Shown here piece after piece: positions 1-48,732 of a stretch of DNA of 48,732 bases. The DNA lies in assembly GCA_025357055.1 (NCBI GenBank), contig JANXPZ010000180.1, positions 1 through 48,732 of the forward strand, read 5' to 3'. Source of the stretch: Candidatus Eiseniibacteriota bacterium. GTDB lineage: Bacteria > Eisenbacteria > RBG-16-71-46. Under the pieces are notes generated by a model. It searched no databases, had not been told where the DNA came from, and worked only from the letters and a program-made list of their open reading frames with translations. Both the position numbers and the translations under genes were made by a program. Positions within the stretch are counted from its first letter, which is position 1. Every line of letters starts with the position of its first letter.

Positions 1-1839
1 CGCGCGATCCGCGCGGCACGGCCCGCGCTCGGCCACCTGCCGGTACGCCACCGCACAGGCGTCGGACAGGGCCCGCATGGTCCGCGCGGCCCGCCGGGCG
101 CGTTCCGCCAGCTCCTCGCGCGGCCCCTCGACCGGCTGCTGCAGCAGCGACTCCAGTTCCCGGAGCAGCCCCTGCATCCGCTCGACGCACTCCTCGTTCA
201 CCCGGAGGGTCCCGGCGCGGGCGATGAAGCGCTCGAGCGTCCCGCGGCCGACCGTCGTGAACTGGTCCCGGGCGCTCTCGAACGTGGCCAGCGGCACCGG
301 CGCGTCCGCCACCGCCTCGTGGGCCCAGTTCCACAGCGCTCCGAACGGCCTCACGTCGTCGAGGATGTCGTGGCGCACCTGCCGGTAGTCCACGAGGAAG
401 TCGCGCGACTCCCGGATGGAGGGCAGCCTGCCACGACGGCCGAGAGGCCAGAGCGCGGCCGCGGCGATGCCGCAGAGCAGCCCCCCCGCGAGCACTCCAC
501 CTACACGGCGCGGATCAGCCAGGGGCAGGACCGCGCTGACGTCGAAGAGAACGATGGCTCCCTGGGTCGACAGCACGCGGTAGGACTTCAGCCCCGCGCG
601 GACGATGGCGAGGGACGCAGGTCCCGAGCCCGTCGCTTGAAACGGATGACGGGCCTGCAGGCGAAGCCGCTCGTCGAGGATCAGGATCTCCCGATTCGTG
701 CTGGCAACCACGGACTTCATCCCGTCCCCCGCGAGGTCCACGCAGCCCCACGCCTCGACGGCCGCCCGCGCGCGGTACTGTCCGAGTCCTCGAAGATCGC
801 CGTCGAAGGTCCGCAGGGTCCCGTCCGCGCTCCCCACGACGAAGCTGCCGCGGGTCGGATCCAGGAGACGGGGCTGCCCCAGGCTGTTCGCGAAATCGCG
901 CCTCCTCAGGACCTCACCGGTCCGCCCGTCCAGCACCGCCAGCACGCACGGCTCGGGGTTGTGGGCACGGTGGCTGCTGACGGCCACCACGATCTCATGG
1001 GGCCGACCCGGCTTGACCGTCAGAGGGAGCAGGAAGACGCGAGCGAATTCCTGGGCCACCACGGTCCGCCAGAGGAGGCGGCCCGACGCATCCAGGGCGA
1101 GGACACAGGCATGGCTGTCGTCCGTGCCGTTCAGGTCCAGACCGTTCGCCGGCGAGTTCCCGCCGATCAGCAGCTCCGGAGAAGCGCCGCCCAGGAGATC
1201 CGCGGCGAGGACGGCCTCGGGCCACGCGCCCATCGGGAAGAACCATCGGCGCGTCGCCGTGGCCGGATCGTACAGCGCGATCCCCCGCGGCCGGTGGGAC
1301 ATCGCCGCGACGAGGCAGACGAGCGCGCGGGAGTCGCCCGAGTCCGGGAGGACCGCGACCGGAAGCAGAACACACTCTCCAGCGGAGGGCGGGACCAGGA
1401 CGGAATCCCGCATGGGCCCGAGGCGCACCGTCCTGGCGCCAGCGCGCGAAAAGACTTCCGCCCAGGCGCCAGCGGAGTCCCGGGTCGCCACGCAGATCTC
1501 GTCCAGGCCGTCCCCGTCGACATCCATCACCCCGGCGAGCTGCACCCAGGAGTCGAAGTTCTGCTGCCAGAGGGCCCGGAACTCGCCGCCCATCGACCGG
1601 CCCATCACGAGCGCGCGTGCGCTGAGCAGGGCGACATCATCCTGGGCGTTCCCCAGGACGTTGACCGGCGCAGACGTGAATGGCCCGCTGGCGATCCTTC
1701 GGGGCTCGAGGTTCACCCGCGCCGGACCGCGCGCGAGCACGACGAGTCCGAGGACGACGGCGCACGAACCGACGAGCAGGCCTCGCCAGGCTCGTGCCCT
1801 CAGGCTGGATCCACCAATGTGACCGAGGGGTCGCGGCAC
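1..1839 (-). CDS. membrane-anchored FG-GAP/beta-propeller sensor-like protein, 3' end outside window
   Basis: A frame open from a GTG at 1839 to the window edge gives 613 codons with no stop; an in-frame TAG lies just upstream of the GTG, which fixes the start. Residues about 17-35 form a hydrophobic anchor. The next ~380 residues contain a calcium-loop style FG-GAP motif (DVDGDGLDEICVA) and recurring propeller-like strands such as LDASGRLLWRT and LDGRTGEVLRR, so this part is probably outside the membrane. A second membrane segment (GGVLAGGLLCGIAAAALWPL) is followed by a helical cytoplasmic part that runs off the window. The layout suggests a receptor, possibly a histidine kinase or another signalling protein, but the output domain is not visible. 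The gene is divergent from the NFACT-R gene, with a 174-base gap. The reading frame is well supported; the function is inferred. Confidence 0.75.
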   Translation of the reverse strand, partial: MPRPLGHIGGSSLRARAWRGLLVGSCAVVLGLVVLARGPARVNLEPRRIASGPFTSAPVNVLGNAQDDVALLSARALVMGRSMGGEFRALWQQNFDSWVQLAGVMDVDGDGLDEICVATRDSAGAWAEVFSRAGARTVRLGPMRDSVLVPPSAGECVLLPVAVLPDSGDSRALVCLVAAMSHRPRGIALYDPATATRRWFFPMGAWPEAVLAADLLGGASPELLIGGNSPANGLDLNGTDDSHACVLALDASGRLLWRTVVAQEFARVFLLPLTVKPGRPHEIVVAVSSHRAHNPEPCVLAVLDGRTGEVLRRRDFANSLGQPRLLDPTRGSFVVGSADGTLRTFDGDLRGLGQYRARAAVEAWGCVDLAGDGMKSVVASTNREILILDERLRLQARHPFQATGSGPASLAIVRAGLKSYRVLSTQGAIVLFDVSAVLPLADPRRVGGVLAGGLLCGIAAAALWPLGRRGRLPSIRESRDFLVDYRQVRHDILDDVRPFGALWNWAHEAVADAPVPLATFESARDQFTTVGRGTLERFIARAGTLRVNEECVERMQGLLRELESLLQQPVEGPREELAERARRAARTMRALSDACAVAYRQVAERGPCRADRA

Positions 1840-2013
1840 GGCGTGAGTCTAGGCGATTGGCGGAGCTTTATCACGCCGGGCGGCAAGGCCCCCGATGCGG
1901 GGAGGCGGATGTCCAGCACGCCGGGCCACGCCAGGGCGGCGATCGCAGCGCAGGCGAGGGTGTAGCACGGGCGAAGGTTGCCGCAAGGGCCCGGGCGGGC
2001 TACGGTGACCATC

Positions 2014-3024
2014 ATGGTCCAGCATCCATCCGACTCGACGGAGGCCGCCCGCTTCGCCCTCGCCGTGCGCGCGCTGCGCAAGTATCGCGGGCGCGTGGCG
2101 CGCAAACTCGAGGCGCTGCAGAGCGACCTGGCCGAGGCCGAACGCGCGCCCCAGTTCCGGCGCTTCGGCGAGACCCTGCTCGTCTACCTCAGGCAGGTCC
2201 CCGCGCGCGCCGAGAACGTGGCGCTGCCCGATCCGGCCGAGCCCACGGTGACGCACGAGATCCCGCTCGAGCCCAAGCTCAACGCGCAGGGCAACGCCGC
2301 GCGCTACTTCAGGCGCGCCGCCAAGGCCCAGCGCGGGCTCAAGGCCGTCCCGCCGCGGCTCGGCGCCGTCGAGGCCGAACTGCACGCGCTCGAAGTGCTG
2401 ATCGAACGCGCGCGCCCCGCGCTGGAGCTGGCCGCGGAGGGGACGGCGACGGCGCTCGATCACGCGTTGATGCGCGCCGTCGAGGCGGCGCTCGCGAGAC
2501 TGCCCGAGACCGTGCGCGACAGCATCGGCGCGCCCGAGATCGCGAAGGCGCCCGGTGCCGCCGGCCCGCGCGGGCGCAACGCCGAGCCGCGGCCCGCCGC
2601 CGTCGCCGCCGGCGAGGAGCGCGCGCCGTCGGCGAAGCTGCAACCGCGGCGGCTGAAGACCACGGAAGGCTGGGACGTGCTGATCGGCCGCACCAGCGAG
2701 GGCAACGACTACCTGACGCACCGCCTGGCGCGGCCCGAGGACTACTGGTTCCACGTCAGCGGCGCGAGCGGCTCGCACGTGGTGCTGCGGCGCGGCAAGG
2801 GCAAGAACGAGCCGTCGAAGCAGACCCTCGAGGAAGTCGCCGCATGGGCCGCGTTCTACTCCCAGGCCCGCACCGCGGGCCGAGTGCCCGTCATCGTCAC
2901 GCAGAAGAAGTACGTGCGGAAGCCGCGCAAGGCGAAGGCGGGGCTGGCGCTGGTGGAGCGGGAGAAGTCGCTGATGGTGCGGCCGAGCGAGCCGGGGCCG
3001 GAGACGATGGAGAGCACCGACTGA
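2014..3024 (+). CDS. NFACT-R domain protein (short RqcH/Rqc2-like)
   Basis: The protein has 336 residues from ATG 2014; an in-frame GTG at 2005 is an alternative start. Residues about 221-325 match the NFACT-R (DUF814) domain: DVLIGRTSEGNDYLTH, then WFHVSGASGSHVVLR, then the closing block ALVEREKSLMVRP. Residues 1-210 are charged, Ala/Arg-rich and probably helical or coiled coil. In full RqcH proteins (about 550 residues or more) an NFACT-N domain comes first and helps bind stalled 50S-tRNA complexes during ribosome quality control. That domain is absent, and the upstream DNA is occupied by a gene on the other strand. The stop TGA (3022-3024) abuts the stop of the convergent DUF3883 gene. A second, displaced copy of its 3' end lies at 4663-4716. 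Family assignment is firm; whether it works in rescue of stalled ribosomes is inferred. Confidence 0.85.
   Translation: MVQHPSDSTEAARFALAVRALRKYRGRVARKLEALQSDLAEAERAPQFRRFGETLLVYLRQVPARAENVALPDPAEPTVTHEIPLEPKLNAQGNAARYFRRAAKAQRGLKAVPPRLGAVEAELHALEVLIERARPALELAAEGTATALDHALMRAVEAALARLPETVRDSIGAPEIAKAPGAAGPRGRNAEPRPAAVAAGEERAPSAKLQPRRLKTTEGWDVLIGRTSEGNDYLTHRLARPEDYWFHVSGASGSHVVLRRGKGKNEPSKQTLEEVAAWAAFYSQARTAGRVPVIVTQKKYVRKPRKAKAGLALVEREKSLMVRPSEPGPETMESTD
2943..2996 (+). repeat. 3' end of NFACT-R gene, resident copy of a direct repeat
   Basis: These 54 bases encode LALVEREKSLMVRPSEPG and match 4663-4716 at about 47 of 54 positions by hand alignment, in the same orientation. The two copies bracket the DUF3883 and PD-(D/E)XK-like genes. 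Confidence 0.75.
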
Positions 3025-3954
3025 TCAGAGGTTGGCGGTGTAGCTCCTAGGCTCGAGGCTACAGGATTCGCTCAGCGCCCCCGGCAGGACGAAGAAGTGA
3101 GGATCCCGCGCGAATTGGAACAGCCGGTAGAGGCGGTAGCGCTCGCGAGACTGCTCCGAGACCCTGACCTCATTCCTCGTGACGATGAAGGGGAAGCGAC
3201 GGTGGAGATTCGTCGTCTTCACCTCCACGAAGAGTTCCGCCCCTGACGGGTCGAATGAGTGGATGTCGTAGCCCGCCCCGTCACCGACGTCCTTCGAGAT
3301 CCAACGAACCTCCTTGACGAGGTCGTCGCGCCCCGCGAGAAGCAGTCGCTTCTTTTCCACCTCGAAGATGAATCTCTCTCCCAACTCACCGAGCTTCCGG
3401 TTGGCCGCATCCCGTTCGGCGTAGTTGTACCGGGCTGCCCTGGGCGATGGAACCACGTACCCGGGCGCCTTCTCCCGAACCACAGGGTCCGGCCTCGGAA
3501 CTTCGAGAGCCGGGTCTGCTTCGCGCCATGGTTGTTGCTGCGGCGGCGTCTCGTTGGAAATTCGCTCGACCTCACCGAGCAAAGGTCGCGAGACGGAGAG
3601 CCGCTCATGGACGACCTCCGTCAGGAGCGCCTGGTAGTTGCCGAGCGGCTTGTAGCCCTCGATGAACGGCAGGCCCGCATCGCTGAGGACGGCGCTGATG
3701 TTCATGTGCTTCCGCTCGACCGCGGAATCGGTGCGGCCACGCAGGAGCTGCAACAGGCGGCGGCGGTGGTCCGCCTTGCTGTACGGCTGCCCTCGGAGCT
3801 CCAGGGCAAGCATGTCGAGGTAGTCCTCGACCGTCGCCCGAACTTCGGCTTCGTCCCAGTCTCTGACGCTCAAGTCAGCGGCCCTCCGCGCGAGAGCATA
3901 CCCCAGAAGAACTGGATGTCGCCTGCTCCCGGTGGCCGTGTTTCCGGCGGCCAT
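3025..3954 (-). CDS. DUF3883 domain protein, predicted nuclease-fold defence gene
   Basis: From ATG 3954 the protein has 309 residues; longer frames reach 4089 but would run into the divergent gene starting at 4052. The N-terminal part (WDEAEVRATVEDYLDMLALE, then RKHMNISAVL and GLPFIEGYKPLGNYQALL) matches the module usually found ahead of DUF3883. The C-terminal third carries GYDIHSFDPSGAELFVEVKT, a PD-(D/E)XK-like D...ExK arrangement typical of DUF3883, a domain common in restriction and defence islands. Its stop (3025-3027) directly touches the stop of the NFACT-R gene, forming TGATCA. Codon use and GC look less extreme than in the neighbours, in line with transfer. No partner methylase or helicase is present. 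Family call good; exact start and target unknown. Confidence 0.8.
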   Translation of the reverse strand: MAAGNTATGSRRHPVLLGYALARRAADLSVRDWDEAEVRATVEDYLDMLALELRGQPYSKADHRRRLLQLLRGRTDSAVERKHMNISAVLSDAGLPFIEGYKPLGNYQALLTEVVHERLSVSRPLLGEVERISNETPPQQQPWREADPALEVPRPDPVVREKAPGYVVPSPRAARYNYAERDAANRKLGELGERFIFEVEKKRLLLAGRDDLVKEVRWISKDVGDGAGYDIHSFDPSGAELFVEVKTTNLHRRFPFIVTRNEVRVSEQSRERYRLYRLFQFARDPHFFVLPGALSESCSLEPRSYTANL

Positions 3955-4051
3955 GCCTGGCCTGCGCCGGCTCGGCAGGTTCGACCGCACGTCGGACTTG
4001 ATCTGAGCAACCCAGATCGGCGATCCTTTGACTCCACCCTCAAAGGACGCC

Positions 4052-4627
4052 ATGGCCGACAAGTTCAGCAAGAGTACGTCCAACGCCAAGACTCAGAAGA
4101 TCGGGCTCGGCATTCTCCTCGGCGACCCTCGGTTTCAATTGGTCGAGTTGGCTATGAAGCGCGCGATCCTCCACCAGGTGGCTCCGCGCGGGGAGTACGG
4201 ACACCAGTCCTTCGATTGTGTGATGACCCCGGATCCCGTCGAGCCTCTCACAGCCGACAACCTGCAAGCTCATCTCGCATCCTTGTGTCTCATCGAGATG
4301 AAGACGACGCAGAAACCCATCCGGAATGTCGGCCTGAACCAGTTCTTCTTTGGGGCAACCGCGAGAGAATTCGATCTTGCCCGAGCTCTCGGCGATCGCT
4401 TCCTCTTCGCCTTCGTGGTCTTGAACACGGCCAACGACTACGGCCGTCCGTTCGCGGTGCTGCTCACCTATGACCAGGTCGTCGAACGAACGCGCAGACA
4501 GCGCGTGCAGTTCCAGGTCAACTTTCGCTCGGACACTGATCCCGCCACTTCCCATCGCGAACTCGTCCTGTTCGACCCGGAGATTCTCGGACCAACAAGC
4601 GGCGGGCCAGACTCACGGGGCGTGTGA
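4052..4627 (+). CDS. PD-(D/E)XK-like nuclease-fold protein, unrecognised family
   Basis: The protein has 191 residues from ATG 4052, preceded by an AAAGGA ribosome-binding site 5 bases upstream (4042-4047). Residues about 50-95 contain FDCVMTPDP followed by LCLIEMKTT, a D...(E)xK spacing as in restriction-enzyme-like nucleases. This is followed by an aromatic block (LNQFFFGATAREFDLARALG) and a strand LFAFVVLNT, which fit the same alpha/beta fold. I do not recognise a named family. It is divergent from the DUF3883 gene with about 97 bases between starts, so the two probably share a control region and act together. Base composition is lower in GC than the surroundings. The nuclease call is by motif only. 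Confidence 0.6.
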   Translation: MADKFSKSTSNAKTQKIGLGILLGDPRFQLVELAMKRAILHQVAPRGEYGHQSFDCVMTPDPVEPLTADNLQAHLASLCLIEMKTTQKPIRNVGLNQFFFGATAREFDLARALGDRFLFAFVVLNTANDYGRPFAVLLTYDQVVERTRRQRVQFQVNFRSDTDPATSHRELVLFDPEILGPTSGGPDSRGV

Positions 4628-4662
4628 AGAGCCAATACCAGCGCTTGTAGGCCATGAGCTCG

Positions 4663-4716
4663 ATGGCGCTGGTCGAGCGGGAGAAGTCGGTGATGGTGCG
4701 GTCGGGGGAGCGGGGG
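4663..4716 (+). pseudogene. displaced 3' tail of an NFACT-R gene
   Basis: This stretch encodes MALVEREKSVMVRSGERG, matching the conserved last block of the NFACT-R gene at 2943-2996 (about 47/54 bases). There is no NFACT-R body in front of it and no stop in the equivalent place behind it. It is best read as a leftover gene end separated from its gene by the 3025-4662 insertion. It is not expected to be expressed as a protein. Confidence 0.75.
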
Positions 4717-4765
4717 GATGGGGCAATAGCCACGGAGGAACTGTTTCAGGGCAGATGGCTCTCGC

Positions 4766-5176
4766 TCACCTTGGCGGGCCGCCCCCTGGGTGCCACGGAT
4801 CCAAAGCATCAGCCGTGTAGTCCAGTCCGTACTTTTCGCGGAGCATCTTGCAGAGCTGCCTCGCGGTTTCTCCCGGGGGCTGGTGCGCCTCCCATCCGCG
4901 GTCCAGAACCTCTGGCCAAGCTTCCTCGACTCCTATCGACATGACTTCTCTCATGCCACGATCGACTTCATTCTCCCACGCCTTTCGCGGCCCCAGCCTG
5001 CGCAATTCGATCATTCTGCCAGCAACCTCGGAGCTATGGAGGCGTCTTTGCCAGCACTCGTCGATCAGATCGCGTAGCCGGCCGGCCGCATCGTTCTCGG
5101 GAAACACTTCTCCACTCCGCACAACGACAGCCCGAACCCGCAGTTCCCAGTCTGATCGGTCACGTAGTGGCGACAT
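4766..5176 (-). CDS. hypothetical protein in defence-like patch
   Basis: ATG 5176 is chosen over an in-frame GTG at 5215 because a GGAGG sits 6 bases before it. The product has 136 residues, is charged and predicted helical (RDLIDECWQRRLHSSEVAGR, ARQLCKMLREKYGL), with no signal peptide or membrane segment. I do not recognise the family. It is divergent from the HNH gene (start 5397) across a 220-base gap with an AT-richer core near 5370-5385 that could hold promoters. The neighbourhood suggests an accessory part of the restriction-like group, but nothing in the protein itself shows this. Confidence 0.55.
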   Translation of the reverse strand: MSPLRDRSDWELRVRAVVVRSGEVFPENDAAGRLRDLIDECWQRRLHSSEVAGRMIELRRLGPRKAWENEVDRGMREVMSIGVEEAWPEVLDRGWEAHQPPGETARQLCKMLREKYGLDYTADALDPWHPGGGPPR

Positions 5177-5396
5177 GACACCCTCCAGCCCTCGATCGAC
5201 TGCGTTTCGGCTCACGGCGCTCGAGCACGTCCCACAACTGCACCCAGCCGCTCATCGGCATGCAGACGGAGACCAGGGCACGCCCTGGAGCATCCGTATC
5301 CGGGCCAACGAGGTCTGGACCCAACCTGCCCTGGCGAATAGACTGAGTCAAGGAAACGCTGCGAATGCTTGTGACACATTGAATTGAGGCCGCACC

Positions 5397-6323
5397 GTGG
5401 ATGATCAAGGAATCGATGCAGCTGTAAGATCCCGGACCTTCGAGTTCCTTCAAGAACAGAGCAGGATTCATGGCGACGCTCTGCCGCGTGCCGTCCTGGT
5501 GCAGGGGTTCTCATTCCGCGACACCCGCGTCCCGCTCATGGGTCCGCAGGGAATCTTCAAACCCGCAATCCTCCCAGAAATTCCTCTTAGCATCACGACG
5601 GCGCCAATCGTGGAGGGCAAGCCGCGTCCCTATGAAGACGAGATGGGCACCGGCGGCCTGATCAAGTACAAGTACCGGGGCACCGATCCCCAGCATCGCG
5701 AGAACATCGGCCTCAGGCTCGCAATGCAACGCCAAGTCCCGCTCGTCTACTTCTACGGGCTAGAGCCGGGGCGCTATGTGGCCGAGTGGCCTGTCTTCAT
5801 CGTTGGTGATGACCCTGCATCGCTTTCCTTCACCGTCGCGGTTGACGAGAAGAAGGAGTTCCTGTTGGGCGGGGATCAGCTCGCCGATCGAGTCGCTGAG
5901 GGGCGTCGCCTCTACGTCACCGCTCAAGTGCAGCAGCGGCTGCATCAGCGCAGCTTCAGGGATCGGGTGCTGCGTGCCTATCGGGGCCATTGCTCGATTT
6001 GCCGACTCCGGCACTCGGAGCTCCTCGATGCCGCTCACATCCTGCCGGATGGCCACCCGAAGGGCGAGCCGTGGGTGTCGAATGGAATCGCGCTCTGCAA
6101 GCTCCACCACGCGGCCTTTGACAACAACATCCTGGGAATTAGGCCGGACCTCGTCATCGAAATCCGAAAGGACATCCTGGAGGAAATCGACGGCCCGATG
6201 CTGGCGCATGGGCTACAGGAACGGCACAACCAGAAGCTGCTGGTTGTACCCAAGCACCATGAGCTCAGGCCGCGTGAGGATTTTCTCGAGGAGCGTTACG
6301 AAGCGTTCCGGAAAGCGGTTTGA
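5397..6323 (+). CDS. HNH endonuclease, predicted restriction enzyme (COG3440-like)
   Basis: The protein has 308 residues from GTG 5397. Residues 1-160 hold a recognition-type domain seen in COG3440 predicted restriction endonucleases (GIFKPAILPEIPLSITTAP, PYEDEMGTGGLIKYKYRG, QVPLVYFYGLEPGRYVAEWP). Residues about 190-245 are an HNH domain: CSIC zinc pair, DAAHILP with the catalytic His, SNGIALCKLHH with Asn and the second metal group, then AFDNN. Enzymes of this form are thought to cut incoming, often modified, DNA without a cognate methylase. No methylase is encoded here, in line with a stand-alone type IV-like role. The stop is 14 bases from the convergent selB stop. Base composition is lower in GC than selB, supporting acquisition. 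Confidence 0.85.
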   Translation: MDDQGIDAAVRSRTFEFLQEQSRIHGDALPRAVLVQGFSFRDTRVPLMGPQGIFKPAILPEIPLSITTAPIVEGKPRPYEDEMGTGGLIKYKYRGTDPQHRENIGLRLAMQRQVPLVYFYGLEPGRYVAEWPVFIVGDDPASLSFTVAVDEKKEFLLGGDQLADRVAEGRRLYVTAQVQQRLHQRSFRDRVLRAYRGHCSICRLRHSELLDAAHILPDGHPKGEPWVSNGIALCKLHHAAFDNNILGIRPDLVIEIRKDILEEIDGPMLAHGLQERHNQKLLVVPKHHELRPREDFLEERYEAFRKAV

Positions 6324-6337
6324 GGACCGTCCTCCCC

Positions 6338-8248
<1,911 letters not shown>

Positions 8249-8427
8249 GGCGGGCAGTGTAGACGATGCCGGGCCCGGACATCAGTCCTGGGCGCTGCGC
8301 GTGCGCTGAGCCGCGGCCGCCGGCCCCTGCCGTGGGGAACGGCCGACTGCACCTCGGGTCTTGAGCCGGGTCCGCCGCAATCGTAGACTGCCGCGGTCGT
8401 TCAAACGTCCCGACTCGAGGATCCGCG

Positions 8428-9954
8428 ATGTCCCGTCGTCCGCTGCTGCCCGACGTGCTGGTCGTGCCCCTGCTGTTCGCCGCGCTCAAGCTCGCGTTGC
8501 ACGCGCTGGCCATCACGAACTACGGCTATTTCCGCGACGAGCTGTACTACATCGCCTGCAGCAAGCAGTTCGCCTGGGGCTTCGTGGACCAGCCACCCTT
8601 CTCGATCGCGCTGCTGGCCCTCAACCGCTCCCTGTTCGGCGACTCGCTGATCGCACTGCGATGGCTGCCGGCGTTCTCCGGGGCCGGCACGGTGGTCATC
8701 ACGGGCCTGCTGGTGCGGCAACTGGGCGGGGGCCGTTTCGCGCAGGCGCTGGCCTGCCTGTGCGCGGTGCTGGTGCCGGTGTGGCTGGCGGTGGACCACT
8801 TCTTCAGCATGAACGCCTTTGACACGTTCTTCTGGTCGCTGGCCGCGCTGCTGCTGCTCCGCGCGCTCGAGGGCCGGCGGCCCGGCACGTGGCTGTGGCT
8901 CGGCCTGGTGCTGGGACTGGGCCTGCTCAACAAGACGAGCATGCTGTGGTTCGGCGGCGCGGCCTTCCTCGGGCTGGTGCTCACGCGCCACCGCCGCACG
9001 CTGCTCACGCCCTGGCCGTGGGCGGCCGCGGCGCTCGCGGCGCTGCTGTTCCTGCCGCACGTCGTCTGGCAGGTGCAGCACGGCTGGCCCACGCTCGAGT
9101 TCATGAGGAACGCCACGCAGCACAAGATGGTGCGCACCGGCTTCGTGGCCTTCTGGGTGCAGCAGATCCTGGTCATGAGCCCGGCCCTGCTGCCGGTGTG
9201 GCTGATCGGGCTGGGAGCCCTGCTGGCCTCACGCCACGGGCGCATCCTGGGCATCGTGTTCCTGGCCGTCGCCGCGCTGCTGGTGGTCGGCGGGTCCAGC
9301 CGTCCGAACTACCTCGCGGTGGCGTACGCGCCGCTGTTCGCCGCAGGCGCTATCGCCATCGAGCGGGCGTCCGCCGCACAGCGCCGCGGCTGGCTGCGGC
9401 CGGTGGCGGTGGCGGAGGTGGCGCTGCTGGGGCTCCCGCTGGTCCCGATGGGATTGCCGTTCCTGCCGGTGGAGCGCCAGGTCGCCTACACGCGCGCGTT
9501 CGGCTTCCGGCCGGGCGGCCAGGAACACACCCGCGAGGGCGAGCTGCCCCAGGTGTTCGCCGACATGTTCGGCTGGGAGGATCTTGCGCGACACGTCGCC
9601 CGGGTCTACAACGCGCTCCCTCCCGGGGACCGCGCGAAGTGCGGGATCTACACGAACAACTACGGCCAGGCCGGCGCCATCGATTTCTTCGGCCCGCGCT
9701 ACGGGCTGCCGCCCGCGATCTCGCCGCACAACAACTACTGGCTGTGGGGCACGCGCGGCGCCACCGGCGAGGTGCTCATCATCGTGGGCGGCAGCCGGGA
9801 CGACGCGCACGCCGACTTCCGCAGCGTGGTGCTGGCCGACACGACGGACTGCGAGCACTGCATGCCGTACGAGGACGGCGCGCCCATCTTCCTCTGCCGC
9901 GGGCTGAACCAGCCGCTCGAGCGGCGCTGGCTGCAGATCCGCTCCTACAACTGA
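8428..9954 (+). CDS. GT39/PMT-2 family membrane glycosyltransferase
   Basis: A 508-residue polytopic protein from ATG 8428 (CGAGG 7 bases upstream). The first loop has YFRDELYYIACSKQFAWG and DQPPFSIALL, the acidic loop and PP motif typical of ArnT/PMT-2 enzymes, which move sugars from polyprenyl-phosphate donors to lipids or proteins on the outer face of the inner membrane. About ten to twelve hydrophobic segments run through residue ~350, followed by a soluble C-terminal region with several Cys (CGIYTNNYGQAG, DCEHCMPY). The acceptor cannot be told. It was probably convergent with the methyltransferase before the 9975-10702 insertion separated them; its stop lies 20 bases before the displaced methyltransferase tail. 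Confidence 0.88.
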   Translation: MSRRPLLPDVLVVPLLFAALKLALHALAITNYGYFRDELYYIACSKQFAWGFVDQPPFSIALLALNRSLFGDSLIALRWLPAFSGAGTVVITGLLVRQLGGGRFAQALACLCAVLVPVWLAVDHFFSMNAFDTFFWSLAALLLLRALEGRRPGTWLWLGLVLGLGLLNKTSMLWFGGAAFLGLVLTRHRRTLLTPWPWAAAALAALLFLPHVVWQVQHGWPTLEFMRNATQHKMVRTGFVAFWVQQILVMSPALLPVWLIGLGALLASRHGRILGIVFLAVAALLVVGGSSRPNYLAVAYAPLFAAGAIAIERASAAQRRGWLRPVAVAEVALLGLPLVPMGLPFLPVERQVAYTRAFGFRPGGQEHTREGELPQVFADMFGWEDLARHVARVYNALPPGDRAKCGIYTNNYGQAGAIDFFGPRYGLPPAISPHNNYWLWGTRGATGEVLIIVGGSRDDAHADFRSVVLADTTDCEHCMPYEDGAPIFLCRGLNQPLERRWLQIRSYN

Positions 9955-9974
9955 GCGGACGACAGCCCGCCGCT

Positions 9975-10048
9975 CTACGCCCGCCCGCGCTCCCGCCCCC
10001 GTTCGAAGGCGGTCACGCCGGGGGCGAAGTCCTCGCGCACGAAACCGT
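9975..10048 (-). repeat. displaced 3' tail of the methyltransferase gene (direct repeat copy A)
   Basis: This 74-base segment matches 10703-10776 at 72 positions in the same orientation, offset 728. Read on the minus strand it encodes GFVREDFAPGVTAFERGRER and then GRA plus the TAG stop, identical in protein to the end of the intact methyltransferase. Both base differences are third-position synonymous changes (GGT/GGC, GAA/GAG). There is no methyltransferase body attached. Confidence 0.93.
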
Positions 10049-10074
10049 CGTGGCCAACACCGACTGGACGGCAC

Positions 10075-10090
10075 ATACCCATACTGGTAT
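10075..10090. promoter_or_regulatory. ATACC-N6-GGTAT dyad ahead of toxin-antitoxin remnant
   Basis: An inverted repeat with arms ATACC and GGTAT lies in an unusually AT-rich patch (10070-10100) upstream of the toxin remnant and XRE gene. Antitoxins of this type usually repress their own promoter through such dyads. The assignment as operator is inferred from position. Confidence 0.4.
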
Positions 10091-10114
10091 ATTTCCCATG
10101 TGTCGGGGCCGCGG

Positions 10115-10240
10115 AAGCTCCAGTCGACCCGCGGTGTCGCGACGCCACTTCGTCACCTGGCCGTGATCAAACAGCGACTCCAGGCTGCCAGACGACTCGA
10201 CGAGAAAGGCGACCATGAAACGCGCCAGAAGAACGCGTGA
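10115..10240 (+). pseudogene. C-terminal remnant of a RelE/HigB-type (Gp49-like) toxin
   Basis: In the frame ending at TGA 10238-10240 the translation contains STRGVATPLRHLAVIKQRLQ followed by AARRLDEKG. This resembles the conserved tail of phage-derived Gp49-like/COG4679 toxins (usually ...KKS.RG.ATP..d..lI..RL..A). A whole toxin has about 100-115 residues; only about 41 codons remain, and no start or N-terminal sequence exists between 10048 and 10115. The remnant overlaps the XRE start (10215) by 26 bases, the usual toxin-first arrangement. The family call is by eye from a short tail and is only moderately secure. Confidence 0.55.
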
Positions 10241-10778
10241 CCATGTCGTAAGTTCCGGAAACGTCTTCCGGGACCTGGGACTCCCCAACCCGGAAGAGGA
10301 GCTCACGAAGTCGTCGTTGCTTCTCGAGATCCACCGGACCATCAAGGGAAGGGGCCTGAAGCAGACCGACGCAGCGCGGATCCTCGGGATTCCCCAGCCT
10401 CAGGTTTCGAACTTGCTTCGCGGACGAACCACGGGGTTCTCCGTGCAGAGGCTTTCGCTTCTCCTCGGCAAGCTCGGCAAGAGCGTGACCATCGTGGTAT
10501 CGGACGAGCCGCCCCCGGCGGGGCCGCTGCAGATCCCCGTGGTCCGTGACTCCGCAGGGTTGATCGGGCGAATGACGAGGGTGCGGGTCGCGGCGGATGA
10601 GCAACCAGCGGCGGGCTACTCTGTCGCTCGTGGGCGGACGTCCGCCACTACGGCAAGGGCGAAGAAGAGCAGCGTTCAGAAGAAGGCGACGAACCCGGCC
10701 CCCTACGCCCGCCCGCGCTCCCGCCCCCGCTCGAAGGCGGTCACGCCGGGGGCGAAGTCCTCGCGCACGAAGCCGTAG
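10215..10778 (+). CDS. XRE-family antitoxin/regulator (HigA-like), with aberrant C-terminus
   Basis: A 187-residue frame from ATG 10215. Residues about 35-95 form a helix-turn-helix typical of COG5606 antitoxins (GLKQTDAARILGIPQPQVSN then LLRGRTTGFSVQRLSLLLG and VTIVV). The rest is low-complexity and basic. The final ~25 residues, from about 10703, are encoded by the antisense of the methyltransferase 3' end, and the stop (10776-10778) lies inside that gene. The natural stop therefore appears to have been lost at the cassette junction, or the whole tail is non-native. With the toxin truncated it looks like an orphan antitoxin, perhaps kept as a regulator or simply decaying. Confidence 0.8.
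   Translation: MKRARRTRDHVVSSGNVFRDLGLPNPEEELTKSSLLLEIHRTIKGRGLKQTDAARILGIPQPQVSNLLRGRTTGFSVQRLSLLLGKLGKSVTIVVSDEPPPAGPLQIPVVRDSAGLIGRMTRVRVAADEQPAAGYSVARGRTSATTARAKKSSVQKKATNPAPYARPRSRPRSKAVTPGAKSSRTKP
10703..10776 (-). repeat. direct repeat copy B, intact end of methyltransferase gene
   Basis: This partner of 9975-10048 (72/74 identical) starts exactly at the TAG stop of the methyltransferase. The 654 bases between the two copies carry the toxin remnant and XRE gene. Confidence 0.93.
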
Positions 10779-11320
10779 AGCCCGCAGTGCACCAGCCCGG
10801 CCGCGTGGAACTGGCGGTCGTAGAACGCGGGGCTGCGGCGCTTCATCTCGTGGAAATCGCCGGCGATGGAATCATCGCGGGTGAAGAGCTCGATCCAGGC
10901 CATGCCCTCGAGCAGGCCCGCGAGCACGCGCAGGCCGCGGCGCAACTCGCCCGCGGGCACGTAGTGCAGCACATCGGCGCAGACGATCAGGTCGAAGGGC
11001 CCCTCGAGACCGAGCGCGCCCAGTCCGCCGAAGTCGCCGAGCCGCAGGTTGCGGCGGCGCCCGTAGAGCTCGACCGCGTATTCGCTCGAGTCCACGCCGA
11101 CGTAGCGCAGGCCGGGCCGCAGCCGCGCGAGGATGGGCTGCCACGGTCCCTCTCCGCAGCCGACGTCGAGCACGCTGCGCACCGGGCGCTGGATCAGGTA
11201 CTCGGCCGCCGCGAGCGCGAGGCGCACCTTGCGCTCGACCATGACGCCGACGTGGATGCGGGTGCCGGGGTCGCGATACCAGCGCTCGAAGTAGTCGCGG
11301 TCGTAGCGCTTGGGCGGCAT
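10703..11320 (-). CDS. class I SAM-dependent methyltransferase
   Basis: From ATG 11320 the product has 205 residues; longer open frames upstream look non-coding. Motif I is SVLDVGCGEGPW, motif II region RYVGVDSSEYAV, and motif IV-like FDLIVCADVLHYVP, all typical of Rossmann-fold methyltransferases acting on small molecules. The N-terminus (RYDRDYFERWYRDPGTRIH) resembles ubiE/tellurite-type enzymes without naming a substrate. It follows murA on the same strand with a 65-base gap. The last 25 codons overlap the XRE frame on the other strand, and the last 74 bases are duplicated at 9975-10048. Confidence 0.85.
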   Translation of the reverse strand: MPPKRYDRDYFERWYRDPGTRIHVGVMVERKVRLALAAAEYLIQRPVRSVLDVGCGEGPWQPILARLRPGLRYVGVDSSEYAVELYGRRRNLRLGDFGGLGALGLEGPFDLIVCADVLHYVPAGELRRGLRVLAGLLEGMAWIELFTRDDSIAGDFHEMKRRSPAFYDRQFHAAGLVHCGLYGFVREDFAPGVTAFERGRERGRA

Positions 11321-11385
11321 GGCGGGCGGGGGCGCGGAGCGGCGGGCGGCGCGGCCTCCGGGGACCGGGGCCGCGCGGCGCGCGA

Positions 11386-12648
<1,263 letters not shown>

Positions 12649-12936
12649 GGTCTTGGGCCTCGCGTGTTCCGGAGAGGTGGGATCAAGCGTGCGCGAATCA
12701 GGCCTGGGCGACGCGACATCCATGTGCTGGTCCTTTGCTGCGGCCGATGACCGTCCCTGGCCATGCTGCGATGGCGTTCCCGGGTGCGAAGGGCCGATTA
12801 TGCGAGCGCGGGCGCGCTCGCGCAAGGAGCGCGCCCCGGGGCGCGTGGAACCCGGCGGCGAGGAGCCGTATCATCGCCGCGCAGACCGGCCGGAAACCAC
12901 CGCCCCCGCGTCCTCCCGAGATCCTGGAGAACCGAC

Positions 12937-13869
12937 ATGCCGAGGCTCGCACTCATCGCCCTGCTGCTCACGCTCCTGCCGGCGGGCACCGCCGGCGCCG
13001 CCCGCGTCTCCCCCGCGAGCCCCGTCCGCTCCACGCCGGCCGAGGCCGATTCGCTGACGCAGGCCATCCTCAGGGATCGCGCCGACACCGAGCAGTGGCT
13101 CAAGAGCGGCGAGACCTCGTACCTGGCGACGGTCCAGCGCGTGGACTTCGGCTCGCGCAGGACGCTCACGGTCGGACGCGACCCGGACAACGACGTCCGC
13201 ATCGACGACCCCGGCGTGTCTCCCCACCACCTGAGCGTCTCGGTGTCGGGCGACTCGTTCCAGGTCCGGGCGGTCGATGTCGGGACCGTGTTCTTCGCCA
13301 GGAAGGAGATGATGACCAGCGCCACGCTGGCTCCGGGCAGCGTCGGGATCGGGCGCTTCATGCTGCGGCTGTCCCACCAGCGCTTCCCGGCCATCATCGT
13401 CTTCGATCCGAAGAGTCCGAACTTCGCCCGATACAAGGGGCTCCAGTGGTTCCCGCCGGACCTTTCCTGCCGCTACCTGCTCCCGCTCACGCCGAACCCG
13501 AAGCCGGACACGACCCTCATCCTTTCGACCCGCGGGAACCGGCGCCGCGCGGTGCGCGTGGGCTGGTTCGACTTCATGGTCGGCAGGACGCGCTGCCGGC
13601 TCGAGGCGACGCGGCTGCTGGAGCCGGGCGTGGGCGAGAACGACATCTCGGTCTTCTTCCGCGACGCCACCACCGGCAAGGAGACCTACGCCACGGGCCG
13701 CTACGTGGACCCGGTCCGGCTGCCGGACGGCCGCTACCTGCTGGACTTCAACCTCTGCTACAACCCCGCCTGCGCCGTCTCCGAGCACTACAACTGCCCG
13801 ATCCCGCCGAAGGAGAACGTGCTCAAGGTGCCGATCCGCGCCGGGGAGAAGGACGCGCACTACCACTAG
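12937..13869 (+). CDS. secreted DUF1684 family protein
   Basis: A 310-residue protein from ATG 12937 with GGAGA 6 bases upstream. Residues 1-20 are a signal peptide (LALIALLLTLLPAGTAGAAR). Residues about 65-120 look FHA-like (LTVGRDPDNDVRIDDPGVSP HHLSV), as often precedes DUF1684. The C-terminal half has the DUF1684 hallmarks GRYLLDFNLCYNPACAVSEH then YNCPIPPKENVL and RAGEK. The biochemical function of this family is not known to me; its position suggests an envelope or periplasmic role. It is divergent from murA and is followed directly by two copies of the TCATGAATCGTCC-type repeat. Confidence 0.85.
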   Translation: MPRLALIALLLTLLPAGTAGAARVSPASPVRSTPAEADSLTQAILRDRADTEQWLKSGETSYLATVQRVDFGSRRTLTVGRDPDNDVRIDDPGVSPHHLSVSVSGDSFQVRAVDVGTVFFARKEMMTSATLAPGSVGIGRFMLRLSHQRFPAIIVFDPKSPNFARYKGLQWFPPDLSCRYLLPLTPNPKPDTTLILSTRGNRRRAVRVGWFDFMVGRTRCRLEATRLLEPGVGENDISVFFRDATTGKETYATGRYVDPVRLPDGRYLLDFNLCYNPACAVSEHYNCPIPPKENVLKVPIRAGEKDAHYH

Positions 13870-13893
13870 GCTGGCGGTTCATGAATCGTCCGG
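13870..13893 (+). repeat. dispersed TCATGAATCGTCCGG repeat, copy 1
   Basis: This copy begins one base after the DUF1684 stop. The 25 bases from 13869 match the reverse complement of 18203-18227 at 23 positions, so these two copies are inverted with respect to each other. Confidence 0.8.
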
Positions 13894-13913
13894 TCCAGGG
13901 CAGCGCGGGCGGG

Positions 13914-13934
13914 CTCATGCATCGTCCGGGCTGG
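13914..13934 (+). repeat. dispersed repeat, copy 2
   Basis: CTCATGCATCGTCCGGGCTGG, 21 bases downstream of copy 1 and in the same orientation, differing from it at a few positions. The rest of the 349-base gap up to the NHL gene (13935-14218) holds nothing I recognise apart from a ribosome-binding site. Confidence 0.7.
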
Positions 13935-14218
13935 CCCGACGAGAGCGGGCTCTGCGCCTTTCGGAAGCGTCGCGCCGCCCGCGGTGTGACCGGGCGTCCG
14001 TGGAACCCGATGAGCCGGGCCGCTCTGAGCCGGTCTCCCGAGGCGGCCCGGCGGCCGCGCCGGCACGCCGTTTCCGGGCCCGTACAGCCCGCTCCGCGCC
14101 CACATTCGTCATGCGCCGAACCGCCCTCGATGGTGGTATCCTTGTCTCCTGGCGGGAATCCCCCAGCGCCGCGCATCGTGCCGCTCCCGCCCGGCCGGTG
14201 GCATCACCGGAGGTCACC

Positions 14219-15202
14219 GTGGAGAAGCGTCCGTTCCTCACCTTTGGATTCCGCACCCTCTTCTTCGCGGCCGTCCTGCTTCCGGCGCTGGCCAGCGCAC
14301 AGACCCCGACCTACCTGACGCAGTGGGGCACGTACGGCAGCGGGCCGGGGCAGTTCACCATCCCCTACGGCATCGCCGTGGACCGCGACAACGTCTACGT
14401 CACCGACTGCCTGAACCAGCGTATCCAGAGATTCTCGAGCGACGGCACCTATCTGACCGAGTGGGGCACCTACGGCAGCGGCGACGGACAGTTCTTCAAT
14501 CCCGCCGGAGTGGCGACGGACGCGACCGGCGACGTCTACGTCGTGGACCAGGTCAATTGCCGGATCCAGAAATTCACGGGCACGGGCACCTACCTGACCC
14601 AGTGGGGGTCCTCCGGCAGCGAGGACGGACAATTCAGCATTCCCGTCGGAGTGGCGACCGATGCGGCCGGCGATGTCTACGTCACCGACGGTGGTGGGAA
14701 TCAGCGGGTCCAGAAGTTCACCGGCACGGGCATCTTTCTGGCCCGCTGGGGATCCCCCGGCAGCGGGGAAGGGGAATTCAGCGAGCCCGCCGGAGTGGCG
14801 ACGGACGCCGCCGGCAACGTCTACGTCTCGGACATGAACCACCGCGTCCAGAAGTTCACGGGCACGGGGTCCTTCCTGACCCAGTGGGGCTCGCTCGGCA
14901 GCGGCGACGGGCAGTTCAACGAGCCCTTCGGAGTGGCCACGGACGCGAACGGCGATGTCTACGTGGCAGACCTGGGCAATGCCCGCGTCCAGATGTTCAG
15001 CGGGACCGGCTCCTACCTGGGCCAGTGGGGCTCACCCGGGAGCGGCAACGGGCAATTCGATTTTCCCTTCTTCCTTGCGACGGACGGCGCCGGCAGCGTC
15101 TACGTCGTGGACCGGGGCAACAACCGCATCCAGAAGTTCGGGGTGGCACCGGTCCCCGCCACGTCCACGAGCTGGGGACGCATCAAGGCGCTCTACCGGT
15201 AG
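14219..15202 (+). CDS. secreted NHL-repeat (six-bladed) protein
   Basis: GTG 14219 is preceded by GGAGG at 14209-14213, which decides the start over longer frames. The 327-residue product has a signal peptide (FRTLFFAAVLLPALASAQ) and then six NHL repeats of about 47 residues with the recurring pattern YLTQWG..GSG.GQF..P.GVATD and then VYV.D..N.R.QKF. These fold as a beta-propeller for protein or ligand binding outside the cell. The tail (residues ~315-327) lacks a sorting domain. It is a monocistronic-looking insertion between prmC and murA on the opposite strand. Partner unknown. Confidence 0.88.
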   Translation: MEKRPFLTFGFRTLFFAAVLLPALASAQTPTYLTQWGTYGSGPGQFTIPYGIAVDRDNVYVTDCLNQRIQRFSSDGTYLTEWGTYGSGDGQFFNPAGVATDATGDVYVVDQVNCRIQKFTGTGTYLTQWGSSGSEDGQFSIPVGVATDAAGDVYVTDGGGNQRVQKFTGTGIFLARWGSPGSGEGEFSEPAGVATDAAGNVYVSDMNHRVQKFTGTGSFLTQWGSLGSGDGQFNEPFGVATDANGDVYVADLGNARVQMFSGTGSYLGQWGSPGSGNGQFDFPFFLATDGAGSVYVVDRGNNRIQKFGVAPVPATSTSWGRIKALYR

Positions 15203-15218
15203 ACCGCAGCCGCGGAAG

Positions 15219-16091
15219 TCAGCGCAGGACGGAGGCGCGCGCCAGCAGATAGCGGGGCCGGCGCGCCAGGTCGTCGCGGACCTCGACCGCCTGCCAGCCG
15301 GGAGCGCCCTGGAGCGAGCCGGCGACCTGGTGTACGCGCTCCTCGGCCAGTTCGAGCGCAAGCAGCCCCCCCGGGACGAGGTGGCGCGGCGCCTGCTCCA
15401 CGATCTCGCGCGCGTCATCCAGCCCGCTCGCGCCGGAGAAGAGCGCCTGCGGCGGCTCGAACGACCGCACGTCCTCCGGCAGGGCGTCCCGTTCGCTGGT
15501 CGCGATGTAGGGCGGGTTCGAGACCACGACTTCGAAGCGCTCCTGCGCGCCGAGGGCCTCGAACCAGTGGCCCGGGAGGAATCGGATGCGCCCCGCGAGG
15601 CCCAGCGCCGCCGCGTTGGCGCTCGCGACCTCGAGCGCCCCGGCGCTCGCGTCGGTGGCGGTGAGGTCGGCGGCGGGCCACTCGCTCGCCAGCGCGAGGG
15701 CGACGACGCCGGAGCCGGTGCCCAGATCGAGCACGCGCGGCGCCGCCCAGCGCGGGGCTTCGGCGCGCAGGACCTCGAGCACGACCTCGACCAGCCCCTC
15801 GGTCTCCGGGCGCGGGATGAGCACGCGGGGTTCCACGGCGAGATCCAGATCCCGGAACGCGGCGCGCCCGGTGATGTACTGCACGGGCTCGTGCGCGGCG
15901 CGGCGAGCGAGCCAGGTCGCGAACCGCGTGGCTTCCGGACGCGTGAGCTTTCGCGCGCCGAGCAGGTTGAGCTGCGCGCGCGAACTGCCGAGCAGTCGGC
16001 TCAGCAGCTCCTCGGCGTCGCTGCGGGGCGTGGACGAGGACGCGAGCGCGCCAAGAGCGGAGCGGAGCGCGGAGGCGACGGTGGGCTGCAC
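15219..16091 (-). CDS. prmC: peptide chain release factor N5-glutamine methyltransferase
   Basis: A 290-residue product from GTG 16091; another in-frame GTG at 16130 would add 13 residues. The SAM motif is RVLDLGTGSGVVALALA, and the catalytic VVSNPPYIA (NPPY) motif binds the glutamine to be methylated. The N-terminal helical domain (EPVQYITGRAAFRDLDLAVE then PRVLIPRPETEGLVE) is standard. PrmC methylates the Gln of the GGQ motif in release factors. It normally follows prfA directly; here a four-gene cluster (16270-17994) lies between them, so it may depend on a different transcript. Confidence 0.95.
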   Translation of the reverse strand: MQPTVASALRSALGALASSSTPRSDAEELLSRLLGSSRAQLNLLGARKLTRPEATRFATWLARRAAHEPVQYITGRAAFRDLDLAVEPRVLIPRPETEGLVEVVLEVLRAEAPRWAAPRVLDLGTGSGVVALALASEWPAADLTATDASAGALEVASANAAALGLAGRIRFLPGHWFEALGAQERFEVVVSNPPYIATSERDALPEDVRSFEPPQALFSGASGLDDAREIVEQAPRHLVPGGLLALELAEERVHQVAGSLQGAPGWQAVEVRDDLARRPRYLLARASVLR

Positions 16092-16269
16092 GCGCGCATC
16101 ATAGCGGCTCGGAGCGGCTGCTCCAATCACGCAGCGGGGGCAAGACGCGGCGCGGGCCGGCGGGACGGTCGGCGACGCGACCTGCGCGGGGCGCGGGCCG
16201 GCGGGGCGGGCTCGCGTGCGCCCCGTGCCCGCCCACCCGCCAGCCTCGCATTCATGCGGAGCCCACCCG

Positions 16270-16566
16270 CTAGTGGTGCTCCAGCACGAACGCGTCGAAC
16301 AGCATGAAGCCGCAGCACGCGACGGCCCCCACGATCGTGCCGACCTGCGTGCCCGCCGTGACGATGCTGGCGCGCACGAAGATCCCGCAGCCGATGGAGG
16401 CCACCGCGCCGAGCGCGGTGTCGGTCTGCACCGCGGGCGAATCGATCTGGGCCTCCGGCCCGCTGGCCAACGGTGCGGGGACACCGCCCTGCGCGGACGC
16501 GACCGGCGGCAGCAGCGCGAGGACGGCGCTCAGCGCGAACAACGGGAGCGAACGCTTCCATGGCAT
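16270..16566 (-). CDS. small secreted hydrophobic protein, 98 residues
   Basis: ATG 16566 is preceded by an AAGGGGGA site that overlaps the end of the upstream 74-residue gene (14-base gap), so the two are co-expressed. Residues 1-25 are a signal peptide (LPLFALSAVLALLPPVASAQ). After a polar linker come two short hydrophobic stretches with Gly and three Cys (ASIGCGIFVRASIVTAG and VGTIVGAVACCGFMLFDAFV). The size and layout recall small pilin-like or bacteriocin-like membrane peptides, but I recognise no family. It is the last gene of the cluster that begins with a membrane protein at 17994. Confidence 0.65.
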   Translation of the reverse strand: MPWKRSLPLFALSAVLALLPPVASAQGGVPAPLASGPEAQIDSPAVQTDTALGAVASIGCGIFVRASIVTAGTQVGTIVGAVACCGFMLFDAFVLEHH

Positions 16567-16580
16567 GACGTGGTCCCCCT

Positions 16581-16805
16581 TCAGTCGTTGCTGGTCAGGA
16601 ACGCGTTGATGCAGACGAGCGTCGTGTAGAAGACGCTCGCCGGCACGGCGATCATGAAGACGATGGAGCCTGCGCAGGCGACGTACCTGACCGCCCGGCT
16701 GGCTCCGTCCGGCGCCGCGGTCCCGACCTCGGCCCGCGGCGTCGCCGGCGCGAGCGCGAGCATGACGGCCAGCGCCAGCACCACGATCCTGCTCTTCCTC
16801 CACAT
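16581..16805 (-). CDS. small secreted hydrophobic protein, 74 residues
   Basis: ATG 16805 follows a purine-rich GGAGGAGGAGAAGGG site. Residues 1-26 are a signal peptide (SRIVVLALAVMLALAPATPR) and the remaining ~48 residues contain one long hydrophobic stretch with two Cys (YVACAGSIVFMIAVPASVFY then TTLVCINAFL). It shares the signal-plus-hydrophobic-core design with the 98-residue protein next door, though the sequences are not obviously homologous. The pair probably acts together, perhaps as thiol-bonded membrane peptides handled by the thioredoxin-like protein upstream; this is an inference from neighbourhood. Confidence 0.65.
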   Translation of the reverse strand: MWRKSRIVVLALAVMLALAPATPRAEVGTAAPDGASRAVRYVACAGSIVFMIAVPASVFYTTLVCINAFLTSND

Positions 16806-16921
16806 CCCTTCTCCTCCTCCGGGGGCGCGGGGGGCCCATCGGACGATCCTGCGGGGGCAAGGTCTTCGCCGGCCACTTCGACGTGCCCGCGCGACGCCTG
16901 CGAGCCGGCCGTGCGACCGGC

Positions 16922-17383
16922 TCAGTCGGCGAATCGCGTGTTCACGTAGCGACCGCGGGGGTCGAAGCAGAGCACTTCTCCATAGACGCGATGGCCCCAG
17001 CGCCGGCGCCATTCGCCGCGCGCGTCCCACCACAGCGGGGCGGCCCGGAGCGCGGCGAGCGTGGCGGCGCCGGGACGGCGCGGCGTGTCCACGATGAGCG
17101 CGCCCACGCGCAGGCCGCGGCGCGGACGCGCGGTCAGCCGCGCGAGCGCCTGCAGGCAGTGCGCGCAGTCCGGGTTCACCGCGACCAGCCAGGTGCCGGC
17201 GCTCGAGTCGGCCGTGGCCGCGCACACCAGCACGAGCGGCGCGCCGAGGCCGGGAGTCTGCCAGACGCGCGTGCGGTCGAGATGCCAGAACCAGCCCAGC
17301 GCGGCCAGTGCCGCCCCGGCGAGCGCCCCGCCCAGCCATCCGGCGAGGCGCCGGGCCCGCGCAGGGTCGATCGCGCGTCTCAT
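16922..17383 (-). CDS. membrane-anchored thioredoxin-like protein (CxxC)
   Basis: A 153-residue product whose ATG (17381-17383) overlaps the stop of the upstream membrane protein as ATGA, so translation is coupled. Residues about 13-34 form a membrane anchor (AGWLGGALAGAALAALGWFW). The domain outside has WLVAVNPDCAHCLQALARL, a CxxC (CAHC) at the expected place after the first strand of a thioredoxin fold, then RVGALIVDTP and a C-terminal strand EVLCFDPRGRYV. This points to a periplasmic thiol oxidoreductase or disulfide donor/reductase. It is shorter than ResA or DsbA proteins. Substrates may be the Cys-containing small proteins encoded next. Confidence 0.72.
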   Translation of the reverse strand: MRRAIDPARARRLAGWLGGALAGAALAALGWFWHLDRTRVWQTPGLGAPLVLVCAATADSSAGTWLVAVNPDCAHCLQALARLTARPRRGLRVGALIVDTPRRPGAATLAALRAAPLWWDARGEWRRRWGHRVYGEVLCFDPRGRYVNTRFAD

Positions 17384-17994
17384 CGCAGCGGGCTCATGCC
17401 GCGGAAGAGGTCCATCGCCCACCACAACCCGACGCGCGTGGCGAGCCAGGCCAGCGCGGTGACGAGCAGCGGCCCGCGCAGGCGGCGCCCGGTGCCGACC
17501 GACTGGAGCCATGCCGTGATCGCGATGCGGGCGAGTGTGAGCAGGCCAAAGCTGCCGAACGCCACCCACAGGACGGGCTCCACTGCGGGCAGGCGGTCCT
17601 TGAGGAGTTGCAGCCCCGCGACCGGGGCCAGCCAGGGCGCGAGCGCCGGTGCCCGCCCGGCCAGCGCGACCAGGCTCTGCGCGAAGCGGTCCACCAGCGA
17701 GAGCGCGACGAGTGCGACGAGGAAGCGGGCGTACGGCAGGCGCGCGCCGCGCGTGCGCCACCACAGGGTGTAGGCGAGCGCTTCGAGCGCGCTCGCGGCC
17801 AGCCGCGCCAGCACCATGAGGGTGGCCGCGACGGCGAGGTTCAGGTGCTGCCCGGCGCCGACCTCAGCGCCCTGCCGCAGGCCCAGTTCCCACCAGGACG
17901 CGAGGGCGATGAGGAACAGGAAGACGTTCATCCGATGCATGCGGCGGTGGTCGGGCGCCTCGTGCGCGGCCAGGGCCGCAGCCGGCGAGTCCAT
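17380..17994 (-). CDS. polytopic inner-membrane protein, unknown family
   Basis: A 204-residue product from ATG 17994 with an excellent AAGGAGGT ribosome-binding site (17999-18006 on the plus strand as ACCTCCTT). About five hydrophobic segments are visible (VFLFLIALASWWELGL; LNLAVAATLMVLARLAASAL; FLVALVALSLVDRFAQSLVA; ATM near VLWVAFGSFGLLTLARIAI; LLVTALAWLATRVGLWWA). It resembles small Yip1-like or DoxX-like membrane proteins in shape only. It is first in a four-gene cluster and coupled to the thioredoxin-like gene. A 15-bp palindrome at 18155-18169 lies upstream and may be its operator. Confidence 0.65.
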   Translation of the reverse strand: MDSPAAALAAHEAPDHRRMHRMNVFLFLIALASWWELGLRQGAEVGAGQHLNLAVAATLMVLARLAASALEALAYTLWWRTRGARLPYARFLVALVALSLVDRFAQSLVALAGRAPALAPWLAPVAGLQLLKDRLPAVEPVLWVAFGSFGLLTLARIAITAWLQSVGTGRRLRGPLLVTALAWLATRVGLWWAMDLFRGMSPLR

Positions 17995-18154
17995 CGGGAC
18001 CTCCTTGCGGTGGGGCACCCGGCGGCGGGCCGACGGGTCGGGACCGGGAGCGACACAGCCGGACCGCAAGGCGCGTGCCGCGCGCGGAAGCGCGGCGCAG
18101 GCGTGCCCCGCGCGCATCGCGGAGACCGGCGCTGTCCATGACGCTGCAGGTCCC

Positions 18155-18169
18155 GTCCACGACGTGGAC
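18155..18169. promoter_or_regulatory. 15-bp palindrome GTCCACGACGTGGAC
   Basis: A perfect dyad (7+1+7) lies about 160 bases upstream of the membrane-protein start at 17994 and downstream of prfA. It could be a regulator binding site for the four-gene cluster; this is inferred from symmetry and position alone. Confidence 0.4.
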
Positions 18170-18177
18170 AGCGGCCG

Positions 18178-18195
18178 GACCCGGCGGACCGGGTC
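18178..18195. terminator. GC hairpin downstream of prfA
   Basis: Arms GACCCGG and CCGGGTC enclose a CGGA loop, about 85 bases after the prfA stop. No T-run follows on either strand, so intrinsic termination is uncertain. Confidence 0.4.
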
Positions 18196-18200
18196 GGGCT

Positions 18201-18227
18201 GCCCGGATGATCCATGAACCGCCAGCC
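18201..18227 (-). repeat. dispersed repeat, copy 3 (inverted)
   Basis: The reverse complement of the TCATGAATCGTCC-type repeat; its best match is copy 1 at 13869-13893 (23/25). With copy 4 it forms an inverted pair around a palindrome GCCCATGGGC (18241-18250), so the prfA transcript could fold here. Confidence 0.8.
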
Positions 18228-18260
18228 GGGGACACGAGCTGCCCATGGGCCGCAGGGAGC

Positions 18261-18284
18261 GGCCTGATGAATCGTCCGGGCTAG
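18261..18284 (+). repeat. dispersed repeat, copy 4, overlapping prfA stop
   Basis: The segment ends in GTCCGGGCTAG, where CTA is the prfA stop codon on the minus strand. It shares TGAATCGTCCGGGCTAG with the family consensus. Confidence 0.8.
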
Positions 18285-19378
18285 TTCCCGGCGGCGGAGC
18301 CCAGCGCTTCGAGCCGCTCGGCCATGTCGGCCGAGAGCAGCGCCTCGGAGAGGTCGTCGAGGTGGCCCTCGAGGATCTCCGGCAGATTGTGCACGGAGAA
18401 GTTGATGCGGTGGTCCGTGATCCGGCTCTGCGGGAAATTGTAGGTCCGGATCTTGGCGCTGCGATCCCCGGTCGAGACCTGCGACTTGCGCTGCGCGGCG
18501 TACTTGGCCTGCTGGGCCTGCAGCTTCGCGTCGTAGAGCCGCGCGCGCAGCACCTTCATGGCCTTCGCGCGGTTCTTGATCTGCGAGCGCTCGTCCTGGC
18601 AGGTGACGACGAGATTCGTCGGCAGGTGGGTGATGCGCACGGCGGAGTCGGTGGTGTTGACGCCCTGCCCGCCGGGGCCGCCGGAGCGGTAGACGTCCAC
18701 GCGGAGGTCCTTCTCCTGGATGTCCACGTCCACCTCCTCGACCTCGGGCAGCACCGCCACCGTCGCGGCCGAGGTGTGGATGCGGCCCGAGGCTTCGGTG
18801 TCGGGCACGCGCTGCACGCGATGAACGCCGCTCTCGTACTTCATGCGCCGGTACACGGCGTCTCCCGCGAGCGAGAAGATGATCTCCTTGAAGCCGCCCA
18901 CGCCGGAGGGGCTCGAGGACATGATCTCCTGCTTCCAGCCCTGGCGCTCGGCGTACTTCGTGTACATGCGGGTCAGGTCGCCGGCGAAGAGCGAGGCCTC
19001 GTCGCCGCCGGTCCCGGCGCGGATCTCGACGATGACGTTCTTGTCGTCGTCGGGGTCGCGGGGCAGCAGCAGGCTCTTGAGCGCGCCCTCGAGCTGCTCG
19101 AGACGTGCCCGCAGCTCGGGCAGCTCGGCCCGCGCCAACTCGGCCAGCTCCTCGTCGCCCGAGGCCATCGCCTGCTCGTCGTCGGCCAGGGTCCGCTCGA
19201 CGCTCCGGTACTCGCCCAGCGTGCGGATGGTCACCTCGAGCCGGGCGCGCTCGCGCGAGAGGTCGCGCAGCTTCTTCTGGTCGCTGACGATCTCAGCCAC
19301 CCCGAGCATGTCGGTCAGCTCGGCGAAACGCTCCTCGACCTTCCGGAGCGCCTCCCACATGCCGGGCGAGGCGCTCAT
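18281..19378 (-). CDS. prfA: peptide chain release factor 1
   Basis: A 365-residue product. ATG 19378 overlaps the DUF1385 stop as ATGA and is preferred to the internal ATG at 19360. The catalytic [17 protein letters not shown] motif is intact, and [20 protein letters not shown] contains the PxT tripeptide of RF1-type factors that read UAA and UAG. Lacking UGA reading, RF1 does not compete with SelB. The Gln of GGQ is the substrate of PrmC, encoded 2.2 kb downstream rather than next door. The stop codon is embedded in the dispersed repeat at 18261-18284. Confidence 0.96.
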
Positions 19379-20313
19379 TGGATGAACGCCATCTCTCCCT
19401 GGGCGGGCACGCCGGCGCGCTCGAGGGCGAGCACGGTCTCGTCGTTGCGCACGCGTTCCAGCGCCGCGATCGCCACGGCGCACATCTCGAGGTCGGGCTC
19501 GCGCGTGGTGAGCCGCTGGAACTGCATCCCGGGCCAGATCAGCCAGCGCACCACGGGCCGGGTCGCGTGGCGGCCCGAGAGCCGCACGAACTCGAAGGCG
19601 ATGCCGGCGATGACCGGCATGCAGGCGATGCGCAGCAGGTGGTCGCCCACGCCGCGCGGCTTGCCGATGAAGCTGAAGACCACGACGCTCACCACCACCA
19701 CCAGGAACAGGAACGAAGTGCCGCAGCGCGGGTGCAGGCGCGGGAAGGTCATCACGCTCTCGGGCGTCAGAGGCGCGCCGCGCTCGATCGCGTGGATGGA
19801 CTTGTGCTCGGCGCCGTGGTAGCCGAGCACGCGGCGCATCTCCTTCCACTGGCTGATGAGCAGCAGGTAGAGCACGAACACGAGCAGCCGGAACACGCCG
19901 TCCACCACGCCGAAGCCCACCCGTCCGTGGAAACCGAGCCAGCCGGTCACGCGAGCGGGCAGGATGACGAAGAGGAACATCCCGAGCGTCAGCGAGAGCA
20001 CCACGGTCACGAGCTGGAGGACCTGCTGGCCCGGCGAGGGCCTGGCGTCCGGCTTCGCGCCCTCCTCGCGACTGGCCTCGTCGGCGCTGAAGTTGAGCGC
20101 CGAGATGCCGAGTCCGAGGGTCTCGAAGAGCGAGATGGCGCCCCGCAGGACCGGCCAGCCCAGGGGCTTGAAGCGCCGGGTGATCGAGGCGAAGGGGCGC
20201 TCGAGGAAGGCGAGCGTGCCGTCCGGGCGGCGCACGGCCACCGCCATGCGCGAGGGCGAGCGCATCATGACACCTTCGATGACGGCCTGGCCGCCGACCG
20301 GCAGGAACGGCAT
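19375..20313 (-). CDS. DUF1385 family membrane protein
   Basis: A 312-residue product from ATG 20313. It opens with [20 protein letters not shown], the DUF1385 signature, and has conserved [12 protein letters not shown] and [12 protein letters not shown] blocks, whose His and Cys could bind metal. Four or five membrane segments lie in the middle ([62 protein letters not shown]). Function is unknown, but the gene sits between rpmE and prfA in many phyla, as here. It is coupled to prfA by a 4-base overlap. Confidence 0.92.
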
Positions 20314-20380
20314 GGGTCCTCCAGATGCGCGAACGGCCCCCGGCCGGTGGCTGAACCGGACGGGAGCCGAACGCGGGACG

Positions 20381-20647
20381 CTACTGCCCGGCGGTCTCGG
20401 GAGTCTCGGGGACCTCGGCCGGCGCTCCGGGCTGGTTGTAGCGCCGACGGAAGCGCTCGATCCGGCCGGCCTTGTCCATGAGCTTCTGCTTGCCCGTGAA
20501 GAACGGGTGGCAGTTGGAGCAGATCTCGAGATGGACCTTGCCGTCCCTGGGATTGGGCTCCTGCGTGGTCCGCGTCTGCCACTCGTTGCTGCAGCTCGCG
20601 CAGTGCAGGGTCTGCAGATTGTAGATGGGATGGATACCGGCTCTCAT
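20381..20647 (-). CDS. rpmE: 50S ribosomal protein L31 (zinc type)
   Basis: An 88-residue product from ATG 20647 with GGAGGA 6 bases upstream. It begins MRAGIHPIYNLQTLHCASC and continues to EICSNCHPFFTGKQKLMDKA, with the Cys pairs of the zinc-binding (C+) form. The last ~20 residues (GAPAEVPETPETAGQ) are a longer-than-usual acidic tail. It stands at the head of rpmE-DUF1385-prfA. Confidence 0.95.
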   Translation of the reverse strand: MRAGIHPIYNLQTLHCASCSNEWQTRTTQEPNPRDGKVHLEICSNCHPFFTGKQKLMDKAGRIERFRRRYNQPGAPAEVPETPETAGQ

Positions 20648-20823
20648 CGATTCCTCCAGGTGGGTCCTGCCGGGGCCAGCGGGGCCTGCGTGGCCGGGCT
20701 CGTCCGCGCTGAATCCCCAGCATGACAGCGGCCGGAGATTATGCCCGAAGCGGGCGCGGATGCCAAACGGCTGCGGGCCGCGCCTGGCGCGGGTTTCGGC
20801 GGGTGGCCCGCGGGCCCCGTACA

Positions 20824-20864
20824 CGATCGCGGGACCGGTCCGCGGCGGACCGGCCCCGCGATCG
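20824..20864. terminator. long GC hairpin after the FG-GAP gene
   Basis: Arms of about 20 bases (GATCGCGGG.CCGGTCCGC against GGCGGACCGG.CCCGCGATC) pair with one mismatch and almost no loop, 10 bases after the FG-GAP stop at 20875. It also lies upstream of rpmE. No T-run is present. Confidence 0.6.
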
Positions 20865-20874
20865 ACCCTGCCCC

Positions 20875-23800
20875 CTACCGCCCGCCGAGCCAGACCAGCC
20901 GGCGCGTGAGTCTCGCGGCACCGACCGCGGCCCGCACCGTGTAGACGCCGGGAGCCAGCCCCTCCGGCCGCCACTCCCGCATCACCCGCCCCGCCGCGAA
21001 CTTCTCCCCCGCGATCGGCCGCGCCACCTCGCGCCCCGCCACGTCGAACACGCTCACCGTCACCACGCTCCGGTTCGCGAGCTCGATCCCCAGCCGGACC
21101 ACGCCGAACGCAGGGTTCGGCCACGGCGCCCGCAACTGCAGCGCCGACGTCCCCGGCCCCACGCTGGTCGCCACCTGGATGGTGAAGTCCGCGTCACTCA
21201 GGTCGCGGCCGCTCGTCCATACGTCGCGGGGCATCGCCTTCACCCGCGCCTGGGTCGTGGTGAGGTTGGGCACCGTCACCTCGACGGCGTTCGATTCCGC
21301 GCCACCCACGCCACTCTCGAGCCGCTCGTAGGTGACCCCGCCGTCCAGCGACAGCCACAGGTCAGCCGGCTCCGCGCCCAGCCACGAGACGGCCTCGGTG
21401 GCGTTGCTGGCCCAGGTCTCGCCGCCGTTGGGTGACGTCACGAAGTAGCGATTGAAGTCGAACACGTACGCCGCCCCGGATTGCGACGCGCCCAGGTCGC
21501 TGTACGGGGCGCCCACGATCACGTCCGGGAACCCGTCGCCGAACACGTCCCCGGCCGCACCGACCGACGTGCCGAAGGCGTCGTTCGTCGAGGCGCCGAG
21601 CAGCGTCACGTCCGCCACCGTGTCGGCGCTCACGCCGCCGTAGAAGACGTACGCCGCTCCGGCCGTGGACCCGCCGGTGTCGTTGTAGTAGGCGCCCACG
21701 ATCACGTCGGAATAGCCGTCGTCGTTTACGTCGCCGGCCGTCCCCACGCTGTGACCGAACTCGTCGCCGGCCGCCACGCCCGGCAGGGCGAGGTCCGCGA
21801 CCGCATCGGCGGTCGCGCCCCCCCGGAAGACGTAGGCCCGGCCGATGTTGAGCCCCCCCACGTCGCTCAGGGGCGCGCCCACGATCACGTCGGCGTAGCC
21901 GTCCCCGTTCATGTCCCCGGCCGTCCCCACGGAGAGGCCGAAGTAGTCCGCCGGCGACTCGCCATACATCGTCAGGTCCGCGATGGCGTCCGGGCTGACG
22001 CCGCCGTAGAAGACGTAGGCCGCGCCGGCGTCCGGCCCGGAGGCGTCGTTGTTCGGGGCGCCGACGATCACGTCGTCGTAGCCGTCCTTGTTCACGTCGC
22101 CGGCCGTCCCCACCGAGATGCCGAAGTTGTCGCTGGCGGCGAGGCCGGTCAGCGTCCAGTCCGGCAGCTTGTGAGGGGTCGCGCCTCCGAAGTAGACGTA
22201 CGCCCGGCCGGCGGTGGTCCCGCCCGCGTCGTTGTAGCGCGCGCCGACGATGATGTCGTCGTAGCCGTCGTTATTCACGTCGCCGGCCGTTCCCACCGAG
22301 CAGCCGAACAGGTCGTTCGTCGCAGCGCCGGTCAGCACGAGGTCCGCGGCCGCGTCGGGGGTCGCGCCGCCGTAGTACAGATAAGCCGCTCCGGCATCCA
22401 CGCCGGCCGCGTCGTTCTGCATCGCGCCGACGATGAAGTCGTCGTAGCCGTCGCCGTTCACGTCGCCGGCCGTCCCCACCGAGATACCGAAGTAGTCGTA
22501 GGCCGCGGCGCCGGTCATGGTGAGGTCCGGGATCGAGTCCGCGCCGGGGCCGCCGAAGTAGACGTAGGCCCGGCCGGCGTAGGTGCCGCCGGTATCGTTC
22601 ATGTATTCGCCGACGATCAGGTCGGCGTAGCCGTCCCCGTTCACGTCCCCGGCCGTCCCGACGGCGTTGCCCAGCCGGCCGAGCACGTCGGTGTCCGTGA
22701 AGGTCAGCGCCACCCGGTGCGCCGCCGCCGGTGGCGGGCCCAGGTCGCAGACGTAGGCTGCGCCGGCGTTGCCCCCGTTCGCATCGTTGTACGGGGCGCC
22801 GGCGATGATGTCGTGGTAGCCGTCCCCGTCCACGTCGCCGGCCGTCTGCGCCGAATACCCGAACGCATCACCCGCCGCCAGCCCGGTCAGCGTCAGGTCG
22901 GCCACCCCGTCGAGGCCCGGACCGCCGAAGAAGATGTAGACCGCCCCTGCGTCCGTCGCGCACGCGTCGTTGTAGGGCGCACTAACGATCAAGTCGTCAT
23001 GGCCGTCGTGGTTCACGTCCCCGGCCGTGCCCACCGACAGGCCGAAGAGATCACCCGCCGCCCGACCGGTCAGGACCAGGTCCGCGACCGCGTTCGGGCT
23101 CGCGCCACCGAAGTAGAGATAGGCCCGGCCGGCATCCGTGCCCGCCGCGTCGTTGTATGCGGCCCCGACGATCACGTCGTCGTAGCCGTCCTCGTTCACG
23201 TCCCCCGCGCTCCCCACCGCGCAGCCGAACTGGTCACCCGCGGCTGCACCCGTCAGCGTCAGGTCCGCGACCGCGTCGGGGCTCGCGCCGCCGAAGAAGA
23301 CATAGGCCCTGCCAGCGTTCGTGCCCGCGGCATCGTTGAGCGTGGCGCCCACGATCACGTCGCCGTAGCCGTCCCCGTTCACGTCCCCCGCCGCTCCGAC
23401 GCGGTTCCCGAACCGGTCGCCCGCGGCCGCGCCCGTCAGCGTCAGGTCCGCGACCGCGTCCGCACCCGGGCCGCCGAAGAAGACATAGGCCCTGCCGGCA
23501 TCCACCCCGGCCGCATCATTCGCGCTCGCGCCGACGATGACATCGTCATAGCCGTCGCCGTTCACGTCACCGGCCGTCCCGACGGAGACGCCGAAATTGT
23601 CGCCCGCCGCCGCGCCGGTGAACACCAGGTCCGCGACCCCGTCCGCGCCCGGGCCCCCGAAGTACACGTACGCCCTTCCCGCGTTCAGCCCGCCCGCGTC
23701 GTTCTGGGACGCGCCGACGATCAAGTCGGCAAAGCCGTCTCCGTTCACGTCCCCGGCCGTCGCCACGGAGATGCCGAACACGTCGCCCGCCGCCGCGCCC

Positions 23801-24108
23801 AAGAGAGTCAGGTCCGCCACCGCGTCGGCCGCGGGGCCCCCGAAGTAGACGTAGGCAGCGCCGGCGTTGGTCCCCACCACGTCATTGAAAGGAGCGCCTG
23901 CGATCACGTCGGCATAGCCGTCCCCGTTGACATCCCCGGCAGGAGCGACGGACCAGCCCAGGAAGTCGGCGCCCGCGACACCCGTCGGCGCGATGATGGT
24001 GGGGAGCGCTTCCGCCCGGGCGATGCCCGGGATCAGGGACGCGAGGAGGATGAGGAGGCCCGCCGGCGGGAGCCAGGCGGGGAGACGGAACACACGGATG
24101 CGAAACAT
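20875..24108 (-). CDS. giant secreted FG-GAP repeat protein with FlgD-Ig/type IX-like C-terminus
   Basis: A 1077-residue product from ATG 24108 (GGAGGGG 5 bases upstream). Residues ~10-32 are a signal peptide. I count 14 repeats of about 60 residues built on AGDVNGDGYADVIVGAPYND, the Dx(D/N)xDG calcium loop of FG-GAP (integrin-type) repeats, followed by AGAAYVYFGG.. strands. A break after repeat 7 (DLGPPPAAAHRV) suggests two seven-bladed propellers. The C-terminal ~90 residues (PWPNPAFGVVRLGIEL..VSVFDVAGREVA..APGVYTVRA) match FlgD-Ig/type IX secretion sorting domains. It probably sits on the cell surface as an adhesin-like protein, held by calcium. A PorV/PorQ-like protein is at 43981-44922. 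It lies between rho and rpmE, an unusual place. Confidence 0.9.
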   Translation of the reverse strand: MFRIRVFRLPAWLPPAGLLILLASLIPGIARAEALPTIIAPTGVAGADFLGWSVAPAGDVNGDGYADVIAGAPFNDVVGTNAGAAYVYFGGPAADAVADLTLLGAAAGDVFGISVATAGDVNGDGFADLIVGASQNDAGGLNAGRAYVYFGGPGADGVADLVFTGAAAGDNFGVSVGTAGDVNGDGYDDVIVGASANDAAGVDAGRAYVFFGGPGADAVADLTLTGAAAGDRFGNRVGAAGDVNGDGYGDVIVGATLNDAAGTNAGRAYVFFGGASPDAVADLTLTGAAAGDQFGCAVGSAGDVNEDGYDDVIVGAAYNDAAGTDAGRAYLYFGGASPNAVADLVLTGRAAGDLFGLSVGTAGDVNHDGHDDLIVSAPYNDACATDAGAVYIFFGGPGLDGVADLTLTGLAAGDAFGYSAQTAGDVDGDGYHDIIAGAPYNDANGGNAGAAYVCDLGPPPAAAHRVALTFTDTDVLGRLGNAVGTAGDVNGDGYADLIVGEYMNDTGGTYAGRAYVYFGGPGADSIPDLTMTGAAAYDYFGISVGTAGDVNGDGYDDFIVGAMQNDAAGVDAGAAYLYYGGATPDAAADLVLTGAATNDLFGCSVGTAGDVNNDGYDDIIVGARYNDAGGTTAGRAYVYFGGATPHKLPDWTLTGLAASDNFGISVGTAGDVNKDGYDDVIVGAPNNDASGPDAGAAYVFYGGVSPDAIADLTMYGESPADYFGLSVGTAGDMNGDGYADVIVGAPLSDVGGLNIGRAYVFRGGATADAVADLALPGVAAGDEFGHSVGTAGDVNDDGYSDVIVGAYYNDTGGSTAGAAYVFYGGVSADTVADVTLLGASTNDAFGTSVGAAGDVFGDGFPDVIVGAPYSDLGASQSGAAYVFDFNRYFVTSPNGGETWASNATEAVSWLGAEPADLWLSLDGGVTYERLESGVGGAESNAVEVTVPNLTTTQARVKAMPRDVWTSGRDLSDADFTIQVATSVGPGTSALQLRAPWPNPAFGVVRLGIELANRSVVTVSVFDVAGREVARPIAGEKFAAGRVMREWRPEGLAPGVYTVRAAVGAARLTRRLVWLGGR

Positions 24109-24393
24109 GGGGCCCCTCCGGTCAAATGTGGACTTCCGAGGACGTCTGCATTCGATCGGCCAAGTCTACGCCCCTTGCGGCGGCCCTCCCACTGCATTCC
24201 GGGGCATGGGAAACACCGCGGCGGGCTGTCTCGGACCGGAGGCGGGAGGCCGTGCGGAGCCCTGGCAGCCGCCGGGTGCCCGCCGCAGGAGTGTGCCGTG
24301 CGGGCTCGCGCGGAGCGCAAAGCCGGCGCAGAGCGTGAGCGCACGGAGATGCGCCGGGCGTGCCGCGAAGCCCGCCGGACGGGCGCGGCCAGT

Positions 24394-24409
24394 GCTCCGG
24401 GCCCGGAGC
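24394..24409. terminator. 16-bp perfect palindrome after DinB gene
   Basis: GCTCCGGGCCCGGAGC lies 30 bases beyond the DinB stop, within the 330-base gap before the FG-GAP start. A second small hairpin (GCCCG..CGGGC, 24370-24384) follows. The remainder of 24109-24438 shows nothing else. Confidence 0.45.
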
Positions 24410-24438
24410 CCCGGACTACTCGCGGCCCGCCCCGCCGC

Positions 24439-24936
24439 TCAAGGCTGGGGCGGCAGGTTCATCGCGGCCCATTCCTCGCGCGCCGGCCCGTAGAGCCCCG
24501 GCACCTTGAGCCCCGCCTGGCGCATGAGCACCGTCATCTGCGCCCGATGGTGCGTCTGGTGCAGGATCAGCGCGGAGAGCACGGCGCCTCGCGACCACTG
24601 CTCGCCATACATGGGGATCCGCTTGGACAACATGGCGTCGGTCCACTGCCTGGGCAGCTCCACGGCGAGGGCCCTGGCGCAGGTCTCGTACTCGCGGACC
24701 AGTCCGGCGAGCGGCGGCGGCGGCGTGTCCTGGGCGGGGCCGGTCAGCGGGATCCCTGCGTGCTTCATCATCTCCGGGATGGTCAGCACACAGTGCCACG
24801 CGAGGGTGCCGAGGGTGCGTCCGCCGGGTGTGACCGCCTGGGACAGCGAGGCTTCGGTGAGGGCGCGGAGGATCTTGAGCGTCGACTCGGACTCGTAGGC
24901 CCAGGTCTTGAGGAAGTCGTCCACCTTGCGAAGCAT
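24439..24936 (-). CDS. DinB family (DUF664-like) putative metal-dependent protein
   Basis: A 165-residue product from ATG 24936 with AAGGAGG upstream. It is all-helical, with the DinB His triad: LAWHCVLTIPEMM near residue 50 and LILHQTHHRAQMTVLMRQ near residue 125. In this family the three His bind a divalent metal, and members include thiol-dependent transferases such as bacillithiol or mycothiol enzymes. The specific reaction cannot be told. It is transcribed after the YedF-like gene across a 170-base gap. Confidence 0.88.
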   Translation of the reverse strand: MLRKVDDFLKTWAYESESTLKILRALTEASLSQAVTPGGRTLGTLAWHCVLTIPEMMKHAGIPLTGPAQDTPPPPLAGLVREYETCARALAVELPRQWTDAMLSKRIPMYGEQWSRGAVLSALILHQTHHRAQMTVLMRQAGLKVPGLYGPAREEWAAMNLPPQP

Positions 24937-25106
24937 CGTCAGCCCTCCTTCATCGGAGCCCTGCCACGCGCGGGGCTCTTCCACGCCCCGCCTGCGACGG
25001 CGGATGATACGCGATGCCCGCGAGCTCGTGGAAGAGGTCCGTCGTGCCCGGAGGAACGGGTCCGGGCGGGAGCCGCCGGAGCGTGTTGCGCCCCCCGGGC
25101 CGCGGC

Positions 25107-25463
25107 TCAGAGGGTGATGACCTTCGTGGCCCCGAGCTGGGCGCTGAGGATGTCGGGCATCGCGCAGGCCGTCCCGACGCGCTGACGTTCCTTCAGGCCG
25201 TAGAACTCGAGGCAGGTCGTGCACACCAGCAGCCGGCAGCCGCGCTGCTCGAGCGCCCGCAGCGCCTCGAGCGCGGGCGAGCCCTCGCAGACGAGGTGCA
25301 CGCCCTCGGTGTAGAAGCACAGCGCCCGCGGCGTGAGGTCGCCCGCGAGCAGCAGCCCGAGGTACTTGTCCATCAGCGCGAGCTGCAGCCCGGGCTCGCC
25401 CGAGCCCATCCCCTCGCGCGGGACCAGGATGACGGTGGCAGCCAGCGATGCATCTCCGCTCAT
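25107..25463 (-). CDS. DsrE-fold protein like the C-terminal domain of YedF (selenium-associated)
   Basis: A 118-residue product from ATG 25463. The sequence ALCFYTEGVHLVCEGSPALE then CRLLVCTTCLEFYGLKERQ and ATKVITL matches the C-terminal half of the sulfurtransferase-like selenium protein YedF, including the CxxC and FYGLK signature. The N-terminal TusA/SirA-like domain of full YedF is missing, and the upstream DNA (rho stop) cannot encode it. YedF proteins co-occur with selenocysteine or selenouridine pathways, in line with selB at 6338-8248. It is likely cytoplasmic and acts on sulfur or selenium carriers; the exact role is unknown. Confidence 0.75.
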   Translation of the reverse strand: MSGDASLAATVILVPREGMGSGEPGLQLALMDKYLGLLLAGDLTPRALCFYTEGVHLVCEGSPALEALRALEQRGCRLLVCTTCLEFYGLKERQRVGTACAMPDILSAQLGATKVITL

Positions 25464-25480
25464 CGGGGACTCCTCGCGAC

Positions 25481-25501
25481 GCGCTTCATGAATGGTCCGG
25501 G

Positions 25502-25505
<4 letters not shown>
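25481..25505 (+). repeat. dispersed repeat, copy 5, overlapping rho stop
   Basis: CTTCATGAATGGTCCGGGCT continues into AG; the CTA at 25502-25504 is the rho stop on the minus strand, just as copy 4 contains the prfA stop. Confidence 0.8.
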
Positions 25506-26785
<1,280 letters not shown>

Positions 26786-27357
26786 CGCTCGCCTTCGCTT
26801 GCCGGCGCGACCGCCTCCGGGGGACACCTCCCGGCCGATGACCGAGAGGCCCTGCCGGATCGCGGCGGGTGGCCGTGGGGCGGACCGGACGCCGGTCCGC
26901 TGGCCTGGGGTGGATTGGGCTCGGGGTGGGTTTGGTCCTGGCGGCTGTCCGCGAATTCCGGACGGGCGTGCGGCGGCGCTGGACGATTTCCTCGGGTGGA
27001 TGCCGTGGTGGACGAAGAACTGGAGCAGGGCACTTTCGCGATGCGTTGCCGGGGAGGTCCGCGCGCCCGGGGGCCCGAAGGCGGGGCGTGCGGCGAGCGA
27101 ATCGCGACCTGCTGGACCACGCGGCCGCATCATCGACTCGCACGGCTAGAGTAGGTATCGGCCTTCCGGGTGTCAAGGTTGAGCCGGGGGTCGGGCGCAC
27201 CAGCGCAGGGGGGCCAGCCCCCACCGTGCAGCCCGGGATGCCGGGGCTCGCGAAACGCGACGGGAGGCGTGTGCGCTTTCGCCCACGCCTTCGCGCCCAA
27301 CTCGGGAACTCCGCGCCATTCGCGGGCAGGAGGCTCCACGCGCAGGCGGGCGTGGCG

Positions 27358-27372
27358 TGGCACATGGCTTGC
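27358..27372 (+). promoter_or_regulatory. sigma-54-type promoter match (TGGCAC-N5-TTGC)
   Basis: TGGCACATGGCTTGC fits the -24/-12 consensus with the required GG-N10-GC spacing. It points to the right, where no protein gene begins, only the hairpin at 27464-27492. An NtrC-type regulator is encoded nearby (28175-29608). Activity is not shown. Confidence 0.4.
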
Positions 27373-27463
27373 GGTCGTACGGGGGTGAGGGTGCGCTGGG
27401 TCGCGTCCTACCTCCGAGCCTGCCACCATCGCGCGACCCGCCACCCCTCAACCAACCTCAGCG

Positions 27464-27492
27464 CGCCCCGGGTCACGAGAGGACCCGGGGCG
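27464..27492. terminator. 11-bp-arm hairpin between YbbR gene and rho leader
   Basis: Arms CGCCCCGGGTC and GACCCGGGGCG with a 7-base loop lie 18 bases after the YbbR stop (27510). It would end the leftward two-component/YbbR operon and could equally end a rightward short transcript. No T-run follows. Confidence 0.55.
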
Positions 27493-27509
27493 TCCGGGTT
27501 TGGAGACGG

Positions 27510-28174
27510 CTACCGCGCGCGGCGCCCCAGCGGGACGGTCACCTTCACGAATGCGGGCTCCATCACGCACCAGTCGGGCAGCGACTGGGCCGCGACCTGG
27601 GTGCGCAGCGTGTCGCGCCGGCCGCCGAGCCGCACGGGCTGGAGCACGACGCTGTCCAGGAGCGCCACCGCCGAGCGCGGGCCGGTGACCAGCACGCTCT
27701 CGGGTTCCACCCTGATCACGGATGCCCACGAGGTGTCGTCGCCGGTCGCCCCCTCGACCCGCAGGGCCGTCGGCAGGCGGCGCCGCACCTTCGGCTCGAT
27801 GCCGATGTCGATGACGCCCGGGCCGATCACGCGGGCCGCCTCGACGCCTTCGTAGCCGGCCAGGGGCAGATCCCCGGCGGACACCTCGCGTTCGAAGCGG
27901 CCGGGGCCGATGCCGTCCAGGGAGATCTTGATGGGCGGCTCGGTGACGCGCATCCGCAGCAGCTGCTTGCCGGTCCCGCGCAGCTGCGCCTGCACGGTGG
28001 AGGGCACCGGCCCCGAGAGCGAGAGCGAGTCCCCGAGGTCCTGGATCTGGACCGGGAACGACATGGTCATCTCGGCCGGACGGTCGAGGTAGACGTTCAG
28101 GTAGACCAGCAGCGCCAGCAGCAGGGCGGCCAGCTTGAGCCCGAGATTGTCGAACAGCAGCCCGCGCAGCAGGT

Positions 28175-28178
<4 letters not shown>
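27510..28178 (-). CDS. YbbR-domain (CdaR-like) membrane-anchored protein
   Basis: A 222-residue product. ATG 28178 overlaps the stop of the NtrC-type gene as ATGA. Residues 8-30 are a membrane anchor (FDNLGLKLAALLLALLVYLN) directly followed by YLDRPAEMTMSFPVQIQDL, the typical start of YbbR proteins. Two or three YbbR-like repeats follow (LSLSGPVPSTVQAQLRG; VIGPGVIDIGIEP). YbbR/CdaR usually accompanies and regulates the diadenylate cyclase CdaA, which is not in the window. Here it is instead coupled to a two-component system, which may mean a different partner. Confidence 0.85.
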
Positions 28179-29608
<1,430 letters not shown>

Positions 29609-29609
29609 G

Positions 29610-30929
29610 CTACGTCCCTCCCTGCGATCGCTTCATGGGAAAGCGCACCGTGCACGTGGTGCCGCGCCCCACTTCGCTCTGGATCCTCAGCTCCCCGCCC
29701 GCCGACTCGGCCAGCCGCCGGGCCAGGAAGATCCCGAGACCCGAGCCGGTGGCCCGGGTCGTGAAGAACGGGCTGCCCAGCCGCTTCAGGATCCCGGGCG
29801 CGATCCCCACGCCGTCGTCGGTGATGCCGATCTCGATGCGGCCCGCCCGCTCCGTCAGGCTGACCGCGAGGTGACCGCCCCGGGGCATGGCCTCGAGGGC
29901 GTTCAGGATGAGGTTCAAGTACAACTGCTTCAGCGACTCGTTGTCCAGCGCCACCGGCGCGGCCTCGAACCGGCCGGCGCGCTCGAGCGTCACTTCGCGT
30001 GCGCGCAGCTCGCCCTCGAGCAGGTCGAGCGTGGCCCCGAGCGCGAGCGCGGCGTCCCCGGTCTCGGCCGCCCCGTCCACCTCGCTGCCCCGCGCGAACT
30101 CGAGGTAACGCGCCACGGTGCGCGAGAGCCGGTCGGTCTCCTCGACGACGAAATCGGCCATGCGCCGGGCCTCGGGCTCGAGGCGGCCGAGGCGCTGGGC
30201 GGAGCCGCGGATGATGGCGAGCGGGTTCTTGATCTCGTGCGCCAGGGTCGCCGTCAGGCGCCCCATGGCGGCCAGGTTCTGCGCGCGCGACAGGCGGCGC
30301 TCGAGCCGCGCCGCCGACCAGGCGCCACGCACCACGATGGCGGCGAGCAGGAGCACCGCGAGCATGGTGGCCACCGCGATCAGGAGCAGCGTGCGGCCGA
30401 GGCGCGAGACCACCGGCAGGTAGGCCGGGGCCAGTTCCACCGCGACCGCCCCCAGCACCCGGCCCTGCTCGTCACGGACCGGGGCGAAGCCCGCGCGCAG
30501 CAGGACGCCCTGGTGCCGGTACGGGGCCGAGACCACGGTCTCGCCGCGCAGCGCGCGCCGCAACGCCGGACCCGCGAGCGTGGCGAGGACGCTGGGCAGC
30601 CCCTCCGTGAACTCCGACTCGCGCGCGTCCACGACGGTCACGCCGGCCGAGTCCAGCAGCGATGCGCCGGCCACCCCGGTCGAGGCGCGCAGGGTCACCA
30701 GCTGCACCTGGAGCGAGAGGTAGCCGCCGCCCTCCTCGCGCAGGCGGGCCTCGGCCAGGTCCGCCGGCCCGATCTCGCGCGCGGCGGTGGCGGCGATGCG
30801 GCCGAGGCGCTGCTCGAACTCGGACTCGAGCGCGCCGGCCACGCCCTGCCAGGTGACCCACGTCGAGACCGCGGTGGCCAGCACCACCGCAAGGGCGAAG
30901 AGGGTGATGAAGACCAGGGTGCGCTGCAC
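29610..30929 (-). CDS. membrane sensor histidine kinase (ZraS/AtoS-like)
   Basis: A 439-residue product from GTG 30929 with GGAGGG upstream. Two membrane segments (LVFITLFALAVVLATAVSTW and ALLLIAVATMLAVLLLAAIV-like near residue 180) flank an extracytoplasmic sensor of about 150 residues. The HisKA motif is TATLAHEIKNPLAIIRGSAQ. The ATPase part has NLILNALEAMPRGG (N box), DDGVGIAP (G1) and GSGLGIFLA (G2). It forms a pair with the NtrC-type regulator that follows with one base between. The signal sensed is unknown. Confidence 0.93.
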   Translation of the reverse strand: MQRTLVFITLFALAVVLATAVSTWVTWQGVAGALESEFEQRLGRIAATAAREIGPADLAEARLREEGGGYLSLQVQLVTLRASTGVAGASLLDSAGVTVVDARESEFTEGLPSVLATLAGPALRRALRGETVVSAPYRHQGVLLRAGFAPVRDEQGRVLGAVAVELAPAYLPVVSRLGRTLLLIAVATMLAVLLLAAIVVRGAWSAARLERRLSRAQNLAAMGRLTATLAHEIKNPLAIIRGSAQRLGRLEPEARRMADFVVEETDRLSRTVARYLEFARGSEVDGAAETGDAALALGATLDLLEGELRAREVTLERAGRFEAAPVALDNESLKQLYLNLILNALEAMPRGGHLAVSLTERAGRIEIGITDDGVGIAPGILKRLGSPFFTTRATGSGLGIFLARRLAESAGGELRIQSEVGRGTTCTVRFPMKRSQGGT

Positions 30930-31057
30930 GGGCTCCCTCCCGGCGGCGACCGCGAGCCCGGGCTGGCCCGCGACGCGTCCCGTACGGACGGGGCGCGGAT
31001 CGTCGACACACGCAATCTAGCAGGGCCGCGGGGGCTGTCAACGCGCCGACCGGCGTC

Positions 31058-31077
31058 CCGGCGGCGCGTGCCGCCGG
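31058..31077. terminator. 8-bp-arm hairpin after DUF302 gene
   Basis: CCGGCGGC-GCGT-GCCGCCGG, a perfect hairpin 33 bases after the DUF302 stop at 31111 on the leftward transcript. No T-run follows. Confidence 0.5.
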
Positions 31078-31110
31078 AGGCCGGCCGGGCGGAGCCGCCG
31101 GGAGGAGCGG

Positions 31111-31515
31111 TCAGCCCGCGAGCTTCTGCTGCACGCGCACGAGGCGGGCGCGCGCCTCCCCGGCGATGGGCGTGAGCGCGTCGTTGCCCACGAAACCCAT
31201 GGCGGCCGCGGGGTCCATGAAGGTCACGACCGAGCCGCCCTCGTCCTCGTAGACCGCCACGTTGCAGGGCAGCAGCAGTCCGATGTTCAGCTCGGCCTGG
31301 AAGGCCCGGTGCGCGAGCGGCGGGTTGCAGGCGCCGAGGATGACGTAGCGCCGGAAGTCCACGCCCAGTTTCTCCTTGAGGGTCTGCTGCACGTCGATGC
31401 GCGTGAGGATGCCGAAGCCCTCCTCCTTGAGCAGTTCGGTCGTGCGTTGGACCGCCGCGTCGTAGGGCAGCGCGACCTTCACCCCGAAGCCGTAGGGGGT
31501 CGTGATGACTGACAT
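31111..31515 (-). CDS. DUF302 family protein
   Basis: A 134-residue product from ATG 31515 with AAGGAGGAA upstream. The whole length is a DUF302 domain: TTPYGFGVKVALPYDAAVQR at the start, FGILTRIDVQQTLKEKLGVD, YVILGACNPPLAHRAFQAE, and LLLPCNVAVYED. Two conserved Cys (CNPP and PCNV) are present. Family members are small cytoplasmic or periplasmic proteins of unclear function, often near thiol or redox genes; lpdA lies 90 bases upstream. No signal peptide is seen. Confidence 0.9.
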   Translation of the reverse strand: MSVITTPYGFGVKVALPYDAAVQRTTELLKEEGFGILTRIDVQQTLKEKLGVDFRRYVILGACNPPLAHRAFQAELNIGLLLPCNVAVYEDEGGSVVTFMDPAAAMGFVGNDALTPIAGEARARLVRVQQKLAG

Positions 31516-31563
31516 GATCGTTCCTCCTTCCGGATGCGAACCAGCCCGCGGGACTTCCCCGCT

Positions 31564-31583
31564 GTCTCCCACGCGTGGGAGAC
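31564..31583. promoter_or_regulatory. 20-bp perfect palindrome between lpdA and DUF302 gene
   Basis: GTCTCCCACGCGTGGGAGAC is a perfect 10+10 dyad 48 bases before the DUF302 start. A second hairpin (CGCCCGG..CCGGGCG) covers the lpdA stop. It may be an operator for the DUF302 gene or a transcript-end/attenuation structure. Confidence 0.45.
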
Positions 31584-31605
31584 ACGAAGCGGCGCCCGGG
31601 ATCCG

Positions 31606-33030
31606 TTACCGGGCGGCGGGCCTGGTCTCCTGCCGTAGCAGGTGGATCGCCATGTGGTCGGCATCCTCGGCCGCTTCGCCGATGGTCTCGGCCACCGTCG
31701 GATGCGCATGGATGGCGTGCGCGAGGTGCCGCAGGTCGAGGTCGGCGCCGAGGGCGAGCGAGCACTCGTGGATGATCTCGCTGGCCTTCGCCCCGATGAT
31801 GTGCGCTCCCAGCAGCTGGTCGGTCGCGGCGTCGCCGATGAGCTTCACGAACCCGGCGGTCTCGAGATCGGCGATGTTGCGGCCGTGCGCGCGCAGCGGG
31901 AACCGGCCGATCTTGAGCGTGCGCCCCGCGGCCTTCGCCTCGCGCTCGGTGAGACCGACACTGGCGATCTCGGGGTTCGTGAACGTGGCGGCGGGGACCG
32001 CGCGCCAGTCGGTCTGCGCCGGGTGCCCGGCGATGATCTCGGCGGCCGCCTTGCCCTGCGCCGAGGCGAAGTGCGCCAGCTGCTTCAGGTCGGTGACGTC
32101 GCCGATCGCGTGGATGTTCGGCGCCGAGGTCTGCAGCCGGTCGTTCACCAGCACGCGACCGCGCTCGCCCAGTGCCACGCCGGCCGCCTGCACGCCCAGC
32201 CCGCCGGTGTAGGGCCTGCGGCCGGTCGCCAGCAGCACCGTGTCCACCTCGACCGTCGTCCCGCCGGTGAGCGTGAGCACGATCGATCCGTCAGGACCAT
32301 CCTTGCGGTCCTCGATCTTCGTCCCGAGGAAGATGGCGATCTTCTGCTTCTTCAGTTCGCGCTCGAGCGCCTGCGAGATCTCGTCGTCCTCGGCGAGCAC
32401 CAGGCGCGGCAGCATCTCGATCACCGTGACCTTCGTGCCGAGCGCGGCGAAGAAGCTGGCGAACTCGCAGCCGATGACGCCGCCGCCCAGCACCGCCATG
32501 CGCTTCGGCTGCGCGGGCAGGGCCAGGGCCTCGCGGCTCGTGATGACGCGCGTGCCGTCGAGCGCGAAGCCCGGCGGGAGCCACGAGTCGGCCCCGGTGG
32601 CGAGCAGGACGTGCTGCGCGGCCAGTTCGACCGTGTGGCCGTCCCGCTGCAGCACGGCCACGCGCCCGGGCGCGGCGAGCCGCGCGGTGCCGCGCACGAT
32701 CTCGACCCCGCGGCCCTGGAGCAGCGTCTTCACGCCGCCCGTGAGCTGCTTCACCACCTGGTCCTTGCGCGCGAGCATCCAGTCCCAGCGCACGGTGGGC
32801 GCGGCGACCTCGATGCCGAATTCCTTCGCGCGGCGGATCTGCTCGAGCAGGTGCGCGGAGACGATCCACGCCTTGGTGGGGATGCAGCCCCAGTTCAGGC
32901 AGGTGCCGCCCAGTTCATCCTTCTCCACCACGGCGCTGCGCAGGCCCAGCTGCGCGGCGCGGATGGCCGCCACGTAGCCGCCGGGGCCGGTGCCGATGAC
33001 GACGAGATCGAAGGGACGGGCGTCGGGCAT
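31606..33030 (-). CDS. lpdA: dihydrolipoyl dehydrogenase
   Basis: A 474-residue product. ATG 33030 is chosen because AGGAGG (33037-33042 on the plus strand as CCTCCT) is 6 bases from it, whereas it directly abuts the upstream ATG at 33036. FAD site: DLVVIGTGPGGYVAAIRAAQ. Redox disulfide: GGTCLNWGCIPTKAW. NAD site: AVLGGGVIGCEFASFFAALG. The C-terminal catalytic His-Glu is in HAIHAHPTVAETIGEAAED. The enzyme reoxidises lipoamide in 2-oxoacid dehydrogenase and glycine-cleavage complexes; no other complex subunit is encoded nearby. Confidence 0.95.
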   Translation of the reverse strand: MPDARPFDLVVIGTGPGGYVAAIRAAQLGLRSAVVEKDELGGTCLNWGCIPTKAWIVSAHLLEQIRRAKEFGIEVAAPTVRWDWMLARKDQVVKQLTGGVKTLLQGRGVEIVRGTARLAAPGRVAVLQRDGHTVELAAQHVLLATGADSWLPPGFALDGTRVITSREALALPAQPKRMAVLGGGVIGCEFASFFAALGTKVTVIEMLPRLVLAEDDEISQALERELKKQKIAIFLGTKIEDRKDGPDGSIVLTLTGGTTVEVDTVLLATGRRPYTGGLGVQAAGVALGERGRVLVNDRLQTSAPNIHAIGDVTDLKQLAHFASAQGKAAAEIIAGHPAQTDWRAVPAATFTNPEIASVGLTEREAKAAGRTLKIGRFPLRAHGRNIADLETAGFVKLIGDAATDQLLGAHIIGAKASEIIHECSLALGADLDLRHLAHAIHAHPTVAETIGEAAEDADHMAIHLLRQETRPAAR

Positions 33031-33068
33031 GGACATCCTCCTGCGCGCAGGTGTCGTGCGGGGCGGGA

Positions 33069-33857
33069 CTACTTCCCGGTCCCGCCCGGCGGAGTCATCC
33101 CGGGCGGCATCGCGCCCTGGCCCAGCGGCGGCGCCTTCTGGCCGGTCTTCGCCAGGATCTGCTGCATGTGCTGCACGATCTGCTGCTTCATCTCCTCGGA
33201 CGGCCCGGCCTCCAGCGAGCGGTGGAAGTACTTCAGGGCCGTCTCGTTCTCGCCCGCGCGCTCGTTCACGACGCCCAGGTTGAAGAGCGCGATGGGCTGG
33301 CTGGGTTCACGCACCAGCGCCAGCTGGAACAGCTGCTCCGCGCGCGCCATCTCCCCCTGGTTGTACCAGCACACGCCCAGGTCCACGATCGCCATGACCC
33401 GCGTGGAGTCCCGGGCGATGGCGCGCGCGTAGCTGGTCGCGGCCTCGGCCCAGTTGGCGGTGTCGTAGAGGAGATTGGCGTACTCGATGGTCGCGTCCAC
33501 GTTCGTCGAGTCCCGCCGGATCACGGTGCGCAGGCTGTCGATCAGCCGCTGCTGGTCCCCCGAGGCGCCCTGGACGGGCACCGCGTTGTTCTTCCTGGAA
33601 CCGTCCACCGCCTGCCAGACCAGGAACGCAGCGGCCACGACCCCGAGGAACATCCACAGGAAGAGCGCGTTCGGGTTGGCGACGGGTCGCGACCGCGGAC
33701 GGCGCTCCGGGCGGCGGATGACGATCTCGGGCTCGGCTGCGCCCGGCTGGGCGGATCCGGGAGCCGGCTCCTGGAGCGGGTAGTTGCAGTGGCTGCAGCT
33801 GGCGCTGCTGGCCGGATTCTCGTGCCCGCAATCAGGGCAGCGGACGGCGTCGGACAT
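33069..33857 (-). CDS. zinc-ribbon and TPR membrane protein
   Basis: A 262-residue product from ATG 33857. Residues 7-24 form a zinc ribbon (CPDCGHENPASSASCSHC). A single membrane segment lies at about 68-84 (LFLWMFLGVVAAAFLVW), then three or more TPR units (VDATIEYANLLYDTANWAEA; VMAIVDLGVCWYNQGEMARA; IALFNLGVVNERAGENETAL) like those of CcmH/NrfG-type scaffolds. The tail is Pro/Gly/Met-rich. It probably serves as a protein-interaction scaffold at the inner membrane. It may be co-transcribed with lpdA (38-base gap). Confidence 0.85.
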   Translation of the reverse strand: MSDAVRCPDCGHENPASSASCSHCNYPLQEPAPGSAQPGAAEPEIVIRRPERRPRSRPVANPNALFLWMFLGVVAAAFLVWQAVDGSRKNNAVPVQGASGDQQRLIDSLRTVIRRDSTNVDATIEYANLLYDTANWAEAATSYARAIARDSTRVMAIVDLGVCWYNQGEMARAEQLFQLALVREPSQPIALFNLGVVNERAGENETALKYFHRSLEAGPSEEMKQQIVQHMQQILAKTGQKAPPLGQGAMPPGMTPPGGTGK

Positions 33858-33990
33858 GGATCCCTCGAGGTTGGCGCGAGGCCGGGCGCCATCGGCGGAG
33901 CCGATGGCTCAGGACCTGCCGACTATAGGCGCGCCGCGAAGACCCCGGCAAGCGAACCGCTCACGAACCGGGCCGGGGCCCCGCGTCCGC

Positions 33991-35979
33991 TCAGAGCGCG
34001 GGCCGCAGGACCCGCTCCAGCGTGCTCTGCAGTTGCTCCAGGCGGTAGGGCTTGCGGATGAACCCGGCCAGCCGCTCCTTCGCGACACGCCGGGTGGCCT
34101 CCGCCTCGTCGTAGCCGCTGGACAGGATCACCTTCGCGTCGGGCTCGATGCGCAGGATCCGCTCGAGCGCCGCCACCCCGTCCAGCTTCGGCATGGTCAG
34201 GTCCAGGATGATCGCGCGGATCCCGGTGCCGTGCCGCCGCACCACCTCCACCGCCTGCTCGCCGTCCTCCGCCGTCAGCACCGCGTAGCCCATGGACCCC
34301 ACCATCGCGGCGCAGGCCTGCAGGACCATCTCCTCGTCGTCCGCGATCAGGATGGTCCCCTTCCCCGTGCCTGGCGCCGCCTCGACCACGTCGTCGGACG
34401 CACGTTCCGCCGGGTCCGCCACACCGGGCGCCCCGGCGAACGCGGGGAACAGCACGCGGATGGTGGTCCCCTTCCCCGGCGCGCTGTCGAGCAGGATCGC
34501 GCCGCCGTGGCCCCGCACGATCCCGAACACCGCCGGCAGGCCGAGTCCGCGCCCGGTGAACTTGGTGGTGAAGAACGGATCGAACATCCGTTTCCGAGTG
34601 TCCTCGTCCATCCCGCAACCGTTGTCCGTCACCTCGAGGTAGGCGTAGCGCCCCGCGGGCGCCAGCTCGTCGAGACAGCTGCGGCTCAGGTAGGAGCCGT
34701 CGCAATCCTTCACGCCGGTGGAGAGCGCGACCACTCCCGGTTCGCCCCCGATGGCCTCCGCCGCGTTGGTGATGAGGTTCATGGTCACCTGCTGGATCTG
34801 CCCGGCGTCGGCTTCGACCGCGGGCAGGACGCTGTCCAGGTGGAGATTCAGCGTCACGGTCCGGGGGATGGAGGTGCGCAGGAGGTGGACGTTCTCCCTG
34901 ACCAGCTCGTTCAGGTCCACGCGCCCGACCAGGAACTTGCCCCGGCCGGAATAGGCCAGCATCTGGCGCGTCAGGTCCGCCGCGCGCCGGGCGGCGTGGC
35001 CGGCAGCATCGAGCCGGGACCGCACCGGGGAGACCGGGGAGAGCTCGCGCAGCGCCAGCTCGAGGTTTCCCAGCATCGCCATGAGCAGGTTGTTGAAATC
35101 GTGCGCGATGCCCCCCGCCAGCACGCCGAGGCTCTCCAGCTTCTGCGCATGGAGCAGCCGCCGCTCCATCTCCAGCCGTTGCTCCTCGATCTGCCTGCGT
35201 TCGGTGACGTCCCGGAAGCACCAGACGCGCCCGGCGATCACGTCGTCGTGCATCAGCGGGCGCGAGAAGCGGTCGAAGATCCGGCCGTCCTTGAAACGGA
35301 CGCTGTCGAAATCCTCGTCCGCGGACCGGTAGAGGGCCTTGACCTTCGCCAGGAACGCCTCGGAATCCTCGAGCTGATCCAGGACGACTCCCAGCAGCCG
35401 GTCGTCGTCCCCGGAGTCGGCGATCTCCTGCGGGATGCGCCAGAGCTCGTTGAAACGCGCGTTCCGGTACACGACGGTGCCCCGGACGTCCACCACGAGA
35501 ACCCCGTCGGCCACCGCGTCCATCGTGGCCCGCAACAGCGACTCCGCCCGGGCCCGCTCCGTGATGTCCACGACGGAGGCCGTGGTGCCGAGGAAGTCCC
35601 CGGCGGCGGCGTAGAGGCCCCGGACGAAGGTCACCGCCTGGACCGTGTCCCCGGACCGGGTGACGTAGCGTTTCTCGACGATGAAGTGGTCGATCTCCCG
35701 CCGTTTGAGCCGTGCAAGCAGTTCGCGGTTCGAGTCCAGGTCGTCGGCGTGGGTCACGTCGGCAAAGCTTCGCCCGACCAACTCCTCCGGATCGTATCCG
35801 AGCAGCCTGCCGAAGACGCCGTTGACCCGCTGCAGCCGGAAGTCCGGGCCCGCGACGGCAATCCCGTAGGGCAGGTCCTCGAACAGCGCCTGGAATCCGG
35901 GCTCGCTCTGCTGCAGCGCGTCCGCACCGGGAGGGAGCGCACGGGGCGCCGGACCGGATGATGCCGCTTCTTGAGCCAT
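33991..35979 (-). CDS. soluble PAS-PAS hybrid histidine kinase with C-terminal receiver
   Basis: A 662-residue product from ATG 35979 (GGGGGGAG upstream); the frame stays open further up but reads as non-coding. No membrane segment is seen. PAS 1 (residues ~25-135, QRVNGVFGRLLGYDPEELVG), PAS 2 (~140-265, VFRDVTERRQ-type end), HisKA LGVLAGGIAHDFNNLLMAML, HATPase with NLITNAAEAIG, DNGCGMDED and GRGLGLPAVFGIVRGHGG. The receiver domain at ~545-660 has ILIADDEEMV, the phospho-Asp in AIILDLTMPKLDGV and LSSGYDE. It is a hybrid kinase for a cytoplasmic signal, likely redox or small ligand; output partner unknown. Confidence 0.93.
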   Translation of the reverse strand: MAQEAASSGPAPRALPPGADALQQSEPGFQALFEDLPYGIAVAGPDFRLQRVNGVFGRLLGYDPEELVGRSFADVTHADDLDSNRELLARLKRREIDHFIVEKRYVTRSGDTVQAVTFVRGLYAAAGDFLGTTASVVDITERARAESLLRATMDAVADGVLVVDVRGTVVYRNARFNELWRIPQEIADSGDDDRLLGVVLDQLEDSEAFLAKVKALYRSADEDFDSVRFKDGRIFDRFSRPLMHDDVIAGRVWCFRDVTERRQIEEQRLEMERRLLHAQKLESLGVLAGGIAHDFNNLLMAMLGNLELALRELSPVSPVRSRLDAAGHAARRAADLTRQMLAYSGRGKFLVGRVDLNELVRENVHLLRTSIPRTVTLNLHLDSVLPAVEADAGQIQQVTMNLITNAAEAIGGEPGVVALSTGVKDCDGSYLSRSCLDELAPAGRYAYLEVTDNGCGMDEDTRKRMFDPFFTTKFTGRGLGLPAVFGIVRGHGGAILLDSAPGKGTTIRVLFPAFAGAPGVADPAERASDDVVEAAPGTGKGTILIADDEEMVLQACAAMVGSMGYAVLTAEDGEQAVEVVRRHGTGIRAIILDLTMPKLDGVAALERILRIEPDAKVILSSGYDEAEATRRVAKERLAGFIRKPYRLEQLQSTLERVLRPAL

Positions 35980-36348
35980 GGGTCTGCTCCCCCCGGTTCT
36001 GTCACGACTGCCCCGCGCCGCGGCGCTGCCCCGGGCAGGGTGCCCGGTGCGGTATCGTCGCCAGCCTCGGAGCGCCGACATGCGACGAAGCGCACGCGGC
36101 CGGGGAAGCTCCGGGGACGGAGCGGGTGCATCACCGTGCCCCTTTCGCCGGGACACGCGGTGGCAGGATACGGCGGCCCGTGGCGACAGGGCAATGCCGT
36201 TCTGCCCGGGGTGGCTCCGCCCCGGGGCGCCCACCCCGCCCCGTGCCGCCGTCACACGATCGACCGTGTTTGAAGGGGAGGGTCGCGGTCCTCCCGGCCT
36301 CCCGGCCTCCGTTGCCGAACCACGCTTCTGCGGCTAGCATCCGCCCCC
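35980..36348. other. 369-base divergent intergenic region
   Basis: It separates the hybrid kinase and the tandem nucleotidase, so promoters for both should lie here. I see no gene and no clear operator or promoter consensus. Confidence 0.5.
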
Positions 36349-39300
36349 ATGAGACCTCCCATCTTCCTGTACCTGCTCGCCGTCATCGGCGCTTCACTGC
36401 AGCCCACGCTCGCCCCGGAGGCACGGAGCGAGACCGCGCGCCTCACGGTGTTCCACACCACCGACCTGCACGGCGCGCTCACCGCGTACGACTACCTGGC
36501 CGACCGGCCGGCGCCTTCCGGGCTCGTGAGGATCGCCAGCCTGGTGCGGACGGCGCGCGCCGGGGGACAGCCGGTGCTGCTGCTCGACGATGGCGACGTC
36601 ATCCAGGGCGGCGCGCTCGAGAGCGCCTACTGGCGCGGCGACCGCGCGCGGCCCGAGCCCATGATGGCGGCCATGACGCGCCTGGGCTATGACGCGATGG
36701 CGGTCGGCAACCACGAGTTCTCCTGGGGGCTCGCGGGGCTGGCGAAGGCGCGGGCCGAGGCCGGCTTCCCCTGGCTCGCCGCCAACGTGGTGCGCGCGCA
36801 GGACGGCAAGCCCGCCTTCGGCGCCTCGATCGTCAAGACCCTGGCCGGCGTGCGGGTCGGCGTGATCGGGCTCACGACTCCCGCGGTGCCCGCGCTCGAG
36901 GACTCGGCGAACTGGGCCGGCCTGCGCTTCCTCTCCCCGCTCGAGGCCGGGAACGCCGAGGCGAAGCGGCTGCGCGAGGTCGAGCGCTGCGACGTGGTGG
37001 TCGTGCTCGCCCACACCGGGCTCGAGCGGGACCTGACCACGGGGATCGAGCGCCAGGGCGATGCCCCCGACGAGAACTGGGGCGCCCGCCTGGCCACCGG
37101 GCTGCAGGGCGTGGACGTGCTCATCCTGGGCCACACGCACACGGCGCTGGTGCATGCGAACCCGCCCGCCGGGCCGCTGGTCGTGCAGGCGGGCCGCAAT
37201 GCCGAGTCCCTCGGCCGCGTGGACCTCGAGTTGACCCGCGGCGGCCCGCAGGAGCCGTGGCACGTCGGGCTGCGCCGCGGCCAGACCGTCGCGCTGGCCG
37301 ATTCGATCCCCGTGGACGCGGAACTGGACGCCTTCGCCGCGCCCTACCACGCGGCCGCGCAGGCGGCGCTCTCCGAGCGCATCGGCGAGGCCGCGCAGGA
37401 CATCGGCTCGCCGCACGGGCGCCTCGCCGACGGCCCGCTCTGGGACCTGGTCCACGCGGCCCAGCTCGAGGCCAGTGGCGCGGACGTCTCGCTGGCCGCG
37501 CTCTTCGATCCCGCGGCCGTCATCCGCCGCGGTCCGGTGACGGTGCGCGATGCGATGCGCGCCTATCCGTATGACAACACGCTCGCCGTGGTCGAGCTGA
37601 CCGGCGAACAGCTGCGCCAGGCGCTCGAGCGCTCGGCACGCTACTACGCGCCCTACACCTACGAGGCCGGCCGCGCGCTCACCGAGCCGGGCGTGGCAGG
37701 CTACAACGCGGATGCCGCGCAGGGCGTCAGCTACGAGGTGGACCTCACGCGCCCCGCGGGCGCACGAATCGTCAATCTCGTCTGGCGCGGACAGCCCCTG
37801 CCGTCCGACCAGAAGCTCAAGGTCGCGGTCAACAACTACCGGCTGAACGGCGGCGGCGGCTTCACCGAGATCGCGGCCGCGCCGCGCCTGCTCGCCCACG
37901 GACCCGAGGTGCGCCAGGCGCTGGTGGACCACATCCGCCGGGCCGGCACGCTCGAGGCCCGCACCGATCGCTCCTGGACCGTGCTGCCCGACTACGCTGC
38001 GAGCCCGGAGCGGCCGCTGGTGGACCTGCTGGTGCGCCGGGGCGTGGCGCCGAAGGGCGAGGTCCTGCACCTGTTCCCCGACGAACCGGCGCGCCGCGCC
38101 GACCTCGCCTACTGGCTGGCGCGCGCCTTCGACTGGCGTGAGAAGCGGCTCTCGGGCGCCTTCGCCGACGTGCCCGACTCGCTCGAGCCCTGGCTGGACG
38201 GGCTGCTCAAGCGCGGCGTGCTCGGGAGCGACGCCCGGCAGGAGCTCATCCAGCCGTTCGCGGTGGCCTCGCTCGCCAACGCCCGGGACTGGTGCGAGGC
38301 GGCGGCCCTGGCCTCGGGCTACGCGCTCGGGAGCGAGGCCGAACGCGCCTCGTTCCGCCGCAGCCTCCTGACCGGCATGAGCCTCGCAGGCCGGGGCGAC
38401 ACGCTGACGCGCGTCCAGGTGCTGGGGCTGATCGCCAACACCCGCTTCCCCACCGTGCGGGTGCTCGAGACCACCGACTTCCACGGCGCGCTGCTGCCGG
38501 GCGCGAAGGAGCGCCGCAGCGGGCGCGCCTACGGGGGCTCCGCGGTGCTGGCCGCGCACCTGCGCCGGCTGCGGGCCGAGAACCCCGAGGGCACGATCCT
38601 CGTGGATGGCGGCGACACCTTCCAGGGCACCATGATCTCGAACCTGCAGTACGGCCGCCCGGTGGTGGAGCAGATGAACCTGCTCGGCTACAGCGGGTAC
38701 GCCGCCGGCAACCATGACTTCGACTGGTCGGCCGACACGCTGGCCCGGCGCGTGGCCGAGATGCGCTTCTCCGCCTTCGGCGCCAACGTGGTCGAGCGCC
38801 GGAGCGGCCGCATGCCGCGCTGGCTGCGCCGCGACACGCTGCTCGTGCGCCGCGGCCTGCGCGTGGGGCTCTTCGGCATGTCCTACGTCGGGACCCCGAG
38901 GGTGACGCTGGCGACCAACGTGGCGCACCTGCGCTTCGAGGACGACTCACTCACCGCGGCGCGGCTCGTGCCCGCGCTGCGCAGGCGCTGGCACCCGCAA
39001 CTGGTGATCGAGATCGGTCACACGCCGGCCGAGACCGACTCGTCGCGGCACGCCTCGGGCGACCTGGCGCGGCTCGCGCGCGGGGTCCCGGGCGTGGACC
39101 TGTGGATGGGCGGCCACAGCCACAACTACGTCCTCGACGAGATCGGCGGCGCGACCGTGATGATCCCGGGCGCCCAGGGCCAGGCCGTGGGCGTGTGCGA
39201 CCTCACGGTGGACCCCGTGGCCGGGCGGGTGGTGGAGCGCCGTGCCCGGATCGTCAGCACCTACGCCGACGAGGTCACGCCCGACAGCACGCTCGCCGCG

Positions 39301-39918
39301 CGGGTCGCGGTCTGGAACGCGGGGGTGGCCCCGATCGCGGCCACGCCCATCGGACGCAACGCGCGCGCGCTCACGCGCGGCCGGGACGTGGAGTCCGCAC
39401 TCGGCGACGTGGTGGCCGATGCGATGCGGGCCGAGGTCAAGGCCGACGTGGCGTTCACGAACAACGGCGGCCTGCGGGCCGACCTGCCGGCGGGCACCAT
39501 CACCCGGGGCTCGGTCTACGAGGTCATCCCCTTCGACAACACCCTGGTGATCGTGAAGCTCACGGGCGCCGCGCTGCGCGCCATGCTGGAGGAGGGGCTG
39601 GCCCACGGCCGGATCTCCCAGCAGAGCGGACTGCGTTACCGCTTCGACCTGGCGCGGCCGGAGGGTCAGCGCCTGCTCTCGGTCACGCTCGCCGACGGCT
39701 CGGCCCTCGACGATGCGAGGACCTACGCCGTGGTGGTCAACAACTTCATGGCCGCGGGCGGCGACAACCTCGACACGCTGGCACAGGCGAAGGAGCAGAC
39801 AGACACCGGCGTGCTGGTGCGTGACGCGCTCGAGCGCCACCTGGCTGCGCGCACGAAGGACGCCCCGCTCGACGTCGTCACGGACGGACGCATCGAGCGC
39901 GTGGGCCGGAGCGAGTAG
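36349..39918 (+). CDS. tandem 5'-nucleotidase/UshA-like protein with SLH-like linker
   Basis: A 1189-residue product from ATG 36349 with a signal peptide (residues 1-26). Module 1 (~30-550): FHTTDLHGAL, LLDDGDVIQGG, GNHEFSWG, LAHTG, ILGHTHTA, then a 5'-nucleotidase C-terminal domain (YPYDNTLAVVELTGEQLRQA; NNYRLNGGGGF). Residues ~552-690 look like S-layer homology repeats (GVAPKGEVLHLFPDEPARRA; FADVPDSLEPWLDGLLKRGV). Module 2 (~700-1180): ETTDFHGALLPG, DGGDTFQG, GNHDFDW, GGHSHNYV, then IPFDNTLVIVKLTGAALRAM and NNFMAAGGDN. Both metal sites appear complete. It likely cleaves extracellular nucleotides at the cell surface. Known relatives are single modules of 500-650 residues, so this is a duplication-fusion. 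Confidence 0.92.
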   Translation: MRPPIFLYLLAVIGASLQPTLAPEARSETARLTVFHTTDLHGALTAYDYLADRPAPSGLVRIASLVRTARAGGQPVLLLDDGDVIQGGALESAYWRGDRARPEPMMAAMTRLGYDAMAVGNHEFSWGLAGLAKARAEAGFPWLAANVVRAQDGKPAFGASIVKTLAGVRVGVIGLTTPAVPALEDSANWAGLRFLSPLEAGNAEAKRLREVERCDVVVVLAHTGLERDLTTGIERQGDAPDENWGARLATGLQGVDVLILGHTHTALVHANPPAGPLVVQAGRNAESLGRVDLELTRGGPQEPWHVGLRRGQTVALADSIPVDAELDAFAAPYHAAAQAALSERIGEAAQDIGSPHGRLADGPLWDLVHAAQLEASGADVSLAALFDPAAVIRRGPVTVRDAMRAYPYDNTLAVVELTGEQLRQALERSARYYAPYTYEAGRALTEPGVAGYNADAAQGVSYEVDLTRPAGARIVNLVWRGQPLPSDQKLKVAVNNYRLNGGGGFTEIAAAPRLLAHGPEVRQALVDHIRRAGTLEARTDRSWTVLPDYAASPERPLVDLLVRRGVAPKGEVLHLFPDEPARRADLAYWLARAFDWREKRLSGAFADVPDSLEPWLDGLLKRGVLGSDARQELIQPFAVASLANARDWCEAAALASGYALGSEAERASFRRSLLTGMSLAGRGDTLTRVQVLGLIANTRFPTVRVLETTDFHGALLPGAKERRSGRAYGGSAVLAAHLRRLRAENPEGTILVDGGDTFQGTMISNLQYGRPVVEQMNLLGYSGYAAGNHDFDWSADTLARRVAEMRFSAFGANVVERRSGRMPRWLRRDTLLVRRGLRVGLFGMSYVGTPRVTLATNVAHLRFEDDSLTAARLVPALRRRWHPQLVIEIGHTPAETDSSRHASGDLARLARGVPGVDLWMGGHSHNYVLDEIGGATVMIPGAQGQAVGVCDLTVDPVAGRVVERRARIVSTYADEVTPDSTLAARVAVWNAGVAPIAATPIGRNARALTRGRDVESALGDVVADAMRAEVKADVAFTNNGGLRADLPAGTITRGSVYEVIPFDNTLVIVKLTGAALRAMLEEGLAHGRISQQSGLRYRFDLARPEGQRLLSVTLADGSALDDARTYAVVVNNFMAAGGDNLDTLAQAKEQTDTGVLVRDALERHLAARTKDAPLDVVTDGRIERVGRSE

Positions 39919-39936
39919 CGGAAGAACGTGGCAGAT

Positions 39937-39973
39937 CCGAGCCCCCGGCGGGAGGACCCCACCGGGGGCTCGG
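39937..39973. terminator. bidirectional terminator hairpin between convergent genes
   Basis: Arms CCGAGCCCCCGG and CCGGGGGCTCGG (12 bp) with a 13-base loop, 18 bases after the nucleotidase stop and 50 bases before the amidase stop. A short GTTT follows on the plus strand. Confidence 0.75.
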
Positions 39974-40022
39974 GCGTTTCGAGCGGAGGCACACGGGTCG
40001 CGGGCGCGATCGCCCGCCACGC

Positions 40023-41321
40023 TCAGCGCACCTTGCGCGCGGTCGAGTCGGGCGGGTCGGCGGCGTAGCCGATGCCCGATTTCTCGAGGTAGGAGCACAC
40101 CCCCGCCGCGAGCTGGCGCGCGAGCTGGCGCTGGAATTCCTCGCTCGCGAGCAGGCGGGCCTCGACCGGGTTGTTGAGGAACGCGGTCTCGACCAGCACG
40201 GACGGGAACTCCACCGACTTGAGCACCACGAAACCCGCCTGCTTCACGCCGCGCTCTCCGAGCCGCCGGTCCCGGGTGACGTGGTCGAGCAGGGTCGTGG
40301 CGAGCAGCTGGCTCTGCTGCAGCGCGGAGGAACGCTTCACGTCGTAGAGGATGCTCACCAGGTCGTCGTCGGCCTGCGGGGGCACGCCGCCCACCAGGTC
40401 GGCCGCGTTCTCCATGTCGGCCAGGTCATTGGTGGCCTGGTCCGTGGCCCCGCGCAGGGACAGGAAGAAGACCTCGGTGCCGCTTCCGCTGCCGCGCCGC
40501 GACGAGGAGTTGGCGTGCAGGCTGATGAACAGGTCCGCCTTCGCCTGCTCGGCGATGCGGTAGCGCTCGCGCAACGGGATGAAGGTGTCGTCGTCGCGCG
40601 TCAGCACCGCGCGGATGCCGGGCGTGCGACCCAGCTCCTCGGCGAGCGCGCGCGCCGCGGCCAGGTTGGCCCGCTTCTCCAGCACGCCGCGCAGCCCGCG
40701 CGCGCCGGTGTCCTCGCCGCCGTGCCCGGCATCCACGACCACGACGCGCACCCGCTGCTGCCGCTTCACGGCCGCGACGCCGGGCAGGGCCGGGTCCGCG
40801 ACCGTCGCGGCACCGTTCCGCGTCACGTCCACCACGACGCGGAACGGCTTGTCCTCCTCGGCAGCCAGGGTGAAGACGCGGAAACGCGCCGTGTCGCGCA
40901 GCCAGACCTGGAAGTGCCCGCTCCTGCGTTCGGTGGACACCTCGACCGAGTCCACCAGCCCGTCACGCACCGTGAGCACGGCGGGCACGCCGGCCGCGCG
41001 CATCATCTGCTGCCCCGGCACGCTCACCACCAGCGACCGGGAGCGGCCGGAATCCGGCGCCACCAGCATCACGGCCGCGGAGAAGTCGAACACCACGCGC
41101 GTGGAGGTGGGCGCCGACCGCGAACGCAGGCCGGTGAGGAAAACGCCACGCGCGGCCGCCACCGCGGGACCGGGGCCCGCAACGAGCAGCAGCGCCGCGA
41201 TCGGGATCGCGAGGCGCAGCGCGGAGTGGAACGTGGTCGTGCCCTCCCTCGCTCCCCGTGACGGCCTGCCACGGGTGGCGGCGGCGGGACCGTGCCCGCC
41301 GTCGCCCTGAGGATCCCTCAC
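40023..41321 (-). CDS. N-acetylmuramoyl-L-alanine amidase with AMIN domain
   Basis: From GTG 41321 (11 bases after the HtrA stop) the product has 432 residues; an upstream ATG at 41372 would overlap htrA. Residues ~34-55 are the signal segment (ALRLAIPIAALLLVAGPGPA). An AMIN-like domain (~60-165, STRVVFDFSAAV..) targets peptidoglycan or septum. The Amidase_3 domain (~190-415) has the zinc ligands in VVVDAGHGGEDTGARG, GVLEKRANLA and LFISLHANSSSRR, and the catalytic Glu in VLVETAFLNNPVEA. It hydrolyses the bond between MurNAc and the stem peptide, for cell separation. It is downstream of and likely co-expressed with htrA. Confidence 0.93.
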   Translation of the reverse strand: MRDPQGDGGHGPAAATRGRPSRGAREGTTTFHSALRLAIPIAALLLVAGPGPAVAAARGVFLTGLRSRSAPTSTRVVFDFSAAVMLVAPDSGRSRSLVVSVPGQQMMRAAGVPAVLTVRDGLVDSVEVSTERRSGHFQVWLRDTARFRVFTLAAEEDKPFRVVVDVTRNGAATVADPALPGVAAVKRQQRVRVVVVDAGHGGEDTGARGLRGVLEKRANLAAARALAEELGRTPGIRAVLTRDDDTFIPLRERYRIAEQAKADLFISLHANSSSRRGSGSGTEVFFLSLRGATDQATNDLADMENAADLVGGVPPQADDDLVSILYDVKRSSALQQSQLLATTLLDHVTRDRRLGERGVKQAGFVVLKSVEFPSVLVETAFLNNPVEARLLASEEFQRQLARQLAAGVCSYLEKSGIGYAADPPDSTARKVR

Positions 41322-41331
41322 GCGCCGGGCC

Positions 41332-42810
41332 TCATTCGAGCCCCAGCGGAACGTAGCGCGTGTTGCCGTCACTCGTCACGAGCAGCACCGCGTGCGCCTT
41401 GCCGGCCACCTGGGCGTCGCGCAGCGCCTTCGCGAAGGCCGCCGCCGAGGCCACCGGCTTGCCACCCACCTCCTCGATCAGGTCGCCCTCCTGCATCCCC
41501 GATTCCTGCGCGGCGCTGCCGTTCTCGACCCCGGTCACCATCACCCCCGACTGCGCGGTGGCGCCGGTCTTCTCCTCGGACGTGAGGTCGCGCACCCGCA
41601 GGCCGCCGGGCGCGGGCACCGTCCCGTCCCCGCCGGACGGCTGCACGCGGGCCACCGCGGTGTCCGTGCGCTCGACCAGCGTCAGCGTCACGGGCAGGCG
41701 GCGTCCGTCACGCAGCACGACCAGGTTGATACGGCTCCCCACCGGCATATCGGCAACCCGGAGCCGGAACTTCTGCATGTCCGTGACCGGCGCACCGTTG
41801 AGCTCGATGATGACGTCGTTGCGCTTGAGACCCGCCCGGGCGGCCGGCTGCCCGTCGAGCACGCTCTGGACCACCACGCCCCTGCTGTCCTTGATGCCGA
41901 AGCCCTCCGCCAGTTCGGGGGTCAGCTCCGCCAGCGTCACGCCCATCCAGGCCCGCTTCACCTTGCCCGAGGCGATGAGCTGCTCGGCCACGTGCTTCGC
42001 CAGGTTGATGGGGATGGCGAAGCTGATGCCCTGCCCGCTCGGATTGATGGCGGTGTTGATGCCGATGGCCTCGCCGCGGATGTTGCAGAGGGGGCCGCCC
42101 GAGTTGCCGAAGTTGATCGAGGCATCGGTCTGGATGAAGTCCTGGTACGCGGGCGTGCCGCCGAAGATGTTCAGGTTCGAGCGCCCCTGCGCGCTGATGA
42201 TGCCGACGGTCACCGAGCCGCGCAGCTCGCCCAGCGGATTGCCGATCGCGATGGCCCAGTCACCGATGCGCAACAGGTCCGAGTCGCCCAGCGGCAGCGA
42301 CGGCAGGTCGCGCCCCTCGATCTTGATGATGGCGACATCGGTCTCCTGATCGGTGCCGACCACCGTGGCCTTGAAGGTCCGCTTGTCGTTGAGCGTGACG
42401 GTGATGGCCTCGGCGTTCGTCACCACGTGGTTGTTCGTCAGGATGTGTCCCTCGGAGTCGATCAGGAAGCCCGAGCCCGAGGAGGGCTCGACGCGCGGCC
42501 GGGAAGGCGGCTCCTGGCCGAAGAAACGGCGGAACATCTCGTCCTGCGGGAACGTCGTCGCGCTCGACACCTTCTTCTTCACGTCGATGAAGACGACCGC
42601 CGGGAGCGTCCGCTCGACGACCCCGACGAACGGGCTCTCGTAGGAGCCGCCGCCGCCCACGACCGCGGCTCCCCCCCGGTGCTGGGCGGCGGAGTCGCGC
42701 TGCAGGCTGAGCCCGGCGCTGAGGCCCAGGCCGATGACGAGCCCCGCGAGGACGAGGCCCGCCGCTGTGAGGTAGTGGCTGCGCGGTCGGGTGAAAGGCT
42801 GATTGCTCAT
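41332..42810 (-). CDS. htrA: HtrA/DegQ-type periplasmic serine protease with two PDZ domains
   Basis: A 492-residue product from ATG 42810. Residues ~15-35 are a signal anchor (YLTAAGLVLAGLVIGLGLSA). The trypsin-like domain has all three catalytic residues: His in LTNNHVVTNAEA, Asp in TDVAIIKIEG, Ser in FGNSGGPLCN. PDZ 1 (~290-380: WMGVTLAELTPELAEGFGI; AGLKRNDVIIELNG) and PDZ 2 (~395-485: VMVTGVENGSAAQESGMQEG) follow. It degrades or refolds damaged envelope proteins. It is translated just upstream of the amidase, so the pair may be an envelope-stress unit. Confidence 0.95.
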   Translation of the reverse strand: MSNQPFTRPRSHYLTAAGLVLAGLVIGLGLSAGLSLQRDSAAQHRGGAAVVGGGGSYESPFVGVVERTLPAVVFIDVKKKVSSATTFPQDEMFRRFFGQEPPSRPRVEPSSGSGFLIDSEGHILTNNHVVTNAEAITVTLNDKRTFKATVVGTDQETDVAIIKIEGRDLPSLPLGDSDLLRIGDWAIAIGNPLGELRGSVTVGIISAQGRSNLNIFGGTPAYQDFIQTDASINFGNSGGPLCNIRGEAIGINTAINPSGQGISFAIPINLAKHVAEQLIASGKVKRAWMGVTLAELTPELAEGFGIKDSRGVVVQSVLDGQPAARAGLKRNDVIIELNGAPVTDMQKFRLRVADMPVGSRINLVVLRDGRRLPVTLTLVERTDTAVARVQPSGGDGTVPAPGGLRVRDLTSEEKTGATAQSGVMVTGVENGSAAQESGMQEGDLIEEVGGKPVASAAAFAKALRDAQVAGKAHAVLLVTSDGNTRYVPLGLE

Positions 42811-43238
42811 GGAGGATCCCCCTTGTCAGGTGTCCGGCACCGGGCCCTGGTCTCCTCGTGCCGCGGCGTCTGCGCGGACGGGCGCCCGCGGGCACCCGAG
42901 GCACCCGCGGCACCCGCGGGCGCCCGCGGGCACCCGCCAGAGGCGGGTCACGGGTTCACGGGTCACGGGTCACGGGTCGCGGGACGCGGGCCTCCGTACG
43001 GTGCGGGCCGGAGTACCCATGGTTGTCGTACGATTAGGTTATCGCGTGCAGCCCGGAGGCTGTCAGAAAGCCGTCAATTATCCGCGGAGGCGGGCCGAGC
43101 GCGGCGTGGAGCGCGCTCGCCGCGGCAGCTCCGCGCCGGCCGAGCGCAGTATACCCCGCGCCGGCCGGAGGGCACGTGTCCGGGGTGGAAGCGCTCCGGG
43201 GTGGAAGCCCCGGCGGCGGCTCGGCTACACTGCAGCGC
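42811..43238. other. 428-base divergent region with short tandem repeats
   Basis: It lies between htrA and lpxH. 42881-42937 is an array of GGCACCCGC-like units, and 42943-42982 an array of ACGGGTC-like units. The junction contains ACCCGCC-AGA-GGCGGGT, a perfect small hairpin. No gene is seen. Confidence 0.65.
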
Positions 43239-43970
43239 ATGCTCTCCAAGGCCGTGTTCTTCATCTCCGACGCCCACCTGGGCGTCGAGAGCCGCGAGCG
43301 CGAGGCGGCGCGCGAGGACCGGCTTCACGACTTCCTGACCTCCCTCCCCGGCCGCGCCTCCGCCCTGATCATCGTCGGCGACCTGTTCGATTTCTGGTTC
43401 GAGTACCGCACGGCCATCCCGCGGCGGCACTTCGCCACGCTCGCCATCCTCAGGCGCCTGCGCGAATCGGGCGTGACGCTCCACTACCTCAACGGCAACC
43501 ACGACTTCTGGCTCGGGCGCTTCCTCGCCCAAGAGGTCGGGATCGAGACGCACGACGGCCCCCTGGTGCTCGCCACGCAGGGCCGCAGGATCTGGCTCCA
43601 TCACGGGGACGGGCTGGTGGGCGGCGACCTGGGCTACCGCGTGCTGCGGCGCGTGATCCGCCACCCGCTGAGCATCGCGCTCTACGGGCTGCTGCACCCG
43701 GACCTCGGCATCCCGCTCGCCCATCAGGTCTCGCGCTGGTCGCGCCGCTCGCGTGGAGCGCGGGCGCTCCAGCCGGAGCGGCTGTGGCGCGAGATCGCGC
43801 TGCCGCGCTTCGCCGAGGGGTTCGACACGGTGATGGTGGGCCACTTCCACCAGGTCTACGAGCGGCGCGAGCCGGGCCGCGAGTTCTTCGTGCTCGGCGA
43901 CTGGATCGACCGCTTCAGCCACGCGGTGCTCGAGGACGGCGCGGTGCGGATCGAGACCTGGGGCAGGTGA
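43239..43970 (+). CDS. lpxH: UDP-2,3-diacylglucosamine diphosphatase (LpxH-type)
   Basis: A 243-residue product from ATG 43239. It is a calcineurin-like phosphoesterase with the LpxH pattern: FFISDAHLG, VGDLFDFWFEYR, YLNGNHDFWLGRF, WLHHGDGLVG and TVMVGHFHQVYERR. LpxH removes UMP from UDP-2,3-diacylglucosamine to give lipid X in lipid A synthesis at the inner membrane, so the host makes LPS and is diderm. It is monocistronic and convergent with the PorV-like gene (10-base gap). Confidence 0.9.
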   Translation: MLSKAVFFISDAHLGVESREREAAREDRLHDFLTSLPGRASALIIVGDLFDFWFEYRTAIPRRHFATLAILRRLRESGVTLHYLNGNHDFWLGRFLAQEVGIETHDGPLVLATQGRRIWLHHGDGLVGGDLGYRVLRRVIRHPLSIALYGLLHPDLGIPLAHQVSRWSRRSRGARALQPERLWREIALPRFAEGFDTVMVGHFHQVYERREPGREFFVLGDWIDRFSHAVLEDGAVRIETWGR

Positions 43971-43980
43971 GCCCTCGCGC

Positions 43981-44922
43981 TCAGAACTGCGCGGTGAACG
44001 CCATGCGGTGCGTATCGCCCAGGTCGTAACGCATGGGCACGAACGCGTAGTCCACGCGCAGACCGCCGAGCGCGTACCCCACTCCCAGGCTGTAGCTCGA
44101 GGCGTCGTCGTTGACGCGCAGTCCGCCACGCAGCGCGGCCGCACCGGCGCCGTTCGCCCCACCCACCGTGGCCAGTTCCACGCCCACCATGCCGATGCCG
44201 CCGCGTCCGCGGGTGAAACGGCCCTCGAGCGCGGTCCGCAGCACGGCGCCTCGCGCGAGCCCGCGCTGCCAGGAGCCGCCCGCCTGCACCGCCGCCGGCA
44301 GTGGCATGGGGGCGCCCGGGCCGCCTTCGAGACCGTAGCGGGCGGCCTTCCCGAGATTGTGAGCGCTGAGCCCCAGCCGCAGCCCGCCCACGCGCGCCGG
44401 CGCCCAGACCGCGCCGAACCCGGCCGCGTACGTGCTCGCGGAGACTTCGGCCATCCGCTCGCGCACCGCCTGCACGGTGGCGCCCACGCTCAGCCCGGGT
44501 GCGACGGAGCGTCCGTAGGCCAGCGCGAATTCGAGGTCGTGGTAACCGAAGGAGCCTCCCATGGTCAGGTTCCCGTCCACGTCGGTCTCCGGAATGGGCT
44601 CGGAGTAGAGCGCGCGCAGCGAGGCCGCGAGCCCGCCGCCGAAGGAGCGGCCTGCGACCGCGAACTGCTCGAGGCGCAGCGTCTGCAGGTATTCCGTGTG
44701 CGTGCCCGTGACCTGGATGTCCTTCACGCCGTCGAGCCCGGCCGGATTCCAGAAGGCCGCCTCGACGCCCTGCGCGAGCGACGCGAACGCGCCCCCGAGC
44801 GCGGAGGCGCGTGCCCCCGCCGGGACTTCCAGGAAGGCGAATGCCGACGGGGCGCAGAGGGCGGGCCGGGCGCAGAGCAGGACGAGCGCGGCACACGCGG
44901 CCGCTGCACGGAATGGCTTCAT
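43981..44922 (-). CDS. PorV/PorQ-family outer-membrane protein
   Basis: A 313-residue product from ATG 44922 with a signal peptide (AAACAALVLLCARPALCAPS). The mature N-terminus FLEVPAGARASALGGAFASL then AFWNPAGLDGVKDIQVTGTH is the hallmark of the PorV/PorQ (UPF0164) beta-barrel family, and the protein ends in an aromatic residue after beta-strand-like repeats (HRMAFTAQF). PorV is part of the type IX secretion attachment complex; related proteins of unknown role are common in Eisenbacteria-like lineages. It fits with the sorting-domain protein at 20875-24108. Confidence 0.87.
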   Translation of the reverse strand: MKPFRAAAACAALVLLCARPALCAPSAFAFLEVPAGARASALGGAFASLAQGVEAAFWNPAGLDGVKDIQVTGTHTEYLQTLRLEQFAVAGRSFGGGLAASLRALYSEPIPETDVDGNLTMGGSFGYHDLEFALAYGRSVAPGLSVGATVQAVRERMAEVSASTYAAGFGAVWAPARVGGLRLGLSAHNLGKAARYGLEGGPGAPMPLPAAVQAGGSWQRGLARGAVLRTALEGRFTRGRGGIGMVGVELATVGGANGAGAAALRGGLRVNDDASSYSLGVGYALGGLRVDYAFVPMRYDLGDTHRMAFTAQF

Positions 44923-45047
44923 CGAGTCCCCTTGGAGCGGGCGCCGGCCGATTGCGGGCGGCACCACGACGATACGGGAAGGGCGGAGCCGGACTGCCCG
45001 GCCCCGCTCCCGGCCCGTTCGAGTACGGAGTCTACCATGCGGACCGA

Positions 45048-46445
45048 TCAGCCCCTGCCGCGACGCTCGCCGCCCGATCCCCGATCCGAGTCGCCCCGCG
45101 GGGGCGCGGGACGCGGCGCCGGGCTGCTCGGCGGCGGTGACGAGGGCCGCTCGCCCTCACTCGGGCGCTCGTACTTCGGCGGCGGTGACGAGGGTCGCGG
45201 GCCTTCGCTCGGACGCTCGTACTTCGGCGGCGGTGACGAGGGCCGCGCCCCCTCGCGCGGGCGATCGTACCTCGGCGCCGGTGACGAGGGCCGCGCTCCT
45301 TCGCGCGGGCGATCGTAGCCTCCACCCCCATCGGACCCCGGGCGCCCCCCGGGCCCCCAGGTCTCTCCCGGCCGGCTCGACGGGCCGGGCCGGGCGCCGC
45401 CCTCCAGCTGCCTGCCCTGCACCGGCTCCCGCACACTCGGGCGGTTCGCCCCGATCGGCACGCGCAGGCGCACGCCGTCCGGGCCTCTCACGTACTCGCC
45501 GGCCAGGAAGCCCGGCGGCAGCGGTTTGCCTTCCTTCCAGCGCGACCCGTCGTAGCGACTCGGCGGCGTGTAGCCCGGGGGCGGCGCCGTCTTGTGACGC
45601 GTGAGATGGCCGCTCCACAGCGCGTTCCACTGCCGCCGGCCGTTCCACGACGAGTAGTAGGGCCGGTCGTAGGGCGCGCAGGGATAGCAGCGAGGCACGT
45701 AACAGAAGTAGGGCACGGTGCCGAACCAGTAGCGCGGTCCCCAGCTCCAGCCCCAGTAGACGCGGAAGTCGAACGCCGAGCAGCTCGTGTAGTAGGGATC
45801 GTAGCCATCCCACCACGCCCACTGGTTGGGGCGGTGGCAGTCGTTGCAGAGGTAGCGCGGGTAGCGCACGGGCTGGTGGATGTAATACGACGTGTAGGCC
45901 GTGGCGAAGATCTCGGGGTCGTTCGCATCGCTCAGCACCTGCCGGCGGATGCGCTCCATGGCCACGAACGGGTCGCCCATGATGCGGCCATCCGAGGTCA
46001 CGTCCTCCTCGTCCTGCTCCTCTCCCACGTAACCCGCTCCCTCGGCCTGCGGATCGTAGGGACGCAGGAAGCGGGGCAGGGCGTTGAACGGCTCGCGGGA
46101 GACGAGGGCCACGATGTAGCCCTGTCCCACGGGCCCCTGCACGACGAGCTGCAGACCCGACTTGTACGGCGGCACCCGGTAGGTCTGCCGGCCCGCGATG
46201 TAACCGCTGCTCCCCTCGTAGGGATACAGCACGCGCACGTAGCCCTCCGAGTCGATGTCGTAGACCAGCAGGTAGCCGTCATCGGAGGCGCGCACCTTGA
46301 TCTCGACCGGCTCGCCCGGCTCGTACACCGCGTCCTTGCCCCGATCGGTCCAGATGTCCACCCCCACCGCCCGCGCCCGAGCCGCGGGCGGGGCGAGGAC
46401 GAGCCCGATCATGAGGGCACCAAGAAGCCACCGCACTCGGAACAT
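45048..46445 (-). CDS. secreted DUF4384-like protein with CxxCH motif and Pro-rich repeats
   Basis: A 465-residue product from ATG 46445, two bases after the stop of the preceding gene. Signal peptide residues 1-28. Residues ~30-130 resemble DUF4384 (VDIWTDRG..YEPGEPVEIKVRASDDGYLLVYDID..VRVLYP). The middle is very rich in Tyr, Trp and Cys, with one CxxCH (LCNDCHRPNQWAWWDGYDPY) and further Cys (SCSAFDF, CYVPRCYPCAPYD). The C-terminal ~110 residues are basic, disordered, with four 15-residue repeats (YDRPREGARPSSPAP type). The domain call is good; whether heme or zinc is bound is unknown. Confidence 0.8.
   Translation of the reverse strand: MFRVRWLLGALMIGLVLAPPAARARAVGVDIWTDRGKDAVYEPGEPVEIKVRASDDGYLLVYDIDSEGYVRVLYPYEGSSGYIAGRQTYRVPPYKSGLQLVVQGPVGQGYIVALVSREPFNALPRFLRPYDPQAEGAGYVGEEQDEEDVTSDGRIMGDPFVAMERIRRQVLSDANDPEIFATAYTSYYIHQPVRYPRYLCNDCHRPNQWAWWDGYDPYYTSCSAFDFRVYWGWSWGPRYWFGTVPYFCYVPRCYPCAPYDRPYYSSWNGRRQWNALWSGHLTRHKTAPPPGYTPPSRYDGSRWKEGKPLPPGFLAGEYVRGPDGVRLRVPIGANRPSVREPVQGRQLEGGARPGPSSRPGETWGPGGRPGSDGGGGYDRPREGARPSSPAPRYDRPREGARPSSPPPKYERPSEGPRPSSPPPKYERPSEGERPSSPPPSSPAPRPAPPRGDSDRGSGGERRGRG
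45127..45318 (-). repeat. four 45-bp in-frame tandem repeats
   Basis: A period of 45 bases encodes Y-(D/E)-R-P-(R/S)-EG-x-RPSSP-x-P. The array lies near the 3' end of the DUF4384-like gene and is likely variable in copy number. Confidence 0.8.
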
Positions 46446-46447
46446 GG

Positions 46448-46993
46448 TCACGCTCCTCCCGGAGGTCCAGGCCGCTGCCCTTCGGCCGGCCGCGCGTCCC
46501 GCGGCTTCTCGGCCGGAAGATGCTCCCGGTCCCTCCCATCCTGCTGGTTCTTCTTCCTGTTACCCGGCTCACGCCGGGTCTTCTCCCGGACTTTCAGATC
46601 GCCGGGCCCCGGCAGCTTCCCCGAGGCCGCCCTGGCCCGCCATGAATCATAGTCGCGCGGCTCGCGATAGCGCCGCTGCCCCCGGTATCCCGCCGGATAG
46701 CGGTAGTGACCGTACGAGGGGTTCTGCTCCTTGAGCCGCACGTAGCGTTCGCGATAGACGCGGACCGTTTCCGGGTGACGGTCCCACGCGTAGCGGAACC
46801 CCTCGCCCGGGCACCAGTCGTAGTACGGATCGAGGTAGCGGTAGCCGTGACAATCATAGCAGTAGTAGCTCGCCGACGGACGCCCCGTGGAGGCGTAGGA
46901 CGCGGTCCCCGGGTGGCGCGTTCCGACCCAGATCGCGCAACCCGGGAGCACGGCGAGCACCGCGGCCGCGCCTGCTATCTGCGTCCAGCGCAC
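46448..46993 (-). CDS. secreted/lipoprotein-like Tyr-rich protein with CxxCH motif
   Basis: A 181-residue product from GTG 46993 preceded by AGGAGGGGG. The signal region AAVLAVLPGCAIW ends in a possible lipobox (LPGC, with an unusual Pro). Then comes a Tyr-rich stretch with SYYCYDCHGYRYLDPYYDWC, again a single CxxCH, and a long basic, polar C-terminal region. I recognise no family. The gene is followed at two bases by the DUF4384-like gene, which has the same kind of aromatic/CxxCH region, so they probably function together at the envelope. Confidence 0.7.
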   Translation of the reverse strand: MRWTQIAGAAAVLAVLPGCAIWVGTRHPGTASYASTGRPSASYYCYDCHGYRYLDPYYDWCPGEGFRYAWDRHPETVRVYRERYVRLKEQNPSYGHYRYPAGYRGQRRYREPRDYDSWRARAASGKLPGPGDLKVREKTRREPGNRKKNQQDGRDREHLPAEKPRDARPAEGQRPGPPGGA

Positions 46994-47005
46994 GAGAACC
47001 CCCTC

Positions 47006-47866
47006 CTACTTGCGCAACCAGACGATCGGCCGCCGCTGTGACCCGCCTTCTTCGGCTGCCGGCTTGGCCTTCAGGTCACGGTTGCCCGGATCGATCTGGT
47101 AGGCCCAGTCGAGCGTGACCTGGGTCGGCCCCACCGCGGTGACACGGACCTTGGCGAAGTGGTTGTCGCGGGTCCAGACCACGTAGGCATGCCCGACGAC
47201 GGCCTCGACCGTGCCGCTCGGGGACCAGCCCGAATCGGCATCGGGGGCGAAGTCCACGGCGTCGAGGGAGGAGACGTAGCCCGCATCCTGGATGTCCGTC
47301 GAATAGTCGGGGACGAAGAGCTGCTGGTGGATGAACCCGGTGGTCGAGTCCTCGTAGTAGGCGAAGAAGATGTCCGCCGGCGGGTCGACGGTGCTGGTGC
47401 GGGCGAAGGCCGAGAAGTCGTAGCCGATGTTCGCGGCGGAGATCATGGAGTTGTTGAGCACCAACCCGGTGCCCGCCGGCCGGGGCGTGTCGAAGACGTC
47501 GTTGTAGGACAGGTCGCTCTCGGCGCCCGCCCGGTTCACCGCCGCGACCGCGAAGAAGCGCGTCACGCCGTTCGCCAGCCCCGTGACCACGTACTCGACG
47601 TACTCGGCGCCCGCCGGGGCCGGGATCGCCGCGATGCGCGTGTATTCGCAGTCCACGCCACCGCAAGGTCCCTCGTAGATGCGGTAACCGGCCACGTCGG
47701 CCTCGGTGTTCGCCAGCCAGACCAGCGTGACCTCGCCATCACCGGTGACGCTGAACAACCCCCGCGGCGCAGCCGGCGGGACGATGATGACGGGGGCGGT
47801 GGTCTTCTCGCTGCATCCGGTGAGGAGGATGCCGAGCATCATGAGCGGCAGAAGTAGCTTGTTCAT
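47006..47866 (-). CDS. lipoprotein with fibronectin type III domain
   Basis: A 286-residue product from ATG 47866 (GGGAGGG upstream). A clear lipobox (MLGILLTGCSEKTT) marks a lipoprotein. Residues ~35-130 form an FN3 domain (APRGLFSVTGDGEVTLVWLA; DVAGYRIYEG; YVVTGLANGVTRFFAVAAVN). Residues 150-270 form an unrecognised beta-rich domain. It is the first gene of a three-gene leftward cluster with the two CxxCH proteins (12-base gap to the next), perhaps an assembly or surface-binding partner. Confidence 0.85.
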   Translation of the reverse strand: MNKLLLPLMMLGILLTGCSEKTTAPVIIVPPAAPRGLFSVTGDGEVTLVWLANTEADVAGYRIYEGPCGGVDCEYTRIAAIPAPAGAEYVEYVVTGLANGVTRFFAVAAVNRAGAESDLSYNDVFDTPRPAGTGLVLNNSMISAANIGYDFSAFARTSTVDPPADIFFAYYEDSTTGFIHQQLFVPDYSTDIQDAGYVSSLDAVDFAPDADSGWSPSGTVEAVVGHAYVVWTRDNHFAKVRVTAVGPTQVTLDWAYQIDPGNRDLKAKPAAEEGGSQRRPIVWLRK

Positions 47867-48732
47867 CGGTTTCCCTCCCGGTCGGACGTGGTGGTGGCGG
47901 GGTTCTTCACCGGCATCATATGGGCAACGGCCGTGCCATGCCATGTCGCCGGCCGCGCGGGGCGGGGGGCGGGCGCAACCCCTTGCGGGTCAACGCGGGA
48001 AAAGCGCCGAGCCGCCCTGCGGGAGGCCCGCGGAGCGGCTCGATCGTGCAACCGGGACGCAGGTGTGAACCTGGCGCCACACTGTCTTGAACATAACAGG
48101 ACACCGGCCTGTATCGGATGTGTTCAGCCGGGACATCCCCCAATGTCGGCCAACCACGTCCTGGGCCGGTGCCCTGAAACCCGGAGCGGGCCGAATCCGC
48201 GCGCTGAGGATGCGAAGACCGGGTGTGCCTGCCTGCTCGGCGTCAGGCTCCGACTCGTTCCGGGTGAATCGTTCAAAATCCGAGCTAGGCGGTTGCAAGA
48301 GATGGTCAGTTGTCTAGTGACTGGGGCTCGTACCCTCGACCGAATCCTGCATTGCCGCCTAGCCCAGACGTTCATCCGGTAGTGACACCGGATCTTTGGA
48401 GGTCCCCCCCTCCGCCGGCAGACGTACAGCACGTGACGTGCCATCGACTCGTCAAGTCAGAACGATTCGTTCAACGCATTGCCCTGCAACGACAACCACG
48501 TTTGGTCCGATCCGATTGAAGATCCCGTGCGAAGCTCGGCAAGGCGAAAACCCTAAAGACATTTGATAGTTCCGCGACCTCCAGGCTAAACACATGGACC
48601 ACATGGTCTTCGATGCGAAGACAATTGATAGCGGGATTGGCAATGGACCTGCTAGTCGGGCGTGGGGCGGGATCCATCTTCGGGAACGCGGGATCCCGGG
48701 CAGGTCCGGAGACCTCGGTGTGATCCGGCACG
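47867..48732. other. 866-base terminal region without recognised gene
   Basis: From about 48065 the GC content is visibly lower. It holds a dyad GTCTTCG-ATG-CGAAGAC (48606-48622) and short open frames that I do not recognise. The first ~200 bases should contain the promoter of the lipoprotein gene. The lower-GC part may be a decayed acquisition or the edge of a gene beyond the window. Confidence 0.45.

Follow-up and report, generated by a model that had tools for sequence, protein, structure and literature searches.

An orphan copy of the tail of an NFACT-R gene lies downstream of the intact gene, on the far side of a candidate defence gene and an orphan gene, in the window analysed here (the whole stretch of 48,732 nt, positions 1 to 48,732 of contig JANXPZ010000180.1, assembly GCA_025357055.1, Candidatus Eiseniibacteriota bacterium). 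We read this copy, with a probability of roughly 0.55, as the scar of a recombination anchored in a core gene, that is, homology-facilitated illegitimate recombination (HFIR), at a site of gene turnover. Most likely the finding is an ordinary trace of gene turnover, with no new mobile element involved.

The NFACT-R gene (1978–3024, plus strand) is intact, with the NFACT middle domain and the NFACT-R RNA-binding domain (Pfam PF05833, 7e-18, and PF05670, 2e-12, respectively), and its orthologues in family relatives are 53–66% identical. The repeated part of its conserved 3' region, tail A, reads LALVEREKSLMVRPSEPG at positions 2944–2997 and is matched in frame at 47 of 54 bases by MALVEREKSVMVRSGERG at 4663–4716, also on the plus strand (tail B). 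The pairwise alignment was ungapped over 2945–2997 and 4664–4716, with 47/53 identical bases and a score of 76, compared to 29 for the best other match of the tail query in the window. The whole-genome search recovered tail B with E = 5.2e-13 and placed the tail sequence at two sites only, and a chance match was rejected on these values. The edges of the repeat were abrupt: identity per 10 bases was 3–5 before it, mostly 9 within it and 2–6 after it. Searches of the window with the NFACT-R protein or DNA matched the gene and the 53-base piece only, with no further NFACT-R sequence near 4663, and a remnant of a paralogue around that position was rejected on this ground. The initial annotation had described a repeat of about 47/54 in the same orientation and without a gene body, and had named a chance match and a paralogue remnant as the alternatives; the repeat was borne out and neither alternative held. 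Its coordinates were right for 4663–4716 and one base off for the first copy, given as 2943–2996.

Two genes occupy the space between the tails. The first (3025–3873, minus strand) encodes a DUF3883 protein, and its stop (3025–3027) abuts that of NFACT-R (3022–3024), as had been noted. It belongs by profile to the candidate single-gene phage-defence family PDC-S36 (PADLOC, 4.3e-99; Pfam NOV_C, 4e-21), nearly the full model being covered (positions 5–278 of 280). The start of the gene is uncertain, as the open frame extends to 4089, and the defence function of this member is a putative one. Relatives of the DUF3883 protein were present on 1203 plasmid records, nearly all at less than 60% identity. 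The second gene (4052–4627, plus strand) encodes a 191-aa orphan protein, possibly a PD-(D/E)XK nuclease to judge from its FDC..IEMKTT motif. It had no match in Pfam, NCBIfam or PDB, a weak hint of similarity to NOV_C (E = 0.21), no relative in 384 other genomes and none among viral or plasmid sequences; its predicted structure had a pLDDT of 35, too low for fold assignment. From the coordinates of the two divergent genes, the segment 3874–4051 would be a shared divergent promoter region. The presence of this divergent orphan neighbour, which was not found in the other genomes searched, sets the locus apart from other PDC-S36 genes. The G+C content was approximately 60–65% from 2900 to 6300, versus 70–75% outside. 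The family names proposed initially were confirmed for NFACT_N/NFACT-R and for DUF3883, which is Pfam NOV_C; for the PD-(D/E)XK-like gene, the name comes from the IEMKTT-type motif only.

The two tails were compared with the NFACT-R tails of 14 relatives. These were identical to A or B at 29–43 of 54 positions, and A and B were the best match of each other. The same value of 47/54 was observed between the tails of two different genera (G002 and G007), and two genomes of a single genus (G013 and G016) reached 49/54. This makes unsafe the earlier suggestion that the lower identity in this pair indicates an older event, all the more so as the continuations past the repeat do not match. At the seven sites where the tails differ, tail B agrees with the commonest base of the relatives at two (2955 and 2986) and has a common base at 2971, and tail A holds the commonest base at others. 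Two prolines (4702 and 4712) that are invariant in the 14 relatives are broken in tail B alone. Because these prolines are lost, tail B is a decaying, noncoding fragment with a history separate from that of A.

Beyond the repeat, tail A continues as PETMESTD followed by the stop, and tail B as DGAIATEE, with no match between them (BLOSUM sum of −3 over 7 residues). Each continuation is weakly like the C-termini of relatives, in a test that is itself weak (approximately 0.02 per tail, best of 14; 2.3% of random 9-mers score as well). The DNA match of tail B to G007 extends to 4735, the limit of its weak family-like similarity, and its next residues are weakly like the NFACT-R ends of other relatives and unlike the end of the window gene; this speaks against a plain duplication of the target site. 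This is modest evidence that the ends of two related genes fit the tails better than one copied end would, and the tails may derive from two chromosomes, having differed from the outset. A transposase-like insertion that copied about 53 bases of NFACT-R, with later divergence, would explain why the repeat is sharply bounded on either side. Target duplications made by transposases are usually far shorter than this. In addition, tail A runs into a family-like C-terminus and a stop, which is not expected of the end of an element, and a comparison for terminal inverted repeats gave nothing prominent. The locus thus departs from a transposon with target-site duplication, the copies being 53 bases long and diverged and A continuing as a gene end, and we give such an origin a very small probability.

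The region downstream of tail B leads to SelB, the conserved far flank of a variable interval (6338–8248, minus strand; identity 66% in G001, 57% in G012). Tail B is adjoined by a 149-aa open frame of unassigned function (4766–5215, minus strand; no family at E <= 0.1), followed by a gene for a McrA-like HNH endonuclease (5397–6323, plus strand; Pfam HNH_2 1e-8, PADLOC HNH 1.7e-18, NF045808 1.6e-16), which resembles restriction enzymes for phosphorothioate DNA (PT-DNA) with a score under the curated cut-off. The family relatives compared were metagenome-assembled genomes (MAGs) of Candidatus Eisenbacteria, all from genera other than that of the window. In G001, a member of another genus, NFACT-R is followed by a phosphatase-like gene, then by HNH (55% identical) and SelB. 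The arrangement of NFACT-R followed at a distance by HNH and SelB is therefore common to G001 and the window, and the segment 3025–4662 is extra in the window. In G012, the end of SelB is 1.7 kb behind NFACT-R. Elsewhere, the gene behind NFACT-R is a radical SAM gene (G002) or a SpoIIE gene (G007), and an MqsR/MqsA toxin–antitoxin pair is directly behind it in G018 (L044, 3905–4670). Since the genes behind NFACT-R change from one relative to the next, the stretch from there to SelB is a site of gene turnover that includes defence and toxin–antitoxin genes. A second tail behind NFACT-R was seen in none of the 14 relatives.

PDC-S36 was present in 2 of 47 genomes of the phylum, that of the window and G003, a different genus, where it lies approximately 1 kb behind NFACT-R in the same orientation as in the window (L041, 5572–6441). 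The window protein is 44% identical to that of G003 and 45% identical to one from an enterobacterial plasmid; a small DUF3883 tree grouped the window and G003 weakly (0.81). With the G003 protein no closer than the plasmid one, a prior presence of the family at the site can be argued either way, and PDC-S36 may have reached it once or twice.

We propose the following model for the origin of tail B. Tails A and B would each stem from the end of an NFACT-R gene, one on each of two related chromosomes. DNA of a related Eisenbacterium would have entered the cell by transformation or in some other way; the genome has a ComEC-type competence gene, which makes DNA uptake by the organism plausible. 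This fragment would have paired with the resident chromosome via a conserved core gene, namely NFACT-R if it was the cassette that arrived, and SelB/HNH if it was the downstream block. Its other end would have been joined, with no homology involved, at the border of the NFACT-R tail in the other copy. The expected product is the NFACT-R body with tail A, then PDC-S36 and the orphan gene, tail B, other accessory genes and SelB. As NFACT-R was kept intact, the event would have been tolerated, leaving tail B noncoding and free to decay. In its anatomy the locus is compatible with such a scar (a homologous anchor, a non-homologous junction and a partial gene copy), the donor and the parental junctions being hypothetical. 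We infer both the route of recombination and the direction of transfer, and either side of the repeat may be foreign, the cassette or the downstream block. The HFIR reading is favoured because A and B are about as alike as orthologues of different genera or of one genus, and because the contig has no tyrosine or serine recombinase match and the tail is not reused in the genome. Of the initial description of a defence-like pair inserted at the NFACT-R stop, the extra genes relative to G001, the lower G+C, the PDC-S36 assignment and the orphan tail stand; that the pair is one mobile unit, or was placed at the stop by a dedicated mechanism, would be conjecture. The term "displaced tail" assumes that the cassette is the newcomer, and the mirror case, with tail B and the downstream genes arriving, may apply instead.

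Two other routes would also give diverged tails. In a Campbell-type insertion, a circular molecule (a plasmid or an excised circle) bearing an NFACT-R tail and the cassette would have entered through one crossover within that tail. The same gene order with two diverged tails would result, and PDC-S36 is common on plasmids, but the 1.6-kb insert holds no replication or mobilisation gene and 53 bases of homology is short for RecA; we consider this route quite improbable. An assembly artefact, with contigs of two strains joined in a metagenome-assembled genome, is very unlikely. The assembly comprises 234 contigs, the relatives in the family are MAGs and the tails do look like two orthologues, but a false join at a repeat would merge the repeat and not leave two copies 1.7 kb apart, and two such joins in one contig would be needed.

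The second case in question is located 7 kb away. An orphan methyltransferase tail (9966–10048, minus strand) repeats the tail (10694–10776, minus strand) of an intact methyltransferase gene (open frame 10703–11713), with 94% identity across an 83-base match (whole-genome E = 1e-30). A gene for an XRE/HTH_37 antitoxin-like protein lies between them (10218–10604, plus strand; Pfam HTH_37, 3e-24). Its frame continues to 10778, antisense into the methyltransferase end, and its toxin partner is seemingly missing or truncated. The geometry is that of the NFACT-R case, as the initial annotation had stated, and the tails of the two cases are unrelated in sequence. No junction motif common to both was found in the same orientation; one reverse-complement score, among 12 comparisons, was just above the shuffles (25 versus 19). 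Two cases at this distance suggest a recurrent process. In both, the tails begin about 75–80 bases before the stop, and these similar lengths hint at a more specific process, which counts against the scar reading. Eisenbacteria could, for example, host tiny integrase-free units that insert at the last 75–80 bases of protein genes, bringing a replacement end and defence or toxin–antitoxin cargo; we regard this as most improbable.

A survey of gene tails repeated downstream was made over approximately 875 kb of the genome itself and three relatives; gene calls were crude and the remaining hits were inspected in part, so that the counts do not represent a rate. Many matches traced to genes of repetitive sequence. 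Within the first 278 kb of the genome itself, among the repeats listed, the two window cases alone showed the orphan-tail geometry. A third repeat pair was rejected as an orphan tail, as it consisted of integron attC-like repeats flanking a HicB/HicA-like pair (L058 in G000:C8, 402–480 and 1441–1520, 81% over approximately 80 bases); these repeats suggest that the source genome has a chromosomal array of integron cassettes. Elsewhere in the window, an array of a 183-base repeat (21435–23998, 12 placed copies) lies inside a long open frame, and 48-base tandem repeats, 86% alike, are present at 45128–45317.

The arrangement at NFACT-R also resembles that of genomic islands (IME or CIME) that integrate at protein-gene 3' ends and replace the tail, so that an intact end on one side faces a directly repeated orphan tail on the far side. 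The segment could be the remnant of a small element of this kind, mobilised in trans by a tyrosine recombinase that uses the NFACT-R 3' end as its attachment site, with tail A brought as the replacement and the native tail B left at the far end. The restored gene end, the direct repeat of about 53 bases, the defence cargo and the like geometry at 9966–10776 agree with this origin, as do the 13 tyrosine recombinase domain matches elsewhere in the genome, where 3 serine recombinase matches also lie. However, the window contig has no match to either family (PF00589, PF00239), the cargo is tiny, and neither an integrase gene nor a reused attachment site marks the locus, the tail being in the genome twice only and behind NFACT-R in 0 of 14 relatives as a second copy. 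The two cases moreover share no same-orientation junction motif and have unrelated tails. We consider this origin unlikely.

The HFIR reading has a parallel in Vibrio cholerae T6SS arrays and Rhs loci, where homology-facilitated illegitimate recombination was proposed for shifted 3' ends (PMC5361080). In the T6SS arrays, which also contain orphan immunity genes, an incoming module likewise uses conserved upstream sequence as its anchor, and the previous 3' part ends up downstream of it; that part belongs to a diversifying toxin–immunity module, whereas here it is the nearly conserved tail of a housekeeping gene, with defence-like cargo. In hotspots that lack mobile elements, recombination is raised at the flanking core genes (PMC5635113). 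The present site resembles them in its accessory genes between conserved genes, the lack of an integrase and a content that varies between lineages, and differs in that their clean double crossover leaves no partial gene copy. The orphan tail would be a still legible record of the gain and loss of defence genes behind a housekeeping gene, with no mobile-element enzyme taking part. Should the geometry recur across the phylum, past insertions and their donors could be mapped from orphan gene tails in genomes for which metagenomes are the only source.
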